Source: Undibacterium paludis (GTDB taxonomy: Bacteria; Pseudomonadota; Gammaproteobacteria; Burkholderiales; Burkholderiaceae_D). From it: a stretch of DNA of 64,000 nt. Within the stretch, counting starts at the first letter, position 1. Every line of letters begins with the position of its first letter. Shown here piece after piece: positions 1 to 64,000 of this stretch. Under the pieces are notes generated by a model. It worked only from the letters and a program-made list of their open reading frames with translations, searched no databases and was not told the origin of the DNA. A program made the position numbers and the translations under genes. Location of the stretch: assembly GCF_022568815.1 (NCBI RefSeq), contig NZ_JAKZHX010000004.1, forward strand, positions 186,001 to 250,000, given 5' to 3'.

Positions 1-122
1 TAAGATCGTCAACAGGTTCTTACTACCTGGTAAGTATAGATGATGACCACAGACAATTAATGGGCTAAAATGGCCTCACTTCATGCTGATCCAGCCACAA
101 CTTGTAACAAAAATTAAGAAAA

Positions 123-1199
123 ATGTTGCCTGTACGCCTAGATTTGCTTTATCTGGACGGCTGCCTGCCAGGCACTATGCTATCCAGTATTGATGCCGTC
201 ATTGCTGCCAACACCTTCTGGAGTCTGAGAAATCCGGACAAGATCAGCAGCCTGGGCAAACGCTGCCTGCCATTTCGCTGGCGAGTGATAGACAAACATG
301 GTGCTTTTGTCCATCTGGACTGGTTACAGCATGAGTCCTGGCCATGCTTCGACGATGAGGACGAATATCTGCCGGCCAGCAATACCGTGCTCGTCGTGCC
401 AGGCTTGCAGGTCATGAATATCTATGATCTGCAAGAACGCGTCAAAACCGGCGTTGCCGAAAAACTACTGATACAACACCGCCACCAATCAGGTGCAATC
501 ATCGCAGGCAGCTACAACGCCACCGGTTTTCTGGCAGAAGCCGGGCTGCTTGAACATAAACAGGCATCGATGAGCTGGATGATGAGTGCCTGGTTAAAAG
601 ACAATTACCCCAATGTGCAAGTCAACCTGACTCGTGAAGTGGTCAGTGACGGAAATATCTTCACGGCCGGTTCACCTGCCAGCAATTGCCGTTTGATCTA
701 TGAAGTGATGCGGGTCTTTTCAGGTGATGCGTTGGCTAATAGCGCCATAGACGCAACCTATTATCAGGAAGAACGATACAAGACCAGCGCACAAGTGATG
801 CCGGTCCTGTCAACCAAGGCCAGGGATGGTGTCGTATTCCGAGCCCGGGCCTGGCTTGACGTTGATATCACCAGACCTTATGACCTGAAACAGGTAGCGC
901 AGGCAGCGGCAGTCAGCCCACGTACCCTGACCCGCTATTTCAATGAAGTGCTGGGCATGTCCCCCTTGTCCTATCTGCAAAAAGTACGGATACAGAGAGC
1001 CAAACACCTGCTTGAAATCAGCATGCTTGACATCCCGGCCATTGCGGACCAATGCGGATATCGCGACAATAATTCTTTTTGCCGTATATTCAAAAGCGAG
1101 ACTACCATGACACCATTGCAGTTTCGGCGCCGTTACAGCTACAGGGTTGACAAGCGCTGGTGGCGCGCCACCGACACCACCTCGTACGAACAGAAGTAA
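123..1199 (+). CDS. GlxA-type AraC family transcriptional regulator
   Basis: 358 aa. The N-terminal ~200 residues resemble the DJ-1/PfpI-like sensor domain of GlxA regulators. The C-terminal ~100 residues form an AraC/XylS double helix-turn-helix, with VSPRTLTRYF in the first HTH and the family signature DIPAIADQCGYRDNNSF then FCRIFK near residues 305-325. The DJ-1 nucleophile elbow, normally a Cys-Thr-Gly, reads GSYNATGFLAEAG here, so the cysteine is missing and the domain is probably a ligand sensor rather than an enzyme. ATG start follows a weak AAGA. corA begins 26 bp downstream on the same strand and may be co-transcribed. Target genes are unknown. Confidence 0.9.
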   Translation: MLPVRLDLLYLDGCLPGTMLSSIDAVIAANTFWSLRNPDKISSLGKRCLPFRWRVIDKHGAFVHLDWLQHESWPCFDDEDEYLPASNTVLVVPGLQVMNIYDLQERVKTGVAEKLLIQHRHQSGAIIAGSYNATGFLAEAGLLEHKQASMSWMMSAWLKDNYPNVQVNLTREVVSDGNIFTAGSPASNCRLIYEVMRVFSGDALANSAIDATYYQEERYKTSAQVMPVLSTKARDGVVFRARAWLDVDITRPYDLKQVAQAAAVSPRTLTRYFNEVLGMSPLSYLQKVRIQRAKHLLEISMLDIPAIADQCGYRDNNSFCRIFKSETTMTPLQFRRRYSYRVDKRWWRATDTTSYEQK

Positions 1200-1225
1200 G
1201 ACCACCAGCCAGGACAGATCAAGCC

Positions 1226-2191
1226 ATGTTAATCAACTGCGTCACTTACCAGGAAGGCCGAAAGCTATCAGACATCCCGATAGCAGCCATCAGCGACAAT
1301 GTGCAGCACAAAGACCAGTTCGTCTGGGTCGCCCTGCGCGATGCTTCAGATGAAGAGTTAAGCGAAATGCAGACCGAATTTGACCTGCATGAACTGGCCG
1401 TCGAAGATGCCCGCCACGGCAACCAACGCCCCAAAATTGAGGAATATGGCGATTCGCTGTTTGCTGTCATCCATACGGTAGAAATGGTGGCGGGAGAACT
1501 GAACATAGGCGAACTCAATCTCTTTGTCGGAGAAAATTATGTGCTGTCGGTACGTAATCGTTGCCAGCAAAATTTTCTGGGAGTACGTCAGCGTTGCGAG
1601 CGCGAGCCGCATTTACTCAAGCATGGTTCGTCCTTTGTTTTCTATGCCCTGATTGATGCAGTCGTTGACCGCTATTTCCCCGTGGTGGAGGCGCTGGAAG
1701 AAGAGTTGGAACTGATAGAAGAACAAATCTTCACCAAGGGCAGTGAACGGGCCAATATCCAGCGCCTGTATCAGTTAAAACGCAAGATCATGATCGTCAA
1801 GCATGCCGTCACACCTTTGATGGAAGCATGCGGCAAGCTCTTTGGTGGTCGTGTGCCAGGTCTTTGCGTCAATACCCAGGAATATTTTCGCGATGTGTAC
1901 GATCATCTTTATCGCGTCAATACGTCAATAGAAACCATACGCGACACCATCAGTACGGCAATCCAGGTCAACCTGTCCATGGTGGCCATCGATGAAAGTG
2001 AAGTCAATAAACGCCTGGCAGCCTGGGCGGCCATCTTTGCAGTGGCAACTGCGTTTGCCGGTATCTGGGGCATGAATTTCAAGAGTATGCCTGAACTTGA
2101 ATGGCACTATGGATACCCGATGGCCTTGGGTGTCATGGTGACAGTCTGCGCTTATCTGTACTACCGCTTCAAAAAGACGGGTTGGTTATAG
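1226..2191 (+). CDS. corA: CorA family magnesium/cobalt transporter
   Basis: 321 aa. Inner membrane divalent cation channel of the CorA family. A long cytoplasmic domain rich in acidic helices (EALEEELELIEEQIF) is followed by two C-terminal membrane helices. The signature GMN selectivity motif (GIWGMNFKSMPELEW) sits at residues 282-284 at the end of the first helix, and the protein ends in basic residues (RFKKTGWL), as is usual. An in-frame extension upstream to 1160 overlaps the preceding regulator. The ATG at 1226 with AGGA upstream fits the family N-terminus better. Mg2+ is the likely physiological ion, but Co2+/Ni2+/Zn2+ specificity cannot be read from sequence. Confidence 0.93.
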   Translation: MLINCVTYQEGRKLSDIPIAAISDNVQHKDQFVWVALRDASDEELSEMQTEFDLHELAVEDARHGNQRPKIEEYGDSLFAVIHTVEMVAGELNIGELNLFVGENYVLSVRNRCQQNFLGVRQRCEREPHLLKHGSSFVFYALIDAVVDRYFPVVEALEEELELIEEQIFTKGSERANIQRLYQLKRKIMIVKHAVTPLMEACGKLFGGRVPGLCVNTQEYFRDVYDHLYRVNTSIETIRDTISTAIQVNLSMVAIDESEVNKRLAAWAAIFAVATAFAGIWGMNFKSMPELEWHYGYPMALGVMVTVCAYLYYRFKKTGWL

Positions 2192-2363
2192 GCAATAATC
2201 AATAGACGATACCTATATTTCCTAGATGAATGTTTGTGTCAGGCATGGAAATCTCACATGCCATAGCCGTATCTGGATAAAAACGAAATGTTCGGCTGAT
2301 GTCCTGAGTTAAAATGCCAGTGTAGCAAGCCGCCCTTCAATCATATTTGCCCTTACTGAAAAA

Positions 2364-2942
2364 ATGAAAAAAATCTTCCTGTTCCTGTTACTACTGGCTA
2401 ATGCTGCCAGCAGCTTCTCCCAAGATTTCCTGGACAATGTCAGTCGTAAGGCCTGCCAGTGTGCCGAGGCCATTCCAGCTGATACGGCCAAAGACAATCT
2501 GGCACCACAATTTGGCATTTGCATCATCAATGCATTTTCACCTTCAGAAAAAGAGCAGTTCCAAAAAGAATTCAATCTGAGCCTGAAAGATGTCGTCAAG
2601 GATGGGGAGAAGATAGGCTCTATCGTCGGTACCAGCATGGCCACGCAATGTCCAGCCGTTATCCTGAGGATATCTTCTACAGCAAAAAGCACGACTGGCT
2701 CGGCAACCGGCGTAGTGACCAAAATTGAAAATGACTTCTTTGTCGTGTTTTCCATGCGGGAGCGCAATGGCACGACCAGCAAATTTATCTGGATTAACCA
2801 GTTCCCGTCAAAAACCGATTTACCCAACACCTATCAAAGCCTGTTGGGCAAAAATGTAGAATTCAAATATGACAGCAGGAGTATTTTCGATCCCAAGATC
2901 GGTGAATACCGTCAATACAAAGTCCTGACTGAAGTCAAATAA
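2364..2942 (+). CDS. secreted protein of unknown function
   Basis: 192 aa. Not recognised as a named family. A clear Sec signal peptide (MKKIFLFLLLLANAASSFSQ) is followed by a short Cys-containing helix (KACQCAEAI) and a second segment with GICIINAF, then two acidic/basic stretches and a C-terminal beta-rich part. The style, with a KACQC helix after the signal and cysteines at regular helical positions, recalls small periplasmic proteins common in Bacteroidota; this is an impression from pattern only. It stands alone between corA and the DUF3667 gene, with 172 bp upstream for its own promoter. The coding region is lower in GC than its neighbours. Confidence 0.75.
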   Translation: MKKIFLFLLLLANAASSFSQDFLDNVSRKACQCAEAIPADTAKDNLAPQFGICIINAFSPSEKEQFQKEFNLSLKDVVKDGEKIGSIVGTSMATQCPAVILRISSTAKSTTGSATGVVTKIENDFFVVFSMRERNGTTSKFIWINQFPSKTDLPNTYQSLLGKNVEFKYDSRSIFDPKIGEYRQYKVLTEVK

Positions 2943-3085
2943 ATAACTCTCGCAATGTCCGGTTGCATCGTCTTGTTCAGCGTATTGCCAGGGAACTGCG
3001 TCCGCAGTCATGCACAGTATGATGAAACTGCCGACAAACCAGTCTACGCCAGGCAGTACCTGGGTTTTTATCATGGGTGGAATTG

Positions 3086-4207
3086 ATGAGTGTAGAAATT
3101 GCAACTGATGTGATGGAGCAAGCCGTCCTGGTTCATGAATTTGAACAGGGTGGCTCACCCGGAAATGCACATCAGGAACATCATCAATGCGCCAATTGCA
3201 AGGTGGAGCTGCAAGGTGCCTATTGCCACAACTGTGGTCAGTCTGCCCATATTCACCGCTCATTATTGCATCTGATCGAAGAGTTGCTACATGGCCTGTT
3301 TCATTTCGAGACCAAGGCCTGGAGGACGATCCCTGCATTGATCTTCAGGCCCGGCAAGCTGACGCGCGATTACATAGAAGGACAGCGTACCCGTTATGTG
3401 TCGCCACTGGCGCTGTTTTTGTTCCTGATCTTTCTGATGTTTTTTGTTTTTTCCTTTACGGGCAATGATCCATTCAACAGTATTTCTGATCATCCCACAA
3501 CCAAGGTAGGGATCAGCAAGGCCTTGCAGGAAAACAGGGAAAAACTGGCTGCCTTGCAAATCGAGCGCGGCAAGTTGCTGCCCGAAGACAGCAAAGCAGA
3601 AAATCTTGATGATGACATCAATGATCTCAAGACAGAGATTCAGACACTGGAGACAGTACTTGCTCACGTCGATGACAAAAACAATGTACCAACCAGCACT
3701 AAAACCGATGAAGACAATACCGGTGTCAATACGCTGACAAAAAAACTCGATCAGAAGCTCAGCGAAAAGAGCGCTATTTCATCCTATCCGGCCATAGAGA
3801 AAAAAGTCCGTCATGCGCTAAAAACGCCTGAATTGACACTATATAAGATCAAGAGCAACTCATCCAAGTTTGCCTTCTTGCTAATGCCGATTTCACTACC
3901 ATTTTTGTGGTTATTGTTTATTTTCAAACGCAAATATGGCATGTTTGATCATGCAGTATTTTCACTGTATTCCTTGTGCTTCATGAGCTTGCTGCTCATG
4001 TCCAGTGCGATACTGAATTATTCCGGCTTTACGGCCACGGCGGCATTGATGGTTGTTTTCATGGCCCCCTTACACATGTTCATGCAATTGCGCAGTGCTT
4101 ATCAGTTGGGCATTGCAGCCAGCTTGTGGCGCACTGTCGCCCTGTTGATGGTGGCAGGATGTTCTTTGGGCCTCTACGTATTGCTGATCATTGGTCTCAG
4201 TACCTGA
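3086..4207 (+). CDS. DUF3667 zinc-ribbon membrane protein
   Basis: 373 aa. Near residues 35-50 a CxxC...CxxC zinc ribbon (CANC, CHNC) precedes the DUF3667 core (LLHGLFHFETKAWRT, RPGKLTRDYIEGQRTRYVSPLALFLF) and a first membrane helix. Next comes a charged, coiled-coil-like region of about 100 residues rich in Lys, Glu and Asp, then four more hydrophobic helices in the C-terminal third. Function of the family is unknown; the topology suggests an inner membrane protein with a cytosolic metal-binding head. A GTG at 3077 is possible, but ATG 3086 has GGGTGG at good spacing. Confidence 0.85.
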   Translation: MSVEIATDVMEQAVLVHEFEQGGSPGNAHQEHHQCANCKVELQGAYCHNCGQSAHIHRSLLHLIEELLHGLFHFETKAWRTIPALIFRPGKLTRDYIEGQRTRYVSPLALFLFLIFLMFFVFSFTGNDPFNSISDHPTTKVGISKALQENREKLAALQIERGKLLPEDSKAENLDDDINDLKTEIQTLETVLAHVDDKNNVPTSTKTDEDNTGVNTLTKKLDQKLSEKSAISSYPAIEKKVRHALKTPELTLYKIKSNSSKFAFLLMPISLPFLWLLFIFKRKYGMFDHAVFSLYSLCFMSLLLMSSAILNYSGFTATAALMVVFMAPLHMFMQLRSAYQLGIAASLWRTVALLMVAGCSLGLYVLLIIGLST

Positions 4208-4249
4208 ATACCCGAACTTCTTCCAACATGCTGCTTTGCATGTTGAAGA

Positions 4250-5506
4250 TCAGACTTCCCAGGTAACCTGGTTGCGACCATGACTTTTGGCCTGATACAG
4301 GGCCTTGTCGGAACGTTCAAGCAAACGTCCCAGTCTGTCATCCCCTGCCCGATAAGTGGCTATCCCTATACTGACCGTCAAGGAAAAGCTCTCGCCTGTT
4401 GGGGTATTCAAGGGCATGGCCTGGATATGGGCGCGTATGCGCTCTGCCACCAGCATGGCTTCGGGGCGGCTGGCCTGCTGCAGCAGAACACAGAACTCTT
4501 CACCGCCCAGGCGACCAAACAGGTCAGATTCACGTAATTCCACTTTAACGGTTTCGGCAAAGTGGATCAAGGCTGCATCGCCACACTGATGCCCGTATTT
4601 GTCATTGATGGCTTTGAAGAAATCAAGATCGAGCATCATCAGGGTCATCTCAGTCTGATAACGTTGACAACTTTTAAAGATATGCTCGGCATGTTCGAGG
4701 AAAGCACGGCGATTGGCAATGCCTGTCAGCGAGTCTGTCGTCGCCAGGCGTTGCAATTCACGCTCCAGCATCTTGCGTTGAGTAACATCACGGCATATGC
4801 CTTCCACACCGGCAAAATGCCCCTCGTCATCGAACAATGCCTGGCTATTGATGGAGATATCGATCACCCGACCATCCTTGTGCACCATCTGACCAGGGAA
4901 GTCGTTGACCATGCCATTCATCATGATCTCTTTTTTAAAAGCATCGCGATCAGATGCCTGGGGATAGAAGGCCTCTGCAGCCTTACCTTCCACTTCACCC
5001 GGCTCATAGCCAAGCACCTTGTACACCGCCGGACTGACCTTCTGGACGATGCCTTTCACGTCGGTGCGGTAATACACATCCTGCATATTTTCAAACAGAC
5101 GCCGGAAATTGAATTCACTCTGGCGCATCTGTTCATCCATTTCATTTTGACCTGTCATGTCCATGCCGCTGATCATGACCGCATCCCGACCTTCATAGTG
5201 AATGGCGCGGCTCATCACCAGCAACATGCGAAAATTGCCTTTACAGGTGGTGATACGAAATTTGCTGGTTGCGTTTTCCCAATTCTCACCCTGCTTCTTC
5301 AGACGTCCCTGAGAGCGCGGCTGATCGAGCGGATGAACGAAGTCATTCACTGGTCGCCCCAGCAACATCTGTTCGTCATTCGCTTCCAGCAAGTGGACTG
5401 CAGCTAAATTGAGTTTGGCCAGCTTGTCATTAACAACAATGGCCACCGCGACCGGCATGATATCAAACAGGTAAGAGTAATCGATAAATTTATTCAAGAT
5501 GCACAA
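4250..5506 (-). CDS. PAS-PAS diguanylate cyclase
   Basis: 418 aa. Two PAS-like sensor domains (about residues 8-120 and 130-250; the second has the PAC-style GVEGICRDVTQRK) feed a C-terminal GGDEF domain (about 255-415) with active-site GGEEF in RLGGEEFCVLL and TDSLTGIANRRAF at its start. It should make cyclic di-GMP from GTP. No membrane helix, so cytosolic. The I-site RxxD is not evident immediately before GGEEF (ELRESDLFGRLGGEEF contains RESD five residues upstream, a plausible I-site). The reading frame has a stop directly before codon TTG 5506; the first ATG (5458) would cut the first PAS domain, so a TTG start at 5506 or 5497 is likely. Confidence 0.92.
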   Translation of the reverse strand: MCILNKFIDYSYLFDIMPVAVAIVVNDKLAKLNLAAVHLLEANDEQMLLGRPVNDFVHPLDQPRSQGRLKKQGENWENATSKFRITTCKGNFRMLLVMSRAIHYEGRDAVMISGMDMTGQNEMDEQMRQSEFNFRRLFENMQDVYYRTDVKGIVQKVSPAVYKVLGYEPGEVEGKAAEAFYPQASDRDAFKKEIMMNGMVNDFPGQMVHKDGRVIDISINSQALFDDEGHFAGVEGICRDVTQRKMLERELQRLATTDSLTGIANRRAFLEHAEHIFKSCQRYQTEMTLMMLDLDFFKAINDKYGHQCGDAALIHFAETVKVELRESDLFGRLGGEEFCVLLQQASRPEAMLVAERIRAHIQAMPLNTPTGESFSLTVSIGIATYRAGDDRLGRLLERSDKALYQAKSHGRNQVTWEV

Positions 5507-5980
5507 TCACTTTACTGTTGAGGCACGGCTAAGAGAAAATTCCACTTTCATTTTACTGCCGCGTAAATAGGAGTAAAGTAATAAAATGCAAGATGTGTGT
5601 GATTGTGATTGCCCGACTGGTGGGCTGTAACAATGGAATCGAGAGTGAGGGACGTCAGGCGCATCAGGGCAAGGCAAGGTGTCGATAAATAAGTCAGCAA
5701 TAGCGGGACTAAGGCAAGCATTTGTAACACAGCCATGATCGTCGCGCATGGGGCAGGCACTCCGCTTTTCACTGTTACAGTCTACTAAATCCGTACTCAC
5801 ATTTCGCATAAATAAACGACAACTCCTTGATACATATTTGATGAAGATGAAATTTTTCATCTGTTGATATCACTTGTCATGTGGTTGTCAGAAGCATCGT
5901 ATAGTCTCATACAGAGAAATCAGCCTATGCCGATCCGCATCCTGGTCGGCTTTTTTATTAATCAAAACGAAAAACAGACC
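5507..5980. other. intergenic region between divergent genes
   Basis: 474 bp between the minus-strand PAS-GGDEF gene and the plus-strand phosphatase. Short open frames exist here on the minus strand (up to 117 codons) but show no domain, no ribosome binding site and no conserved character, so I do not call a gene. The right end carries an intrinsic-terminator-like hairpin (listed separately). Confidence 0.6.
5929..5956 (+). terminator. orphan intrinsic terminator in phosphatase leader
   Basis: GCCGATC and GGTCGGC form a 7-bp stem (one G-U pair) around an 8-nt loop, followed directly by TTTTTT. It lies 24 bp before the phosphatase ATG and no plus-strand gene precedes it. A possible -10 (TATAGT, 5900-5905) sits just upstream. 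It could attenuate the downstream gene or end a very short RNA. Confidence 0.55.
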
Positions 5981-7681
5981 ATGAAAACCAAACTGTCTGC
6001 AAGCGCGTATCCGGCGCGACGCCTCCTGCTACTCAGCTGTCTGGCAGCAAGCACCCTCCTGCACACACTGCCTTCCCTGGCAGCAGAAAAGCCTGTCACT
6101 GGAAAGGCAGGACAGCCAAAGCTGCTCGTGGTGCTGGTTGTCGATGGTTTGCCGCAGGAACAGGTCGTGCGCTACCGTGATCAGTTTGGACAAGGTGGAT
6201 TCCGCCGGCTTCTGGATCAGGGCGCCTGGTTTTCTGATGCACACCAGGCTCACGGTATCACCGTGACAGCGGTAGGCCACTCGGCCGTGCTGACTGGTGC
6301 CTACCCTTACCAGCACGGAATTATTGGCAACAACTGGATAGATCCTGTCACGCTGAAATCAGTGTACTGCACCGAAGATACGACCAACACTTATATAGGT
6401 GAAGAAACCAAGGCCAGCGATGGCACTTCGCCTGCCAACCTGCGCGTTAGCACACTTGGTGATGAATTGCGCTACGCCACTGGCGAGCGCAGCAAAGTCG
6501 TTACCGTGTCCGGCAAGGACAGGGGAGCGATTCTATTGGCAGGCAAGATGGGAACAGCTTATATGTATATGGGTAAAACCGGTAATTTTGCCAGTTCCAC
6601 TTATTACATGAAGAGCCATCCGCAATGGGTGCAGCAATACCTGGCGGGCAAACCCCAGGACAGATTTTACGGTAAGGAGTGGCGCCCGCTGCTGGCTGAT
6701 TCTGCCTATGCAGGCGACGCCAGCGATGAACTGGTCATCAATCCCAAGGAGCCGGAAAAACGCTTCCCCTTCAGCTATACCAGCAAATCGGGCAAGCCTG
6801 ACAGCGAGTACTATGAAAAGCTGCCACTCAGCCCTTATCTTGACGAACTGACCCTTGATTTTGCCCGTGCCGCTGTCGAAGGCGAGAAACTGGGCCAAAA
6901 TCCGGCTGGCGTGCCCGATGTACTTGGTGTCAGCCTGTCCAGCCATGACTATGTCAATCACAAGTTCGGGCCGGAAAGCCGCATGTCCCATGACCACCTG
7001 CAAAGACTGGATCGCCTGCTGTCCAACTTCCTCAACTACCTGGACAAGCGCGTCGGCCTCGACAACACCATGGTAGTGTTGACAGCAGATCACGGCTTCC
7101 CCAACGTCCCTGAGTTTTCACAATCGATCAAACGCGATGCACAGCGTCTTGATGGTAAAAAGATGCTGGAAAACCTGAACAAGTACTTGTCGGACAAGTT
7201 CGGGCAAGCTGAACTGGCCAGCAAATGGTCCAATCCCCACATCCTGCTCAACTATGCATTGATCGATCAAAAAGGCTTGAAACGGCAAGAGGTGGAACTG
7301 GCGGCGGCAAAATTCTTGCAGACGGAGCCTGGCATCGCAGACAGCTTCACCCGTACGCAATTTGAGAATGGCCAGCTACCCAGAACCCGCCTTGGCACAC
7401 TGGTGCAAAGAGCATGGAACAAGCAGCGTTCTGGTGACGTAATGGTAGTCACCAAACCCTACTCTTACTTCAGCACCGAGGCACACGGCACATCACATGG
7501 CTCTCCATATACCTATGACACCAATGTCCCGCTGGTCATGATGGGCAAACCCTGGTTCAAACCTGGTGCATATGGTCAGTATGCCGAAGTCATGGATATC
7601 GCTCCCACCTTATCGCATCTGTTGCGAGTACGTCCGCCATCCGGGTCGGAAGGTCGCGTACTGACAGAAATTCTGCGCTAA
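5981..7681 (+). CDS. secreted alkaline phosphatase family phosphodiesterase
   Basis: 566 aa. Signal peptide (RRLLLLSCLAASTLLHTLPSLAA), then an alkaline-phosphatase-superfamily core. Early metal-binding Asp in LLVVLVVDGLPQEQV, catalytic Thr in HGITVTAVGHSAVLTGAYP, metal ligands in VSLSSHDYVNHKFGPES, a DHG motif in VLTADHGFPNVPEF, and a late His in EAHGTSHGSPYTYD. This pattern fits the PhoX-unrelated PafA/nucleotide pyrophosphatase branch: a periplasmic, metal-dependent phosphomonoesterase or phosphodiesterase. The frame is open further upstream to 5864, but that would run through the terminator hairpin; ATG 5981 gives a standard signal peptide. Substrate is unknown. Confidence 0.9.
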   Translation: MKTKLSASAYPARRLLLLSCLAASTLLHTLPSLAAEKPVTGKAGQPKLLVVLVVDGLPQEQVVRYRDQFGQGGFRRLLDQGAWFSDAHQAHGITVTAVGHSAVLTGAYPYQHGIIGNNWIDPVTLKSVYCTEDTTNTYIGEETKASDGTSPANLRVSTLGDELRYATGERSKVVTVSGKDRGAILLAGKMGTAYMYMGKTGNFASSTYYMKSHPQWVQQYLAGKPQDRFYGKEWRPLLADSAYAGDASDELVINPKEPEKRFPFSYTSKSGKPDSEYYEKLPLSPYLDELTLDFARAAVEGEKLGQNPAGVPDVLGVSLSSHDYVNHKFGPESRMSHDHLQRLDRLLSNFLNYLDKRVGLDNTMVVLTADHGFPNVPEFSQSIKRDAQRLDGKKMLENLNKYLSDKFGQAELASKWSNPHILLNYALIDQKGLKRQEVELAAAKFLQTEPGIADSFTRTQFENGQLPRTRLGTLVQRAWNKQRSGDVMVVTKPYSYFSTEAHGTSHGSPYTYDTNVPLVMMGKPWFKPGAYGQYAEVMDIAPTLSHLLRVRPPSGSEGRVLTEILR

Positions 7682-7713
7682 ACAAGCCCTGAACAAGTCA
7701 CCAGAAATAAAAA

Positions 7714-7747
7714 AACCTGCATGAAAAAATCATGCAGGTTTTTTTCT
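7714..7747. terminator. bidirectional intrinsic terminator
   Basis: AACCTGCATG pairs with CATGCAGGTT around a 7-nt A-rich loop, with A-tract on the left and T-tract on the right. It ends the phosphatase on the plus strand and the peptide transporter on the minus strand. Confidence 0.9.
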
Positions 7748-7760
7748 TAAACCTTGCGGC

Positions 7761-9320
7761 TTATTTTGCTTCTCTATAGTTATTCAGCATGGGGTAACTT
7801 CTGGCATACAAGGCAAACAGGAAAGCTGCCAGCAGGGCAAAACCTGCAAAGAAGAACATCTGGAAAGCCGTTACGCTCATGCCAGTATTCTTGATTTGCG
7901 CAGTCACTGCTTCGCTCTTGACGCTGGAATTGGCCAGCAAGACCCACAGGTTACCTATCGTGACCGACAGGTTCCAGAAACTCATGATAACGCCTTTCAT
8001 TGCCAATGGCGCCTGGCTATAAGCGAATTCCAGACCAGTGGCCGATACCAGTACTTCACCAAAAGTCAGCAGGGCATAGGGTAGTATCTGCCAGGTGATT
8101 TGCAGAGCATTGCCGCCATCAATCGCCAGTTGCATGAAGCCGACCACGATCCAGGCCAGACCGGAGAAAGCGATGCCCAGTCCCATGCGGCGCAGGGCTG
8201 TCAGTTCCACGCCAATACGTTTCAGCAACGGGTACAGGACCAGGTTATTGAAAGGGATCAGCAACATCACCAGCATGGGATTCAAAGCCTGCATCTGTGA
8301 GGACTCAAACCAGGAAGGCTTGGTCATCTGATTCGCCTGCAAGACCCAGGTAGAGGCTTTTTGATCAAACAGTGACCAGAATGGCGTCACCAGAGCAAAC
8401 ACCACCAGAATACGCAGGACGGACCGCACACCGTCAACCGCCACGTCAGGATGTATGCCACGGGCACGCTCAAGCTGCATCCAGGCCCCCATCCCGCCAA
8501 AACCAAGTACCAGTACCAGAGCCAGGCAGAAAGCCGCCACTACGCCAATCTGGGGGATCAGGAACAAAGACCCAATGGCCAGCAAACCACCAAGAACTGC
8601 CATGAAATAACCAGTCTTTGCCTGTCCGGGAACATTCGTGGTCAGTGCAGTACGAACTACATTCAGGAAAGAATGCGGGTCACGTGGTGCCGGCGGTACA
8701 TGAACATATTTGGTACGACCAGTCCAGAAAATCATGGTCGCAATGAACATCAGCAAACCAGGTATGCCAAAGGCTACGCTGGCACCCAGTTTTTTGAGGA
8801 AAATCGGCATCAGCAAAGAGGCAAAGAAAGAACCAAAGTTGATGATCCAGTAAAAGCCGTCAAATACTTTTTGTGCCAGTGAGCGGTTGGACTGATCAAA
8901 CTGGTCACCGACAAAAGAGGTGACCAGGGGTTTGATACCACCAGAACCCAAAGCAATCAGGAACAAACCCGTATAAAAACCGTTGGCGCTATTTTCAAAC
9001 AGGGCCAGACAGGCATGGCCGCAGCAATACACCAGGCTGAGCCAGAAGACGGTATTGTATTTACCAAAGTAACGGTCAGCCAGCCATCCGCCCAGCAAAG
9101 GGAAAAAGTAGACGCCGATGACAAAAGTATGGAAAACTTCCTTGGCCATGCCTGCACGCAGGTGTTCCGGCATCGACAGCAGCAGGCTGGTTGTCAGGAA
9201 AACCGTGAGAATATTGCGCATGCCATAAAAGCTGAAGCGCTCACAGCCTTCATTGGCAATGATATAAGGTATTTGCGCTGGCATGCGCGCCTGGTCGGCG
9301 CGAACCGTGGATTGAGTCAT
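7761..9320 (-). CDS. POT family proton-dependent peptide transporter
   Basis: 519 aa. Inner membrane MFS/POT transporter for di- and tripeptides. The PTR2 signature ExxERFxxY is visible in NEGCERFSFYGMRNIL of helix 1, which couples proton binding to transport; FDGFYWIINFGSFFASLL matches the second family signature. About 14 hydrophobic helices follow. The frame extends 56 codons upstream, but ATG 9320 is preceded by GGAGAGG at good spacing and starts close to helix 1, as in DtpA/DtpT. It stands alone, ending at the shared terminator. Nitrate or other NPF substrates are less likely in a bacterium. Confidence 0.93.
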   Translation of the reverse strand: MTQSTVRADQARMPAQIPYIIANEGCERFSFYGMRNILTVFLTTSLLLSMPEHLRAGMAKEVFHTFVIGVYFFPLLGGWLADRYFGKYNTVFWLSLVYCCGHACLALFENSANGFYTGLFLIALGSGGIKPLVTSFVGDQFDQSNRSLAQKVFDGFYWIINFGSFFASLLMPIFLKKLGASVAFGIPGLLMFIATMIFWTGRTKYVHVPPAPRDPHSFLNVVRTALTTNVPGQAKTGYFMAVLGGLLAIGSLFLIPQIGVVAAFCLALVLVLGFGGMGAWMQLERARGIHPDVAVDGVRSVLRILVVFALVTPFWSLFDQKASTWVLQANQMTKPSWFESSQMQALNPMLVMLLIPFNNLVLYPLLKRIGVELTALRRMGLGIAFSGLAWIVVGFMQLAIDGGNALQITWQILPYALLTFGEVLVSATGLEFAYSQAPLAMKGVIMSFWNLSVTIGNLWVLLANSSVKSEAVTAQIKNTGMSVTAFQMFFFAGFALLAAFLFALYARSYPMLNNYREAK

Positions 9321-9757
9321 TGGCCTCTCCTGTTCGATTGTTTTTATCACAGCGTCATCGCCCGTACTCTTCTGGAGACAGGCCGCTTTGCTGTTGCATG
9401 GATATGTCTTTTTCCAGTGCAAATCTGGAAAAACAGTGGGCGAAGTATCCAGATTTGTCGCTATGCCGTCAAGCCTGCAGCGCAGCACAAACTGGGCGTT
9501 TTTTTAAGACAGATAGCAGCAAATTGAACCGTCCAGGGAAATCATATGCATATGCTACCAAAATCAGCCTCACATGAACTTGACGACATACCGCAAAGCC
9601 TTGCCAGCATTGACTCTCCGGCCAGGAAACAAAAATACTTATGTGTTGATGACGATAGGGTTATGAATAAAATTTAAGCAAAATTAATTTTAAAATCATG
9701 GAAATAATTTCTGCCTTGCCCCGTAAATTATGGCTAGGCAAAGGGAGGTGGGGAAAA
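9321..9757. other. intergenic region upstream of peptide transporter
   Basis: No convincing gene. Contains the transporter's promoter region and a perfect 12-bp palindrome CATATGCATATG at 9543-9554 with no known binder. AT content rises between 9640 and 9730. Confidence 0.5.
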
Positions 9758-9789
9758 CAAAACGCCCGTTTTGACGACGGGCGTTTTGT
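9758..9789 (-). terminator. intrinsic terminator of RND efflux operon
   Basis: CAAAACGCCCGT pairs perfectly with ACGGGCGTTTTG (12 bp, 7-nt loop). On the minus strand it is followed by a T-rich tail and lies 38 bp after the permease stop. Confidence 0.85.
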
Positions 9790-9797
9790 GAAGACAA

Positions 9798-9823
9798 TTT
9801 CGCGTAATTATTTCGCGTAATTA
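9798..9823. repeat. 13-bp tandem duplication
   Basis: TTTCGCGTAATTA occurs twice head to tail, 3 bp past the permease stop and before its terminator. It looks like a simple local duplication in the 3' untranslated region. Confidence 0.8.
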
Positions 9824-9826
9824 TGC

Positions 9827-12800
9827 TCAGGCAGCTGCACTGCGTCTGCTCACCATACGCCATGCCTTGAAAGGCAGGCGGAAAAGGAAACGCAGCATGA
9901 TCAATGTCAATATGGCTTCGACAAAAGTGGTGATGAAGGCAAACAGGGTATTCCAGCGCGCTTCACGACGACGGAATTTTGCCACCATGCGGTCAAAGCT
10001 GATCTCTATGCTGTCATAGAACGTCGGCACAACCAGCAAGGTCAGGAAGGTAGACGTAATCGTCCCGCCAATAATCGCAATTGCCAGTGGCCGGTAAAAC
10101 TCGCCGCCCTCCCCCAGGCCTATCGCGACCGGCAACATGCCAGCGATCAAGGCAAAGGTCGTCATCAAAATAGGCCGCAGACGTTTGCGACCGGCATACA
10201 TCAGCGACTCTTCCCGGTCATAGCCTTCTTCTTCACGCTTCCTGGCGCAATCGAGCAAGAGAATGGCGTTCTTGGCCACCAGTCCCATCAGCATGATGAT
10301 GCCGATGAAACTCATCAGGTTCAGCGTGCCGTGGGTCAGCAACAAGGCCAGCACCACACCGATCAGGCTCAGGGGCAGGGACAGCATGACCGCGATAGGT
10401 GCAGTGAAAGAACCGAATTGCATCACCAGTATCAGATACATCAGGCCTATACCCGACACCAGAGCTATCGTCATTTCAGTAAACAATTCTTTTTGCGAAC
10501 GCGCTGCGCCACCCAGTTCTATACCAAAACCGGTAGGGAAATTGATGGACTTGGCGATCTTCAATGCATCAGTCGTCACTTCACCCGGCGAGCGTCCCTG
10601 GGCGTTAGCAGATACGGCGATCATGCGCTTGCCATCAGTGTGCTGGATCTTGGCCGGCCCCTTGCCCATGGTAATGGTGGCGATCTGCTCCAGCGGCACC
10701 ATCTTGTCTGTACCAGCGACAGCGATAGGCAGTCTTTCTATGTTTTCTGCACTGATACGGTCTTCAGGATGCAGACGTACCGCCACATCACGTGCCTCAC
10801 CTGTGGGGTCCACCCAGTCACCGATTTCAACACCGGCAAAAGCCACGCGCAAAGCCTGGGCGGCATCATTGACAGAAATGCCCAGGGAGTTCGCCAGACC
10901 ACGATCCAGCTCAATCTGCAATTCGTCCTTGGGGTCTTGCTCGGACAGACCGACATCGACTGCCCCCGGCACCTTGGCAAGCTTGTCCATGAAATCATTG
11001 GCAATCGCCATCAGCTTGCGTGAATCAGGGCCGGAGAACTGTATCTGCACAGGCTTGCGTCCACCATTCTGTAAATCATCCTGCACCACGTATTCGGCGC
11101 CGATGATATTGCCGACCAGTTGACGCAGTTCCACCGCGATCTCTGCGGCTGAACGTTTTCTTTCAGTACTCTTGCCCAGGTCAACATAAACACGGCCGCC
11201 GGTGCTGTTGATGATACTGTTGGTAACCTTGGTTTCCTTGATGGTGCGCGCCAGCTCGGCAGCCTTCTCCACCTTCAGTCGCCCGTATTCAAGGCTGGAA
11301 CTGGAAGGCGTGCGCACATCAATCATGATGGTGCCATTGTCAGCTGTGGGCAAAAAGCTGGTACCGCCCTTGGTTGCGTGCAGTGCAATCGCACCGACAA
11401 AGCTGAGACCGGCTATCAAGGCCATCCAGACACGGTGATGCAGTGCCCAGGCAATGACATTGCCATAACGGTCAGCCTGGTGATCAAACCAGGTATTGAA
11501 CTTTGCCAGCAGCAGGCTGATGCCCCGCTTGGGTTCCAGATGATGACCAACCGGGTCCCCCCAGAAAGCCGACAGCATGGGGTCCAGCGTAAACGAGATA
11601 AACAGACTGACCAGGACCGAACTGGCTACTGTCAGCGCAAAAGGCCGGAACCACTCACCTGATACACCAGGCATGAAGGCAACGGGGATGAACACGGCGA
11701 TGATGGAAAAGGTCGTGGCAGCTACGGCCAGACCGATCTCTTTGGTGCCATTGCTGGCAGCGGTGCGGCGGTCCGCCCCCATCTCCATATGACGCACGAT
11801 ATTTTCACGCACCACGATGGCATCATCAATCAGCACACCAATGGCCAGTGAAAGACCCAGCAAGGTCATGAAGTTGAGTGTGAAGCCACATAACCAGACG
11901 GCAATAAAAGCCGCAATCACCGAAGTCGGCAGGCTGAGCGCCGTGATCAGGGTGGAGCGCCAGGAGTTCAGGAATACATACACCACAAAGATGGTCAGTA
12001 CAGCACCGAACATCAGCGACTCGATGACGTTGTTGAGACTGCTTTGCGCATCCTTGCCACCGTCCTGCGTCACTTCCATCTTGGTGCCGGCGGGCAGCGT
12101 CTTGTTGATGTCGGCAACCAGTGAACGAATCTTGCTGGCGACTGTCACCGTACTGGCATCACGTGAACGTGTCACGGAAATACCGACATTCGGTTTGCCA
12201 TTGCGTACGCTAAAGCCATTGATTTCAGCAAAGCTGTCGGCAATATCCGCCACCTGTGCCAGCCTGACCAATTCATTGCCGCGTCGCTTGATGACGATAT
12301 TCTGGAATTCTGCCGGTGACTCTATGCGGCCTATCAGGCGTATGCTTTGTTCATCCAGCCGCCCCTTGACTTTGCCCACCGGCGCCGTGGTATTCTGATT
12401 GCGCAAGGCGGTGACGACTTCAGCGACGGAGACATTGTATTCACGCAGTTTTTGCGCATGCAACAAGACGGTCAGTTCACGCTTCAGTGAGCCATCGACG
12501 GATACTGTCGCCACCCCGTCCACCGCGCGGAACTTGTCGGACAATTCGTCTTCCGCCATGCGCGATATTTCTGCATGGGTCAATGCATCAGACGTCAGGG
12601 CCAGTTGCATGATAGGCTGGGCCGACGGATCACGTCTTTCCAGTATCGGTTCGCGCATTTCCACCGGCAGCTTGTACCGGATGGACGCAATGGCATTCCT
12701 GACTTCGTCAGATGCCTCTATCATGTTTTTATTAAAATTGAAGACAATGGTGATTACTGCGCTGCCTTCATTGGCGGTGGAGCGCACCTGGTAGACACCG

Positions 12801-13024
12801 GTAATGCTTTGCAGGGATTTCTCCAGGCGATTGATGATCTCGCGCTCCACCGTATCGGGCGAAGCACCCGGGTAAGGGATGCTGATCACCAGCACCGGTT
12901 CTTCCACGTCGGGAATCTGGTTGACCTTGAGTTTTTTTAGCGCCAGCAGGCCTATGCACATCAGGGTAATGATGATGACGATCATCGCTACCGGGCGCTT
13001 GATACTGAAATCGGATAAGAACAT
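9827..13024 (-). CDS. RND multidrug efflux permease (HAE1 type)
   Basis: 1065 aa, typical for AcrB/MexB-like pumps. It opens with the family N-terminus [16 protein letters not shown] and TM1, carries two large periplasmic loops and twelve membrane helices. The proton-relay acidic pair is in helix 4 ([16 protein letters not shown]) and the partner Lys in helix 10 ([13 protein letters not shown]). The pump trimer would export hydrophobic drugs or metabolites from the periplasm using proton motive force. The start is 3 bp after the adaptor stop, so the two genes are co-translated. No TolC-type channel or local repressor is adjacent, so it probably shares an outer membrane factor encoded elsewhere. 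Confidence 0.95.
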
Positions 13025-13027
13025 GGC

Positions 13028-14203
13028 TTACTTTCCGGCTGGTGCAGCAGCCGCAGGCAACGCGGCAGTTGCAGTTGGAACGTTGGCTGGCACGGAGGCG
13101 ATCATCTGTACTTTTTGCCCGTCAACCAGGGTCGAGGTGGGATTACGCACCACCTTGTCACCATTGACCAGGCCACTGCGTACTTCAAAATCACCGCGAC
13201 GCGGGTCACGCTCACCAATGAGCAGGCTGACTTTCTTCAGGATGCCATCCTTGACCCGCCAGGCATAAGCCTTGTCACCGTCACGCAACAAGGCTGTGTT
13301 CTTGATCATCAAGGTCTGGGTAGAACCGGTTTCCACCATACCTTCACCATACAAACCAGATACACGCGGGGTATTGCCATCGGTAAAAGCGACAAGCACC
13401 TCAACCTGGCGCGTGGTGGCGTTGGCTGCCATGTCGACACGCTTGACCTTGCCGGTAAAGCTTTGGTTGGGATAACCATTGACACGGAAGCTGACCGTCT
13501 GGCCTATCTTGACGTTATTGACCTTGTCGGCAGACAACAAGCCTTCAAAGCGCATGCTGGTCGGGTCGATGATCTTGACCAGTTCCTTGCCGATCTGCGC
13601 TGTGTCACCGGCGGACACCTTGCGTTCACTGACTACGCCGTCAAAGGGAGCGCGTACTTCTGTTCGTTGCAATTGCTGCCTGGCCTGCACGGCACGCGCC
13701 TTGGCTGCCACCAGATCACTTTGTGCATTGTTGCGACGAATTTCTGCATCTTCGAGTTGCTGGGTAGATGTCATGCCAGAGGCGCGCAAGGTCTTCAGCC
13801 GCTGGAACTGGCGTTCGGCCTGCTCCAGGGTCTGCGCTGCAGCCCGCGATGCTTCTTCGGCTGAATTCAGACTGTCGCGTATGGAGGTGTCATCCAGTCT
13901 GACCAGCAATTCGCCACGCTTGACTGTCTCACCATTCTCCTTCAATACCTGCAAAACCACGGTAGACAGTTCAGAGCGCAGATCGGCCTTGCGTTCAGGC
14001 TGTATCGAACCGGTAATCGTCGGACCGGATGACAACGCACTATTCTGTATCACGATCAGGTCTTCTTCTGTGACCTGCAGCACCTTGTCGGCAGCCTTGG
14101 CGCTGGCTTTGGCTGTATCCATTTCCTTGCCATCTTTTCCCCCTTTACTGCAAGCCGTCAAAGCCAGGGCAAGGGACAAGAAAATCAGACTGGGTCGCAA
14201 CAT
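13028..14203 (-). CDS. RND efflux periplasmic adaptor lipoprotein
   Basis: 391 aa. A lipoprotein signal peptide with lipobox LTAC at about residue 18 anchors it to the inner membrane. The middle has the lipoyl/biotinyl halves (RGELLVRLDDTSIRD and RAPFDGVVSERKV) flanking an alpha-hairpin rich in Ala, Glu and Arg, then beta-barrel and membrane-proximal domains ending in a Pro/Ala tail. It bridges the permease encoded directly downstream to an outer membrane channel. SD CGGAG lies before ATG 14203. It is the first gene of a two-gene operon; regulator not visible here. Confidence 0.94.
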   Translation of the reverse strand: MLRPSLIFLSLALALTACSKGGKDGKEMDTAKASAKAADKVLQVTEEDLIVIQNSALSSGPTITGSIQPERKADLRSELSTVVLQVLKENGETVKRGELLVRLDDTSIRDSLNSAEEASRAAAQTLEQAERQFQRLKTLRASGMTSTQQLEDAEIRRNNAQSDLVAAKARAVQARQQLQRTEVRAPFDGVVSERKVSAGDTAQIGKELVKIIDPTSMRFEGLLSADKVNNVKIGQTVSFRVNGYPNQSFTGKVKRVDMAANATTRQVEVLVAFTDGNTPRVSGLYGEGMVETGSTQTLMIKNTALLRDGDKAYAWRVKDGILKKVSLLIGERDPRRGDFEVRSGLVNGDKVVRNPTSTLVDGQKVQMIASVPANVPTATAALPAAAAPAGK

Positions 14204-14563
14204 GTTGAATCTCCGAATATTTATTGTGGCTGCTGAAAGTGACTGCTAAATACTGATTGAAATACCTGTTTTTAATATATTTATCAGATTGCATTGTGAT
14301 CGATCTGGATGACTTTATGCTTACCAGGCTACGTAGCCGTGCATATCCCTGAAAGCCATTGCCTGAATTTGCAAAAAAATTTCCAGGAAAGGGCTCTTTT
14401 AAGCCTGATTTGTAACAAAAAGTTCCAATACTTGCCAAGTATCCATGAGCATGTGCATCAATGTCAATCCAACAGTATTGGCAGCAAATTACATACAGTC
14501 AGGTGAAGCTCTTGCAATACCGGCACAAGTCCGGTAGGCTCCGCCCTCTTTCCGGTCAATTCA
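14204..14563. other. intergenic region between divergent genes
   Basis: 360 bp holding the promoters of the efflux operon and of the hydrolase-like gene. A small perfect hairpin TACCGG/CCGGTA with 7-nt loop lies at 14518-14536, just before the plus-strand gene. No open frame deserves a call. Confidence 0.5.
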
Positions 14564-15166
14564 ATGCTGCTCACTGTGTCTGTTCCAGCCTTACCACCTG
14601 TTTTACTGATAGTTACTGATGTTTTTGGCAATACTCCTGCAGTCGCCAGTTTCGCCCGTCAGTTTTCTATCCCCAGCCTGATTGTTTCACCTCACCATGA
14701 TGAACAGGTGCAGTTTCCGAATGAGCAACTTGCCTATCATGCATTTATCGCCGACGGTGGTATCGCCGCTTATGCTGAGCAGCTCGCCCGGCAGCTGGAA
14801 GCCCATCAGTCCAGCCTGCGCTTTGCCATAGGTTTCAGCGCCGGCGCCAGCGCCTTGTGGCTTAATAGCGGCAATACCTGCATGTCAACCATGGAACAGA
14901 CCGTATTGTTTTATGGATCACGCATACGTGATCACCGCGAGATACAGCCACTCTGTCCGGTGCGCATGCTATTTGCAGAGCAGGAAGTCGCGTTTGAACC
15001 TGCCGAGCTGGTCAATGATCTACGCCGGCGCAATCACGATGCTGAATTGCTCAGAGGCACAAGACATGGCTTCATGAATCCCTACTCAAGCGGCTTTTGC
15101 CTGAAAACCCAGGAACGTTATATGAAAGAACTGCTTGCCATGACAGAAGTCCATAGCTACGCCTGA
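14564..15166 (+). CDS. dienelactone hydrolase-like alpha/beta hydrolase
   Basis: 200 aa. A compact alpha/beta-hydrolase fold: VLLIVTDVFG strand 1 as in dienelactone hydrolases, nucleophile elbow GFSAGAS near residue 90, and C-terminal His in GTRHGFMNPYS. In classical dienelactone hydrolase the nucleophile is Cys; here it is Ser. The expected acidic residue after the sixth strand (usually GxxD) reads FAEQEVAFEP, so its identity is uncertain. The protein is shorter than the ~230-240 residues of typical relatives. Cytosolic; substrate unknown. It has no operon partner. Confidence 0.75.
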   Translation: MLLTVSVPALPPVLLIVTDVFGNTPAVASFARQFSIPSLIVSPHHDEQVQFPNEQLAYHAFIADGGIAAYAEQLARQLEAHQSSLRFAIGFSAGASALWLNSGNTCMSTMEQTVLFYGSRIRDHREIQPLCPVRMLFAEQEVAFEPAELVNDLRRRNHDAELLRGTRHGFMNPYSSGFCLKTQERYMKELLAMTEVHSYA

Positions 15167-15386
15167 AGCTGCCGCCAAGATTGAGTTTCCCCCTCTATTC
15201 CCCTATACTTCGCAGCGCGTGACACAATCACCGCCCTGCGCTTTTGATCGCAACAACCCGTGATCAAAGGCTGTTTTATTTGCATGACAGCACGACCAAT
15301 TTAATTCATTTATTAACTTTATTGCGGCACAACCGCATCTGCCTGATCTGGCAGATCGCCTGGTCAGTCCGCGCGGAGCCATAAGC

Positions 15387-16418
15387 ATGACCGCTTTTGT
15401 ATTTAACGAAATTAATTTTGACAACCACGAACAAGTGGTGTTCGCCTCTGACGCCAAATCTGGCCTGAAAGCCATCATCGCCGTCCACAATACCAACCTG
15501 GGCCCTGCCATGGGCGGTTGCCGCATGTGGAACTACGCCAGCGAAGCAGAAGCCGTACGTGACGTACTGCGCCTGTCACGCGGCATGACCTACAAAAATG
15601 CTGTTGCCGGCCTGCCCATAGGCGGCGGCAAAAGCGTCATTATTGCTGATCCTAAAACAGACAAGAGCCCGGCCCTGTTTGCCGCACTGGGCGAAGCCCT
15701 GGAGCGTCTCGGTGGCCGCTATGTAACAGCAGAAGATGTCGGCACCAGCCCAGCCGACATGGCCCATGTTGCCAGTAAGACCAAATATGTCGCCGGCCTG
15801 GGTGACCGTGGTGATCCATCCCCGTTTACCGCCTTGGGTTGCTTTGTCGGCGCCCAGGCTGCAGTAAAACATCATTTCAAACGTGACAGTTTCGACGGCC
15901 TGACCGTGGCCTTGCAGGGCCTGGGCCATGTTGGCTATGACTATGCCCGCCAATTGAAAGAAGCAGGCGCCAAACTGATCGTCACTGATATCGACCAGGC
16001 AGCGCTGACACGCGCCCAGGAAGAACTCGGCGCACAAGTTGTCGGTATCAATGACATCTATGATGTTGACGCCGACATCTATGCACCGTGCGCACTTGGC
16101 GCAACACTGAACCCTGACACCCTGTCACGCCTGAAAGCCAAAATCGTGGCTGGCGGCGCCAACAACCAGCTGGCGACACCGGAAATGGGTGAAGTCTGCC
16201 GTCAAAAAGGCATCCTGTATGCACCTGACTTTGTCATCAATGCCGGTGGCATTATCAAGGTATGCTATGAATATATGAACACGCCGGAAGACGGCATGGT
16301 GGCCCACGTACGCCGTATCGGCGACACCCTGACTGAAGTATTTGCCCGCGCTGATGCAGAAGGTCTGCCAACCAGCGTGATAGCTGACCGTGTTGCCGAA
16401 GCAAAATTCAAAAAATAA
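15387..16418 (+). CDS. Glu/Leu/Phe/Val dehydrogenase (leucine dehydrogenase type)
   Basis: 343 aa. NAD-dependent oxidative deaminase of branched-chain or aromatic amino acids. The dimerisation/catalytic domain has GGCRMW, the substrate Lys in RGMTYKNAVAGLPIGGGKS, and the second active-site Lys of the GGGKS loop. The Rossmann domain follows with LQGLGHVGYDYARQL (GxGxxG). Length fits leucine/phenylalanine dehydrogenases rather than the longer glutamate enzymes. The start ATG has GCGGAG upstream and a strong terminator follows. It would feed branched-chain keto acids to catabolism, the counterpart of the aminotransferase at 30 kb. Leucine versus phenylalanine preference cannot be decided here. 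Confidence 0.92.
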   Translation: MTAFVFNEINFDNHEQVVFASDAKSGLKAIIAVHNTNLGPAMGGCRMWNYASEAEAVRDVLRLSRGMTYKNAVAGLPIGGGKSVIIADPKTDKSPALFAALGEALERLGGRYVTAEDVGTSPADMAHVASKTKYVAGLGDRGDPSPFTALGCFVGAQAAVKHHFKRDSFDGLTVALQGLGHVGYDYARQLKEAGAKLIVTDIDQAALTRAQEELGAQVVGINDIYDVDADIYAPCALGATLNPDTLSRLKAKIVAGGANNQLATPEMGEVCRQKGILYAPDFVINAGGIIKVCYEYMNTPEDGMVAHVRRIGDTLTEVFARADAEGLPTSVIADRVAEAKFKK

Positions 16419-16445
16419 GTAACATCTGTTGCCCCCCAACAGGCA

Positions 16446-16479
16446 AAAAGCCGCCAGCAGCAATGCCTGGCGGTTTTTT
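16446..16479. terminator. intrinsic terminator after amino acid dehydrogenase
   Basis: CCGCCAG (16451-16457) pairs with CTGGCGG (16467-16473), followed by TTTTTT and preceded by AAAAAG. Confidence 0.9.
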
Positions 16480-16603
16480 ATTTCTGATACCTCGACCCGG
16501 CATGTTGTTCTTGTACTGCCGTGATTTGCCTCATTCTGTATCTACCGGTGTCTGGTCAGGCAATTTATGCTGCTCTTCACCGTTGACAATACAGGAGCAA
16601 TCC

Positions 16604-17110
16604 ATGAGCAGTACCGCTAATCTCGTCATGCTAAGTCAATACAAGGCCTGGGCCGACAACAAAATGTTTGAAATGCTGGACAGATTGCCACAGGAAGAAG
16701 TCCTCAAACAGCGTGCCACCCGCTTTGGTAACATGCTACATACTCTGAATCATGTATATGTCATTGATACCGTATTTCGCGCCCACCTGCTCGGGCAAGA
16801 ACATGGCTACCGTGATCGCAACACCGACACCACACCGCCGTTGCCGGAGCTATGGCAATCCGTACGCGAGATGGGCCAGTGGTATGTCGATTATGCAAAG
16901 AGCCTCAATGATACCGACCTGGCACAGGCAGTGCATTTCACGTTCATCGGTGGCGGTGACGGCTGCATGAGTCGTCAGGAAATTCTTTTACACGTCATCA
17001 ACCACTCTACCTATCACCGCGGCTTTGTCGGCGACATGATGTATCAGGCAGGGGTCATGCCGCAATCGACGGACCTGACCGTATTTGTGCGGGATGTCTT
17101 GCGTAACTGA
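16604..17110 (+). CDS. DinB family protein
   Basis: 168 aa. Four-helix DinB/YfiT-like fold that binds a divalent metal through three His residues; candidates are His in MLHTLNHVYVID (helix 2) and the pair in LHVINHSTYHRGF (helix 3), the most conserved part of the family. Members act in thiol or damage response, often as bacillithiol or glutathione transferases, but the individual role is unknown. The frame is open back into the preceding terminator; ATG 16604 has AGGAG at 7-nt spacing and matches the family N-terminus. Confidence 0.88.
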   Translation: MSSTANLVMLSQYKAWADNKMFEMLDRLPQEEVLKQRATRFGNMLHTLNHVYVIDTVFRAHLLGQEHGYRDRNTDTTPPLPELWQSVREMGQWYVDYAKSLNDTDLAQAVHFTFIGGGDGCMSRQEILLHVINHSTYHRGFVGDMMYQAGVMPQSTDLTVFVRDVLRN

Positions 17111-17121
17111 AGTCAAGAACT

Positions 17122-17150
17122 GCATGGATCTGGGCTGAACTGATCCATGC
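17122..17150. terminator. hairpin between convergent genes
   Basis: GCATGGATC and GATCCATGC form a perfect 9-bp stem with an 11-nt loop between the DinB gene and the convergent PAS-GGDEF gene. There is no T-tract, so it may block 3' exonucleases or act in Rho-independent termination only weakly. Confidence 0.5.
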
Positions 17151-17170
17151 GCCCTCCCTATTTCTCCGGC

Positions 17171-18979
17171 TCACCCGGCGTCGATAACAATGCAGTTGCG
17201 CCCGTTTTCCTTGGCGCGATACAGGGCCATGTCGCTGGATGAAAGCGACACATCGGCATCAATATCACTGGCCAGCATGACGGCGATACCTATGCTCACC
17301 GTGACCGGGATGAAATGGCCGTGCACGTTCACCGGTGTCTCTTGCAGCTGCTTTTGCACACGTTGTGCAAAAATACTGGCATCAACAAGGTTCGCACCTG
17401 CCAGTACCACCGCAAACTCTTCGCCGCCTACCCTGCCGGCATAATCGCTTTTGCGCAATTCATCATGCAGGATATGCGCGAAATGCCTGAGCACCAGATC
17501 GCCGACGGCATGTCCATAGCCGTCATTGATCATTTTAAAATTATCCAGATCGCACATGAGCACAGCAGCAGCACTGCTGGTTCCACGCTGTATTCGCGCC
17601 AGTTCTTCTTCCATACGCCCCATGAAACTGCGACGATTGGGTATCTGGGTTAAAAAATCAATGGTTGCCAGTTCCTGCAATTCCTGCTCTATGCGTTTAT
17701 GCTCGGTCACATCGGTGACAAATCCATGCCACAAGATGACACCATCAGCCTGAAGGCGCGGCCGCGCATCCATCTGTCGCCAGCGCATGCCTTGCCGTGG
17801 CAGGTTGACACGGAACTCAAGGTGCAGATACTCCAGCCTGCTGGCTGACCTTAATAGCGCATTTCTGTACATGGGAAAGTCATCAGGATGTATGCGTTCA
17901 TGTATCAACGCAACACAATCCTGCATCTGTGCCGGGCTCAGCTCATAAATATCATGTATACCTTCACTGACGTATGAAAAGCTTTCATCACCATTCGGCA
18001 GCATGCGGTATTGGTAGGCAAGACCAGGCACTTCGTTAGTCAGGCAAGTGACGAGGTCTGCACTTTCCTGCAATTTTTCTGACAAGAGGTGCATGGCCGT
18101 AACGTCAGTAGTCGTACCTATCATGCGCAGCGGCCTACCATCATCCCCTCTGCTGACTACCTTCCCGCGGCTCGATATCCATTTATAACCCCCATCCTTA
18201 CAGCGTACGCGGTGTTCAACAACATAGTTTTCTGTTTGTCCGTCAAAATGCGCCTGGATAGCAGCCCTTACATAGGTCAGGTCGTCGGGGTGCACACGGG
18301 TATAGCTTTCGTCTATACGGTTGGAAATTTCTGTTTCAGTATAGCCCAGCAAGGCTTTCCAGCCCGGCGAATAATGAATTTCGCCAGTCATTACATTCCT
18401 GTCCCATATACCGGTCGAACTCCCTTCTATTGCCAATGCCATACGTGTCATATCGGCCTGGCTCTGCAGGAGTTTCTGTTGATCACGGTCATGCATGATC
18501 AGGTAACGCAACAAATTGCCCAGGTCCTGCAACACGGCATTACTAATGATACAGGCAGGCATCCGGAGTGGTGCAAAACACAGTATGCCTCCCAGCAGCG
18601 CTTGCCCATGATCCGTGACGGGCAAACCACCAGTAAGCATCAAGCCCTCGGAATGTGCAACCGCTTGTAAATTGTCAATGAATTCACATTGACCTGTTGC
18701 GTCGCCCGATACCATAAAGTCAATTTCAGCAAGCGGAGCGGCTTGCATGACATCAAGGCAAGCCTGCGGCAGTATTGAGGTGATCAGGAGTGGTGTTTGC
18801 GCTGCCTGATTGACAGATACAAAAAAGGCAGCGAGGCTGCCAGGGAAATACAGGTCCATGCGTGCGGTCAACAGCCGCAGACATTCATCCAGCGCCGTCT
18901 TGTCAGCCGTGCAGCGCATGGTCATGCGGTACATGTCCAGCATGTGCAGGCAATCCTGTTCCAAGGTATCCAAACTCAT
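17171..18979 (-). CDS. GAF/PAS-GGDEF diguanylate cyclase
   Basis: 602 aa. An N-terminal region of about 170 residues resembles a GAF-type sensor. Two PAS/PAC modules follow (PAC-style RMIGTTTDVTAMH and WHGFVTDVTEHKR), then GGDEF at the C-terminus with TIDFLTQIPNRRSF and the active site GRVGGEEFAVVL. RKSD upstream of GGEEF fits the inhibitory I-site (RxxD). No membrane helix. It should synthesise cyclic di-GMP in response to an unknown cytosolic cue. It is the second of three c-di-GMP enzymes in the window and is not in an operon. Confidence 0.92.
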   Translation of the reverse strand: MSLDTLEQDCLHMLDMYRMTMRCTADKTALDECLRLLTARMDLYFPGSLAAFFVSVNQAAQTPLLITSILPQACLDVMQAAPLAEIDFMVSGDATGQCEFIDNLQAVAHSEGLMLTGGLPVTDHGQALLGGILCFAPLRMPACIISNAVLQDLGNLLRYLIMHDRDQQKLLQSQADMTRMALAIEGSSTGIWDRNVMTGEIHYSPGWKALLGYTETEISNRIDESYTRVHPDDLTYVRAAIQAHFDGQTENYVVEHRVRCKDGGYKWISSRGKVVSRGDDGRPLRMIGTTTDVTAMHLLSEKLQESADLVTCLTNEVPGLAYQYRMLPNGDESFSYVSEGIHDIYELSPAQMQDCVALIHERIHPDDFPMYRNALLRSASRLEYLHLEFRVNLPRQGMRWRQMDARPRLQADGVILWHGFVTDVTEHKRIEQELQELATIDFLTQIPNRRSFMGRMEEELARIQRGTSSAAAVLMCDLDNFKMINDGYGHAVGDLVLRHFAHILHDELRKSDYAGRVGGEEFAVVLAGANLVDASIFAQRVQKQLQETPVNVHGHFIPVTVSIGIAVMLASDIDADVSLSSSDMALYRAKENGRNCIVIDAG

Positions 18980-19124
18980 GTCCGTACAATGCAGTTGATC
19001 AGTGAGCGCCCGTCAAAGATGATTAGTCAGCGTAATACAGACCATCATATACCAAAGTTGATTACCGGGATGGTTATTGAAAAATTTCATCAATCGGGCA
19101 TTCTTGCACTGTCGCCTGCAAACA

Positions 19125-19649
19125 TCAAACCCTGCTGGACCAGTCTGTCCTGTCCATTGAATAGACAGCAGTATCCATGTCATACCAGCGCTGTATGCCG
19201 CGATACTGCATGCCCAGTTTTTTCATGACATGGGCAGAAGCGAGGTTTTCCTGATGACAGACTGCATACAGTTCCGGAGCATTGAGCTTGTCAAAGGCGA
19301 AGTCTGCCATAGCCACAGCAGCTTCAGAGGCATAACCCAGGCCCCATTTGTCCTTACGCAAACGCCAACCTATTTCCAGCGGATTGGCGGGGTCTCTTCC
19401 CAAGTGTTGTATGCAACCCGCACCGATGATCTCATTGCTGTCGTGCTCGATGAAACTCCACCAGGAATGCGCAAATTCCAGCCAGCGCGCCTTGACGCGC
19501 TCTATCATCGCCAGGGTGTCTTCAGGTGTATCTGGCTTGCCTGTAATATAGCGCATGACCTCGGGCTCCCGGTTCATGCGGTACAAGCCTTCAAAATGGC
19601 TGTCGGTAAAAGGTTCCAGGCGCAGGCGTTCAGTAGTCAGTATGGTCAT
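19125..19649 (-). CDS. GNAT family N-acetyltransferase (RimJ/RimL type)
   Basis: 174 aa. Begins TTERLRLEPF, the usual first strand of RimJ/RimL acetyltransferases, and has the acetyl-CoA binding segment in IGWRLRKDKWGLGYASEA (RxxxGxG/A-like) followed by AVCHQENLASAHVMKKLGM, the conserved C-terminal motif with Asn. Transfers acetyl from acetyl-CoA to an amine, possibly a protein N-terminus or small molecule. An upstream TTG (19694) is in frame; ATG 19649 fits the domain start. It lies 87 bp downstream of the flavin oxidase on the same strand and may belong to the same transcript. Confidence 0.9.
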   Translation of the reverse strand: MTILTTERLRLEPFTDSHFEGLYRMNREPEVMRYITGKPDTPEDTLAMIERVKARWLEFAHSWWSFIEHDSNEIIGAGCIQHLGRDPANPLEIGWRLRKDKWGLGYASEAAVAMADFAFDKLNAPELYAVCHQENLASAHVMKKLGMQYRGIQRWYDMDTAVYSMDRTDWSSRV

Positions 19650-19736
19650 GATCGAGGAATAAGAATGAATTGCGCACCAAAATTGCGTGCCCAAAATGAG
19701 ACAATGAAGACCGAACCACCTATATGGTTCACTCCA

Positions 19737-20720
19737 TCAGACAGGCCAGCTCCCCATAGGTTCAAGAAAAGGAGACAAGGCAACTTCGCCCCAACGCAAG
19801 GGCAAGCTGTTTTCTACCAGGATGGCTTCGCAAATATGGTAACGCAACAGGCGCTGTGCACCAGCGTATGATAGCAGTTCTGGCCCATCCCAGATGATCT
19901 CTGCATCAACGGCCAGGTACAGCAAATCACCACGATCAAAATCAATAAACAGCAAGCCCGCCCTTGGATAAGCCTGGATATTGCCCGTCGTATTGAAGAA
20001 AAAATTGCCGATGAACTCAGGCGCAGTCAGGCTTAGTTGATTGTCTGCCCGCACAAAACCTGGCTTGCCACCCCGATGCGATACATCAACACTGAAGCGG
20101 TCATGACCCCCGGTGTTTTCCGGGCAGACGCTGGCAATAAAATAGGTATCGGCCCGACTGACTAATGCCAGCATGCGGGCATTGAGTGCTTTTGCATGAA
20201 TGACTTCAGACATCGCTTTATCGGTCTCATGCTCAATAAAGTGCGGGCTTCGTGTTTGTATGTATTTGGGGCAATTCCCAAAACTTTGCTTTACCCTGAC
20301 GGTAAAACCGTCTGCGTTCACCCCCGACACTGTTCCATTCATACGATTGCGACGGCGTGTGGGTAACTCTATGCCCAGCAAACCCAATGAGCGGTCTGGC
20401 CGCAGGTTTTTTGACAGCGGGTCGGCATGCAAGGGCTTGGCCTTGATGATGAGTTGCCCTGCATCTGGGGAGCTGATAAACCCAGGCTGTGCGCACAACA
20501 CTGAAGCCCAGGGTTGTCCTTGATCATCGACGCTGCCGACCAGCAGCATGGGCAATTGTGTGAAAAACTCCCTGTGCTGGTCTGGCATGTAAGAACGTAT
20601 TGATTTCCGGCCTATACCCTCGATTTTTTCGCGTATGCCCACACGCTGCTGGACTTCCACTTCCCCCTGGTGAAACGGGCTTTCTTCAACAATATCAGCT
20701 TCTGGGTTCAGGTGAGTCAT
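19737..20720 (-). CDS. pyridoxamine 5'-phosphate oxidase family protein
   Basis: 327 aa. Resembles the long flavin-binding PNPOx-like proteins of about 300 residues. The split-barrel core includes LPMLLVGSVDDQGQPWASVL (FMN-binding strand pair) and the conserved FIDFDRGDLLYLAVDAEI stretch near the C-terminus; RSYMPDQHREFF precedes the barrel. Biochemical role is probably flavin-dependent reduction or oxidation of a small xenobiotic or cofactor. It starts about 20 bp after the GST stop, so the two are one operon. Two adjacent ATG codons (20723 and 20720) are possible; the second has better spacing to GGGAG. Confidence 0.87.
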   Translation of the reverse strand: MTHLNPEADIVEESPFHQGEVEVQQRVGIREKIEGIGRKSIRSYMPDQHREFFTQLPMLLVGSVDDQGQPWASVLCAQPGFISSPDAGQLIIKAKPLHADPLSKNLRPDRSLGLLGIELPTRRRNRMNGTVSGVNADGFTVRVKQSFGNCPKYIQTRSPHFIEHETDKAMSEVIHAKALNARMLALVSRADTYFIASVCPENTGGHDRFSVDVSHRGGKPGFVRADNQLSLTAPEFIGNFFFNTTGNIQAYPRAGLLFIDFDRGDLLYLAVDAEIIWDGPELLSYAGAQRLLRYHICEAILVENSLPLRWGEVALSPFLEPMGSWPV

Positions 20721-20739
20721 CATTACGCTCCCTGATCAA

Positions 20740-21384
20740 TCAGGCTGCCAATGCAGCCGGTGACTTTTGCATGGCGATAAATCCGGGCAAAGCTTCTATG
20801 CGCGAGAGCCATGTACGTAGATGGGCAAATTCATCGAGGCTGAGCCCGCCTTCGGCTGCATGGGCAATGTAACTGTAGCATGCAATGTCTGCAATGGTAG
20901 GCTGCGCGGTCGCAAGATATTCACGCTGCGACAAGTGATCATCCAGAAAATGAAATAACCTGCTGGCAGTTGCCTGCGCAAGCTCCCAGTTGAAAGGCGC
21001 ACCAAACAGCCTGACCATGCGGGCTGACGCCGGACCACGGAAAACTTCGCCGGCTGCCAGGGATAAAAAGCGCTGAACCTGTGATGCTCCCACAGGATCG
21101 TCTGGCAACCAGCACGCATTGCCATATTTGCGTGCCAGATAAACCAGGATAGCGTTTGAATCGCTGACCACTATGTCACCATCAAGCAATACCGGTATCT
21201 GCCCCATAGGATTCAATGACAAGAACTGTTCCTGTTTTTGCTCACCCTTGGGCAAGTCCACATTGATCACCTTCACCGGCAAACCCAGCAAAGATAAAAA
21301 CAGTTCCGCCCTGTGCCCGTGCCCGGACAGTGGAAAACTGTAAAGTGTCAATACGGATGAACTGCTATTGTTTGCATCAGGCAT
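20740..21384 (-). CDS. glutathione S-transferase
   Basis: 214 aa. N-terminal thioredoxin-like domain (residues ~10-90) with the active-site region SFPLSGHGHRAE, the cis-Pro strand NPMGQIPVL and the glutathione-binding SDSNAILVYLA. An all-helical C-terminal domain follows, with AQPTIADIACYSYIAHAAEGG holding the N-capping box Asp. Conjugates glutathione to electrophiles or reduces peroxides in the cytosol. ATG is preceded by CCGGAG. It is co-transcribed with the PNPOx-like gene and lies behind a perfect inverted repeat that I infer to be the TetR operator. Confidence 0.93.
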   Translation of the reverse strand: MPDANNSSSSVLTLYSFPLSGHGHRAELFLSLLGLPVKVINVDLPKGEQKQEQFLSLNPMGQIPVLLDGDIVVSDSNAILVYLARKYGNACWLPDDPVGASQVQRFLSLAAGEVFRGPASARMVRLFGAPFNWELAQATASRLFHFLDDHLSQREYLATAQPTIADIACYSYIAHAAEGGLSLDEFAHLRTWLSRIEALPGFIAMQKSPAALAA

Positions 21385-21472
21385 AACTGGCTCCGGTTAA
21401 TTTGTATTGCTAGATTGAAATATTTGAAGCGACCACATGTCGGTTATTTGCTGTTATTGGATTAAATAAAAA

Positions 21473-21494
21473 TTGTACCGAACAATCGGTACAA
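21473..21494. promoter_or_regulatory. TetR operator upstream of GST
   Basis: Perfect 9-4-9 inverted repeat: TTGTACCGA, centre ACAA, TCGGTACAA. It lies between the tetR stop and the GST start. The same architecture recurs in front of tetR itself, which supports an operator role. Confidence 0.75.
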
Positions 21495-21555
21495 TAAATA
21501 TTGTAAAACCTGATGTCAAGGTGTTTTTTATCTTTTGAAATGGATGGATACGCTT

Positions 21556-22116
21556 TTAGGCGATCAATAATGCATCCGGCATCTCGCGCATAGTCCGCAA
21601 AAATGGCGCATTGTCCCCCAGTGCCCGAGACACGACGAGTGAGCCCTGAATCGATATGATGGCATTTTCAGCGCGCCGCATGGACTCAGCCTGATCGAAA
21701 CCGGCCTCCGCCACAACAGCCGCAATATGGCGCATCAGGTTTGCCACTCGCAAAGACAGGTATTGCTGGAACAACGCCGCTGCGCCTCCCATACTGAATA
21801 CATCGGTCAGGCAAGAAGTGTTGCCTGCATGGTAAAACACCGACAGCTGCGCAGCAAAAGCCATGAATCGCTGACGTGGATCCCCCGGGGAATTCAATGC
21901 TGCAAGGACGTCATTGACAAAAATCTCTCCGACTGCGGCCATGGCTGCACTCGCCATATCTTCCTTGCCGTTGGGGAAATAATGATAAAGGCTGGAACGC
22001 CCCAAACCCGTCGCCTGCGACAGGCGTGCCAGGCTGGTGCCATCGTAACCATGACTGCGGAACTCTTGCAGGATACGGCTTACAACTTCTTCACGGGACA
22101 GGATGGCAGCAGGCAT
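21556..22116 (-). CDS. TetR/AcrR family transcriptional regulator
   Basis: 186 aa. N-terminal TetR helix-turn-helix (about residues 6-52: TSLARLSQATGLGRSSLYHYFPNGKEDM) and an all-helical ligand domain containing the TetR C-terminal segment GNTSCLTDVFSMGG, as in the YfiR/LmrA group. Predicted repressor of itself and of the downstream GST-PNPOx operon, relieved by an electrophile or drug. A GTG at 22122 is also in frame; the ATG at 22116 lies only 8 bp from the operator, so the leader is very short and no SD is visible. Confidence 0.92.
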   Translation of the reverse strand: MPAAILSREEVVSRILQEFRSHGYDGTSLARLSQATGLGRSSLYHYFPNGKEDMASAAMAAVGEIFVNDVLAALNSPGDPRQRFMAFAAQLSVFYHAGNTSCLTDVFSMGGAAALFQQYLSLRVANLMRHIAAVVAEAGFDQAESMRRAENAIISIQGSLVVSRALGDNAPFLRTMREMPDALLIA

Positions 22117-22123
22117 AAACACA

Positions 22124-22145
22124 TTGTAATGATTGTTCGGTACGA
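22124..22145. promoter_or_regulatory. TetR operator in its own promoter
   Basis: TTGTAATGA, centre TTGT, TCGGTACGA: same 9-4-9 layout as the site at 21473, matching it at 7 of 9 and 8 of 9 arm positions. Its position directly before the tetR start predicts autoregulation. Confidence 0.65.
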
Positions 22146-22256
22146 GAATTATAGGGGATTACCGTCAAGGCGTTAAAACCGATGGTGAATCAACGACTTG
22201 TCATCCCCGTACAGCAGGCATTGAACAAAAATCTGGTGATAGCGGAAGTCCGTCTT

Positions 22257-23192
22257 TTACTGCCCTTGCTTCTTCAAGGCCTCGATTTCAAAGTCACCAT
22301 CATCAACCAGCCTCTCCCAGCCTTCAAATTTTGCTGGAAGTAAAGACTTTGCCATCGACAATAAAAGACTCTGACCAGTAGCGGTATTCCTGGGAGTCAA
22401 CTGGTACACCGTATCAGTAAATGCCGCCGCCGGTGTTGTGAACTTCCAGCCCATGTCCTTGAACTGGGCGATGACATCACCAAGCCACAAGGCATTGATA
22501 AGATTGTGGTGTATCAGCATGACCTGCGGAATGTCACGTCCCTGCAATGTGAATGCCAGTTTGCGGTAGGCTTCCGCACGCTGGCGTATGTGGGACAGAT
22601 AAGCCTGTTTAATCGGCGTAACGTCAGCCTGCGGATTCTTTTTCAGCACAGCAATCAGCTCTTCATTCAGGCGCCAATCACTGGTATCAAGACTGACATA
22701 GGCATTGCGATAATTTTGCTGCTTGAGAAACTGGCGCATGCCATCAATTTTCTCGGGTGTTTTACCTTCACGCAAATACGTAAAGCGATACCATTTCTGA
22801 TACCCGGGCAAGGTGCTGATGATCTTGTCACAGTCGAGGATTTCTTTCTGGTAATCGGCTAAACTGACTTTTTCGCTATTGAGGTCAGGATGGGTCATGG
22901 TGTGATTACCGATTGCGTGCCCTGCATCACCCCATGCCTTTGCCAGAGCATAACCTTCTGGCCGGTCTGCACCGTTGCCTGCCGTCACAAACAGGGCGGC
23001 TGACACACCGTACTTGCTCAGAGCAGCAAGTATGGCCTGATTGCGCTGCTGCGGACTGAGCATGGGAGTTTGCTCCAGCTGCGGACCATCATCCATGGTC
23101 AGGGCCAGGGTCTGTGCGCGGACGGACGCTGTCGTCAGTACAGCAAACAACAAGATGACTTTTAAAAACGATTTGTCAAATGCTCTAGTCAT
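22257..23192 (-). CDS. polysaccharide deacetylase (NodB domain)
   Basis: 311 aa. Signal peptide (KVILLFAVLTTASVRA) then a carbohydrate esterase family 4 domain. Motif 1 TMDDGP gives the catalytic base and metal Asp; motif 2 HTMTH gives the two zinc His; motif 3 is RFTYLREG, where the usual Pro is Thr; late motifs are DTSDW and LIHHN. It should remove N-acetyl groups from an extracytoplasmic glycan such as peptidoglycan or exopolysaccharide. An upstream ATG (23219) would overlap the lipoprotein gene by 20 bp; 23192 gives a shorter n-region. It lies just behind the lipoprotein gene on the same strand, so they are probably one operon. Confidence 0.88.
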   Translation of the reverse strand: MTRAFDKSFLKVILLFAVLTTASVRAQTLALTMDDGPQLEQTPMLSPQQRNQAILAALSKYGVSAALFVTAGNGADRPEGYALAKAWGDAGHAIGNHTMTHPDLNSEKVSLADYQKEILDCDKIISTLPGYQKWYRFTYLREGKTPEKIDGMRQFLKQQNYRNAYVSLDTSDWRLNEELIAVLKKNPQADVTPIKQAYLSHIRQRAEAYRKLAFTLQGRDIPQVMLIHHNLINALWLGDVIAQFKDMGWKFTTPAAAFTDTVYQLTPRNTATGQSLLLSMAKSLLPAKFEGWERLVDDGDFEIEALKKQGQ

Positions 23193-23199
23193 ACAAAAA

Positions 23200-23832
23200 T
23201 CAGTCAATTTTGTAGCCATTATCTTTTACAGCTACTTCTTTAATGTCTAACAGCATGAATTGCTGACCGTTCCATTGATAGAGTGCAGGTTTCTCACTGT
23301 TATCGTGGGCAATCGCGATCAGCTGCTTCTGGTTCGATGCTGCATCATAATTCCACTCGAATGCGGCACCCAGCAAGGTTTGCAAGAGCTTGTATTCACC
23401 TTGCACCATACCGTAGACATTCATTTGTTCAACCGCCGCCCCCTGTTGCATGGCGACGATGAACAGTGGTTTTCCAGCATAGCTAAATTCGGTGTGCAGA
23501 TGCAGTCGTGGATTATAGCTATCAGAGAATTGCAATTCGGATACCTCGCGCCAGACCGCCTTGTCTTTTTTCAGGATACTTACGGTGGTCAGTGCGTCGC
23601 CCTTTTGTCCGGCGCTTTTTTGCTTGTCCATACGGCTGGACCAGGTCATCACCTTCCAGTCCTCTGCGATAGTCAGCATGGAATAATTTTCGTAACCAGC
23701 CAGATTCGCTTTATTCAATGCAGGAAAAGTGGATTGTTCAGTGCTGGCAGGAATGTCGGTCTTTTCAGTGCGCTGACACGCTGCCAGGGTGAGGACCAAA
23801 CACAGGGGAAGAAAACGGTTGCGATAAGACAT
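23200..23832 (-). CDS. lipoprotein of unknown function
   Basis: 210 aa. Lipobox LAAC at about residue 19 after a basic n-region (MSYRNRFLP) marks it as a lipoprotein. The rest is beta-rich with no family I recognise: alternating strands such as SKLEV-like WREVSELQFSDSYN and PLFIVAMQQGAA, resembling periplasmic lipoproteins with repeated beta hairpins. It precedes the polysaccharide deacetylase and overlaps its alternative start, so it may act with it at the envelope. Confidence 0.78.
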   Translation of the reverse strand: MSYRNRFLPLCLVLTLAACQRTEKTDIPASTEQSTFPALNKANLAGYENYSMLTIAEDWKVMTWSSRMDKQKSAGQKGDALTTVSILKKDKAVWREVSELQFSDSYNPRLHLHTEFSYAGKPLFIVAMQQGAAVEQMNVYGMVQGEYKLLQTLLGAAFEWNYDAASNQKQLIAIAHDNSEKPALYQWNGQQFMLLDIKEVAVKDNGYKID

Positions 23833-24196
23833 GTATTAATCATCAAAAACTTTTCCATCTATTCATTGGGCTTATGCCTGACTAAAGATATCCAAGTGAA
23901 GAAGTATATTTACCTAAAGTAATAGAATAACATTAAGTGTCAAAAATAGATGGCAAGACTACAATATGAATTGTAAGCAGCTGTTATTTTCATTTCCTGT
24001 CCTCTGTTGCCTCCACTCTGAACAATGCTTGTTTTTCAAATTATTTTTTTGCTGACAATGCCGCGTCTCTACGCATTCAGGAGCATATAATCATGTCACC
24101 CTGCGTCGGTTAATACTGCAGGTTTTCATTCTTCTGGCTGATCCGGATCAGCTTTGATGTCAAGCATGCAGTCTTCAACCACAAGGAGTCATCAGC
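23833..24196. other. intergenic region between divergent genes
   Basis: 364 bp, AT-rich, holding the promoters of the lipoprotein operon and the VOC gene. The only clear structure is the palindrome listed at 24137. Confidence 0.5.
24137..24152. promoter_or_regulatory. 16-bp palindrome upstream of VOC gene
   Basis: GCTGATCCGGATCAGC is a perfect 16-bp palindrome 45 bp before the VOC start. It could be an operator for a dimeric regulator; no regulator gene is adjacent. Confidence 0.4.
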
Positions 24197-24970
24197 ATGA
24201 GTATTGTCACATCCCATGAACCCGGTGCATTTTGCTGGGTAGAACTCGCCACCAATGACCAGAATGCGACAAAACGGTTTTACGGCGAACTTTTTGGCTG
24301 GACAGCCAATGATCAGGACATGGGGCCTGAAGGCGTGTACACCATTTTCCAGTTGAAAGAAAACGACGCCGCGGCAGCATATACCCTGCACCCGGAACGT
24401 CAGGCTGGCATACCACCACACTGGATGATTTATATCTCAACCAGGGATGCGGATACAACCGTCAAGCAAAGTGTGGAGCTCGGTGGCGAAGTCATCCTGC
24501 CGGCGTTCGATGTGTATGACCTCGGTCGCATGGCAGTCCTGAAGGACCCTGCCGGCGCTTTTCACAACATCTGGCAACCTGGCAAAAATACCGGCATGGG
24601 TGTAAACAATGAAGATGGCGCTTTCTGCTGGGGTCAGCTCAATACCAGCGATACTGCAAAAGCAGAAGCCTATTACACCGCCCTGTTTGGCTGGGGCGCG
24701 CAAACCGGGACTGGCGGCGGCATGACCTACACGGAATGGCAGCAAAACGGCACACCCATAGGCGGCATGATGGCCCTGCCCGACAGCGCCATGGCGCCAT
24801 CACACTGGCTGGCATATTTCAGTGTGGCGAACTGCGACAATAGCGCAGCCAAGGCCCAGTCTCTGGGTGCAACAATCTATGTTCCGCCCAGCGATATTCC
24901 TGGTACCGGCCGCTTTTCAGTCCTGGCAGACCCGCAGGGTGCCGTGTTCGCGCTGTATCAACAAAGCTGA
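24197..24970 (+). CDS. two-domain VOC (glyoxalase-fold) protein
   Basis: 257 aa. Two tandem vicinal-oxygen-chelate modules (about residues 7-125 and 133-255), each with GAFCWVEL/GAFCWGQL, a FYGELFGW/YYTALFGWG strand, and the terminal VLKDPAGAFHNIWQP/VLADPQGAVFALYQQ. This is the layout of CFP30B-like proteins, often annotated as putative hydroxylase or glyoxalase. Metal ligands of true glyoxalase I are not all present, so the reaction is unknown. SD AAGGAG lies before the ATG. It converges with the racemase gene only 9 bp away. Confidence 0.9.
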   Translation: MSIVTSHEPGAFCWVELATNDQNATKRFYGELFGWTANDQDMGPEGVYTIFQLKENDAAAAYTLHPERQAGIPPHWMIYISTRDADTTVKQSVELGGEVILPAFDVYDLGRMAVLKDPAGAFHNIWQPGKNTGMGVNNEDGAFCWGQLNTSDTAKAEAYYTALFGWGAQTGTGGGMTYTEWQQNGTPIGGMMALPDSAMAPSHWLAYFSVANCDNSAAKAQSLGATIYVPPSDIPGTGRFSVLADPQGAVFALYQQS

Positions 24971-24979
24971 GCCAGCAGT

Positions 24980-25681
24980 TCACCCGGCTTTTCTGTTGTG
25001 ATCCAGGTAAGCAATAGCGCTCGCTACGCCTAAGCTGGGGCTGGCCAGTACCGGCAGCCCCAGATCAGCCAGTTCATCTGCAGCAGCAGCCATTGACGCC
25101 TGTGCCAGCACTACCACATCAACATCACCCATGTGTACCACTTGCCTGAGGTTTGCGATGATATCTTGCAGATAGGCCGAGCGATCGCCGCTCATGAAAT
25201 GTAGCCATGCACTACTGACCAGCAGTTCACGAATGTCAACAGCCTTACCCGCTCTTCTCGCAGACTCCGCCAGCAGTTCACGGGTTGGCAACAGCGTGCT
25301 TTCCAGGGCTGCCACCATCAATATGCGCGCACCGAGCTTCACTGCCTTGTCTGCCATGGCGCGATCTATCCTGGCTGTGGCAAAGTCTGCGTGCTGTCCC
25401 ATGCTTTCAGCTACTGCGCCTATGGTAGAGCAGGTACAGACCACCAGACGGGAACCACTCTTGCCAGCTTCATGCATTGCCGCCTGTATGCGCTGACCAA
25501 GAGCAGCATCAATACCCCCTGCCCGCTGTGCATCTGCCAGCAAACAGGCGTCAACATGGTGATGGACTTTTAAACCTGGCGAGATGGTCTGAACCAGATT
25601 CTCAAATGTCGGGATATGAACTGCTGACGTATGCAGGAAAGCCAGTTCGTGCCGAACTGATAACGATGTCGGTTCTGCCAT
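24980..25681 (-). CDS. Asp/Glu racemase superfamily protein
   Basis: 233 aa. N-terminal half has the first active-site Cys loop (VVCTCSTIGAVAESMG), with a hydantoin/Asp-Glu racemase fold. The second half, where racemases have a matching GCT loop, shows VVLAQASMAAAADEL without Cys. A single-Cys enzyme may be a decarboxylase (as in arylmalonate decarboxylase, though there the retained Cys is the other one), an isomerase of the maleate type, or non-catalytic. It starts 1 bp after the SRPBCC stop, in an ArsR-SRPBCC operon. Confidence 0.8.
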   Translation of the reverse strand: MAEPTSLSVRHELAFLHTSAVHIPTFENLVQTISPGLKVHHHVDACLLADAQRAGGIDAALGQRIQAAMHEAGKSGSRLVVCTCSTIGAVAESMGQHADFATARIDRAMADKAVKLGARILMVAALESTLLPTRELLAESARRAGKAVDIRELLVSSAWLHFMSGDRSAYLQDIIANLRQVVHMGDVDVVVLAQASMAAAADELADLGLPVLASPSLGVASAIAYLDHNRKAG

Positions 25682-25682
25682 G

Positions 25683-26162
25683 TCAGTTAATACCCTTCAT
25701 ATGAGCAACCAGTTGATCAAGCGCAGTACCCCAACCGTGATGGAAACCCATTTCTTCATGTTTTTTCCGGTCTTCCACACTTTTGTGCAAGACCACGGCC
25801 GTGTATTTTGTGCCTGCTTCATGCGGCTCAAAAGTGATCGTAGCCGTCATGAAAGAATTGCCAGTGGGACGAAAACCTGGTCCCAGGGCATCGGTAAACA
25901 CCAGTTTCTTGCCTGGCACAACTTCCAGATAGCAGCCCACATTGTCATGATCCATACCTTCAGGCGAGCGCATCACGGTACGGAAAATACCGCCCGGCCG
26001 CAGGTCGATTTCGCAATCCACGGTTTTCCATGGGGCGGGAGTAAACCATTCCAGTATATGCGCAGGCGTGGTCCAGGCCGCCCATACCAGGGCAGGTGGA
26101 ATGTCGACAATGCGTTCCAGCACCAGGTCCAGTGTCCCTTCTCCTGCTTTTGCATCAGTCAT
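25683..26162 (-). CDS. SRPBCC (AHSA1-type) protein
   Basis: 159 aa. START/AHSA1-like helix-grip fold for hydrophobic ligands: [24 protein letters not shown] is the canonical first helix and strand, and [19 protein letters not shown] and [19 protein letters not shown] are family landmarks. These proteins, encoded behind an ArsR-type repressor, often occur as a stress or drug-response pair; the ligand is unknown. Its ATG overlaps the ArsR stop by 8 bp, indicating translational coupling. Confidence 0.9.
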
Positions 26163-26496
26163 TACGAGTCTCCTTGAGCGTGTTCAGATAAGTGTCCAAT
26201 TGATTGAAACGTGCTTCCCAATGGCTGCGCTGCCGGGCCAGCCACTGCTCGGCTTCTTTCAATGCCTGAGGTGCCAGTTGATAGGTGCGCACACGCCCTT
26301 TTTTTTCTGAATACACCAGGCCAGAGTTTTCCAGCACCCGCAAGTGCTGGGTAAATGAGGGCAAAGCCATGTCAAAATCTTGCGCCAGCTCACTGACCTG
26401 CGCCGGCCCCCGGCATAATCGCGCCAGTACCGCACGTCGGGTTGAGTCACCCAGCGCAGAAAACAATTGATCAAGTTGCTGTGTTTGTTCGAGCAT
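26155..26496 (-). CDS. ArsR family HTH regulator
   Basis: 113 aa. Winged helix of the ArsR/SmtB fold (residues ~8-95) with [40 protein letters not shown] (recognition helix), and wing [12 protein letters not shown]. The metal-binding ELxVCDL motif is missing, so it senses something other than a metal, as is typical for the subgroup paired with SRPBCC proteins. An in-frame TTG upstream is less likely than ATG 26496. First gene of a three-gene operon (ArsR, SRPBCC, racemase-like). Confidence 0.92.
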
Positions 26497-26551
26497 AAGC
26501 GCAATATAGCGCAAGAAAACACTTAGGTAAATACCTTTATATCAATCCTGG

Positions 26552-27262
26552 TCAATGATTGATTTTTTCATCCTGATGTAATTGCTTGAGGCTCTGCTCA
26601 AACGGGAAAAGCAAATCCTTGTTGTGAAGCGAGAGGTAGAGATAGATCGGTTTGAAAAACAGGTCCTGCAGCAGATAGGCATCGGGCGCCTGCTGGATCT
26701 CATTCAGCATTTTCTGTGCCAGGGTCTTGGTCATGATGCAGGCATCGCCATGTTTTCTTAATACCTTGTACGCACAATCATGCTCTGAATTGACGGCAAC
26801 CAGATGGCGCAGCTCTGTATGCACAGCAATTACAGCATTGCCCCGTACATAGAACACGGTGCGATTCTCAAGGTCTGCCATGCTCTTGACCAGTAAGTTC
26901 CTGTCGTGTGTCAATACACTGAAACTCAATTGTCCGATAGCGACGGGAACGCGTACGGCTGTTGGCGCCAGTTGCTGGAAATCTTCGAAGCGCGGCAGCT
27001 CCCCTGCACTTTCGCTATCCTGCAACATCTTCAAGGCACGGCCAGGAGGATAGGCTGTCAAGGTGCAGCGCAGCCCATTGTAGGTACAGAGTTTTTCCAA
27101 CAATTTTTTGGCTGCTACAAATGTGTCGCCCGCATCGGAAAGAGAAGATGTGAAATGCAAAACATCTTGCCTCGCCGGCAGTTCGCCGGCACAGGTGATA
27201 CCAACAAACGCGCAGTAGTAAACCATAGCTGTTAAAAATGCACGCACACGTTGGCCTTTCAA
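26552..27262 (-). CDS. periplasmic solute-binding protein-like (family 3)
   Basis: 236 aa. A Sec signal peptide with basic n-region (KGQRVR) and cleavage near ITCAG precedes a substrate-binding-protein fold of the type II periplasmic cluster: LHFTSSLSDAG, RALKMLQ, and the hinge segment VAIGQLSFSVLTHDRNLL then MADLENRTVFYVRGNAVI. No permease or ATPase gene is nearby, so it may be an orphan sensor or transport protein. The start appears to be TTG (27262); ATG 27226 would leave a poor signal peptide. It stands 246 bp upstream-free of the next gene. Confidence 0.78.
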   Translation of the reverse strand: MKGQRVRAFLTAMVYYCAFVGITCAGELPARQDVLHFTSSLSDAGDTFVAAKKLLEKLCTYNGLRCTLTAYPPGRALKMLQDSESAGELPRFEDFQQLAPTAVRVPVAIGQLSFSVLTHDRNLLVKSMADLENRTVFYVRGNAVIAVHTELRHLVAVNSEHDCAYKVLRKHGDACIMTKTLAQKMLNEIQQAPDAYLLQDLFFKPIYLYLSLHNKDLLFPFEQSLKQLHQDEKINH

Positions 27263-27501
27263 ACTGGTATTGCTCTTTTCAGAATCAAACTGATAACAAC
27301 AAACATGGCTGAAAAAAGAACTGCCAAATCCACTTAACAGCAGTATTTAACAATACAGATGCAGTTACAAGACGATTTAATATAATGTTGCATAGCCAGT
27401 GAAAAACCCTGCTGCAATGCCAATAAAACCTTGATCAGGTACGGGCGCATGGCAGGGCTCTGGTGTCTCTGACATATCAATTCATCAATCAACTTGACTC
27501 A

Positions 27502-27527
27502 TGGAGTTTCAGGCACCTGAAACTCCA
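27502..27527 (-). terminator. hairpin across the acyltransferase stop
   Basis: TGGAGTTTCAG and CTGAAACTCCA form a perfect 11-bp stem with a 4-nt loop covering the stop codon. No T-tract follows, so it may protect the transcript end instead of terminating it. Confidence 0.4.
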
Positions 27528-28708
27528 CTGCTCTGTGCAGCCCCATTGGAAATGACTGACCGTTGACCGCCATTCAGGAAACGCCCCAGTACCGTGCGTT
27601 GGACCAGCACTTGATAGGAGAGCAGACAAAATGTCGTGGTCAAGAACATATTGACGGCCATTCTTGCCACAGCACCCAGCGGGCTGGAATACAGCAAGAT
27701 ACCAAACCCCATGGTACCGAGCATGTGAACAAGATACACCCAGTAAGAACTTGCCGACAGATAGGCCAACAGCCGATTCTGCTCCGGCAGGTACTTGAGG
27801 AAACCGCCGATCAAGGCAAAGCTCCATAACCAGCTCACGCAGTTATACAGCAGAGCCATACCTGCATTGAGATACAGGTCGCTGCCCTGTACATTTTCAA
27901 ATTTTTTTGACATCGCCAGAAAGACGATCAACAGGATCAGTCCGGCCAGCAGATTTTTCCAGCAATTGCGTATATAGATTTCAAATAAATCTGCCTGGAA
28001 TCGATACAGATAGAAGCCAGCACAAAAGAACATGCCACTGTGAATAAACCCTGCCGCCTCCGGCATGAAAGACATGGGCGGGGTAATAATGCCGGCGCGA
28101 TAAAAAGAGCCTATTGCAGCCAGGGGCAAAGCGAGAAAAATAACGCCCCACCACTTGCACACGAGATTCTTCCATACAGTTGCCAGTAAAGCTGTCAGTC
28201 TTGCCGGCATATATTTTCCCAGATACAAAAACAGGGCCAATACCAGGCAATACAGGAACAGGTAATAAATAAACCACAAATGCAGTAACGCAAACTTTGG
28301 CCGCCCGGGTACTTCAGGGATCAGGCTGAAATCTATTCCCATGGTGCCCAAAGCGGCAAGATGGGCATAGACTGCAACCAGCACTCCCATGCTGATGAAA
28401 AGCAGGGGCCAGAACACCAGGAATGGCCATACCAAACGGTGCACACGCTGCCGCAACATCGCAGTAACACCACGCCTATCCAGCAGCAAGGCAGCAAAAA
28501 AACCGGCCAGTATAAAAAATACCGGCATGCGAAACGCATGGATAAACGCGATCAACAAGTCTGCGACAACGGTGGTCTGTTGATCGCGCCAGGGAGTGGG
28601 TGAACTGGCGGTCATGTAGTTGACCGAGACATGCAATACAATGCCTAACCACATCATGGCAGCCCTGAGATTGTCGAGTGCGTGCAGACGTTGATTGACA
28701 GTGTTCAT
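27509..28708 (-). CDS. membrane acyltransferase family 3
   Basis: 399 aa. Integral membrane acyltransferase (acyltransferase_3 / OpgC type) with about ten hydrophobic helices. The N-terminus RLHALDNLRAAMMWLGIVLHVSVNYM carries the family Asp and His (LDNLRA...LH). These enzymes O-acetylate or O-succinylate sugars or glucans at the inner membrane. The exact acceptor is unknown. ATG 28708 has GGTGA upstream; GTG 28717 is also in frame. A C-terminal tail ends in SSGVSGA. It is encoded 90 bp downstream of an AraC regulator on the same strand. Confidence 0.88.
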   Translation of the reverse strand: MNTVNQRLHALDNLRAAMMWLGIVLHVSVNYMTASSPTPWRDQQTTVVADLLIAFIHAFRMPVFFILAGFFAALLLDRRGVTAMLRQRVHRLVWPFLVFWPLLFISMGVLVAVYAHLAALGTMGIDFSLIPEVPGRPKFALLHLWFIYYLFLYCLVLALFLYLGKYMPARLTALLATVWKNLVCKWWGVIFLALPLAAIGSFYRAGIITPPMSFMPEAAGFIHSGMFFCAGFYLYRFQADLFEIYIRNCWKNLLAGLILLIVFLAMSKKFENVQGSDLYLNAGMALLYNCVSWLWSFALIGGFLKYLPEQNRLLAYLSASSYWVYLVHMLGTMGFGILLYSSPLGAVARMAVNMFLTTTFCLLSYQVLVQRTVLGRFLNGGQRSVISNGAAQSSGVSGA

Positions 28709-28798
28709 TACAATCACCAGCTTTCATTTAGTTAATCAAGCGAATCATGGCTGATTTTGACAGCCAGGGCTGGAACGACCACCGCAATCCTCTTTCTG

Positions 28799-29665
28799 TC
28801 ACCACAGACGATACATCCAGTCACTTTCGTTTCTTTGTGCGTCGCCAAGCAATTGCTGAGGCGTACGTCCGGTTATTTGCTTGCAATCCCTGACCAGGTG
28901 CGACTGATCGGCATAGCCATGCTCGCTGGCATGGGCTGCCCAATCCGGCGGTTTCCCCTGCACCAGTTTTTCATGTATCTGCGCATGGCTGCGTTTGGCG
29001 CGCCACAGTCTGGATAAAACCAGTAACGACAAGCCGGCTTCACGTCTGGCCCGTCTTTGTACTTGACGATCCCCCACTCCAAGCAACATTGCCGCCAATT
29101 GCAGACTGAGGTTTTGCCCCATGCGCCTTAAGCGTGACCAGGGGCTTAAAGCCAAGATTTGTCCATGTGCGCCAACATAAGCCTGTACCAGCCTGCACCT
29201 CTCCTCATTGCTGTCTGCAGTACTGACATCGAGCACAAATTGTTTTGCTTCTCCGGAAAACATCTGTTCAGCATCGACAAAATTATCTTGTATCTGAGAT
29301 AGATCCAGACCAAACAGGCTATGAAAAGCATCAGGAAAAAATACCGCCATAAAACTATGCCTGTCACCAAGATTCTGCGACACACCATGCAAACTCTGGC
29401 AACCAGTGAGCAAAATCCTTGGCAATAGTTGAGCACGTTCCTGACCACCCTGCTCGATCAGCCTGGCCTGACCTTCCAGCATCCAGGTAAGACAGCAAAA
29501 CGGATTTGCCGGAAAACGGTTCAGGCTGTCACGTTCAGACAAATGGCACCTGCGGGTATCGCGTACCACATACATCAATACATGCTCGGCAATGACGCCG
29601 TCAGCAGGCCAGAACTGCGTCCTGGGCGATAGAAGTGGGCGGGTATCCGATGCAGATGTTGACAT
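28799..29665 (-). CDS. AraC family transcriptional regulator
   Basis: 288 aa. N-terminal effector region (about 1-170, unfamiliar cupin-like/DUF6597 type) and a C-terminal AraC DNA-binding domain. The HTH region shows RLRRMGQNLSLQLAAMLLGVGDRQVQRRARREAGLS and the second HTH ends with HASEHGYADQSHLVRDCKQITGRTPQQLL. In the first helix the usual PxxxYxxxxR pattern is partly degenerate. ATG 29665 (SD weak) rather than the longer ATG-bearing frame is preferred. Same strand and upstream of the acyltransferase, so it may control it. Confidence 0.88.
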   Translation of the reverse strand: MSTSASDTRPLLSPRTQFWPADGVIAEHVLMYVVRDTRRCHLSERDSLNRFPANPFCCLTWMLEGQARLIEQGGQERAQLLPRILLTGCQSLHGVSQNLGDRHSFMAVFFPDAFHSLFGLDLSQIQDNFVDAEQMFSGEAKQFVLDVSTADSNEERCRLVQAYVGAHGQILALSPWSRLRRMGQNLSLQLAAMLLGVGDRQVQRRARREAGLSLLVLSRLWRAKRSHAQIHEKLVQGKPPDWAAHASEHGYADQSHLVRDCKQITGRTPQQLLGDAQRNESDWMYRLW

Positions 29666-30046
29666 GCAAGAATTGTAAGCAAACAACTTATTGATGTATT
29701 GAACAATCACGACATTTCTGAAAACTTTCCGGCGACCTCAACACCTGACGTCAGGAAAGCCGTGTTTTTATGATTTGCCCCTCCCCAAGTACCAATGTAG
29801 CAACTGAAAACCTGTGCCAAAACAACGCATGGAAGGTATTTCAGAATAAAATATGCCTGTCAGAGCTTGTCGCGAAATCAAGGCCGCCAGACACCACTCT
29901 CGCAGGTCGTACCTCGGTACGCCAGGGCGGTGCAGGAAAGCCAGCTGCATTTCGCAGCACCTCTTATTATTTTTTTGCTGACTATACAGCCTACCTATGC
30001 CCTACATCAATTTTTGATGAAAATTTAAACTAATTGGAAAAACATC
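29666..30046. other. intergenic region before ilvE
   Basis: 381 bp between the divergent AraC and ilvE genes. Two perfect palindromes stand out: CCTGACGTCAGG (29744-29755) and CGTACC-TC-GGTACG (29908-29921). Both are candidate operators with no assigned protein. An open frame of 87 codons here has no support. Confidence 0.5.
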
Positions 30047-31039
30047 ATGGCAAATGCAGAATTTGGAACCGTTTTTTTTAGCGAAATGACACTGGCCAGT
30101 TTTGATGGCGAAAAATGGTCGGACGCCAGCTTTGTACCTAGCGACCGCCTGCCCATGCATCCGGCTGCCCATGTACTGCACTATGCCAGCACTTGCTTCG
30201 AAGGCATGAAGGCTTTCCGTGCCAATGATGGCGCCATCAATGTTTTCCGTATCGACGACCACATCAGGCGCATGCAGAACAGCGCCAGATCCCTGTACCT
30301 GCCAGTGCCGGATGCGGCACAGTTGAAGTCGATGATTATTGACGTGCTCAAGAAATTCCAGGACCAGGTACCTGTCTTCCCTGGTTCTGCCTATATCCGC
30401 CCTACCCTGATCGGCACTGATCCGGCCATTGGCCGCGCCGCCGCACCGACACGCACCGCCCTGCTGTACATACTGGTATCGCCGGTTGGCGATTATTTTG
30501 CAGCAGATGCCAAGATGCGTGTCTTGCTTGACACCGACAACCAGCGTTGCGCCCCCCATTTTGGTAACGTCAAATCCGGCGGCAACTATGCCAGTGCACT
30601 TGGCCTGATACAAAAAGCCAAGGAAAAATACAACACGGCCCAGGTGATCTTCGCACCAAATGGCGATGTTCAAGAGACCGGCGCCGCCAACTGTCTGCTG
30701 ATCAACGACACAGAAATCCTGACCAAACCCCTGAACTCAGAATTCCTGCCCGGCGTTACCCGTGACTCATTACTCAAAGCCGGCGCCAAGTTGGGTTACA
30801 AGGTTACCGAGCGCAATATCAGTGCAGATGAATTGATGGAATGGATCAAGACTGGCGAAGTTGCCCTGTCCGGTACCGCTGCCGTATTGGCGCCGGTTGG
30901 TGAAATCGTCTATAAAGATGAAACCTATGCAGTCAATGGAGGCAAGGAACCCGTCAACGCCAAACGTCTGCGCAAATACCTCAACGATGTACAACAAGGA
31001 CTGGAAACAGACAGCTTCAACTGGGTCACCAAGATTTAA
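30047..31039 (+). CDS. ilvE: branched-chain amino acid aminotransferase
   Basis: 330 aa. Class IV aminotransferase that makes leucine, isoleucine and valine from their keto acids with glutamate as donor, PLP-dependent. The early active-site loop is in HYASTCFEGMKAFR. The PLP-binding Lys is in FGNVKSGGNYASAL, and PNGDVQETGAANCLL is the conserved family Glu loop. ELMEWIKTGEVALSGTAAVL near the C-terminus (SGTAA) binds the cofactor phosphate. Length and order match the longer type II IlvE. Monocistronic, ended by a strong hairpin. Confidence 0.95.
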   Translation: MANAEFGTVFFSEMTLASFDGEKWSDASFVPSDRLPMHPAAHVLHYASTCFEGMKAFRANDGAINVFRIDDHIRRMQNSARSLYLPVPDAAQLKSMIIDVLKKFQDQVPVFPGSAYIRPTLIGTDPAIGRAAAPTRTALLYILVSPVGDYFAADAKMRVLLDTDNQRCAPHFGNVKSGGNYASALGLIQKAKEKYNTAQVIFAPNGDVQETGAANCLLINDTEILTKPLNSEFLPGVTRDSLLKAGAKLGYKVTERNISADELMEWIKTGEVALSGTAAVLAPVGEIVYKDETYAVNGGKEPVNAKRLRKYLNDVQQGLETDSFNWVTKI

Positions 31040-31092
31040 TTATTTGTCGCACACATTTGCTGCGCACAATAGCGAGTATCACCTGCCTTGCG

Positions 31093-31129
31093 AAAAAAGC
31101 TGCATGCCCGAAAGCCATGCAGCTTTTTT
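31093..31129. terminator. bidirectional intrinsic terminator
   Basis: AAAAAAGCTGCATG pairs with CATGCAGCTTTTTT around a 9-nt loop; serves ilvE on the plus strand and the thioesterase on the minus strand. Confidence 0.92.
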
Positions 31130-31153
31130 AATCTGCGCATTGCCTGTGTCAAT

Positions 31154-31576
31154 TCAGACTGACATTTCTACCCGCGTAAAACTCAGCACATGATGTGTCA
31201 ATAATTGCGCCTGCCCATTCGCACATTCCACCGTACCATAAGCAGTCTTCTTACCCAGTTTAAGGACCTTGGCCGTACAGATGACGCCTTCTTCACGCGC
31301 ACTGCGCAAAAAAGCTGTTTTCATGTCACTGGTGACCCAATGCTCGTCGAGGCCACGCAAAGTCATGATCGCCAGCCACATCGCAACGTCAGCACCGCCC
31401 ATCAAACTCATACCGCTGACTATACCGCCTGGCCTTTCCAGTTCTGACTTGAAAGGCAGTAGTACGACGCACTGACCAGCAGCGCAGGATTGTACGGTGA
31501 AGTCGTAGGGACGCAAGAATTTTGAATCGGCAAGAACAGTGTTCAACTGTTCAACAGAAACACGAAGTTCATTCAT
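31154..31576 (-). CDS. PaaI family hotdog thioesterase
   Basis: 140 aa. Hotdog fold acyl-CoA thioesterase of the PaaI/YbgC-like type: ERPGGIVSGMSLMGGADVAMWLAI is the hotdog helix with the nearby GG..GG motif, and VTSDMKTAFLRSAREEGVI is the following strand pair with the catalytic Asp/Thr region. Expected to hydrolyse acyl-CoA, substrate unknown, in the cytosol as a tetramer. TTG 31579 is one codon upstream; ATG 31576 with AAGGA is preferred. It shares a terminator with ilvE and is separated from the S9 peptidase by another. Confidence 0.88.
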   Translation of the reverse strand: MNELRVSVEQLNTVLADSKFLRPYDFTVQSCAAGQCVVLLPFKSELERPGGIVSGMSLMGGADVAMWLAIMTLRGLDEHWVTSDMKTAFLRSAREEGVICTAKVLKLGKKTAYGTVECANGQAQLLTHHVLSFTRVEMSV

Positions 31577-31620
31577 CAACGATTTTCCTTGAGAGCAGAA
31601 ATCACTGTAGCGACATTGAT

Positions 31621-31651
31621 AAAAAAGAAGATGCCTGTATCAAGCATCTTC
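31621..31651 (-). terminator. intrinsic terminator of S9 peptidase
   Basis: GAAGATGC and GCATCTTC pair with a 9-nt loop; on the minus strand TTTTTT follows. It lies just downstream of the peptidase stop (31668). Confidence 0.85.
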
Positions 31652-31667
31652 CCGTTTTTTTCACAGT

Positions 31668-34600
31668 CTACTCCGGTTTGGTGACACCAGACTTGAACTG
31701 CCCCATCACGTCACGCTTGCCACGTTCCAGATAGGGTACAGGCTTGTCCATCCATTCCGGCCTTGGGCTGCCAAGCAGGTAATGATCGAAGAATTCGGCC
31801 ATATGCACGGTGTAATGCTTCATGTTGTCGCGCTCTTTCAAGCCGTGCTTTTCACCATTGTAATTGAACCAGTAAGCTTCTTTACCCAGCTGACGCAAGG
31901 CAGTGAAGAATTCTATGGCCTGGTACCAGGGCACTGCATCGTCATCATCATTGTGTATGGTCAGATAAGGTGTCTGCACTTTGTCGATATGGAAAATCGG
32001 GGAATTTTCTATGTATTCCGCCGTCTTGTTCCAGGGCGCCCCGCCGATACGGCTTTGCTGTTTTTCATATTGAAAGGCGCGGCTCATGCCGGTACCCCAG
32101 CGTATGCCGCCATAGCCACTGGTCATGTTGGCCATGGACGCACCGGCCTCAACCGCACGGAACATATTGGTTTGCGTGATCAGGTAATTGATCTGGTAAG
32201 CACCCCAGCTATGGCCTTGTATGCCCACGCGTTTTGGATCAACATAACCCTGCGCCAGCACTTTCTGCACTGCCGGTATCACGGCATTGTAGGCGCTCTT
32301 GCCCGGGTGGCCGGTCTTGTAGACGATGTCCGGACGCAGCACAATATAGCCGTTGCTCAGGTAGCGGGTCACATTGATGTTCTGGCCCGGCGCAGGAGGC
32401 ACATATTTATGCAGATTCTCCGACATGTTTTCATAGATGTAGACCATCATCGGATATTTCTTGGCCGGGTCAAAATTCTCTGGCTTGGCCAACAGGGCCT
32501 TGAGTTTTTTTCCGTCCAGTGTGGTGTACTCAATCAACTCCTGCCTGCCCCAGTTATAGCTGGCTTGCTGTGGATTGGCTGCGCTGATTTTTTGCGGATT
32601 TTGCAAAGTCAGGTTACTGGCCCACAGGTCCGGGAATTCAACAAAACTCTGCTCGGTGAACAACACTGTGTCAGCTTTTTTTGCCTTGATCAAACCAGAA
32701 ATCAATTTGTCGGCATGAATCAGCTTGACTGGTTCACCAGCCTTGGGGTTTTGCTGATAATAACCGGTTGAGCGATTGCCTTCATGCGTTGCCGCCAGTA
32801 TCCATGAATCAGTTGGCAAGGCTTTGGCCTCTGCTATTGGCGAAGGCTCTTCACCCGGCATTTTTTTCTCATGATCGAGTGGTACATAGCGCAACTCAAG
32901 CTGGTGCTTGCGTCCATAACCTGCTGTCAGGTTACGGCTGACCTGTGTTTTGGGGTTCACTTCCCACAGGTCGAACTGATCGTATAGAACAACACTGGCA
33001 TCATCTTCCGTCCAGCCGGCAAAACCATAAGCATCCTTGACTTCTGGCGTGTCACGTTTAGCGTCTTCAAACCTGGCTTTGATCTTTCCCGTCAGGTTGA
33101 TCTTGCTGCCATCAGCGGTGGCCCAGGCAAACCAGGTACTGGTATAGGCATCAAAGGCCAGCACATATTTGCCGCCTGGTGACAGGCTAGGTACATAGCG
33201 CAGCTTTTGCGCCAGCAGACGTGCCTGCCCGGTCTGCAAGTCGACAGCATATGCATCATGGTACAGGGCATCCCATGATTGCTGCATCCTGTATGGCAGG
33301 TCACTGACACCCATGGCAAAACCGGAGTTGTCGTTAATCAGTACATTGGGGACGCCCTTGCTGGCAAGCTGGACCAGGCGCTGCTCTGCGATATGGAATA
33401 CGGCCTTATAACTGCGCTGTTTTTCTTTCTCCGCCTTCACCTTTTGCATGGATTGCAGTTCAGGGTCTTTCCAATGCCAGAGGTCAACCTTGAATGGTTC
33501 TGGTGCATCCTTGGGTTCTGGTCTGGCCAGTTCTGCCGTACCAAAGAACAGGCGTTGCCCGTCTTTGCTGAAGCTCAGGCTGGCATGCTCGCTGGGCAGC
33601 CAGCCCGATGGCAAACCGGCTGTACCGGCAGTGACAATGGCTCTCGCTTCTGCATCACCGGCACGCCAGTAATACAGGTTAAAAGCAGTGATTTCTTTTT
33701 CCTTATCGGCTTCGCTCTGTTTTTTACCAGACTTGTCAGCTTCGGCCCGTTTTTTTGCCAGGTCATCACGATTGCTGACAAAGGCCAGTTGACGACCGGC
33801 TTCATCAAAATTCAGATGCCGGTAACTGCCAGCGCCACTCATGACAGCGCGTGCCGTTGTATCCTGCGGGCTGATGATGGCGACACCACCGCTGTCCTTG
33901 CTGTCCTTGCTGTCCTTGCTGTCCTTGCTGTCCTTGCTGTCCTTGCTGTCCTTGCTGTCCTTGCTGTCCTTGCTGTCCTTGCTTTCCTTGCCTGTTTCCT
34001 TGCCAGTTATGCTGAAAGCCAGCAACTCACCGTTCTTGGCCCAGGCAAAATCCGTGACATCCTTATAGCTGTGGCGCTTGCCGTTGGCAACATCGATGAA
34101 CAGGAATTCTGAACCAGTTTCTTTTTTCTTGGCAGCGCTGGCAGAACTGGTCGTAACCTGCTGATCCTCATCCAGGCCTTCATCCTGATCATCATCCTTG
34201 GCAGCAGCCTCGCTGTCTTTTTTAGCATCCTTTTTCACTTCTTTTGGCGCTTCCAGCAACACTGCCAGGAAATTACCGCCCTCTTCCGGCCAGGCAAAAC
34301 GTTTTACCCTGTCCTGGCTTTCCACTTTACCATTGCTCAGGTCCATGAAGCCCATGCCAGGCTTGGGCAAATCATCGCCCTTCTTCTTTTCTTTCTTGGC
34401 CTTGTCCAGTTCTGCACGCGTAGGAGCAATAGCAAAAGCCAGGTAGCGGCCGTCAGCACTGAACACAGGACCGGTACCGCGCGGCGACCGCCATTCGCGG
34501 CCGTCCTTGAGGTTTTTCACCACGACTTCGCCATCTGACTCTTGCCCGACCAGTGCATACGCTGCCCAGTTGCCATCACGACTCAGCACACTGCCCTGAA

Positions 34601-34817
34601 TGCTGCGCCAGTTGGCATATACATCATGGGTAATCGCCTTTTTTGCTGAAACAGGAACCGTCGCCTGGGCCGCCTCTGTCTGCAAAGTAGCGGCCTGAAT
34701 CAAAGGTGAATAGCTGCCATAAGCCAGGCAAACATACAACGCTGCCGTACTCAGGCGACGCAAACCGGACGCCGGGCGGAAAGAAAGAAAATCGGGGGAA
34801 ACTTGCGCGCTGGACAC
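31668..34817 (-). CDS. S9 family prolyl oligopeptidase-type serine peptidase
   Basis: 1049 aa. Signal peptide at the N-terminus (LRRLSTAALYVCLAYGSYSPLIQAAT), a seven-bladed beta-propeller of about 700 residues, then an alpha/beta-hydrolase domain. The nucleophile is in VGIQGHSWGAYQINYL; acid and base fall in TIHNDDDDAVPW and NGEKHGLKERDN. A secreted or periplasmic dipeptidyl aminopeptidase-like enzyme. Residues ~277-309 are a low-complexity KES-(KDS)10 insert in a propeller loop, preceded by another acidic region (KDDDQDEGLDEDQQ). The start is a GTG (34817); AAGG lies upstream. Longer than usual members because of these inserts. Confidence 0.9.
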   Translation of the reverse strand: MSSAQVSPDFLSFRPASGLRRLSTAALYVCLAYGSYSPLIQAATLQTEAAQATVPVSAKKAITHDVYANWRSIQGSVLSRDGNWAAYALVGQESDGEVVVKNLKDGREWRSPRGTGPVFSADGRYLAFAIAPTRAELDKAKKEKKKGDDLPKPGMGFMDLSNGKVESQDRVKRFAWPEEGGNFLAVLLEAPKEVKKDAKKDSEAAAKDDDQDEGLDEDQQVTTSSASAAKKKETGSEFLFIDVANGKRHSYKDVTDFAWAKNGELLAFSITGKETGKESKDSKDSKDSKDSKDSKDSKDSKDSKDSKDSGGVAIISPQDTTARAVMSGAGSYRHLNFDEAGRQLAFVSNRDDLAKKRAEADKSGKKQSEADKEKEITAFNLYYWRAGDAEARAIVTAGTAGLPSGWLPSEHASLSFSKDGQRLFFGTAELARPEPKDAPEPFKVDLWHWKDPELQSMQKVKAEKEKQRSYKAVFHIAEQRLVQLASKGVPNVLINDNSGFAMGVSDLPYRMQQSWDALYHDAYAVDLQTGQARLLAQKLRYVPSLSPGGKYVLAFDAYTSTWFAWATADGSKINLTGKIKARFEDAKRDTPEVKDAYGFAGWTEDDASVVLYDQFDLWEVNPKTQVSRNLTAGYGRKHQLELRYVPLDHEKKMPGEEPSPIAEAKALPTDSWILAATHEGNRSTGYYQQNPKAGEPVKLIHADKLISGLIKAKKADTVLFTEQSFVEFPDLWASNLTLQNPQKISAANPQQASYNWGRQELIEYTTLDGKKLKALLAKPENFDPAKKYPMMVYIYENMSENLHKYVPPAPGQNINVTRYLSNGYIVLRPDIVYKTGHPGKSAYNAVIPAVQKVLAQGYVDPKRVGIQGHSWGAYQINYLITQTNMFRAVEAGASMANMTSGYGGIRWGTGMSRAFQYEKQQSRIGGAPWNKTAEYIENSPIFHIDKVQTPYLTIHNDDDDAVPWYQAIEFFTALRQLGKEAYWFNYNGEKHGLKERDNMKHYTVHMAEFFDHYLLGSPRPEWMDKPVPYLERGKRDVMGQFKSGVTKPE
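33892..33981. repeat. 9-bp minisatellite encoding (KDS)10
   Basis: Ten perfect head-to-tail copies of CTGTCCTTG on the plus strand (AAGGACAG on the coding strand, codons AAG GAC AGC), plus a diverged copy with CTTTCCTTG at 33982. The perfect DNA identity, not merely protein identity, indicates recent slippage or expansion. Confidence 0.97.
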
Positions 34818-34960
34818 CTGGACAACCTTTCAACGAGAGAAAATACGATTTCCGGAACAAACCGAACTGAACTAACATCACTTAATTGTAATGTTAAAGA
34901 CCTTATATTCGACAAAAAATCTATGGATTATTGACATTGCAGCGCAGCAATAATATCAAC

Positions 34961-34980
34961 CCGGGGGAGGTAAACCCCGG
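34961..34980. other. GC-rich hairpin upstream of S9 peptidase
   Basis: CCGGGG pairs with CCCCGG around GAGGTAAA, in the 252-bp gap between the S9 peptidase and the exonuclease. No T-tract; function unknown. Confidence 0.4.
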
Positions 34981-35069
34981 CGTTACATCACTCGCTTGCC
35001 ATGCCGGTCCTTGGTTTCGCTCACAACAATGAGGAAACCTTAGCTCTGACCATCAATCACAATTAAGGT

Positions 35070-35651
35070 TCAGGTTTGTCGGTTTGCCAACCATTTGCGA
35101 TAAACCAGCAGGGCCACCTGGGCATCATTGGCGGCATACATGATCTGTTTATCATTCAATACTGGACTGGCCCAGTTTGAGGTAGAGGTTTTCTTGGATT
35201 TTTGCAGGTTCATGCCAAAGAACTTGGCAACGGCGGCTTTGGCGCCCATGTCACGCTGCTTGCTTTCACGCAGGGCTCGGGCCAGGTCCAGCACATTTTG
35301 CGGGGTGATATTGAGTTTGATCTTAAGATGCTTGATGTCGTCGCTGAGGCCAAAACCGACTTTCTGTATCTGTTTTGATTCAAGAATGGCGCGTACAGTA
35401 TCTGTATTGACTGCCTTCACCAGAGGGAACAAATAGGCGCGCGTGTCACTGGCCAGCTGTATCAGGTGAGGGCCGTCGGACTTCTGGCCCTTAAAAAATA
35501 CAGGCTTGGATTCTGTATCAAAACCCAGGATATCTGCATCCTTCATGTCGGCGTAAGCCAGTTCAGCATCTGCAGGCGTCTGCACCAACAGTACATCTTT
35601 TGCCTGGATACCAGGATAAGGGGGGAGGGAAACTTCTGGTTCGTCTGTCAT
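35070..35651 (-). CDS. 3'-5' exonuclease (RNase D-like DEDD)
   Basis: 193 aa. DEDDy exonuclease domain: the Asp-x-Glu of motif I is in ADILGFDTESKPVF, motif II Asp in VGFGLSDDIKHLKI, and motif III in MYAANDAQVALLVYRKW with Tyr four residues before the last Asp. It lacks the HRDC domains of true RNase D, so it is the short single-domain form that trims RNA or DNA 3' ends. ATG 35651 fits the domain start better than the in-frame upstream codons. Encoded alone, behind the LysR gene on the same strand. Confidence 0.9.
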   Translation of the reverse strand: MTDEPEVSLPPYPGIQAKDVLLVQTPADAELAYADMKDADILGFDTESKPVFFKGQKSDGPHLIQLASDTRAYLFPLVKAVNTDTVRAILESKQIQKVGFGLSDDIKHLKIKLNITPQNVLDLARALRESKQRDMGAKAAVAKFFGMNLQKSKKTSTSNWASPVLNDKQIMYAANDAQVALLVYRKWLANRQT

Positions 35652-35722
35652 GACAGCATGATAATGGAAATCAAGAGAATGAAGGAAAATGCATGCCAAA
35701 TAACTTTCAAATAATTTATCGC

Positions 35723-36631
35723 TTATTCAAACAATCTGGCGTTCCCGGCCATCAACTCTGTCAGCCAGTCGGCAAATACCCTGACCCGAGGCGACAACTG
35801 ACGATGACGGGGGTAGAGTATGGACACCGGCATGGCAGGCGGGCGCATGCCGGGTAATACTTCGCACATGCTGCCAGCTGCAAGCTGGGCTGCCACATGG
35901 TAGCGCGGCAGCTGAATCAAGCCATAGCCTGCTGCTGCGCTGGCAGCGTAGGCATCGGCATCATTGACCGACAGCATCCCCTTCATGGGTAACAATTGCT
36001 TCTTGCCGTCGACGACAAATTCAAAATCAACATTACGTCCTGTGACGGAAGAAAAATAATTGACTGCCTGATGCTGCTCCAGATCAGCCAGAGTCTTTGG
36101 CAGGCCATGCTTTTCCAGGTAGCTGCTGCTGGCACAGGTGATTTGCGTCATCAGCGCCACCCTGCGTGCGATCATGCTGGAATCACGCAATTCACCACCA
36201 CGCAAAACGCAGTCTATCCCCTCACGCACCAGATCAACCAGACGGTCACCCATGCCAATTTCGAGTTCGATCAAGGGATATCTGGCGCTAAAACCAGGCA
36301 GGGCCGGGATCACAAATGCCGTGCCAAGCGAGCCTTGCAGGTTCAGCTTCAATTTGCCGCGTGGATTGAGCAAGCTGTGGCTGAAGGCGGACTCTGTTTC
36401 TTCCAGATCTGCCAGCAGCCGCACGCAGCGCTGGTAGTAGGCATCGCCGTCAGCAGTGGTATTGACCTGGCGTGTGGTTCTTTGCAGCAGGCGCGTCCCG
36501 AGATGCGTTTCCAGCTGCTGGATACTGAGTGTCACACTGGCCCTGGGCAGTTGCAGATGTTCCGCCGCACGGGTAAAACTGGCGCGCTCCACCACGGCAA
36601 CAAACACCTGCATGGCTTGAAATTTATCCAT
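35723..36631 (-). CDS. LysR family transcriptional regulator
   Basis: 302 aa. N-terminal winged HTH (residues 1-60: FTRAAEHLQLPRASVTLSIQQLETHLG, with RLLQRTTRQV just after) and a LysR substrate-binding domain beginning near RGKLKLNLQG. The two alpha/beta subdomains match the inducer-binding core. Divergent from the aldo/keto reductase gene, which it most likely regulates, as is common for LysR. ATG 36631 has GGTGAGG-like SD; a GTG one codon upstream is in frame. Confidence 0.93.
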   Translation of the reverse strand: MDKFQAMQVFVAVVERASFTRAAEHLQLPRASVTLSIQQLETHLGTRLLQRTTRQVNTTADGDAYYQRCVRLLADLEETESAFSHSLLNPRGKLKLNLQGSLGTAFVIPALPGFSARYPLIELEIGMGDRLVDLVREGIDCVLRGGELRDSSMIARRVALMTQITCASSSYLEKHGLPKTLADLEQHQAVNYFSSVTGRNVDFEFVVDGKKQLLPMKGMLSVNDADAYAASAAAGYGLIQLPRYHVAAQLAAGSMCEVLPGMRPPAMPVSILYPRHRQLSPRVRVFADWLTELMAGNARLFE

Positions 36632-36664
36632 CACCTCACCAACTGAAAATTGATTTGATAATTG

Positions 36665-36711
36665 TTTAGATTTTTTGAATAGTAATTACAATTTTACCCC
36701 ATTTATCTAAA
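36665..36711. promoter_or_regulatory. divergent LysR/AKR promoter with spaced inverted repeat
   Basis: TTTAGAT (36665) and ATCTAAA (36705) face each other 33 bp apart in an AT-rich stretch between the divergent genes. Compatible with a LysR-controlled intergenic promoter, but arms are short. Confidence 0.35.
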
Positions 36712-36784
36712 AATTCATCACAACTACAATCACCCCATCTTCAGCAAACCTGCTGGGGCAACAACAGTGAATGGGAATATGACT

Positions 36785-37810
36785 ATGACGATCAGCACAA
36801 ACCACACCAGCAGCATAAGGACGCGTCAACTGGGCAGGCAAGGCCAGCAGGTATCGGCAATCGGTCTCGGCTGCATGGGTATGTCAGACCTGTACGGACC
36901 GGCAGACCGGGGCGAAAGTATTGCCACCATCCATGCCGCACTTGATGCCGGCATCAATTTGCTCGATACCGGGGATTTTTATGGCATGGGCCATAATGAA
37001 TTACTGATACAGGAAGCCTTGCAAAACCTGCCACGTGAACAGGTCAGGATCAGCGTCAAATTTGGCGCCATGCGCGACCCCCAAGGTAACTGGATCGGCA
37101 TGGACGGACGCCCTGCCGCCGTCAAGAATTCGCTGGCCTATACCCTGAAACGCCTGGGCACAGACCATATTGACGTCTACCGCATTGCCAGACTCGATAC
37201 ACAAGTCCCGATTGAAGAAACCATAGGGGCCATGGCAGACATGGTCAAAGCCGGTTACGTACGCCATATCGGTCTGTCAGAACTTGGGGTCGCCAACATA
37301 CGGCGCGCGGCCAGCGTACATGCCATCAGTGATTTGCAAATCGAGTATTCGCTGTTTTCACGCGGCATGGAGCATGAGATATTGCCGGTCTGCCGTGAAC
37401 TCGGCATCGCCGTTACGGCTTACGGTGTCTTGTCGCGCGGCCTGCTCAGCGGACACTGGAGTGCTGAACGCAATGCCAGCATACAGGATTTCCGCAGCAT
37501 CAGCCCGCGCTTCCAGGATGGCAATCTGGAGCGTAACCTGGCCCTGGTGGAAGCCTTGCGCAGTATTGCTACCAGCAAAGGCATCACGGTAGCGCAAGCC
37601 GCCATCGCCTGGGTGCTGGCGCAAGGCGAAGATATCATCCCTCTGGTTGGCGCCCGCCGTCGTGACCGCCTCAGCGAAGCACTTGGAGCGCTTGATGTGG
37701 AATTCAGCCCCGCAGAACTGCAGGCAATCGACGCAGCCATACCGGGCAATGCAGTGGCAGGTGAACGCTACAATGCGCATGCGATGGCCGCACTGGATAG
37801 TGAGCGCTGA
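36785..37810 (+). CDS. aldo/keto reductase
   Basis: 341 aa. NAD(P)H-dependent TIM-barrel oxidoreductase. [27 protein letters not shown] opens the AKR fold; catalytic Asp-Tyr in [14 protein letters not shown]; cofactor Lys in ISVKFGAM. The fourth tetrad residue His, expected in the QHRVD position, is replaced by Ala in [11 protein letters not shown], a variant that also occurs in a known YRPARLDP-type subgroup. Substrate unknown. ATG 36785 has GGGA at 8-nt spacing; alternative starts lie at 36779 and GTG 36767. Confidence 0.92.
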
Positions 37811-37843
37811 TAGCTGATCATTGGTAAAGCTGGTGCGGACTGT

Positions 37844-38104
37844 CTAATTCCCGGTCTCGTCAGCCAGTTTGATGGCAGCAGTTTTCGTCGGGTCTATCCG
37901 GCGTCTGCGCGGCTTGCTGGTTGACAGCAGTTCCATGATCAGCGCCTGTCCGTCGGGCAGGGAGACTGCCAGTTTCTCCTGCCCTTCATGGATGAAGTGA
38001 TACACGGTGGCTGTGCCGACAGCTGCGGATTTTTCCAGGGTTGCCGCCTTCAGCAATTCCGGGATTTCTGTCACCTTGCCGGTGCGCCAGATCAGTTTAG
38101 CCAT
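37844..38104 (-). CDS. small unknown protein coupled to EAL gene
   Basis: 86 aa. Not a recognised family. Start ATG 38104 overlaps the end of the GGDEF-EAL frame by 8 bp, so translation is probably coupled. The protein is mixed: a hydrophilic N-terminus (MAKLIWRTGKVTEIPELL), a middle with beta character (ATVYHFIHEGQEKLAVSLPDG), and a basic tail (SKPRRRRIDPTKTAA). Position suggests a partner or regulator of the cyclic di-GMP protein. The basic tail could bind nucleic acid; that is only inference. Confidence 0.6.
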   Translation of the reverse strand: MAKLIWRTGKVTEIPELLKAATLEKSAAVGTATVYHFIHEGQEKLAVSLPDGQALIMELLSTSKPRRRRIDPTKTAAIKLADETGN

Positions 38105-40580
38105 TGACATGCTCACGGTAACGGGTGGCAAAGCCTGCTGCGTCCATTGGACGGGCAAAATAATAGCCCTGCACCTGGCTGCACCCCATATTGCGCAAAA
38201 GTTCAGCCTGCTCTTTCTTTTCCACGCCCTCTGCCACCACGCTCAAGCCCAGGCTCAGCGCCATCGCGATGATGGCGCTGGCAATCGCCGCATCATCAGG
38301 GTTTTCGTGAATGTCGTTGATGAAGGATTTATCGATCTTGAGTTCGTCGATAGGGAAGCGCCGCAGATAAGACAGGCTGGAATAACCAGTACCAAAATCA
38401 TCCAGCGAGATCGACAAGCCGAGGTTTTTCAGGGCGCGCAAGGCAACCAGGGTACTGCTGACGTCCTGCATCACCATGCTTTCAGTCAGCTCCAGCGTGA
38501 CATGACCTGGGCTGGCGCCGGTCTCGGCAAAAATGGCGGCGACACGTTCAGACAGATCCTCTTGCCGGAACTGGCGTGGCGACATATTGATGGCTATCTT
38601 CAAGTCCCCCAGACCGGTATTTTTCCAGCTGACTTGCTGACGGCAAGCTTCGGCCAGCACCCATTCACCGAGCGGCAGGATCAGCCCAGTCTCTTCCGCC
38701 AGGGGGATGAATTCTATGGGGTGGATCAGACCTATCTGCGGATGATGCCAGCGCACCAGTGCTTCTGCACCGATGATGCGGCCACCGCTCAGCTCTATCT
38801 TTGGCTGGTAATGCAGGGTCAGTTCATGGCGCTCCAGCGCCCGCCGCAATGCCCCCTCCATATTCAGTCGGCTAATGGCAGTCACCCCCATCTCGGGTAT
38901 GAACTGGCGCACACTGTTACGACCATGTTCCTTCACGCGGTACATGGCAATATCGGCATAGCGCAACAGGATTTCGCCATGATCACCGTCACGTGGATAG
39001 AGCGATATGCCTATGCTGGCGGTGACGAATACATCATGCCCGTTGATTTCAAAGGGTCGCGACAATGCGCCCAGGATTTTTTCAGCAACGATGTCGACGT
39101 CACCGGTCTCGGGCAAGTCTGTCAGGATGATGACGAATTCATCGCCGCCCAAACGGGCAACCGTATCGGTCTCGCGCACACAATGGCTGAGCCTGTGCGC
39201 CACCTGCTTGAGCATGGCGTCGCCGGCGCCATGACCGGAGGCATCGTTGATCAGCTTGAAGTGATCAAGATCAAGCAGCATCAGACCTACTGACAGGTCC
39301 TGTCGCTTGGCCCAGGCAATAGCCTGGGTAATACGGTCATTCAGCAGATTACGGTTCGCCAGGCCAGTCAGGCTATCGTGGGTGGCCTGGTATTCCAGCT
39401 CTTTCTGGTAATTGATGCGCTCGCTGACATCATTGATGACACTGACAAAGTGTGTGGTGGCTGCCCCCGTCGCATCCTTGACGGGCGAGATATGCAATTC
39501 ATTCCAGAATTGCGTACCGTCCTTGCGGTAATTGCGTAACAAGGCGCAGCCGGGTCGTTTTTCCCTTAAGGCAGTACGGATCTCTTCCAGGTCAGGCTGC
39601 GCCAGGTCTTCCCTTACCAGAAAACGTCCCTCACGGCCTATCACTTCCTGGGCTGTATAACCAGTGATTCTTTCAAACGCCGGATTCACATAAACGATGG
39701 AATGATCATTGTCGTCACTGCGGGTAATCATGATGCCATTGCTGCTTGACACCAGCGCTTGCTCACGCAGGAGCAGGGCTTGTTCGACTTCTTTCAGCTG
39801 GAACTTGCTGTCGGTGATGTCCTGCTTGACGGCGACCAGATGGGTGATCTGACCTTCGGCATTGCACAAAGGGCTGATGATCTGTTTTTCCCAATAGGTA
39901 CTGCCGTCCTTGCGATGACTGAGTACCTCCCCCTGCCAATGCTCCCCCACCTTAAGCGACTTGATGATACGCATGACTTTTTCATCTGCCGGGTCGCCGG
40001 AGTTCCAGAAGATATGCTTGCCCAAGGCCTCGGATAGCTGATAACCGGAAATACGGCAAAAACTGTCATTGCCGTATTCCAGCTCACCATCTGCACTGGT
40101 AATAACGACGGCAAACGGACTCTGCTGGACGGACAGAGCCAGCATCTCCATATTGTCTTGCAGGTCATGATGTTCATGGGTGGTGCTCAGCGCATGTATG
40201 GCTTGCGCCAGTTCATCGGCAAAACGGTTCAGGACGTGGCTGGCATCACTCGTTTTTGTCAGGTCAAATTCAGCACCGACACGTAATGCTGCCAGTGCGT
40301 GACCATATTGCTTGAGCGGTAAAACCAGATATTGGATAGTGGAACTCGCCGGTGTATCGCTGCGAAAACGATAGACTTCTGACTTGTCGCCCAGGTCCAA
40401 TTCAATTTCAGCACACAGATAACCAGCCCTTTGTACCAGAATGCGACAAAAACCGCGCAGCATGTCGGGTAAATCGGTCGCATACCAAAGGCAATGAGAC
40501 AACTCTCCGAGCAAGAGATACCATTCCTCCAGTCGTTGCGTCTCTGCATCCAAAGTCAGTGTTTGGTCGACAATAGCCAT
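38097..40580 (-). CDS. GAF-PAS-PAS-GGDEF-EAL c-di-GMP protein
   Basis: 827 aa. N-terminal GAF-like domain (about 1-145), two PAS/PAC modules (QITHLVAVKQDITD and THFVSVINDVSERI), GGDEF (about 405-560; ATHDSLTGLANRNLL and active-site RLGGDEFVIILTD) and a C-terminal EAL phosphodiesterase domain (GAEALVRWHHP, ELTESMVMQD, LDDFGTGYSSLSYLRRFP, IDELKIDKSF). Both catalytic signatures are intact, so it may both make and degrade cyclic di-GMP, with sensing by the N-terminal modules. Cytosolic. Same-strand small ORF follows by overlap. Confidence 0.94.
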   Translation of the reverse strand: MAIVDQTLTLDAETQRLEEWYLLLGELSHCLWYATDLPDMLRGFCRILVQRAGYLCAEIELDLGDKSEVYRFRSDTPASSTIQYLVLPLKQYGHALAALRVGAEFDLTKTSDASHVLNRFADELAQAIHALSTTHEHHDLQDNMEMLALSVQQSPFAVVITSADGELEYGNDSFCRISGYQLSEALGKHIFWNSGDPADEKVMRIIKSLKVGEHWQGEVLSHRKDGSTYWEKQIISPLCNAEGQITHLVAVKQDITDSKFQLKEVEQALLLREQALVSSSNGIMITRSDDNDHSIVYVNPAFERITGYTAQEVIGREGRFLVREDLAQPDLEEIRTALREKRPGCALLRNYRKDGTQFWNELHISPVKDATGAATTHFVSVINDVSERINYQKELEYQATHDSLTGLANRNLLNDRITQAIAWAKRQDLSVGLMLLDLDHFKLINDASGHGAGDAMLKQVAHRLSHCVRETDTVARLGGDEFVIILTDLPETGDVDIVAEKILGALSRPFEINGHDVFVTASIGISLYPRDGDHGEILLRYADIAMYRVKEHGRNSVRQFIPEMGVTAISRLNMEGALRRALERHELTLHYQPKIELSGGRIIGAEALVRWHHPQIGLIHPIEFIPLAEETGLILPLGEWVLAEACRQQVSWKNTGLGDLKIAINMSPRQFRQEDLSERVAAIFAETGASPGHVTLELTESMVMQDVSSTLVALRALKNLGLSISLDDFGTGYSSLSYLRRFPIDELKIDKSFINDIHENPDDAAIASAIIAMALSLGLSVVAEGVEKKEQAELLRNMGCSQVQGYYFARPMDAAGFATRYREHVNG

Positions 40581-41017
40581 TGCTTTGCGGTCTCCTGTTC
40601 AACGCGCTGTTTTTATTTGGCAAGTGGATTTTTATACCCCGTAGCCACATGAATTGCAACAAAAACCGCCAGGAATGGCACTCCCCTTTACCCATATGGT
40701 CACCGAAAAAGAAAGCAGTTTAATCATTTTTGCAACGTCGGACTCATAAACTGGCTAATTGATTAATGAATAGAGCAACTAGTCTGCATCAGGAAGTACC
40801 CTGAAGTAGTTGGCCTTTTTATCGTTTAGCCATGGATTATTCCTGAGTCCCTGTGCCTCTGTGCTGAGATGTCCTGCTTTCTTGCTTGAATTACCCATGA
40901 AAATTAACAAAACAACATCAAGCAAATTCGCCTATCCTGCGCAAAAGCCGTTAAAATCTAAGGTTTGGCAAACTTTATTCATCGCTTCTTCAAGAAGTGA
41001 CAAAGGCAGATAGCACG
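40581..41017. other. intergenic region before glyQ
   Basis: 437 bp. A short plus-strand frame (67 codons from 40810) has no support. A bulged hairpin at 40776-40812 (outer CAACTA/TAGTTG, inner TCAGG/CCTGA) is followed by GCCTTTTT at 40813, resembling a weak terminator or leader element on the plus strand. Confidence 0.45.
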
Positions 41018-41965
41018 ATGCTCACATTTCAACAGATTATCCTGACATTACAAGACTACTGGGACAAACAAGGTTGCGCCCTGTTGCAACCTTACGATAT
41101 GGAAGTGGGCGCGGGTACTTCGCACACTGGCACTTTCTTGCGCGCTATCGGGCCAGAACCATGGCGTGCGGCCTATGTACAACCATCACGCCGCCCCAAG
41201 GATGGCCGTTATGGCGAAAACCCGAACCGTCTGCAACACTATTATCAATATCAGGTGGTGTTGAAGCCTGCGCCAGAAAATATCCTCGACCTCTACCTTG
41301 GCTCTTTGAAAGCCCTGGGTCTGGATTTGCAACAAAACGACATACGTTTTGTGGAAGATGACTGGGAAAACCCTACCCTGGGTGCCTGGGGCCTGGGCTG
41401 GGAAGTCTGGCTCAATGGTATGGAAGTTACGCAATTCACTTACTTCCAGCAAGTCGGCGGCCTGGATTGCAAGCCTATCCTCGGCGAAATCACTTATGGC
41501 CTGGAACGCCTGGCCATGTATCTGCAAGGTGTAGACAATATCTATGACCTGGTATGGACAGAGCATGTAGAAAACGGCAAGACCGTGCGCCTGTCTTATG
41601 GCGATGTCTTCCATCAAAATGAAGTTGAGCAATCAACGTTCAGTTTTGAATATTCAAATACGGATTTCCTGTTTTCTTTGTTCACAAACTACGAAGCAGA
41701 AGCCAAACGCCTGCTGGAAGTGACAGAAAAATCCCTGGCTCTGCCAGCCTATGAAATGATATTGAAAGCTGCGCATACTTTCAACTTGCTGGATGCGCGT
41801 GGCGCCATCTCCGTGACTGAGCGTGCTGCCTACATAGGCCGCATACGCAATCTGTCGCGTGCCGTGGCTGCGGCCTACTATGCATCGCGTGAAGCATTAG
41901 GCTTCCCCATGTGCGCTGCGGATGACAAGCACAAGCCTGCTCCTGCTGCAGTGACTACTGCATAA
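41018..41965 (+). CDS. glyQ: glycine--tRNA ligase alpha subunit
   Basis: 315 aa. Class II aminoacyl-tRNA synthetase catalytic subunit of the bacterial alpha2-beta2 form. [33 protein letters not shown] is the start of the catalytic fold; [27 protein letters not shown] is the highly conserved ATP/Gly region, and [21 protein letters not shown] and [17 protein letters not shown] follow. Charges tRNA-Gly in the cytosol. ATG 41018 (AAAGGCAG upstream) gives the standard N-terminus; a GTG 21 bp upstream is in frame. First gene of glyQ-glyS-gmhB-plsC. Confidence 0.97.
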
Positions 41966-42035
41966 GCTTACAGCATAGCCCCGAGAACATCATTAAACAG
42001 ATTCTGGCACAGCGCCAGAACGTAGGATAAGAAAC

Positions 42036-44120
42036 ATGAGCCAAACACTGTTAGTAGAATTATTTACCGAAGAGCTGCCACCCAAGGCACTGGCCAAACT
42101 GGGTGAAGCATTTAGTGCCGGTATCGTCGCTGGTTTGAAGTCACGCGATTTCCTCGAAGCTGAATCTGTGGCGACCAGCTATGCCTCACCACGCCGCCTG
42201 GCTGTCAGTATCACCAGTGTACGTGCCACTTCCCCGGACAAGCTGATGCGCGAAAAAGTCTTGCCTGTCTCCGTAGCACTGGATGCAGCAGGTAATGCGA
42301 CAGCACCATTGGGTAAAAAACTGGCGGCACTGGGCTTCCCTAACTTGCAGGTCAGTGACCTGGAACGTGCTGTTGATGGCAAGGCTGAAAGCTTCTTTTA
42401 CAGCTATACCGCCGCAGGCACAGCCCTGGCACCGGCAGTGCAGACTTCGCTGGAAGAAACCATAGGCAAACTGCCTATCCCCAAGGTCATGAGCTATCAG
42501 CGCCCTGATGGCGAGACTGTGCATTTCGTGCGCCCTGTGCATAAAATCATCGCCCTGCATGGCGCTGACATTATTCCATTATCCCTGCTGGGTCTGGAAA
42601 GTGGCCGCACTACCGGAGGCCACCGCTTCCTGTCTGGCGGTGAAGTCAGTATAGCCAAAGCAGAAGACTATGCCGCCAGCCTGAAAACCGAAGGCAAGGT
42701 GATTGCCAGCTTCAATGACCGCAAGGAACAGATACGCACAGCCCTGCTGGCCAAAGCTGGTGCAGACCAGGTGCTGATGCCTGAATCCCTGCTGGACGAA
42801 GTGACTTCGCTGGTCGAATGGCCGGTCGTCTATGAATGCAATTTCGAACAGGAGTTTCTGGCCGTACCCCAGGAATGCCTGATCCTGACTATGCAGACAA
42901 ACCAAAAGTATTTTGCCCTGACCGACGCCAGCGGCAAATTGCGTTCACGCTTTTTGATCGTCTCCAACCTCGAAACCAGCGACCCGCAACATATCATCAC
43001 TGGTAATGAGCGCGTCGTGCGCCCACGCCTGTCAGATGCCAAGTTCTTCTTTGAGCAAGACAAGAAAAAGACCCTGGAGTCCCGCCTGCCGCTGCTGGCG
43101 AACGTGGTCTACCACAACAAACTGGGCAGCCAGGCAGAGCGCACGCAACGCGTCAAAACCCTGGCAGGCCAGATTGCTGCCAGCCTGAATGGTGATGTCG
43201 CCCTGACTGAACGTGCCGCCCTGCTGGCCAAGACTGATCTGCTGACCGACATGGTTGGTGAATTCCCTGAACTGCAAGGCATTATGGGTACTTACTATGC
43301 CCAGCATGATGGCGAGCACGCAGATGTGGCTGCTGCCGCGTCTGAACACTATCAACCACGTTTCGCTGGTGATGCCCTGCCTGCGACACTGACAGGTACT
43401 GCCGTAGCACTGGCTGACAAACTGGAAACCCTGGTTGGCATCTGGGGCATAGGCTTGCAACCTACCGGTGACCGTGACCCGTTTGCGCTGCGCCGCCATG
43501 CCCTGGGCATCTTGCGCATGCTGGTGGAAAAACGCTTGCCGCTGTCGCTGGATACCTTGCTGGCACAAGCGGTTGCGCTGTTTGCCGGTAATGCCAATTT
43601 CACTGACCCGACAGGCGACGTATTGAACTTCCTGTTTGACCGTCTGCGTGGTCAATTGCGTGACCGTGGTTTTTCACAAAATGAAGTCGAAGCTGTGGTT
43701 GCCCAACAACCAGACACACTGGATAACATCGTTGAACGCCTGCAAGCTGTACAAGCCTTTGCCGCCCTGCCAGAATCAGAAGCACTGGCTGCTGCCAACA
43801 AGCGTATTACCAATATCCTCAAAAAAGCCGAGGGTACGCCAGGTGCAGTCCAGCCGGCCCTGTTGCAGGAAGCTGCCGAGCAGGCACTGGCCAAGGCCAT
43901 GGCTGATGTCAAACCAGAAGTGGATGCCGCTTTTGCCAGAGGTGATTTCACCAGTGCCTTGAAAACACTGGCCGCCCTGCGTGCAGCGGTAGACAGTTTC
44001 TTCAATGATGTCATGGTGAATGCTGAAGACCTGGCCTTGCGCAATAACCGCCTGGCTTTGCTTGCCAGCCTGCACGGCATGATGAATCAGGTGGCTGATA
44101 TTTCCAAGCTGGCGGCCTGA
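42036..44120 (+). CDS. glyS: glycine--tRNA ligase beta subunit
   Basis: 694 aa. tRNA-binding and HD-like beta subunit of bacterial glycyl-tRNA synthetase. Conserved opening [19 protein letters not shown] and [15 protein letters not shown]; middle [52 protein letters not shown]-like [17 protein letters not shown] and the HD-family stretch with [15 protein letters not shown] and the [19 protein letters not shown] signature; anticodon-binding domain at the C-terminus. SD AGGATAAGA before the ATG. It follows glyQ by 70 bp. Confidence 0.97.
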
Positions 44121-44172
44121 GACAGCGTTTAAAGAATATTGAGACACGATGGCAAATTCAACAGGATTGCAG

Positions 44173-44736
44173 ATGAAACTCATCATCCTTGACCGCGACG
44201 GCGTCATCAACCAGGATTCGGACGACTTTATCAAGTCGCCTGAAGAATGGAAGCCGATACCGGGCTCACTGCAAGCCATAGCCCGTCTTAATCAGGCGGG
44301 CTATACAGTGGTGGTCGCCACCAACCAGTCGGGCATAGGTCGCAAGCTGTTCGATATGGCAACGCTGAACGCCATTCATCAAAAAATGCATACGACAGCA
44401 CAACAGGTCGGCGCCACCATCGATGCGATCTTCTTTTGCCCGCACATGGCAGACGACAATTGTGATTGCCGCAAACCCAAGCCCGGCATGCTGCAAGAAA
44501 TTGCCCGTCGTTATGACACCAATCTCAAGGGTGTACATTGTGTTGGCGATTCACTGCGTGACTTGCAGGCTGGTTTTGTTCTGGGCTGCAAGCCGCATCT
44601 GGTGCTGACGGGCAAAGGCAGCAAAGCCCAGGAAAAAGGTGGCCTGCCACCTGGCACTCAAGTCCATGCCGACCTGGCTGCCATGGTGAACCAACTGGTT
44701 GAAAACTCACCATCAGAATTTAATATCGCAATCTGA
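44173..44736 (+). CDS. gmhB: D-glycero-beta-D-manno-heptose 1,7-bisphosphate 7-phosphatase
   Basis: 187 aa. HAD superfamily phosphatase of LPS heptose synthesis. Motif I LIILDRDGVIN holds the Asp nucleophile and acid/base; motif II is VVVATNQSGIG; zinc-binding CPH.....CDCRKP (CPHMADDNCDCRKP) marks GmhB; motif III/IV in CVGDSLRDLQAG. It makes D-glycero-beta-D-manno-heptose-1-phosphate for ADP-heptose. ATG 44173 follows AGGATTGCAG; an earlier ATG (44149) would add eight residues with a GAGACAC upstream. Lies in the glyQS-plsC cluster, as in other Burkholderiales. Confidence 0.93.
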   Translation: MKLIILDRDGVINQDSDDFIKSPEEWKPIPGSLQAIARLNQAGYTVVVATNQSGIGRKLFDMATLNAIHQKMHTTAQQVGATIDAIFFCPHMADDNCDCRKPKPGMLQEIARRYDTNLKGVHCVGDSLRDLQAGFVLGCKPHLVLTGKGSKAQEKGGLPPGTQVHADLAAMVNQLVENSPSEFNIAI

Positions 44737-44768
44737 GCTGGCTCAGCATCGCTACAACTGGAGACTAC

Positions 44769-45524
44769 ATGCTTAGCATCACCCGTTTCATACGTTCACT
44801 GATTTTCCTGCTGGTGATGGCGATAGTCACTGTCATCTGGGCGCCGATCAGCATGCTGTTTGCATTTTTGCCGTATAACCAGCGTTACTACATCACGGCG
44901 CGCTGGAATGTTTTCATTATCTGGGCCGCAAAAGTGATTTGCGGCATACGTTATCAAACCAAGGGCTTTGAAAACTTCCCTGACGGCCCTGCTATCTTGC
45001 TGGCCAAGCATCAGTCAGCATGGGAAACCATCTTCCTGTTGATGGCAACTCCGCGCCCACTGGTCTTCGTCTTCAAAAAAGAAATTACCTACATCCCCTT
45101 CTTTGGATGGGCGATTTCCATGCTGCGCATGATCCCTATCGACCGCAGCAAGGGCAAGGATGCCTTTGCCCACGTTGTCACTCAGGGCCGCAAGCGCCTG
45201 GCTGATGGACAGTGGATCATCATGTTCCCCGAAGGTACACGTATTGCCGTTGGCAAAAAAGGTCAGTATAAAGGCGGCGGTGCCCGTCTGGCAGTAGAAA
45301 CCAACACCCCGGTCGTACCTATCGCACTGAACTCAGGCGAATGCTGGCCGAAGAATTCTTTCACAAAATTGCCAGGCACAGTCACCGTATCAGTTGGCAA
45401 ACCAATACCGCCCAATGGCATGAATGCAGTGGAACTGATGGCTGAAGTGGAAAAATGGATAGAAGCTGAAATGCGTGTCATTTCTCCTCATGCCTACGCT
45501 GGAGAAAACAAGCTTCAGTCCTGA
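44769..45524 (+). CDS. plsC: 1-acyl-sn-glycerol-3-phosphate acyltransferase
   Basis: 251 aa. PlsC transfers an acyl chain to lysophosphatidic acid at the inner membrane. Two N-terminal hydrophobic helices (IRSLIFLLVMAIVTVIWAPISM and following), then motif 1, where the classical HX4D reads HQSAWE (HX4E), a form typical of this subgroup. Motif 3 is FPEGTRI, and VVPIALNSGECWP is motif 4. Start ATG with CTGGAG upstream. Last gene of the cluster, 32 bp after gmhB. Confidence 0.94.
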   Translation: MLSITRFIRSLIFLLVMAIVTVIWAPISMLFAFLPYNQRYYITARWNVFIIWAAKVICGIRYQTKGFENFPDGPAILLAKHQSAWETIFLLMATPRPLVFVFKKEITYIPFFGWAISMLRMIPIDRSKGKDAFAHVVTQGRKRLADGQWIIMFPEGTRIAVGKKGQYKGGGARLAVETNTPVVPIALNSGECWPKNSFTKLPGTVTVSVGKPIPPNGMNAVELMAEVEKWIEAEMRVISPHAYAGENKLQS

Positions 45525-45541
45525 AGCCCTTTCATCTCTGG

Positions 45542-45574
45542 ACAGTTGCCATCACATCCCGTCGTGGCAACTGT
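45542..45574. terminator. hairpin between convergent plsC and MutS-like genes
   Basis: ACAGTTGCCA and TGGCAACTGT form a perfect 10-bp stem with a 13-nt loop. No T-tract on either side; probable convergent transcript end signal. Confidence 0.5.
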
Positions 45575-45605
45575 ATCCGGGTAACGATTCAAGTGATGCT
45601 TCAAG

Positions 45606-47225
45606 TCACGATTCAAGCTCAAGTATTTGTCCAGACTTGTCAGGGTGCGCGAGGTAACTGCTCAGCCATTCGAACACACGCCTCGCCTTGTTCTCTATCT
45701 CGCCTCCCAACCCCTGGGAAGCAAGCAGCTTGATGCCATTGGTATGCGCCAGCACTCCATCCTGCAATTGTAAAAAATCTTTCCCCGGATGTCCGGCAAC
45801 AACACACATGGGCGTCAGTTGTTGCTCCAGCAGGCTGGCAAGGACAAGGTTATGGGAAGACACGATCACCAGATTTGATCTGGACAGGCTATGCAGCACG
45901 GCAGCAGCGGCCGAGATGGACTCCATGTGATTAGTGCCGCGAAAGACTTCATCGATAATGAACAAGGCGGCTTGCCCCTTTTCAGCCACGCTGAGCAACT
46001 CCCTGGCACGTCTCAATTCTGTCAGATATAAACTCTCCCCGCCCAGCAAGGAATCTTCACTTTGCATGCTTGAATAAACTGTCAGCACAGGAACGGCGGC
46101 CGTGGCGGCATAGCAAAAACCAAAAGCTTTGGCGACAATCAGGTTAAGGCCCACAGTACGCAAGAGCGTGCTTTTACCCACGCCGTTCTGACCTGAAATA
46201 AAGGCCCCCTTGTCGATTAACTCAATGGACAGGGGCTGCATCTGCTCCAGCAGCGGATGTGTGAGCTGCTGAAAATTCAGTTGCGTCGCAGCAGTCTGCT
46301 CTGTCCAGCAATACTGTGGCACTGTCTGCAAATGCCTTACCAGAGCCAGGTCGGCGTCAAGGTTTGCCAGCAACAGATAAAGCTGTTTGAGACATTCCTG
46401 ACTGTCCCTGACGAGGAGGCTGGTCTTGAAATAATATTTGATATTGTCCAGCATGACCCAGTCTGCATATTCACGAAAACCAGGTATCGAGATAAATATT
46501 GAGCGATTACTGCCCCGAATTATTTTCTTTACCTGCTGACGATTGATAGCGCTCGCCGTGTCACCTGTCGTAGCATCCCATAGCTGTTGTTCATCAAGTA
46601 AATGAAAACTGTGCAGCATATACCTGATAGCACGCATTTTTTTGTCCCATCCGGCTACCTCAGCTTGAAAATGCATTTGCAAGAATAACAAACCACCCCA
46701 GGCCAGGATAACGGCAGTCCAGACATAAGCATTTGAGGGTAATAACACAGCCAGTGATATCATCAGGATCATGAAGATCGGCGCCAGCCAGATCATCTTG
46801 AACCACTTCGGCGGTACCGGTATATGGCTGGCAAAAAGCTGTTCGCTGAGCTCACTCTCGACCTCACGCAAGGGTTGACAATGCGTGATAACCTGCGCCA
46901 GCGCCGGATGCTCAGACAAGGCGGTCAATCGCTGCTTCTGATGCGCCCCCTGATACCCCTCGCGCAGACGTTTATACAATATTTGCCGACCAAAAATACT
47001 GGTTCCGGCCGCCAGTGTGTCTGCATATTCGTCGACCAGCATGTCAGCCGTAGTCTGCTCATCAATGGCAACAATATCAGCACAGGCTGTATGCTGATAC
47101 AACAGGGTGGCGTCACTGCGTGCAAATGGATAATCCAGGGGCTTTTTATCAAAGATGCCCAGCCATCTCAATAATTTACCGGTCAGGATGTGTCGGTATT
47201 TTTGCAGCAATGTCAGTATGGACAT
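45606..47225 (-). CDS. membrane-anchored MutS-like ATPase
   Basis: 539 aa. The C-terminal third is a MutS ATPase domain: Walker A in GQNGVGKSTLLRTVG, the Q-loop/ST-rich SMQSEDSLLGGESLYLTELRRARE, Walker B in ALFIIDEVFRGTNHMES and the signature/D-loop VIVSSHN. The N-terminal part has MutS-core-like helices and two adjacent hydrophobic segments (WLAPIFMILMISLAVLLP and VWTAVILAWGGLLFLQM), which a mismatch-repair MutS lacks. It has no mismatch-recognition domain I. Predicted membrane-bound ATPase of unknown role. Start ATG 47225 chosen because the 23 codons from 47294 look non-coding. Confidence 0.85.
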   Translation of the reverse strand: MSILTLLQKYRHILTGKLLRWLGIFDKKPLDYPFARSDATLLYQHTACADIVAIDEQTTADMLVDEYADTLAAGTSIFGRQILYKRLREGYQGAHQKQRLTALSEHPALAQVITHCQPLREVESELSEQLFASHIPVPPKWFKMIWLAPIFMILMISLAVLLPSNAYVWTAVILAWGGLLFLQMHFQAEVAGWDKKMRAIRYMLHSFHLLDEQQLWDATTGDTASAINRQQVKKIIRGSNRSIFISIPGFREYADWVMLDNIKYYFKTSLLVRDSQECLKQLYLLLANLDADLALVRHLQTVPQYCWTEQTAATQLNFQQLTHPLLEQMQPLSIELIDKGAFISGQNGVGKSTLLRTVGLNLIVAKAFGFCYAATAAVPVLTVYSSMQSEDSLLGGESLYLTELRRARELLSVAEKGQAALFIIDEVFRGTNHMESISAAAAVLHSLSRSNLVIVSSHNLVLASLLEQQLTPMCVVAGHPGKDFLQLQDGVLAHTNGIKLLASQGLGGEIENKARRVFEWLSSYLAHPDKSGQILELES

Positions 47226-47570
47226 ACAGGCCCGGTAGTTAATGAATGGATACAGGAAATGGATAGAAGCCGGTGACTGGAAATAACACGCCATCAGCAA
47301 TCGTCTTCATCTGTCGCCACAACGATATGTGTGCGATAACAAAAAAAGCAAATTCATTCCATAATTGCCATGTTTTTTTAATGGAGATTGATTTTTCCGC
47401 ATAAAAACACGAACCCTTAAAAATAGGTCAAACTAAGGGGAGTAAGGACTTTTATTGCAGGACAAATGCCTGCAAAAGATGAGCCCTTTAAAATCTGTAT
47501 TATTGAATCAGGATCACCCCAATCTGAAATGAAACCGCGCATTCCATCATCAATAGGCAAGGCAATACAA
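47226..47570. other. divergent promoter region
   Basis: 345 bp between the MutS-like and metallopeptidase genes; AT-rich with many T-tracts, no recognisable gene. If the earlier ATG (47466) of the metallopeptidase is used, the gap shrinks to about 240 bp. Confidence 0.5.
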
Positions 47571-48467
47571 ATGGCCTTGCAGCTGGATTTATTCAGTGAT
47601 TTTCTGGTGCCGGACAAATTGCGTCCCACCTCACCAGGTGCACCAGATTCACCGGGCGCTGCAAAGCGTGAAATACCAGTCATGGATAAACCCGGGCAGA
47701 CCGGGGCTGTGCCGCAGCCACCGTCGACCTATGTCAACACCAGCAACAAACGCAGAATCCTGATCCAGGATTATTTGCTCGAATATGACCTGCAACGTTC
47801 CAAACGCCGCAGCATAGGTTTTTTGATCAGTGAAGATGGCCTGCGCATCACTGCGCCGCGCTGGGTGACAATAGCAGATATAGAAACTGCCATACAGGAA
47901 AAGCAGGCCTGGATCCTGCGCAAGCTGACTGAAAGACGCGAACGCACACAGCGTCAGCTGGAACCCAGCATGCACTGGCGGGATGGCGCAAAACTGCCTT
48001 ACCTTGGTGGTGAGATCACCTTGCGGATTGCACCGGCTTCTGTCAGCGGCACCCATTTTGAAGCTGACCGTGCTGAACTGGTCATCAGCCTGCCTGTCGA
48101 CGCCGGTGAACAACAATTGAAAGACCGTGTACAGGCCTGGTTGCAGCAGGAGGCAAAACGTATATTCAATGAGCGCCTGCCAGTATTTGCGGAAAAACTC
48201 AATGTACGCTACCAGAGCATGAGTCTGTCATCGGCAAGTACCCGCTGGGGGTCGTGTACTTCGCAAGGCAGGATCAGGCTGAACTGGCGCCTGATTCATT
48301 TCTCGCCGATGATCATTGATTATGTGGTCGCACACGAACTTGCCCACTTGCGCGAAATGAATCACAGCCCACGCTTCTGGGCGACGGTGCAGTCCGTCTT
48401 CCCTGACTTTGAAACTGCACGCCATACCCTGCGCCAGCACGCGAGTTCTGACTTGCCGGCTTTTTAA
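47571..48467 (+). CDS. YgjP-type (DUF45/SprT-like) metallopeptidase
   Basis: 298 aa. M48-related YgjP-like domain at the C-terminus: HEXXH zinc motif in VVAHELAHLREMNHSPRFW (His, Glu, His and later His in NHSPRFW). Upstream lies the DUF45 core with RLNWRLIHFSPMIIDY and GSCTSQGRIRLNW. N-terminal ~70 residues are Pro/Ser-rich linker (LRPTSPGAPDSPGAA). Cytosolic zinc peptidase of the SprT/WSS1-like type. Starts at ATG 47571 (MALQLDLFSDF) look right by homology; ATG 47529 and 47466 remain possible. Confidence 0.85.
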   Translation: MALQLDLFSDFLVPDKLRPTSPGAPDSPGAAKREIPVMDKPGQTGAVPQPPSTYVNTSNKRRILIQDYLLEYDLQRSKRRSIGFLISEDGLRITAPRWVTIADIETAIQEKQAWILRKLTERRERTQRQLEPSMHWRDGAKLPYLGGEITLRIAPASVSGTHFEADRAELVISLPVDAGEQQLKDRVQAWLQQEAKRIFNERLPVFAEKLNVRYQSMSLSSASTRWGSCTSQGRIRLNWRLIHFSPMIIDYVVAHELAHLREMNHSPRFWATVQSVFPDFETARHTLRQHASSDLPAF

Positions 48468-48609
48468 ATTGAATACGAATGGCCGTACAAGCTATCCAAA
48501 CCAAGCTATAGAAACCGGTCCATCCATACAATAAATACCCTGCAAGAAAACATTCAGCAGGCTCGTTTTAACACAGAGTCATCCAAATTAAATTGTCCCC
48601 AGTTGTCAA

Positions 48610-49473
48610 TCAACGTACCTCGCAAATCAGGCTGCCCGCCTTATTGTCGCTATTGGTATTGTCCTGACTGACATTGACCGGGAAACCCCTTGGCGGATTA
48701 AACTGCATGCCAGGATTGTTCGGCAGAATGATGGGGGGCCGGTTAAAGCTGATAGCAAAACCAAACTGTCCCGTGGTGACATCAAGCAGGCCGGCATTGT
48801 TTTTCATGAAGATGGTGCCATCAAGAACCTGTACATACAAACCTGGCGCACGCCCCTGCCCTGCCCCCGGGGTTTCATCCGCAGCCAATTGCAGAGCCTG
48901 TATCGGTGCGATCGATGTACCGGCATCAGTATGGATGCTGCTATTGGCGACGGGGACTTTATCCAGCGCCGCCACCGTCGCCAGGTTGTAGGCTGCCAGA
49001 CTGTTTTCCGGTGGCACGTATTCCGCGATGAAGGTGGTACCACGTATGCCTATCGACGCCGTAGGTGTATTCAAGCCAAAACGTTCTTTATTGCGCTTGC
49101 CCAGCAAACCGGTGACAGCACGCAAGCCCCCCTTGATCAGGGTCATGGTGAAACCGTCGTTATTGGGTTTGTCTTCTTCAAATGAAAACTGGTCTATCTT
49201 GATCTGGCTATTGGGTCTCAAGACAATTTCACTATTGTCGGCAAACTTGATGCGGGCATACGTATCTTTTTCTGCAATCAGGGTATCCCCCTGCTCTACA
49301 TTCGATTGCAGCGCCAATACCTTGACCGCACCGTCGGCTTTTTTGGCGATCAACGGTCCGCTCAGATGCGTCACTGTTCCCGCAACCTGTGCAGCAGCGG
49401 CGAGCGCGCAGCTCAGGCACAGGGCAACAAGAAAGACGAACTTAATTGCAATAGAGTTTTTTATCACTGACAT
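48610..49473 (-). CDS. FecR domain protein of TPS locus
   Basis: 287 aa. Signal peptide (KFVFLVALCLSCALAAAAQ), then a FecR-type beta domain: GTVTHLSGPLI, TYARIKFADNSEIVLRPNSQIKIDQFSF and the hallmark FGLNTPTASIGIRGTTFIAEY. No membrane anchor or sigma-binding tail is present, so it is unlike the iron regulator FecR and is better viewed as a secreted or periplasmic FecR-domain protein. Its first 32 bp overlap the end of tpsA in another frame, which couples the two. The C-terminus is Pro/Asn rich (PPIILPNNPGMQFNPPRGFP) and ends with an LICEVR. Confidence 0.88.
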   Translation of the reverse strand: MSVIKNSIAIKFVFLVALCLSCALAAAAQVAGTVTHLSGPLIAKKADGAVKVLALQSNVEQGDTLIAEKDTYARIKFADNSEIVLRPNSQIKIDQFSFEEDKPNNDGFTMTLIKGGLRAVTGLLGKRNKERFGLNTPTASIGIRGTTFIAEYVPPENSLAAYNLATVAALDKVPVANSSIHTDAGTSIAPIQALQLAADETPGAGQGRAPGLYVQVLDGTIFMKNNAGLLDVTTGQFGFAISFNRPPIILPNNPGMQFNPPRGFPVNVSQDNTNSDNKAGSLICEVR

Positions 49474-52400
49474 TTTTTAATACTCCGTTGTCCCTGCTGC
49501 CGGCAAAACTGCTTTTTTGCTCAAACCTGGTTTCCCTGCCCGAATCACTGGCTCCGCTCTCGAAGAAATGATCGGGATTGCTGAGTGAATTCGTCATCGA
49601 CAGCGTGGAGCTGATGAAGTTGTTCAGGGCAAAATTGATCGTATTGTTCAAGACATTGCCAGTCCTCAGATCGCCTATAGGCAATACCAGGGTACAACCC
49701 AACAGGCCAGGATTGGCTGCACACTGTGCCTGCGTAGGCAGGATGGCAGCGCATCCGTTCAGGGCCGGATTGGCCGCGCAACTGGCCAGCGTAGGTAAGA
49801 CTACACTGCAACCAGGGGTGGCAGGGCTGGCGACACAAGTAGCGATGCTGGGTAGTATGGCGCTACAGCCAGCTGCAAATGGTGAAGCAATACAGGTGGC
49901 CAAAGTAGGCAATACAGCCGAGCATCCGGGCAAAGCAGGATTGGCCACACAGGCGGTCAAGCCTGGCAGGACTGCACTGCAACCTGCCGCGGACGGTGTC
50001 GCCGTACATGTTGCCAAAGTCGGCAAGACTACATTACATCCGGCCTGTGCCGGGTTGGCAGTGCAACTGGCCAGACTTGGCAATACTGCGCTGCATCCGG
50101 GTGTAGTCGGCGCTGCAGTACAGGTGGCCAGACCAGGCAAGACAACACTGCAACCTGGCAATCCGGGATTGGCAATACAACTGCTCAGGCCTGGCAACAC
50201 GACATTGCAACCTGGCAGGTTGGGTGTCGCTGTACAGGCTGTCAGTGTCGGCAAGACTGCACTGCAACCAGCCAGTGTCGGTGTTGCTATGCAAGTCGCT
50301 ATACCAGGCAACACTGCAGTACAGCCTGGCAGGCCAGGGTTGGCAACACAGGCGGCAAGTGTAGGCAGGATGGAACTGCAACCTGGCAAATTAGGATTGG
50401 CCGTACAGTTTGCCAGTGTTGGCAGTACCGCACTACACCCCGGCAGACTGGAGTTGGCCTGGCAAGCAGCCAGGGTAGGCAGCACACTGCTGCAACCAGC
50501 CAGGTTAGGACTGGCAGTACAGGCTGCCAAAGTCGGCAGAACCACACTACAGCCTGACAGATTAGGGTTAGCCTGACATGCAGCCAGGGTTGGCAGTACA
50601 CTGCTGCAACCGACCAGGGCAGGATTGGCTATACAGGCAGTTAATGTGGGCAGGACCGCGCTGCAACCGGACAAAGCTGGGTTGGCCTGGCAAGCGGCTA
50701 GGCTTGGCAAGACACTGCTGCAACCAGCCAGTGAAGGGTTACTGATACAGGCACTCAATGTCGGCAAAACAGCACTGCAACCTGCCAGGCTTGGCGTTGC
50801 AGTACATGCGGCCAGCGTCGGCAGGACAGCACTACAGCCAGCCAGACTGCTATTGCTGATACAGGCAGACAGTGTGGGCAGGACAGCGCTGCAACCTGGC
50901 AATGTCGGGGTGGCCGTGCAAGTGGCAATACTTGGCAACACTGCCGAGCAACCGGCAATGTTTGGTGAAACCAGGCACGCTGCCAATGCCGGCAGGACCA
51001 CGCTGCAGCCTGCCGTAGAAGGGCTGGCGGTACATTGTGTCAGGCTAGGCAGTACCACGCTGCAACCGACCTGGCTGGAATTGCTGATGCAGGAATTCAG
51101 GCTGGGCAATACCGAGCTGCATCCAGGTATGGCAGGATTGACCAGGCATGAAGACAAACTGGGCAGGACAGCACTGCAACCGGCCAGATTGGGGTTAGCC
51201 TGGCAGGCAGATGCGCTGGGCAAGACATAGCTACAATTAAAAAGACCAGGATTGGCTAAACAGGCACTCAGACTGGGCAACACTACACTGCAACCAGACA
51301 ACGTAGGTGAAGCCTGGCAAGCAGCGATGCTGGGCAGGACGACGCTGCAACCTGCCAGTTCCGGATTGGACATGCATGACGCCAGGCTTGGCAATACAGA
51401 ACTGCAGCCCGCCAGGGACGGATTGGCAATACATTGCGACAGCGTTGGCAAACTGACAGAAGCATTCAGGAACTCTTGCTTGGTTACAGGGCCAGTCCCT
51501 ACCGAGCTGGGGTTGGCAATGACAATTGAGTCCCCTGCCTTGAGCAGTATATTACCCGTGGTATTTACCACACCGGTAGAGCTTATCGTCAGCTTGTCAG
51601 CAGTACTGCCAGTTGCGCCAGCTTCCAGTGTGATATTGCCGCCGTTTGCGCTGGCAACCGTACCATTCACCGTCAACGGGCTATGTGCGACCAGACTGAT
51701 GTTGCCAGCCTTGCTGCGCACTGAATCAGTACTGTCGAGGGTAATGGCGCCGGTATTATCGATCAGTATGTTACCCGTACTGCCGGCACTGCTTTGCTGC
51801 ACATTGCGGATATTCAACGCACCGGTGTTCTTGATATTGATATCTGTATTTGAACCTGTATTATTGGCCAGCAACACAGGCACAGCGGTTTTAAGACCAG
51901 TTCCGTTGCCTATGCCGCCGCTGGCTGTTGCATCAAGCGCCCCACCGCTCAGCACGCTGCCGCCGGACTGGCTGATGGCCCCATTGGGTGCTGACAGGGT
52001 AGTGGTAGCCGTGCCGGAATTGACATTGGCCCCCAGAGCGATATTGCCGCTATTGGCAGTCAGGTACAAGTTACCTGCAGTAGCAATACCAGAGAGGCTA
52101 TAGGTACTGGAACCATTACCTCCGCTCAAAGTCGTGACATTGATACCCTGACCATTTACCAGACTCAGACCAGCATTAGTTTTGGCAGCCAGATTGCTGA
52201 TCATGTTCGTACCATTGAGGGTAACGCTGCTACCGGCAACGATACCCAGATCCTGCACCGTGATAGGGTTGACCTGCGTAATATCACTACCTGTCAACAA
52301 ACCTATGCGTGTTGTTGTCAGATGCTTGATATCAGTAATTGCACTGGTATTGGTATCCGTGATGCCAACTACAGATATGGGGCCGGATGCATTGCCCGCA

Positions 52401-55400
52401 TCTCCGCTGCCTATCGCAATATTGGCTGCACTGACCTTGTACAGATTGGTCACACTGAGGCAAGGTGAAGAAGTACAGGTACCTGAGCCTATCGTAATAG
52501 CCCGCCCAGAGGTAAATGGGCGTATGCCAACATCTCCCGCAGTGACACCGCCCGGTCCGCCCAGCGAAAGCTGGTCGGCAATGAAGCCCACCTTGCCGGT
52601 ACCTGCATTGACATTGTCAGAGACCGTCAGCGTGCCAGTACCAGAACTGACCGTCACCGACTGGTTATTGGTCGTAATACCAGTGATAGCAGCGAGATTT
52701 GAGATATTGAGATTGCCCGAACTATAAATATTCAGACTGCCGGTACCGAGACCGGAAGGATTGAGGTCAGCGGCCAGCGAACTGAAACTGTTGCCCGTAT
52801 TAGCCAGATTGACCGCCCCCTTGGTCTGCAAGGCCAGACCACCTGTCGTGATTGGGTTGCTTGCGGCCTGACTGATACCGGATACGGAATCAGATATGAG
52901 CTTGACACTTGATGGCGCATTGATGCCGCTGTATCCATCAACCGTAGAAATATTAATAGGATTGCTTGAACGATAAAAGAAACTGCCTGTGCTGGCGGAG
53001 CCGGAGATGACACCAATGAAGTTTGCTTCAGTCAGGCTGACACTGTAACCTCGCGCCTGCACGGCACTGGCACCATCTATGGTGGCCCCTGCTTGCTGCG
53101 TGATGGTATTGCCAGAATTCAGGGTCAGTGAAGTATTGATATTCTGCAGAGCCCCACCAGAACCGGAACCCATGGCACCTTTGATATCTATGGCGCCGCC
53201 AGCCATTGAACCTATCTTCAAGCGCGTCGCCGTAATGCGGTTCAATTCAGCAGCAGATAATTCCAGTGTGCTGGCTGTCAGATTGGTCGCCACTGTCGCC
53301 AAGTGTATGCTGCTCCCCCCTGCATTCGGCTGCAATATCACAGAACCTGAGCCCGCATTGACATTACCAAGCAAATCCATCTTGTCAGACTGTAGGGAAA
53401 CATTTGCGCCAGAACTGTTGATCTGTGCACCAGACGCTGTACTGGTCAGGGCATCAGCATCAGAGGCGGACAGGCTGACCGTACCGCCCGTGCTGACAAT
53501 ATTACCGCCTGCAAACTGATTGATGCCGCCTGCACCATTCACTGAAATCAGCCCGTTATTGGTAATAACGGGTGCATTGAGTTCAACGGCAAAAGTTGTC
53601 GGTGAACTCAAGTATATCGCCTGGCCTGCGGTCTGTTGTTTAATGCCGTAACCGGTAGCACCGACGTCACCAACGACAAGATTGGCGCCGCTACTGGTAA
53701 TGCGAATATCGCCACTACCGGTATTCAAGGCATTCACTTTTGCCGCCTTGACTACCATATTGTCGGTGGGATTGGTACCATGCAGACCAGTGGCGGCAAT
53801 CAGCTTCAGGTCGTTGGCATAAATAATTGTTCCGTTGAGCTGGGTTACGTCAGTACCCGCAGTGATCGTGACATTCGCATTCGCCGCAGAGTTGCCGCGT
53901 GCATCGACACCACCAGAACCGAGACTGACAAAACCACTACTATTAATAGTAATGTTGCCGCCAGCCCCAGTCGTCCCTGGTGTCGTCAACAGAGTTTTGG
54001 TTGTAGTATTACCGCTGGAGTTCAAACTGATCGTCCCGCCATTTGTGGTCAGCTTCGCAACCGAAATATCGGCGGCCTGCGGCGACACGGCTGACCCGGC
54101 CTGCAGGCTGATGCTGCCGGTACCGGCAGTCTTGAATTCAAGATTGGGGTCAGCTCCCGTCAGATTGATGCCCCGTGTGGCACTGATATCAGTAGAAGCA
54201 TTGCGGGTTCGCAGCGTGAGGTTTGAATTGGCAGGAAGATTGATCACACTGCCAAAGAAGGTGCCACTGGTGTCAATATAATTGCTTGCTTCCAGGATGA
54301 TGTTAGTACCTGGCGTCAGTCCCTGAAGCTCAGACTGGTATACGGTCGTTGGACTGCCATCAGCAAAATTGATCGTGCCTATCGCTGATCCCTGGAAGGT
54401 ACTGGTACCATCTGAAGCACCATCACCAGTGCCGCCAGCGATGGTGATTGATGCAGGGTCAAGTAATAGAGTACCGTTCTTGCCGCGCGGAGAACTGACA
54501 TTTACTTTGGCATGAAAATCCAGAGTCTGCTTACCGGAGGTTTCGACAAAGCCGCCATTGCCCCCCTGTACACCGCCGCGTGCAGAAATACTGCCATTTA
54601 CCCGTGTCAACTCATCCGACCAGACGATGACCTTGCCACCATCTCCTGCGGACAAGGCGTCAGCACTGATTTTCGCATCAATCGCCACAAAGGCACGTTT
54701 GGCATTCATCACACCAGGGTTGTCGCCGTGATAGTCGCCGCCTAGCAGTACCTGACCACCGCCCGTATTGCCGCTGGCATCCACCTCGGCATTACCGGCC
54801 AGTGCTACACGCTGCCCGAGTATCTGGATGTCACCGCCCTTGCCTGCCGAAGTCGCCGAGGTGCGGCTGCCGCTGTCAAGTATTGTATCCTGGCTGGCCT
54901 TGAAGTAAATTTTTCCATTTGCGCCAACAACAGCGCTATCAGCACTGACCAGACCACGCTGGCTGATCAGTGCGCCATAAATACCGATTCTGCCTCCTTG
55001 CGATATCACCTGCCCCAGGTTGACAATCTGGTTATTGTCGGCACTGACAACCACATGCACATCGGGATTGGCAGAGTCAACCAGTTTGACCGAGCGCCCG
55101 GCCGCCAGCAATACCTCACCATTTGGCGAAGTGATGATGCCGTTGTTTTCTACATCAGGTGCAATCAGATAAACATGGCCACCGGCATTCGTCGTGATGG
55201 CGCCCTGGTTTGTCACCTTGCCAGCTTGTGCACCCGCTTCAAAATTCAGCTTGCCGGCCTTGAAGTCGGCATCGCTCATGCCCAGGCTGGATACAGTCAG
55301 GCCATTGACATCAACCTGCGCTCCTTTTCCAAACAGCACCCCATTGGGATTGATCAGAAACACCCGGCCATTCGATTGCAGGGCGCCCAGTATCTGGGAC

Positions 55401-55741
55401 GGATTCTGTCCAGTGACACGATTAAGCACCGCACTGTTTGCATTCTCTTGTATGAAGCGCGTTATCTCACCGCTGTCGATGGAAAAATCCTGCCAGTTGA
55501 TGATGGCGCCCGGTGTATTGGTGATCGTGAACAGGTTGCCATTCTTGTTGAATATCACCTTGCCATTAACGACCTGCGGGCCAACCGGATTGGCCATCGC
55601 CCCAGACAACACAAAACAGCTGGCCAGCAGCACAGGTAACAACCTGGGCGTCATGGGGATTAGGCGTGATAACAAGCCAGGTTTCAGGTTCGGGCACAAT
55701 GCAGATTCAGTGTGGGCGAACAGATTGATTTCTTTCCTCAT
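49442..55741 (-). CDS. TpsA filamentous haemagglutinin-like exoprotein with Cys repeats
   Basis: 2099 aa, the exoprotein of a two-partner secretion system. Extended signal peptide (1-50, cleavage after AMA) followed by the TPS/haemagglutinin activity domain (~55-180) with NPNGVLFG at 131-138. A beta-helical passenger of Thr/Ser/Asn/Gly repeats runs to ~1400 and has almost no Cys. Residues 1431-2019 are 31 tandem 19-residue repeats with consensus LPTLxxCxANPxLxGCSxV. An 80-residue tail ends in LYCN. The start is ATG 55741, preceded by AGGAAG; the ATG at 55753 has a weaker context. Co-transcribed with tpsB and fecR. Function of the repeats is unknown. Confidence 0.93.
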   Translation of the reverse strand: MRKEINLFAHTESALCPNLKPGLLSRLIPMTPRLLPVLLASCFVLSGAMANPVGPQVVNGKVIFNKNGNLFTITNTPGAIINWQDFSIDSGEITRFIQENANSAVLNRVTGQNPSQILGALQSNGRVFLINPNGVLFGKGAQVDVNGLTVSSLGMSDADFKAGKLNFEAGAQAGKVTNQGAITTNAGGHVYLIAPDVENNGIITSPNGEVLLAAGRSVKLVDSANPDVHVVVSADNNQIVNLGQVISQGGRIGIYGALISQRGLVSADSAVVGANGKIYFKASQDTILDSGSRTSATSAGKGGDIQILGQRVALAGNAEVDASGNTGGGQVLLGGDYHGDNPGVMNAKRAFVAIDAKISADALSAGDGGKVIVWSDELTRVNGSISARGGVQGGNGGFVETSGKQTLDFHAKVNVSSPRGKNGTLLLDPASITIAGGTGDGASDGTSTFQGSAIGTINFADGSPTTVYQSELQGLTPGTNIILEASNYIDTSGTFFGSVINLPANSNLTLRTRNASTDISATRGINLTGADPNLEFKTAGTGSISLQAGSAVSPQAADISVAKLTTNGGTISLNSSGNTTTKTLLTTPGTTGAGGNITINSSGFVSLGSGGVDARGNSAANANVTITAGTDVTQLNGTIIYANDLKLIAATGLHGTNPTDNMVVKAAKVNALNTGSGDIRITSSGANLVVGDVGATGYGIKQQTAGQAIYLSSPTTFAVELNAPVITNNGLISVNGAGGINQFAGGNIVSTGGTVSLSASDADALTSTASGAQINSSGANVSLQSDKMDLLGNVNAGSGSVILQPNAGGSSIHLATVATNLTASTLELSAAELNRITATRLKIGSMAGGAIDIKGAMGSGSGGALQNINTSLTLNSGNTITQQAGATIDGASAVQARGYSVSLTEANFIGVISGSASTGSFFYRSSNPINISTVDGYSGINAPSSVKLISDSVSGISQAASNPITTGGLALQTKGAVNLANTGNSFSSLAADLNPSGLGTGSLNIYSSGNLNISNLAAITGITTNNQSVTVSSGTGTLTVSDNVNAGTGKVGFIADQLSLGGPGGVTAGDVGIRPFTSGRAITIGSGTCTSSPCLSVTNLYKVSAANIAIGSGDAGNASGPISVVGITDTNTSAITDIKHLTTTRIGLLTGSDITQVNPITVQDLGIVAGSSVTLNGTNMISNLAAKTNAGLSLVNGQGINVTTLSGGNGSSTYSLSGIATAGNLYLTANSGNIALGANVNSGTATTTLSAPNGAISQSGGSVLSGGALDATASGGIGNGTGLKTAVPVLLANNTGSNTDINIKNTGALNIRNVQQSSAGSTGNILIDNTGAITLDSTDSVRSKAGNISLVAHSPLTVNGTVASANGGNITLEAGATGSTADKLTISSTGVVNTTGNILLKAGDSIVIANPSSVGTGPVTKQEFLNASVSLPTLSQCIANPSLAGCSSVLPSLASCMSNPELAGCSVVLPSIAACQASPTLSGCSVVLPSLSACLANPGLFNCSYVLPSASACQANPNLAGCSAVLPSLSSCLVNPAIPGCSSVLPSLNSCISNSSQVGCSVVLPSLTQCTASPSTAGCSVVLPALAACLVSPNIAGCSAVLPSIATCTATPTLPGCSAVLPTLSACISNSSLAGCSAVLPTLAACTATPSLAGCSAVLPTLSACISNPSLAGCSSVLPSLAACQANPALSGCSAVLPTLTACIANPALVGCSSVLPTLAACQANPNLSGCSVVLPTLAACTASPNLAGCSSVLPTLAACQANSSLPGCSAVLPTLANCTANPNLPGCSSILPTLAACVANPGLPGCTAVLPGIATCIATPTLAGCSAVLPTLTACTATPNLPGCNVVLPGLSSCIANPGLPGCSVVLPGLATCTAAPTTPGCSAVLPSLASCTANPAQAGCNVVLPTLATCTATPSAAGCSAVLPGLTACVANPALPGCSAVLPTLATCIASPFAAGCSAILPSIATCVASPATPGCSVVLPTLASCAANPALNGCAAILPTQAQCAANPGLLGCTLVLPIGDLRTGNVLNNTINFALNNFISSTLSMTNSLSNPDHFFESGASDSGRETRFEQKSSFAGSRDNGVLKNVSDKKLYCN
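49685..51451. repeat. 31 x 57-bp repeats encoding Cys-ladder
   Basis: Coding repeats of 57 bp (19 codons) without interruption, each with two Cys: Cys at repeat positions 7 and 16, so gaps alternate between 8 and 9 residues. Divergent at DNA level (no identical neighbours over the whole unit), but units 11 and 13 and 14-18 are close, hinting at unequal recombination. Starts at LPTLSQCIANP and ends at LPTQAQCAANPGLLGCTLV. Confidence 0.97.
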
Positions 55742-55756
55742 GCTCTTCCTCATCGA

Positions 55757-57370
55757 TCAGTAGTTGACGCCAAGCCTGACATGCAGGCGCCTGTCGTCTT
55801 TACTCAATTCATCCGGTGAACGCAAGCCTTTGCCATAATCCATCTGCAAGGACATCATCCTCGACATCGCCAGGCGAAAGCCTATACCCACACTGGCAAT
55901 CGAAGCTGAAGCCTGCTCACCGGGCAAGGCTTTGTTACGTGAAACGTGAGCCATATCATAAAAACCCAGCAACTGGCACTGTGTAAAACTGGATGTGAAA
56001 CCTGCACACAGATTTGGTGTATAAATCTCACCGCTGAACAGGGTGCCATAATCATTTGCCAGTGCACGTTCGGTAAAGCCGCGTACACTGCTGGCACCAC
56101 CGGCGCCGAATTGCTCACCGGGCACCAGACTGTCACTGGTATATTGTCCGCTCAAGGTCAACTTCAGCTGCCAGGCGGCCGGCAATACCCTGCTATAGCC
56201 AGCACCATAACGGAGTATGCTGTACCCTGCTTTGGCGCCGCTGCGTACCTTCAGAAAATCTTCGGTCTTGCCTTTTTCTCCACCGGGGATATTGTGCACG
56301 GCAGTCAGGTAAAAACTGGTTTCGCCAGTGGTTGAGCTCACATTGCCGGAATAGGTCAGGCTGAGCGGATGCACAGTCACATCATTGCCCAGTTGTATGC
56401 CCTGCAGGGCCACATTATTCTTGAAAGCCTTGTAATCCAGACCCAGGCTAAGGCGGGAATCAAAATCTTCGCTGCGGCCAAGACTGTAGTTATAACGGGT
56501 ACCAAACACCGAGCCACGACCACTGACTGCCAGGTCAAAAATACCGGCGGCCACTGAGCCGGAATCGACATTCGAGTAGCTCGCATAGACATCGACAGAA
56601 TCACCGCGCGCATAGACAGGCAAATGATAGCCGACGCCAAGCACACTGTATTTGCTGGGCTTTTGCAGGGTAGTCGTATATTGCAGGCTCAGCACATCAT
56701 CGTTACCGCTGATGTTTGCATGCTGGAACAATAAACCGAGGTGCGATTTACCCGTATTGCTGTCGCCAGCATTGTCGAGGTTGGCGCCGACAGCCCAGGG
56801 TTTGTTATCCACCACATTCAGGACAGCATTGACCTCACCTTCCTTACTGGCGGTTTCAAACTGCAAATTGGTTTTCTTGGCCGGATTTTCATTGGCCAGC
56901 TTGAGGCTGTTCGACAGCACCTTGATGTTCGGCGTATCGCCTTCACGCAATTGCGGCAGGCTGCGGCGTACATTATCGCTGTCAAAATTCTTGTTGCCCT
57001 TGACGCTGATACTGCCTATACGCGCCTGCACAACGACGAATTTGACAACACCCTGATTAAGTTCCTGCTCTGGCAAGACCACTTGCACCAGGCCGTAGCC
57101 TTTCTGGTGATAAGCTTTTTCCAGCGTTTCCAGCGCTTTTTGCACATCGGCAAAGCTACGATTTTTCCCGGTATAGGGGGTCAGCAACTCATTGATCACA
57201 GTTGCCGGAAGTAAATCATTGCCTTTGACGTCATAGCGACTGACCTCAAATCTGCCGATCACACTGTCAGTATCTTGCGCTGACACCGGTTGACCGAACC
57301 CACATGTCAGTGCCAATAACAGACTGACAGTAAAACAAGGTCTGGAATACTTGCTCTTCAATGATCTCAT
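55757..57370 (-). CDS. TpsB outer membrane transporter (ShlB/FhaC family)
   Basis: 537 aa. Signal peptide, POTRA modules (ISVKGNKNFDSDNVRRSLPQL belongs to the second) and a 16-strand Omp85-type barrel. The L6-loop signature VRGF is in GASSVRGFTERALANDYG, and the barrel ends in an aromatic C-terminal Tyr (VRLGVNY), a classic outer membrane assembly signal. It translocates TpsA, encoded 15 bp downstream, through the outer membrane. ATG 57370 follows GGGAAA. First gene of tpsB-tpsA-fecR. No short linker helix before POTRA1 is evident beyond the early region. Confidence 0.95.
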   Translation of the reverse strand: MRSLKSKYSRPCFTVSLLLALTCGFGQPVSAQDTDSVIGRFEVSRYDVKGNDLLPATVINELLTPYTGKNRSFADVQKALETLEKAYHQKGYGLVQVVLPEQELNQGVVKFVVVQARIGSISVKGNKNFDSDNVRRSLPQLREGDTPNIKVLSNSLKLANENPAKKTNLQFETASKEGEVNAVLNVVDNKPWAVGANLDNAGDSNTGKSHLGLLFQHANISGNDDVLSLQYTTTLQKPSKYSVLGVGYHLPVYARGDSVDVYASYSNVDSGSVAAGIFDLAVSGRGSVFGTRYNYSLGRSEDFDSRLSLGLDYKAFKNNVALQGIQLGNDVTVHPLSLTYSGNVSSTTGETSFYLTAVHNIPGGEKGKTEDFLKVRSGAKAGYSILRYGAGYSRVLPAAWQLKLTLSGQYTSDSLVPGEQFGAGGASSVRGFTERALANDYGTLFSGEIYTPNLCAGFTSSFTQCQLLGFYDMAHVSRNKALPGEQASASIASVGIGFRLAMSRMMSLQMDYGKGLRSPDELSKDDRRLHVRLGVNY

Positions 57371-57667
57371 ACTAAGATTTCCCAGTAACGGAATCGTGCT
57401 ATATCAAGTTTTATGCAAAGGCTAAACTGCCTCCACTGATCATGTCGATAAGGGCTATCGAAAAACTTTTTCTATTGAATCAAGCTGCTGTATTACTGTG
57501 ACCAGGGTGCGCGCAACACGACAATGTGTTTGAGATGCCTGGGGCTGATTATCGCTCCACTGATGAAACCGCCCCCGGGACAAGTATCCTGCAATCCAAT
57601 TGCCACCACAAGTACTATGTTGTTAATTCTGTCAAGGGAAACGAATTAATTGCAATGACGCGTGAAC

Positions 57668-58273
57668 TTACCCGGCCCTGGCCTTGCGTGTTGAAGTTTC
57701 GCGTTTGCCTGGTCCTGTTTTTGTTTCCACGACATGGTCAAATTCATCAATGCGAAATATCCTTGTGATAGGGACGGATGCGCAACACAATGCATCCCGG
57801 GGACCGGCTTCCTTACCCTTGATACTGATAGTCCGCCCTTCTATACGTGCTGTCTCGAAATCAAATACGCGCCAGCCCCGCTCACCCAGCTTGCTGACGG
57901 CAATCAACTGATAAGGTTTGGCTGTCTTGCCTGCCAATTCCATCTGCTCACGCTGGGCATAAACCGCCATGTACTCAGCATGATGGTTGCCGCCACCAAA
58001 ACCCTCGAGATTAAAAAAAACCACGGCATCATGTTGATGATCGTCAAAAAGCTGCCCATACAGGATAACTGCAGGATTGCCATCAAATGGCGCAGCCAGA
58101 CCATCGCTGAACTGATCAGTCAGCCTGTTCAATTCTGCTTTCATGAAAGCCTGTTGCACAGGTGATGCCGATACAGCAGGGGAGGGTTTGGTGGTTTGGG
58201 CCATTACCAGGATTGGCAAGCCAAGACTGCAGGCCAGCAATAGCCTGTTTGTCATCTGTGTCAAACGCGTCAT
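57668..58273 (-). CDS. secreted protein of unknown function
   Basis: 201 aa. Signal peptide with LLLACSLGLPILVMAQ. Then Ala/Ser/Pro linker and a domain of alternating beta strands: GNPAVILYGQLFDDHQHDAVVFFNLEGFGGGN, YAQREQMELAG, LIAVSKLGERGWRVFDFETARIEG. No family recognised. It contains adjacent Cys-Cys (DALCCASVPI), possibly a vicinal disulfide. It starts at ATG 58273, three bases beyond the DUF6404 stop, so the two genes are one operon (DUF6404 first). Confidence 0.75.
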   Translation of the reverse strand: MTRLTQMTNRLLLACSLGLPILVMAQTTKPSPAVSASPVQQAFMKAELNRLTDQFSDGLAAPFDGNPAVILYGQLFDDHQHDAVVFFNLEGFGGGNHHAEYMAVYAQREQMELAGKTAKPYQLIAVSKLGERGWRVFDFETARIEGRTISIKGKEAGPRDALCCASVPITRIFRIDEFDHVVETKTGPGKRETSTRKARAG

Positions 58274-58275
58274 GC

Positions 58276-58695
58276 TCAAGCCTTCCCCGCGTCATCAGTC
58301 ATGAAGTCTTGCCATGACGGCAAACCATGCTTGCGCTTGCCATAGGCATAATAGCTGGCCAGCGCCAGTCCAAAAAAGAAACCGGCGCTCAACGCCGCCC
58401 CCAACATGGTGCCTGGCAACATATTCAGTTTATGCCAGATAAAGAAGTACATCAATATTCCCCACCCCAGTGCATAAAACAGACCGGAATACAGGGTGTT
58501 TTTCCAGAACGGGGCAAAATGTGGCGGCGATACATCCAGCCCCAGGCGCCAGCAAAGACGCAGATAAGGAGGTGCATAGTTGCTATGCATGATGCCGGTT
58601 TTTTCCAGCATGTCCAAGGCTGCCTGACGTCTGGCTTCGAGTCTGCCCCGGATTTCGCCAGAGGCCTGTGTATCTTTGTCACTGGTATTCATCAT
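58276..58695 (-). CDS. DUF6404 family membrane protein
   Basis: 139 aa. N-terminal charged helix (LEARRQAALDMLEKTGI), the family motif SNYAPPYLRLCWRLGLDVSPPHF, then two membrane helices (YSGLFYALGWGILMYFFIW and LGAALSAGFFFGLALASYYAY). The pattern matches small DUF6404 proteins, of unknown function, as far as I recall them. It precedes the secreted protein directly and is likely co-transcribed. Start ATG 58695; 58692 is in tandem. Confidence 0.8.
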   Translation of the reverse strand: MMNTSDKDTQASGEIRGRLEARRQAALDMLEKTGIMHSNYAPPYLRLCWRLGLDVSPPHFAPFWKNTLYSGLFYALGWGILMYFFIWHKLNMLPGTMLGAALSAGFFFGLALASYYAYGKRKHGLPSWQDFMTDDAGKA

Positions 58696-58942
58696 TACAT
58701 TCTTCGATCAATTTTAAGGTTTGGCCAGATGCGATCCCGAGCATGTTCATATTACAATATGTCGTCACGGCAAGTACATTATTTATAGACAATTTAATCA
58801 CAGCCAAGACAGGCTCACAAAGTAAAGATTGATAATTTCCGGCTGGAAAATATTTCTATTAAAGTTCCGTCATAGAATGATGATGCAAAGAAACAAACTC
58901 GATGGTTGCAAACAAACGGATAACCCAGGCTTATAAGTGGCA

Positions 58943-59079
58943 CATAAAAAGTCAATCGCAGTAAACTGGTATTGTTGCCTATCATGATGACTATCCTTCA
59001 GGACTTGATGGATAACTCAAGACTCCCCCAGACGATTGAGATTTCAAGGGCGCATGTTTCTGGACTGCGCCCTTTTTTT
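58943..59079 (+). ncRNA. candidate small RNA or attenuated leader
   Basis: Inferred from the putative promoter TTGCAA-N19-TTATAA and the intrinsic terminator that ends at 59079. About 135 nt. No homology to a named family was recognised; the alternative is a leader attenuator for the gene at 59136. Confidence 0.25.
59046..59079 (+). terminator. orphan intrinsic terminator
   Basis: AAGGGCGCA and TGCGCCCTT pair perfectly (9 bp), loop 11 nt, then TTTTT. No plus-strand gene lies upstream; it is 57 bp before the HGSNAT-like gene. Confidence 0.85.
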
Positions 59080-59135
59080 AGCCTGTCGCTTCCTTTTAAA
59101 CAGATACTTTTTTTCGACCAGACAAAACGAATGAC

Positions 59136-60290
59136 ATGATGAGCAACAATGCCAGATTGCTGTCACTTGATGCATTTCGCGGTTTCACCATAGCCAGCAT
59201 GTTTTTGGTCAACAACCCTGGCGACTGGTCGCATCTGTATGGCCCTCTGGAACATGCAAGCTGGTCGGGTTGGACTTTCACTGACTGCATCTTTCCCTTC
59301 TTCCTGTTTATCGTCGGTGTTTCCCTGCATTTGTCTCTGCATCAGAAAATACTGGCTGGTTATGCCCGGCAACAATTATTGTGGCAGACCATGAAACGTG
59401 CCCTGTGGATCTTCCTGATAGGGCTGGCGCTCAATCTCTTACCCGGTTTTGATTTCCAGCATGTGCGCATACCTGGCGTTCTGCAACGTATTGCGCTCTG
59501 CACGGCAATCGCCGCGCCACTGGCGATTTACTGCGAATGGCGTGCGCAATTGCTGTGGGCATTCGTACTGATGGGACTGTACACAATCACCATGCTTTGT
59601 ATAGCGGTACCCGACAGCAATGGCGTCTGGGTCACCGCCGCACTGGAACCAGGGCGTGACGCTGGCGCTTACATTGACCGACTGATGCTCGATGGGCATT
59701 TGTGGCAACGCGCGAAAACCTGGGACCCGGAAGGCCTGCTCAGCAGCCTGCCTGCTGTAGCCAGTGTCATCTTTGGCATGCTGGCCGGACGCTGGCTGAC
59801 CATACAGCGCGATGCAGCCACAAAAACCGTCTGTCTACTGATCACTGGTCTGGTTTGCCTGGCCCTGGGTCAGGTCGGCGACGCGGTGCTCATGCCAATC
59901 AACAAGAGCCTGTGGACACCATCGTTTGCGGTCTTTATGACAGGCTGGGCATTGCTGGTCTTTGCCTGTTTTTACTGGTTTTTTGACGCCAGTCCCTCTA
60001 CAAACCTGAAGGCGAACATGGCGAAATTTTGCCACCCGTTCATCATGTATGGCATGAACGCCCTGTTTTTATTCACCCTGTCCGGTCTGATAGCCAAGAT
60101 GCTGGGCTTTATACACATCAACCAGAAGGATGGTAGCAAGCCCAGCCTGCATGCCATCATCTATGCACCGATCAAGGCTTTGCCGCTCAGCCCGGTCAAC
60201 GCGTCATTGCTATTTGCCGTGCTGTTCAACCTGCTCATGCTGCTGATCGCCTGGGGTATGTGGAAGAAACGCTGGTTTGTCAAAGTGTAA
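59136..60290 (+). CDS. HGSNAT-like membrane acyltransferase
   Basis: 384 aa. About ten membrane helices; N-terminus ARLLSLDAFRGFTIASMFLVNNPGDWSHLYGPLEHASWSGWTFTDCIFPFFLF is the family core with the catalytic His region HASW. Related to heparan-alpha-glucosaminide N-acetyltransferase and DUF5009/NagX. Bacterial members probably acetylate amino sugars at the inner membrane. No SD is visible at either of two ATG codons (59136, 59139). It stands behind an orphan terminator and in front of the glycosidase-like lipoprotein, which may act on the same substrate class. Confidence 0.9.
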   Translation: MMSNNARLLSLDAFRGFTIASMFLVNNPGDWSHLYGPLEHASWSGWTFTDCIFPFFLFIVGVSLHLSLHQKILAGYARQQLLWQTMKRALWIFLIGLALNLLPGFDFQHVRIPGVLQRIALCTAIAAPLAIYCEWRAQLLWAFVLMGLYTITMLCIAVPDSNGVWVTAALEPGRDAGAYIDRLMLDGHLWQRAKTWDPEGLLSSLPAVASVIFGMLAGRWLTIQRDAATKTVCLLITGLVCLALGQVGDAVLMPINKSLWTPSFAVFMTGWALLVFACFYWFFDASPSTNLKANMAKFCHPFIMYGMNALFLFTLSGLIAKMLGFIHINQKDGSKPSLHAIIYAPIKALPLSPVNASLLFAVLFNLLMLLIAWGMWKKRWFVKV

Positions 60291-60362
60291 TGCAGTAGCA
60301 TCTCAGGTCTTTAGCACATCATCTGTTTACGCATGTTTTCGTTTCAACAATTGTACTTGTCC

Positions 60363-61976
60363 ATGACCAACCTGAAAACCAGCCAAAGACGTGCCCGGTC
60401 TGGTGTATTGATGACTATCAGTTGCGCCATCCTGCTGGCCTGTTCAACACCCGCCCCTCCACCTGTCGTCAAGTCTGGCAAAACCAATCTTGGCAATGTG
60501 CCGCAAAATGCACCGGTCAATTACCCTGTACTGGCCCGCGAAGCACCACCGCTGCCGCGTGAATTTCGCGCGGCCTGGGTCTCAACGGTGGCAAACATAG
60601 ACTGGCCTTCACGCCGCGACCTGAGCAGCGACAAACAAAAGGCTGAAATACTGAACATACTCGACAACGCCGTCAGCCTGAAACTCAATGCCATCGTACT
60701 GCAGGTACGTCCGGCTGCCGATGCGATTTACCCGTCCAGCATAGAACCGTGGTCAGAGTTCCTGACCGGCGAACAAGGCCGTCCGCCCTCACCTTATTAC
60801 GATCCCCTGCAATTCTGGGTAGAGCAGGCTCATGCACGCGGACTGGAACTGCACGCCTGGTTCAATCCCTATCGCGCCCGCACTGCACAGTCAAAAACGG
60901 TGATGGCCAGCAACCACATCAGCAAACAGTTTCCCCAGGTAGTGAAAACCTATGGCGACCTGCAATGGATGGACCCGGGTGAGCCCATCGCCATACAACA
61001 AACCCTGAACGTCATTGGCGATGTCGCCCGGCGCTATGATGTCGATGGCATACACATTGATGACTATTTCTACCCATATCCAGTCAAGAACGGCAACAGT
61101 ACAGAAATTGATTTCCCCGATGATCCGTCCTGGATAGCCTACCTGCAGGCCGGTGGCAGTCTGAACAGAGCTGACTGGCGGCGCAGCAATGTCAACCACC
61201 TGGTTGAAGCGATACATTTGCGCGTGCACCAGGAGAAACCCTGGATCAAGTTTGGCATCAGCCCCTTCGGCATAGGCCGGCCTGACCGTCTGCCGCCTGG
61301 CATAGCTGGCTTCAGCCAGTACGACAAGCTGTATGCCGATGTTGAATTATGGCTGGCGCAAGGCTGGCTTGATTATCTGGCGCCGCAACTATACTGGCCC
61401 ATCAATCAGGGGCCACAAGCCTTCAAGGTCTTGCTTGACTATTGGCTGGCGCAGAACAGCCAGAACAAGCATGTCTGGCCCGGTCTGTACACCAGCCGCA
61501 TAGACAGTAGCGACAAGTCCTGGCCAACCGATGAAATACTGAACCAGGTTGACGCCATGCGTGAAAAAGGCGGTAATGGCCACCTGCACTTCAGTATGGC
61601 GGCACTGAACCAGAACCGCAAAGACATACGCAAACGCTTAAGCACAGAGAAATATACCTCGCAAGCCCTGATACCGGCCAGTCCCTGGCTCGACGCCAGC
61701 TTGCCCGGCAGCCCTGTGCTGGAAGCCAGCGCCGACAAGAAGTCATTGCGTCTGCAATTGCCCGAGCCAGTCCCTGGCATCGGCACCAGCAACGCCCGTT
61801 TGCTGGCAATCTGGAAGCGCACCGGGCAGCAATGGCTGTTCTCGGTCCTGCCGGCGCAGAACATGACGATAGACCTGGCAGATGACCCGCAATTTGGCGC
61901 TATCAAGCAGGTCACCGTCTCAACCATCAGTCGTACCGGGCAAGAAAGTCTGCGCAGCAGTTATAGTTTGCCTTAA
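60363..61976 (+). CDS. glycosyl hydrolase-like lipoprotein (GHL10)
   Basis: 537 aa. Lipobox LLAC near residue 18 gives a lipoprotein. The GHL10/DUF187 TIM barrel begins with FRAAWVSTVANIDWPSRR; YDPLQFWVEQAHARGLELHAWFNPYR and VDGIHIDDYFYPYP are family landmarks; the acidic pair in DDYFYP is the likely active site region. ISPFGIGRPDRLPPG and LWLAQGWLDYLAPQLYWPINQGPQAF follow. A Fibronectin-like C-terminal ~80 residues complete it. Envelope-attached glycan-active enzyme, substrate unknown. M at 60333 is also possible; 60363 gives the normal lipoprotein n-region. Confidence 0.88.
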   Translation: MTNLKTSQRRARSGVLMTISCAILLACSTPAPPPVVKSGKTNLGNVPQNAPVNYPVLAREAPPLPREFRAAWVSTVANIDWPSRRDLSSDKQKAEILNILDNAVSLKLNAIVLQVRPAADAIYPSSIEPWSEFLTGEQGRPPSPYYDPLQFWVEQAHARGLELHAWFNPYRARTAQSKTVMASNHISKQFPQVVKTYGDLQWMDPGEPIAIQQTLNVIGDVARRYDVDGIHIDDYFYPYPVKNGNSTEIDFPDDPSWIAYLQAGGSLNRADWRRSNVNHLVEAIHLRVHQEKPWIKFGISPFGIGRPDRLPPGIAGFSQYDKLYADVELWLAQGWLDYLAPQLYWPINQGPQAFKVLLDYWLAQNSQNKHVWPGLYTSRIDSSDKSWPTDEILNQVDAMREKGGNGHLHFSMAALNQNRKDIRKRLSTEKYTSQALIPASPWLDASLPGSPVLEASADKKSLRLQLPEPVPGIGTSNARLLAIWKRTGQQWLFSVLPAQNMTIDLADDPQFGAIKQVTVSTISRTGQESLRSSYSLP

Positions 61977-62310
61977 GCACACTGAAAGTCAGCCTGCTGC
62001 AAACATGCAAAAGTGTGGTTTTTTGGATGCGCGGAAGCACCCTGTTTCCGCACATTTTTTTATCGCACCACCATGACTGGACATGAAATCTGCGCCGCCG
62101 CTGGCTATCCAGCCCTGACCAACAGACGCCATATCTTTTGGTTATCGCCTGCCCTGAAATTTTCATTTGTCACCCGCCACCGTGTAACCCTAGTCTGGAA
62201 CGCATACCTAGAAAATATTTATATCGATATTCAGGCAATACTCAAAGGCGACTTGAGATTGTTGGAAATTCTTTAAGAAATTAATGTCATTCGACCCCAA
62301 GGAGAAAGCA
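61977..62310. other. intergenic region before TonB receptor
   Basis: 334 bp. Contains the terminator at 62028 and a leader with AAGGAG (62299) for the receptor. An open frame of 87 codons (62013-62276) has no support. Confidence 0.5.
62028..62061 (+). terminator. intrinsic terminator of GHL10 gene
   Basis: TGCGCGGAA pairs with TTCCGCACA (one mismatch), followed by TTTTTTT. Confidence 0.75.
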
Positions 62311-64000
62311 GTGAAGTTAAAGACTATAGCCAGGTGCATCGCCCTGATTGGTATTTCTGCCGGCAGCTCATGGGTGCAGGCGCAGGAAAAATCCGATGCC
62401 CCCCCGCAAAGAGTTGAGATTACCGGCAGCAGCATCAAACGTATCGCCAGCGAAGGCGCCTTGCCTATTGAAGTCATTACCCGCAAGCAGCTTGAAGCTT
62501 CCGGCATCGTCACTGCCGAACAATTCATTGCCAACCTCAATATCAATGGCAATGGTTCAGACAACCTGGCCAGCAATGCCGACGTCACATCAGGTGCCCA
62601 GCGCGGCAACAATGGCGCTTCGTCTGCCAATCTGCGCGGCCAGGGGGCAGACAGTACCCTGGTCTTACTCAATGGTCGCCGTGTCGCCACTCATGGCATG
62701 AAAGGCTCGGCAGTTGACCTGAATTCCATCCCCATGGCTGCTGTCGAAAGAATCGAAGTTCTCAAAGACGGCGCCTCAGCCATCTACGGTACGGATGCAA
62801 TAGGCGGCGTTATCAACTTCATCCTGCGCAAGAATTACAATGGGCTGGAAGCGCAGGCTTTTACCGATGTGACCCAGCAGGGTGGCGGCAATATCAAGCG
62901 CGTGTCTGTCGTCGGTGGTTTTGGTGACCTTGAAACGGATAACTACAATGTCCTGCTGACAGCCACCCATAGCGAAAACGACGCCTTGCGGGGCGATCAG
63001 CGTGATTTCGTCAATACCTTCCAGCCCAACCGTGGTTTGTCGGTAGATACGCGCGGTACACCGGTGGCGACCGTATTTGCCACTTCGTTGGCCAATACCA
63101 TACTCAGCAACAAGAGCAATAACGGCCCCGTATTCCCTGGCACTACCCAGGTCATGAATGCCATCAATGTACTGAACCTGCCAGGCGGGGCCGGTTGCGG
63201 CGCTGTCGACGGCATGGCGGCCTATGATGCCAAGCTGTGGGATGTGGCATCGTCCAAATACGCCTGCGCCTGGGATACTGGCCGTGCGGCAGTATTGCAA
63301 CAGCCAGTCAAGAATGACAATTTTGTCGCACGCGGCACCTTCAAGCTGGGCTCACACCAGTTGTTTGCCGAAGCGGTCGGCTCCCAGGTCGAGGTGGCAA
63401 AACGTTTTTCGCCCAACCAGATTTCCCCTGGCAGCAACTTCCCTGCTTCGTCATTTTACCCAAGCACAGGTTCTGCCTATAACGATGTATTCAACGCCAT
63501 CGTCGCCGTCTTCCCGAGCATAGAAGCCAACCGTGGTGCGCCTATTGCCTACCGCTGGCGCTGCATGGAATGCGGCAACCGGGAAATCACCACCAAGACA
63601 GAAGCAGCACGCCTGCAACTGGGTGCGGATGGTCAGATCGGCAAATGGGATTACCGCGTTGGCCTGTCCCGCGCCTACAGCCAGTCCGAATCCAAATTAG
63701 GCACAGGCTATAACTACACCGTAGCACTGGCAAACGCACTGGGTACGGGCATCATCAATCCCTTCCTGAAACCCGGTGAAAAACAGTCGCAGGCAGCGCT
63801 TGACCTGATCAACAGTACTTCAGCAGCAGGAGTCACGCTATACGGCGGCAAGACCACACTGACACAGGCTGATGCAGCACTGTCCGGCGAAATCTGGCAA
63901 TTGCCTGCTGGCCCGGTCATGGCAGCTGTTGGTACCGACCTACGCAAGGAAGAGTATGCATTCAATGGCGATGCCAGGGCAGCCAGCGCCCGCCCGGCCA
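62311..64000 (+). CDS. TonB-dependent receptor (partial, 3' end outside window)
   Basis: At least 563 codons, open to the window end. GTG start with AAGGAGA 6 nt upstream. Signal peptide (GISAGSSWVQA) followed directly by the plug domain: VEITGSSIKRIASEGALPIEVITRKQLE, GASSANLRGQGADSTLVLLNGRRV, and VERIEVLKDGASAIYGTDAIGGVINFIL, the conserved plug motif. Barrel strands with YNVLLTATHSEN follow. Extra Cys pairs (RCMECGNRE) lie in a predicted extracellular loop. Imports a siderophore, vitamin or glycan; substrate unknown. Confidence 0.93.
   Translation, partial: MKLKTIARCIALIGISAGSSWVQAQEKSDAPPQRVEITGSSIKRIASEGALPIEVITRKQLEASGIVTAEQFIANLNINGNGSDNLASNADVTSGAQRGNNGASSANLRGQGADSTLVLLNGRRVATHGMKGSAVDLNSIPMAAVERIEVLKDGASAIYGTDAIGGVINFILRKNYNGLEAQAFTDVTQQGGGNIKRVSVVGGFGDLETDNYNVLLTATHSENDALRGDQRDFVNTFQPNRGLSVDTRGTPVATVFATSLANTILSNKSNNGPVFPGTTQVMNAINVLNLPGGAGCGAVDGMAAYDAKLWDVASSKYACAWDTGRAAVLQQPVKNDNFVARGTFKLGSHQLFAEAVGSQVEVAKRFSPNQISPGSNFPASSFYPSTGSAYNDVFNAIVAVFPSIEANRGAPIAYRWRCMECGNREITTKTEAARLQLGADGQIGKWDYRVGLSRAYSQSESKLGTGYNYTVALANALGTGIINPFLKPGEKQSQAALDLINSTSAAGVTLYGGKTTLTQADAALSGEIWQLPAGPVMAAVGTDLRKEEYAFNGDARAASARPA

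Follow-up and report, generated by a model that had tools for sequence, protein, structure and literature searches.

This locus raises the question of how a ladder of cysteines, up to 104 of them in one relative (L090), passes through the outer-membrane transporter TpsB, and what then holds the exported protein on the cell. The window (the whole 64,000-nucleotide stretch of Undibacterium paludis DNA analysed here) encodes the exoprotein TpsA with its ladder, the transporter TpsB and a FecR-like protein. The first-pass annotation had described the ladder; the larger finding, an apparently matched pair of terminal cysteines in TpsA and the FecR-like protein, lies outside the positions it covered.

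Architecture of the locus

TpsA carries an N-terminal TPS domain, and the gene of a POTRA and barrel transporter, as recognized by Pfam, adjoins tpsA, which is the arrangement of two-partner secretion (TPS). In Pfam and NCBIfam searches of TpsA, only the TPS domain or its adhes_NPXG part was matched. The features, in window coordinates, are as follows.

55757..57370, minus strand: tpsB, outer-membrane TPS transporter, 537 aa (Pfam ShlB 2.6e-30, POTRA_2 4.8e-17)
55976..56008, minus strand: Cys455 and Cys465 of TpsB, 26 and 36 residues past the Val of VRGF
49442..55753, minus strand: tpsA ORF, exoprotein, 2103 aa
54965..55594, minus strand: TPS secretion domain, TpsA residues 54-263 (PF05860, 1e-30)
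51452..54964, minus strand: low-Cys region of TpsA, residues 264-1434, probably beta-helical (only Cys 1093 and 1098)
49685..51451, minus strand: cysteine ladder, 31 x 19 residues, TpsA 1435-2023 (consensus LP[TS]LxxCxANPxLxGCSxV)
49445..49684, minus strand: C-terminal tail of TpsA behind the ladder, 80 residues
49445..49453, minus strand: Tyr-Cys-Asn end motif of TpsA, with Cys2102
49442..49473, minus strand: overlap of the tpsA 3' end (with stop) and the fecR 5' end, 32 bases
48610..49473, minus strand: fecR-like gene, 287 aa, FecR-domain product (PF04773 3.9e-10; export leader by reading)
48613..48624, minus strand: Cys-Glu-Val-Arg end of the FecR-like protein, with its sole Cys past the leader

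The beta-helix of residues 264-1434 is probable by analogy with the TpsA family, and by Omp85 topology we take Cys455 and Cys465 of TpsB to lie in extracellular loop 7. Upstream of tpsB, a 203-aa ORF (57668-58279) matched no Pfam family; of the six congeneric ladder loci fetched, five have a homologue next to the operon.

The ladder is built as first described: 31 tandem 19-residue repeats with zero indels, Cys at positions 7 and 16 in all 31, and Cys-to-Cys distances of 9 and 10 in turn throughout the 62 Cys, with no exception. The placement of Pro and Gly had been called strict, which is true of Pro2 (31/31) and not quite of Gly15 (30/31) and Pro11 (28/31); Leu1 is kept in all 31 repeats. 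The part ahead of the ladder is indeed Cys-poor, holding only Cys20 and Cys46 (in the N-terminal leader, by reading), 1093 and 1098. The fifth Cys outside the ladder, Cys2102, is the penultimate residue of TpsA and was absent from the first-pass annotation.

The array occurs once in its own genome. Its units share a mean DNA identity of 59%, with synonymous differences near saturation (pS 0.74, pN 0.29), and Cys is encoded by a mixture of 35 TGC and 27 TGT codons, all 62 Cys being kept. Given the near-saturated synonymous sites, the mixed codons and the absence of any Cys loss, it looks like an old array under protein-level selection rather than a recent duplication.

Distribution and length of the ladder

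A 57-residue ladder profile (A1) was searched in genome samples, every tally including the window's own genome. Matches were found in 8 of 43 genomes from the genus (one match being weak), in 63 of 392 genomes and 12 of 44 genera of the family sample, and in 6 of 399 genomes of the order sample, three of these being weak and outside the family. Weak matches in genomes G026, G335, G340 and G397 (E 4e-5 to 4e-4) were attributed to chance. A comparison of the ladder sequence itself with genome contigs gave 73 pattern matches and zero confirmed ones, low complexity being perhaps the cause. Judged by the profile matches, the ladder is neither a chance feature nor unique to the window.

Ladder loci fetched with their flanks formed a 29-locus set. 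Whether the ladder always stands behind a TPS domain had been asked at the outset: 27 of the 29 ladder ORFs have such a domain, L086 gave no match, and in L111 none was seen in an ORF that the contig end cuts. Ladder length runs from 4 to 52 units, truncated ladders counted, and the six congeneric arrays fetched have 28 to 33 units each. Of the 29 loci, 24 have a TpsB homologue and 23 a FecR homologue. The contig edge falls inside tpsA in L083, L084, L085 and L098; L090 and L096 are second copies in their genomes, with neither TpsB nor FecR in the fetched flank.

A profile search, proposed in the first-pass annotation as a way to overturn its reading, did not place the repeat in any characterized family of Pfam, NCBIfam or the PDB. 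The ladder region matched no family in Pfam or NCBIfam, the ladder sequence found nothing in the PDB, and the ladder profile gave five weak PDB matches only, including small Cys-rich proteins and CagY, which were treated as leads. The best of these was the mitochondrial ribosomal protein mrp10 (E 0.013); CagY reached E 4.9 with no stretch passing, so that homology to it was not found. The ladder would represent an unnamed repeat family, and its number of disulfides would scale with its length.

Predicted structure of the ladder and probable pairing of its cysteines

AlphaFold modeling of eight window units, with 51 other alignment rows, returned an all-helical solenoid with two short helices per unit (residues 4-9 and 16-19) and no strands, at a pLDDT of 90.6 that may be flattered by an alignment itself built of repeats. 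The structure prediction suggested with the first description of the ladder is thereby supplied. A Foldseek search of the PDB with this model gave zero matches. The 19-residue repeats of FHA form a beta-helix; the ladder shares this period within a TpsA, whereas it is predicted to be all-helical, without beta-strand rungs. A beta-helix, first assumed for the ladder from the period, was given up in favor of the helical model.

The spacing of the cysteines suggests which of them pair. Among 24 ladder TpsAs of an 80-locus set (described below), the Cys7-Cys16 distance within a unit is 9 in 501 of 501 cases; between units, the distance is 10 in 437 of 477 cases, 11 to 13 in 36, and 7 or 8 in 4. 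In the 29-locus set, 631 of 632 intra-unit pairs are at 9, the exception being the last pair of L096, at 7; the L098 ladder has lost one Cys. Counted over 74 TpsAs, CX8C units are absent in 25, single in 25 and number at least four in 24. The one-unit TpsAs combine the CX8C pair with a terminal Cys and mostly one or two more Cys upstream. Because the intra-unit distance is fixed, the inter-unit distance varies and single-unit relatives exist, a disulfide between Cys7 and Cys16 inside each ladder unit is likely. The disulfide-stapled rod first put forward for the ladder fits the fixed CX8C spacing, the single-unit relatives and the confident helical repeat model, the bonds themselves being deduced from these.

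In 49 relatives, the stretch behind the last CX8C Cys is 60 to 195 residues long, which should suffice to cross the membrane. Several relatives have Pro-rich linkers ahead of the ladder.

A constant terminal cysteine in TpsA

The tail behind the ladder was compared in an 80-locus set, the best 80 of 177 confirmed relatives found with a TpsB alignment; counts from it are inflated by relatedness, since the loci were picked by TpsB similarity and share species and genomes with the 29-locus set. TpsA ORFs were required to have at least 400 aa and a TPS match of E 1e-10 or better (85 ORFs); the tail counts are based on the 78 whose 3' end is complete and omit the other 7. With or without a ladder, 74 of these 78 end in [YF]CN, and all 74 have Lys at -5; in the 29-locus set, the YCN end is found in 25 of 25 complete ladder TpsAs. 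The four complete ORFs that end differently are L128, L168, L175 and L188; in the first three loci another ORF, in another frame, ends in YCN, that of L128 being among the 74.

In 19 of the 74 TpsAs, the terminal Cys is the only mature Cys, and from the NPxG motif on the number of Cys is odd in 70 and even in 4. These odd counts and lone terminal cysteines imply that in most TpsAs one Cys has no evident partner within the same chain. As CX8C units number zero, one or at least four while YCN stays, the ladder would be an optional insert and the YCN tail the constant part. The window TpsA does not show an HMW-type end: it has one Cys at -2, and the next one is a ladder Cys at -84.

The fecR start lies inside tpsA, and the YCN codons also encode the FecR leader. 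The position of the fecR start codon within the tpsA 3' end (49442-49473) suggests translational coupling.

The FecR-like protein, a proposed partner of TpsA

The FecR-like protein passes the PF04773 gathering score (40.5 bits against 24), and 46 of the 46 members of alignment A5 match this family at E 0.01 or better. FecR itself is an inner-membrane anti-sigma regulator; by reading, the FecR-like protein has an N-terminal leader and no separate cytoplasmic part. A lipoprotein was considered and is unlikely, because several of the leaders hold no Cys.

A FecR ORF was found in 71 of the 80 loci; in the other nine (L119, L121, L131, L132, L148, L166, L171, L179 and L188), the record ends within or near tpsA or tpsB. 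The end C-x-VR is present in 67 of 73 FecR ORFs, and 66 of these 67 have exactly one Cys past the leader. L150 ends in CEVRT, and the tail Cys is absent from five ORFs (L129, L137, L162, L169 and L172). The tail-less FecR overlaps a YCN-ending TpsA in all of these except L162, where it stands at the record start; L129 and L137 have a second FecR with the Cys tail, and the flanks of L169 and L172 end before any could show. The profiles exclude the L086 FecR, whose sequence is broken by X; its last Cys is a frame accident and was not counted as a tail.

The model of the FecR-like protein is poor overall (pLDDT 59), with a moderate beta domain in residues 1-70 (block means 74 to 86) and a disordered Cys-bearing tail (pLDDT below 50 in mature residues 231-260). 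A FecR profile search of the PDB gave one chance-level match (E 0.42). The LapA retention module holds its adhesin at the outer membrane; its family, NF033682, scored 30.6 against the FecR-like protein, below the cut-off of 50, a weak match to what is here a separate protein.

The TpsB cysteine pair and the spread of the system

TpsB has conserved cysteines as well. In the loop past the VRGx motif, all 77 readable TpsBs of the 80 relatives have two Cys separated by 5 to 11 residues, and 0 of the 11 controls in which VRGx was matched have them; the loop Cys are found in 24 of 24 TpsBs of ladder loci. Coming as a pair, the TpsB Cys of this main group would have a partner of their own.

Among the best 80 of 177, TpsB relatives occur in Undibacterium, Noviherbaspirillum, Massilia, Duganella, Pseudoduganella, Janthinobacterium, Rugamonas, Paucimonas, Herbaspirillum, Telluria, other Oxalobacteraceae, Variovorax, Polaromonas and Pseudomonas, and in some further records. 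Within the same 80, many records of Oxalobacteraceae have the pair of terminal motifs, as do some from Pseudomonas, Variovorax and Polaromonas.

Control loci

Controls comprised 17 of 19 listed non-ladder TpsA places (all but G016 and G038) and the second TPS place of the window's own genome. The TPS domain of the latter lies at G000:C34:108081-108656 (L193, L194), inside a 1080-aa frame. These places yielded 13 TpsAs with a readable end; L194, L199, L201 and L209 had none and L211 is cut. Ten of the 13 lack both a Cys among their last ten residues and a FecR in the region. In the other three, L195, L196 and L198, one of the last two residues is a Cys, flanked differently from the main group (KKC, KSCS, LCR); their genomes each have a FecR homologue beside tpsA or tpsB with a Cys four or five residues from the end (ECTIE, ECVVQ, GCVVGP). 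For L195 and L198 this homologue is in the region; for L196 no FecR is in the fetched flank, and the one of its genome (G040), ending in ECVVQ, is on another contig, 1.1 kb from TpsB.

In L195 and L198, the Cys count of TpsA is even, with a further Cys at -189 and -1664, respectively, so that the terminal Cys could find its partner in the same chain. Close Cys pairs are also present in the FecR homologues of L195, L198 and L278. That of L198 is a 480-aa ORF with two tandem FecR-profile matches and its Cys five residues from the end. L205, from the same genus as the window, has a TpsA with a CX4C pair 11 and 16 residues from the end, like the hooks of HxuA and HMW1, and no FecR in the fetched region.

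FecR homologues were also drawn phylum-wide (23 of 398 genomes, fetched with flanks). The two that are TPS-linked, L237 and L238, both have the C-x-VR tail, L238 being split over two frames; the tail is present in 0 of 30 unlinked FecR ORFs at 26 loci, one of which (L240) ends in SCVNSACN. Fisher's test of the tail in 67 of 73 ORFs against 0 of 26 loci gives 2e-18, a guide only given the relatedness.

Proposed mechanism and alternatives

The repeats, the gene set, the two terminal motifs and their co-occurrence were computed; every disulfide, the placement of the parts and the anchor function are what we infer from them. We hypothesize that Undibacterium and related betaproteobacteria have a two-partner secretion system of three genes, in which a ladder stalk of variable length is combined with a disulfide between the terminal Cys of TpsA and of the FecR-like protein that anchors TpsA; to this reading we give about an even chance. 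TpsB would export TpsA, whose outer part would consist of the N-terminal TPS domain and the beta-helix. The ladder would form a membrane-near stalk, a helical solenoid with one Cys7-Cys16 disulfide per unit, and stalk length would shift through gain or loss of units. The unfolded TpsA tail would thread TpsB and leave the last residues, YCN, in the periplasm, where the unpaired Cys of TpsA would bond the unpaired C-terminal Cys of the FecR-like protein. As the folded FecR domain would be too big for the pore, it would hold TpsA on the cell. A wider version, a three-partner type Vb system in which a FecR-domain protein in tail-to-tail disulfide linkage with the exoprotein is the periplasmic stopper, periplasmic redox state could set retention or release and the stapled helical stalk spans 4-52 units, seems to us a little short of an even prospect.

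The terminal cysteines may bond otherwise: in TpsA-TpsA or FecR-FecR dimers, within TpsA, or with TpsB; or they may be a signal for a processing or attachment enzyme. Both motifs resemble a sorting signal in being short and placed at the extreme C-terminus, no FecR is in the fetched flank of L090, L096 or L196, and the TpsAs of L195 and L198 hold another unpaired Cys. However, the two terminal cysteines co-occur, including in three more distant genomes, 19 of the 74 TpsAs have no other mature Cys to pair with, and the main-group TpsB Cys already have each other, which leaves these possibilities together rather unlikely.

Alternatively, the ladder itself could be the anchor, oxidized and folded in the periplasm and jamming in TpsB like serial HMW1 hooks. 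C-terminal disulfide loops are described, in the text available to us, as holding HMW1 and HxuA in TpsB, and the ladder sits C-terminally in TpsA, in several relatives behind the Pro-rich linkers. Against this, the YCN tail is kept in the 25 of 74 relatives with zero CX8C units, 4 to 52 units are hard to fit into a fixed periplasmic space, and closely spaced Cys loops should not block translocation according to the consulted part of a review. We consider a ladder anchor distinctly improbable. The tether jamming in TpsB that the first-pass annotation had offered would thus survive in changed form: since the C-terminal motif persists without any CX8C unit, the separate terminal Cys is a better candidate for it than the ladder.

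Free ladder thiols, for metal binding or redox sensing, are very unlikely. Sixty-two regularly spaced Cys could make a metal array, and a metal or redox site had been among the initial suggestions; it found no support, and His, Asp and Glu are not regularly placed in the unit. The periplasm, moreover, is oxidizing, and exported TpsA passes through it.

That YCN is a mere side effect of the overlapping fecR start is scarcely credible: the FecR frame crosses the tpsA stop in 60 of 78 complete TpsA ORFs and 60 of these 60 end in [YF]CN, but so do 14 of the 18 without overlap, with mixed synonymous codons, and three of the other 4 ORFs are at loci with a separate YCN frame. Because the motif is thus kept without overlap, YCN appears to be selected in TpsA itself.

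Relation to known systems

The proposed TpsA-FecR anchor resembles known ones in part. In HMW-type TpsA proteins, a C-terminal disulfide holds the protein in TpsB (PMC5422565, PMC4873976), and CdrA of Pseudomonas aeruginosa has a cysteine hook (PMC11898600, PMC7616799), as far as the consulted text of these papers goes. By the same text, HMW1 and HxuA are held on the surface via C-terminal Cys thought to be periplasmic below TpsB, with two Cys of one chain forming a loop, whereas the window TpsA has one penultimate Cys and its apparent match in a second protein. CdrA is likewise a TPS adhesin; a Cys near its C-terminus is thought to anchor it in CdrB, but neither a FecR-like partner nor a ladder is mentioned for it in those portions. 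TpsA anchoring as there described thus relies on cysteine loops within one chain. If the proposal is true, the exoprotein would be clamped by a separate protein via matched terminal Cys, a principle of anchoring that would be new and would amount to the HMW1/CdrA cysteine hook built from two proteins. No FecR-type TPS partner and no such ladder came up in the literature searched by title and abstract start, subscription journals being mostly outside its reach.

For the ladder, the closest likeness is CagY of the Helicobacter pylori T4SS, whose repeats are helical and Cys-rich (PMC2581425, PMC10706595) in the excerpts at hand. It is described there as a long array of helical modules with two Cys each and modeled intra-module disulfides, and its repeats recombine; helical modules with two Cys each are found in the ladder too, by prediction only. 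CagY differs in belonging to another secretion system, in its A module of 38-39 residues, rich in Lys and Glu, and in its negligible match to the ladder. The statement that no characterized example was known accordingly holds for TPS proteins, as far as these sources reach, but not beyond them, the CagY repeat region being a described analogue of the ladder.

Apart from the ladder, the window holds a further tandem array at 33891-33991, in which a 9-base unit (GCTGTCCTT) is repeated in 11.2 copies with 98% matches.
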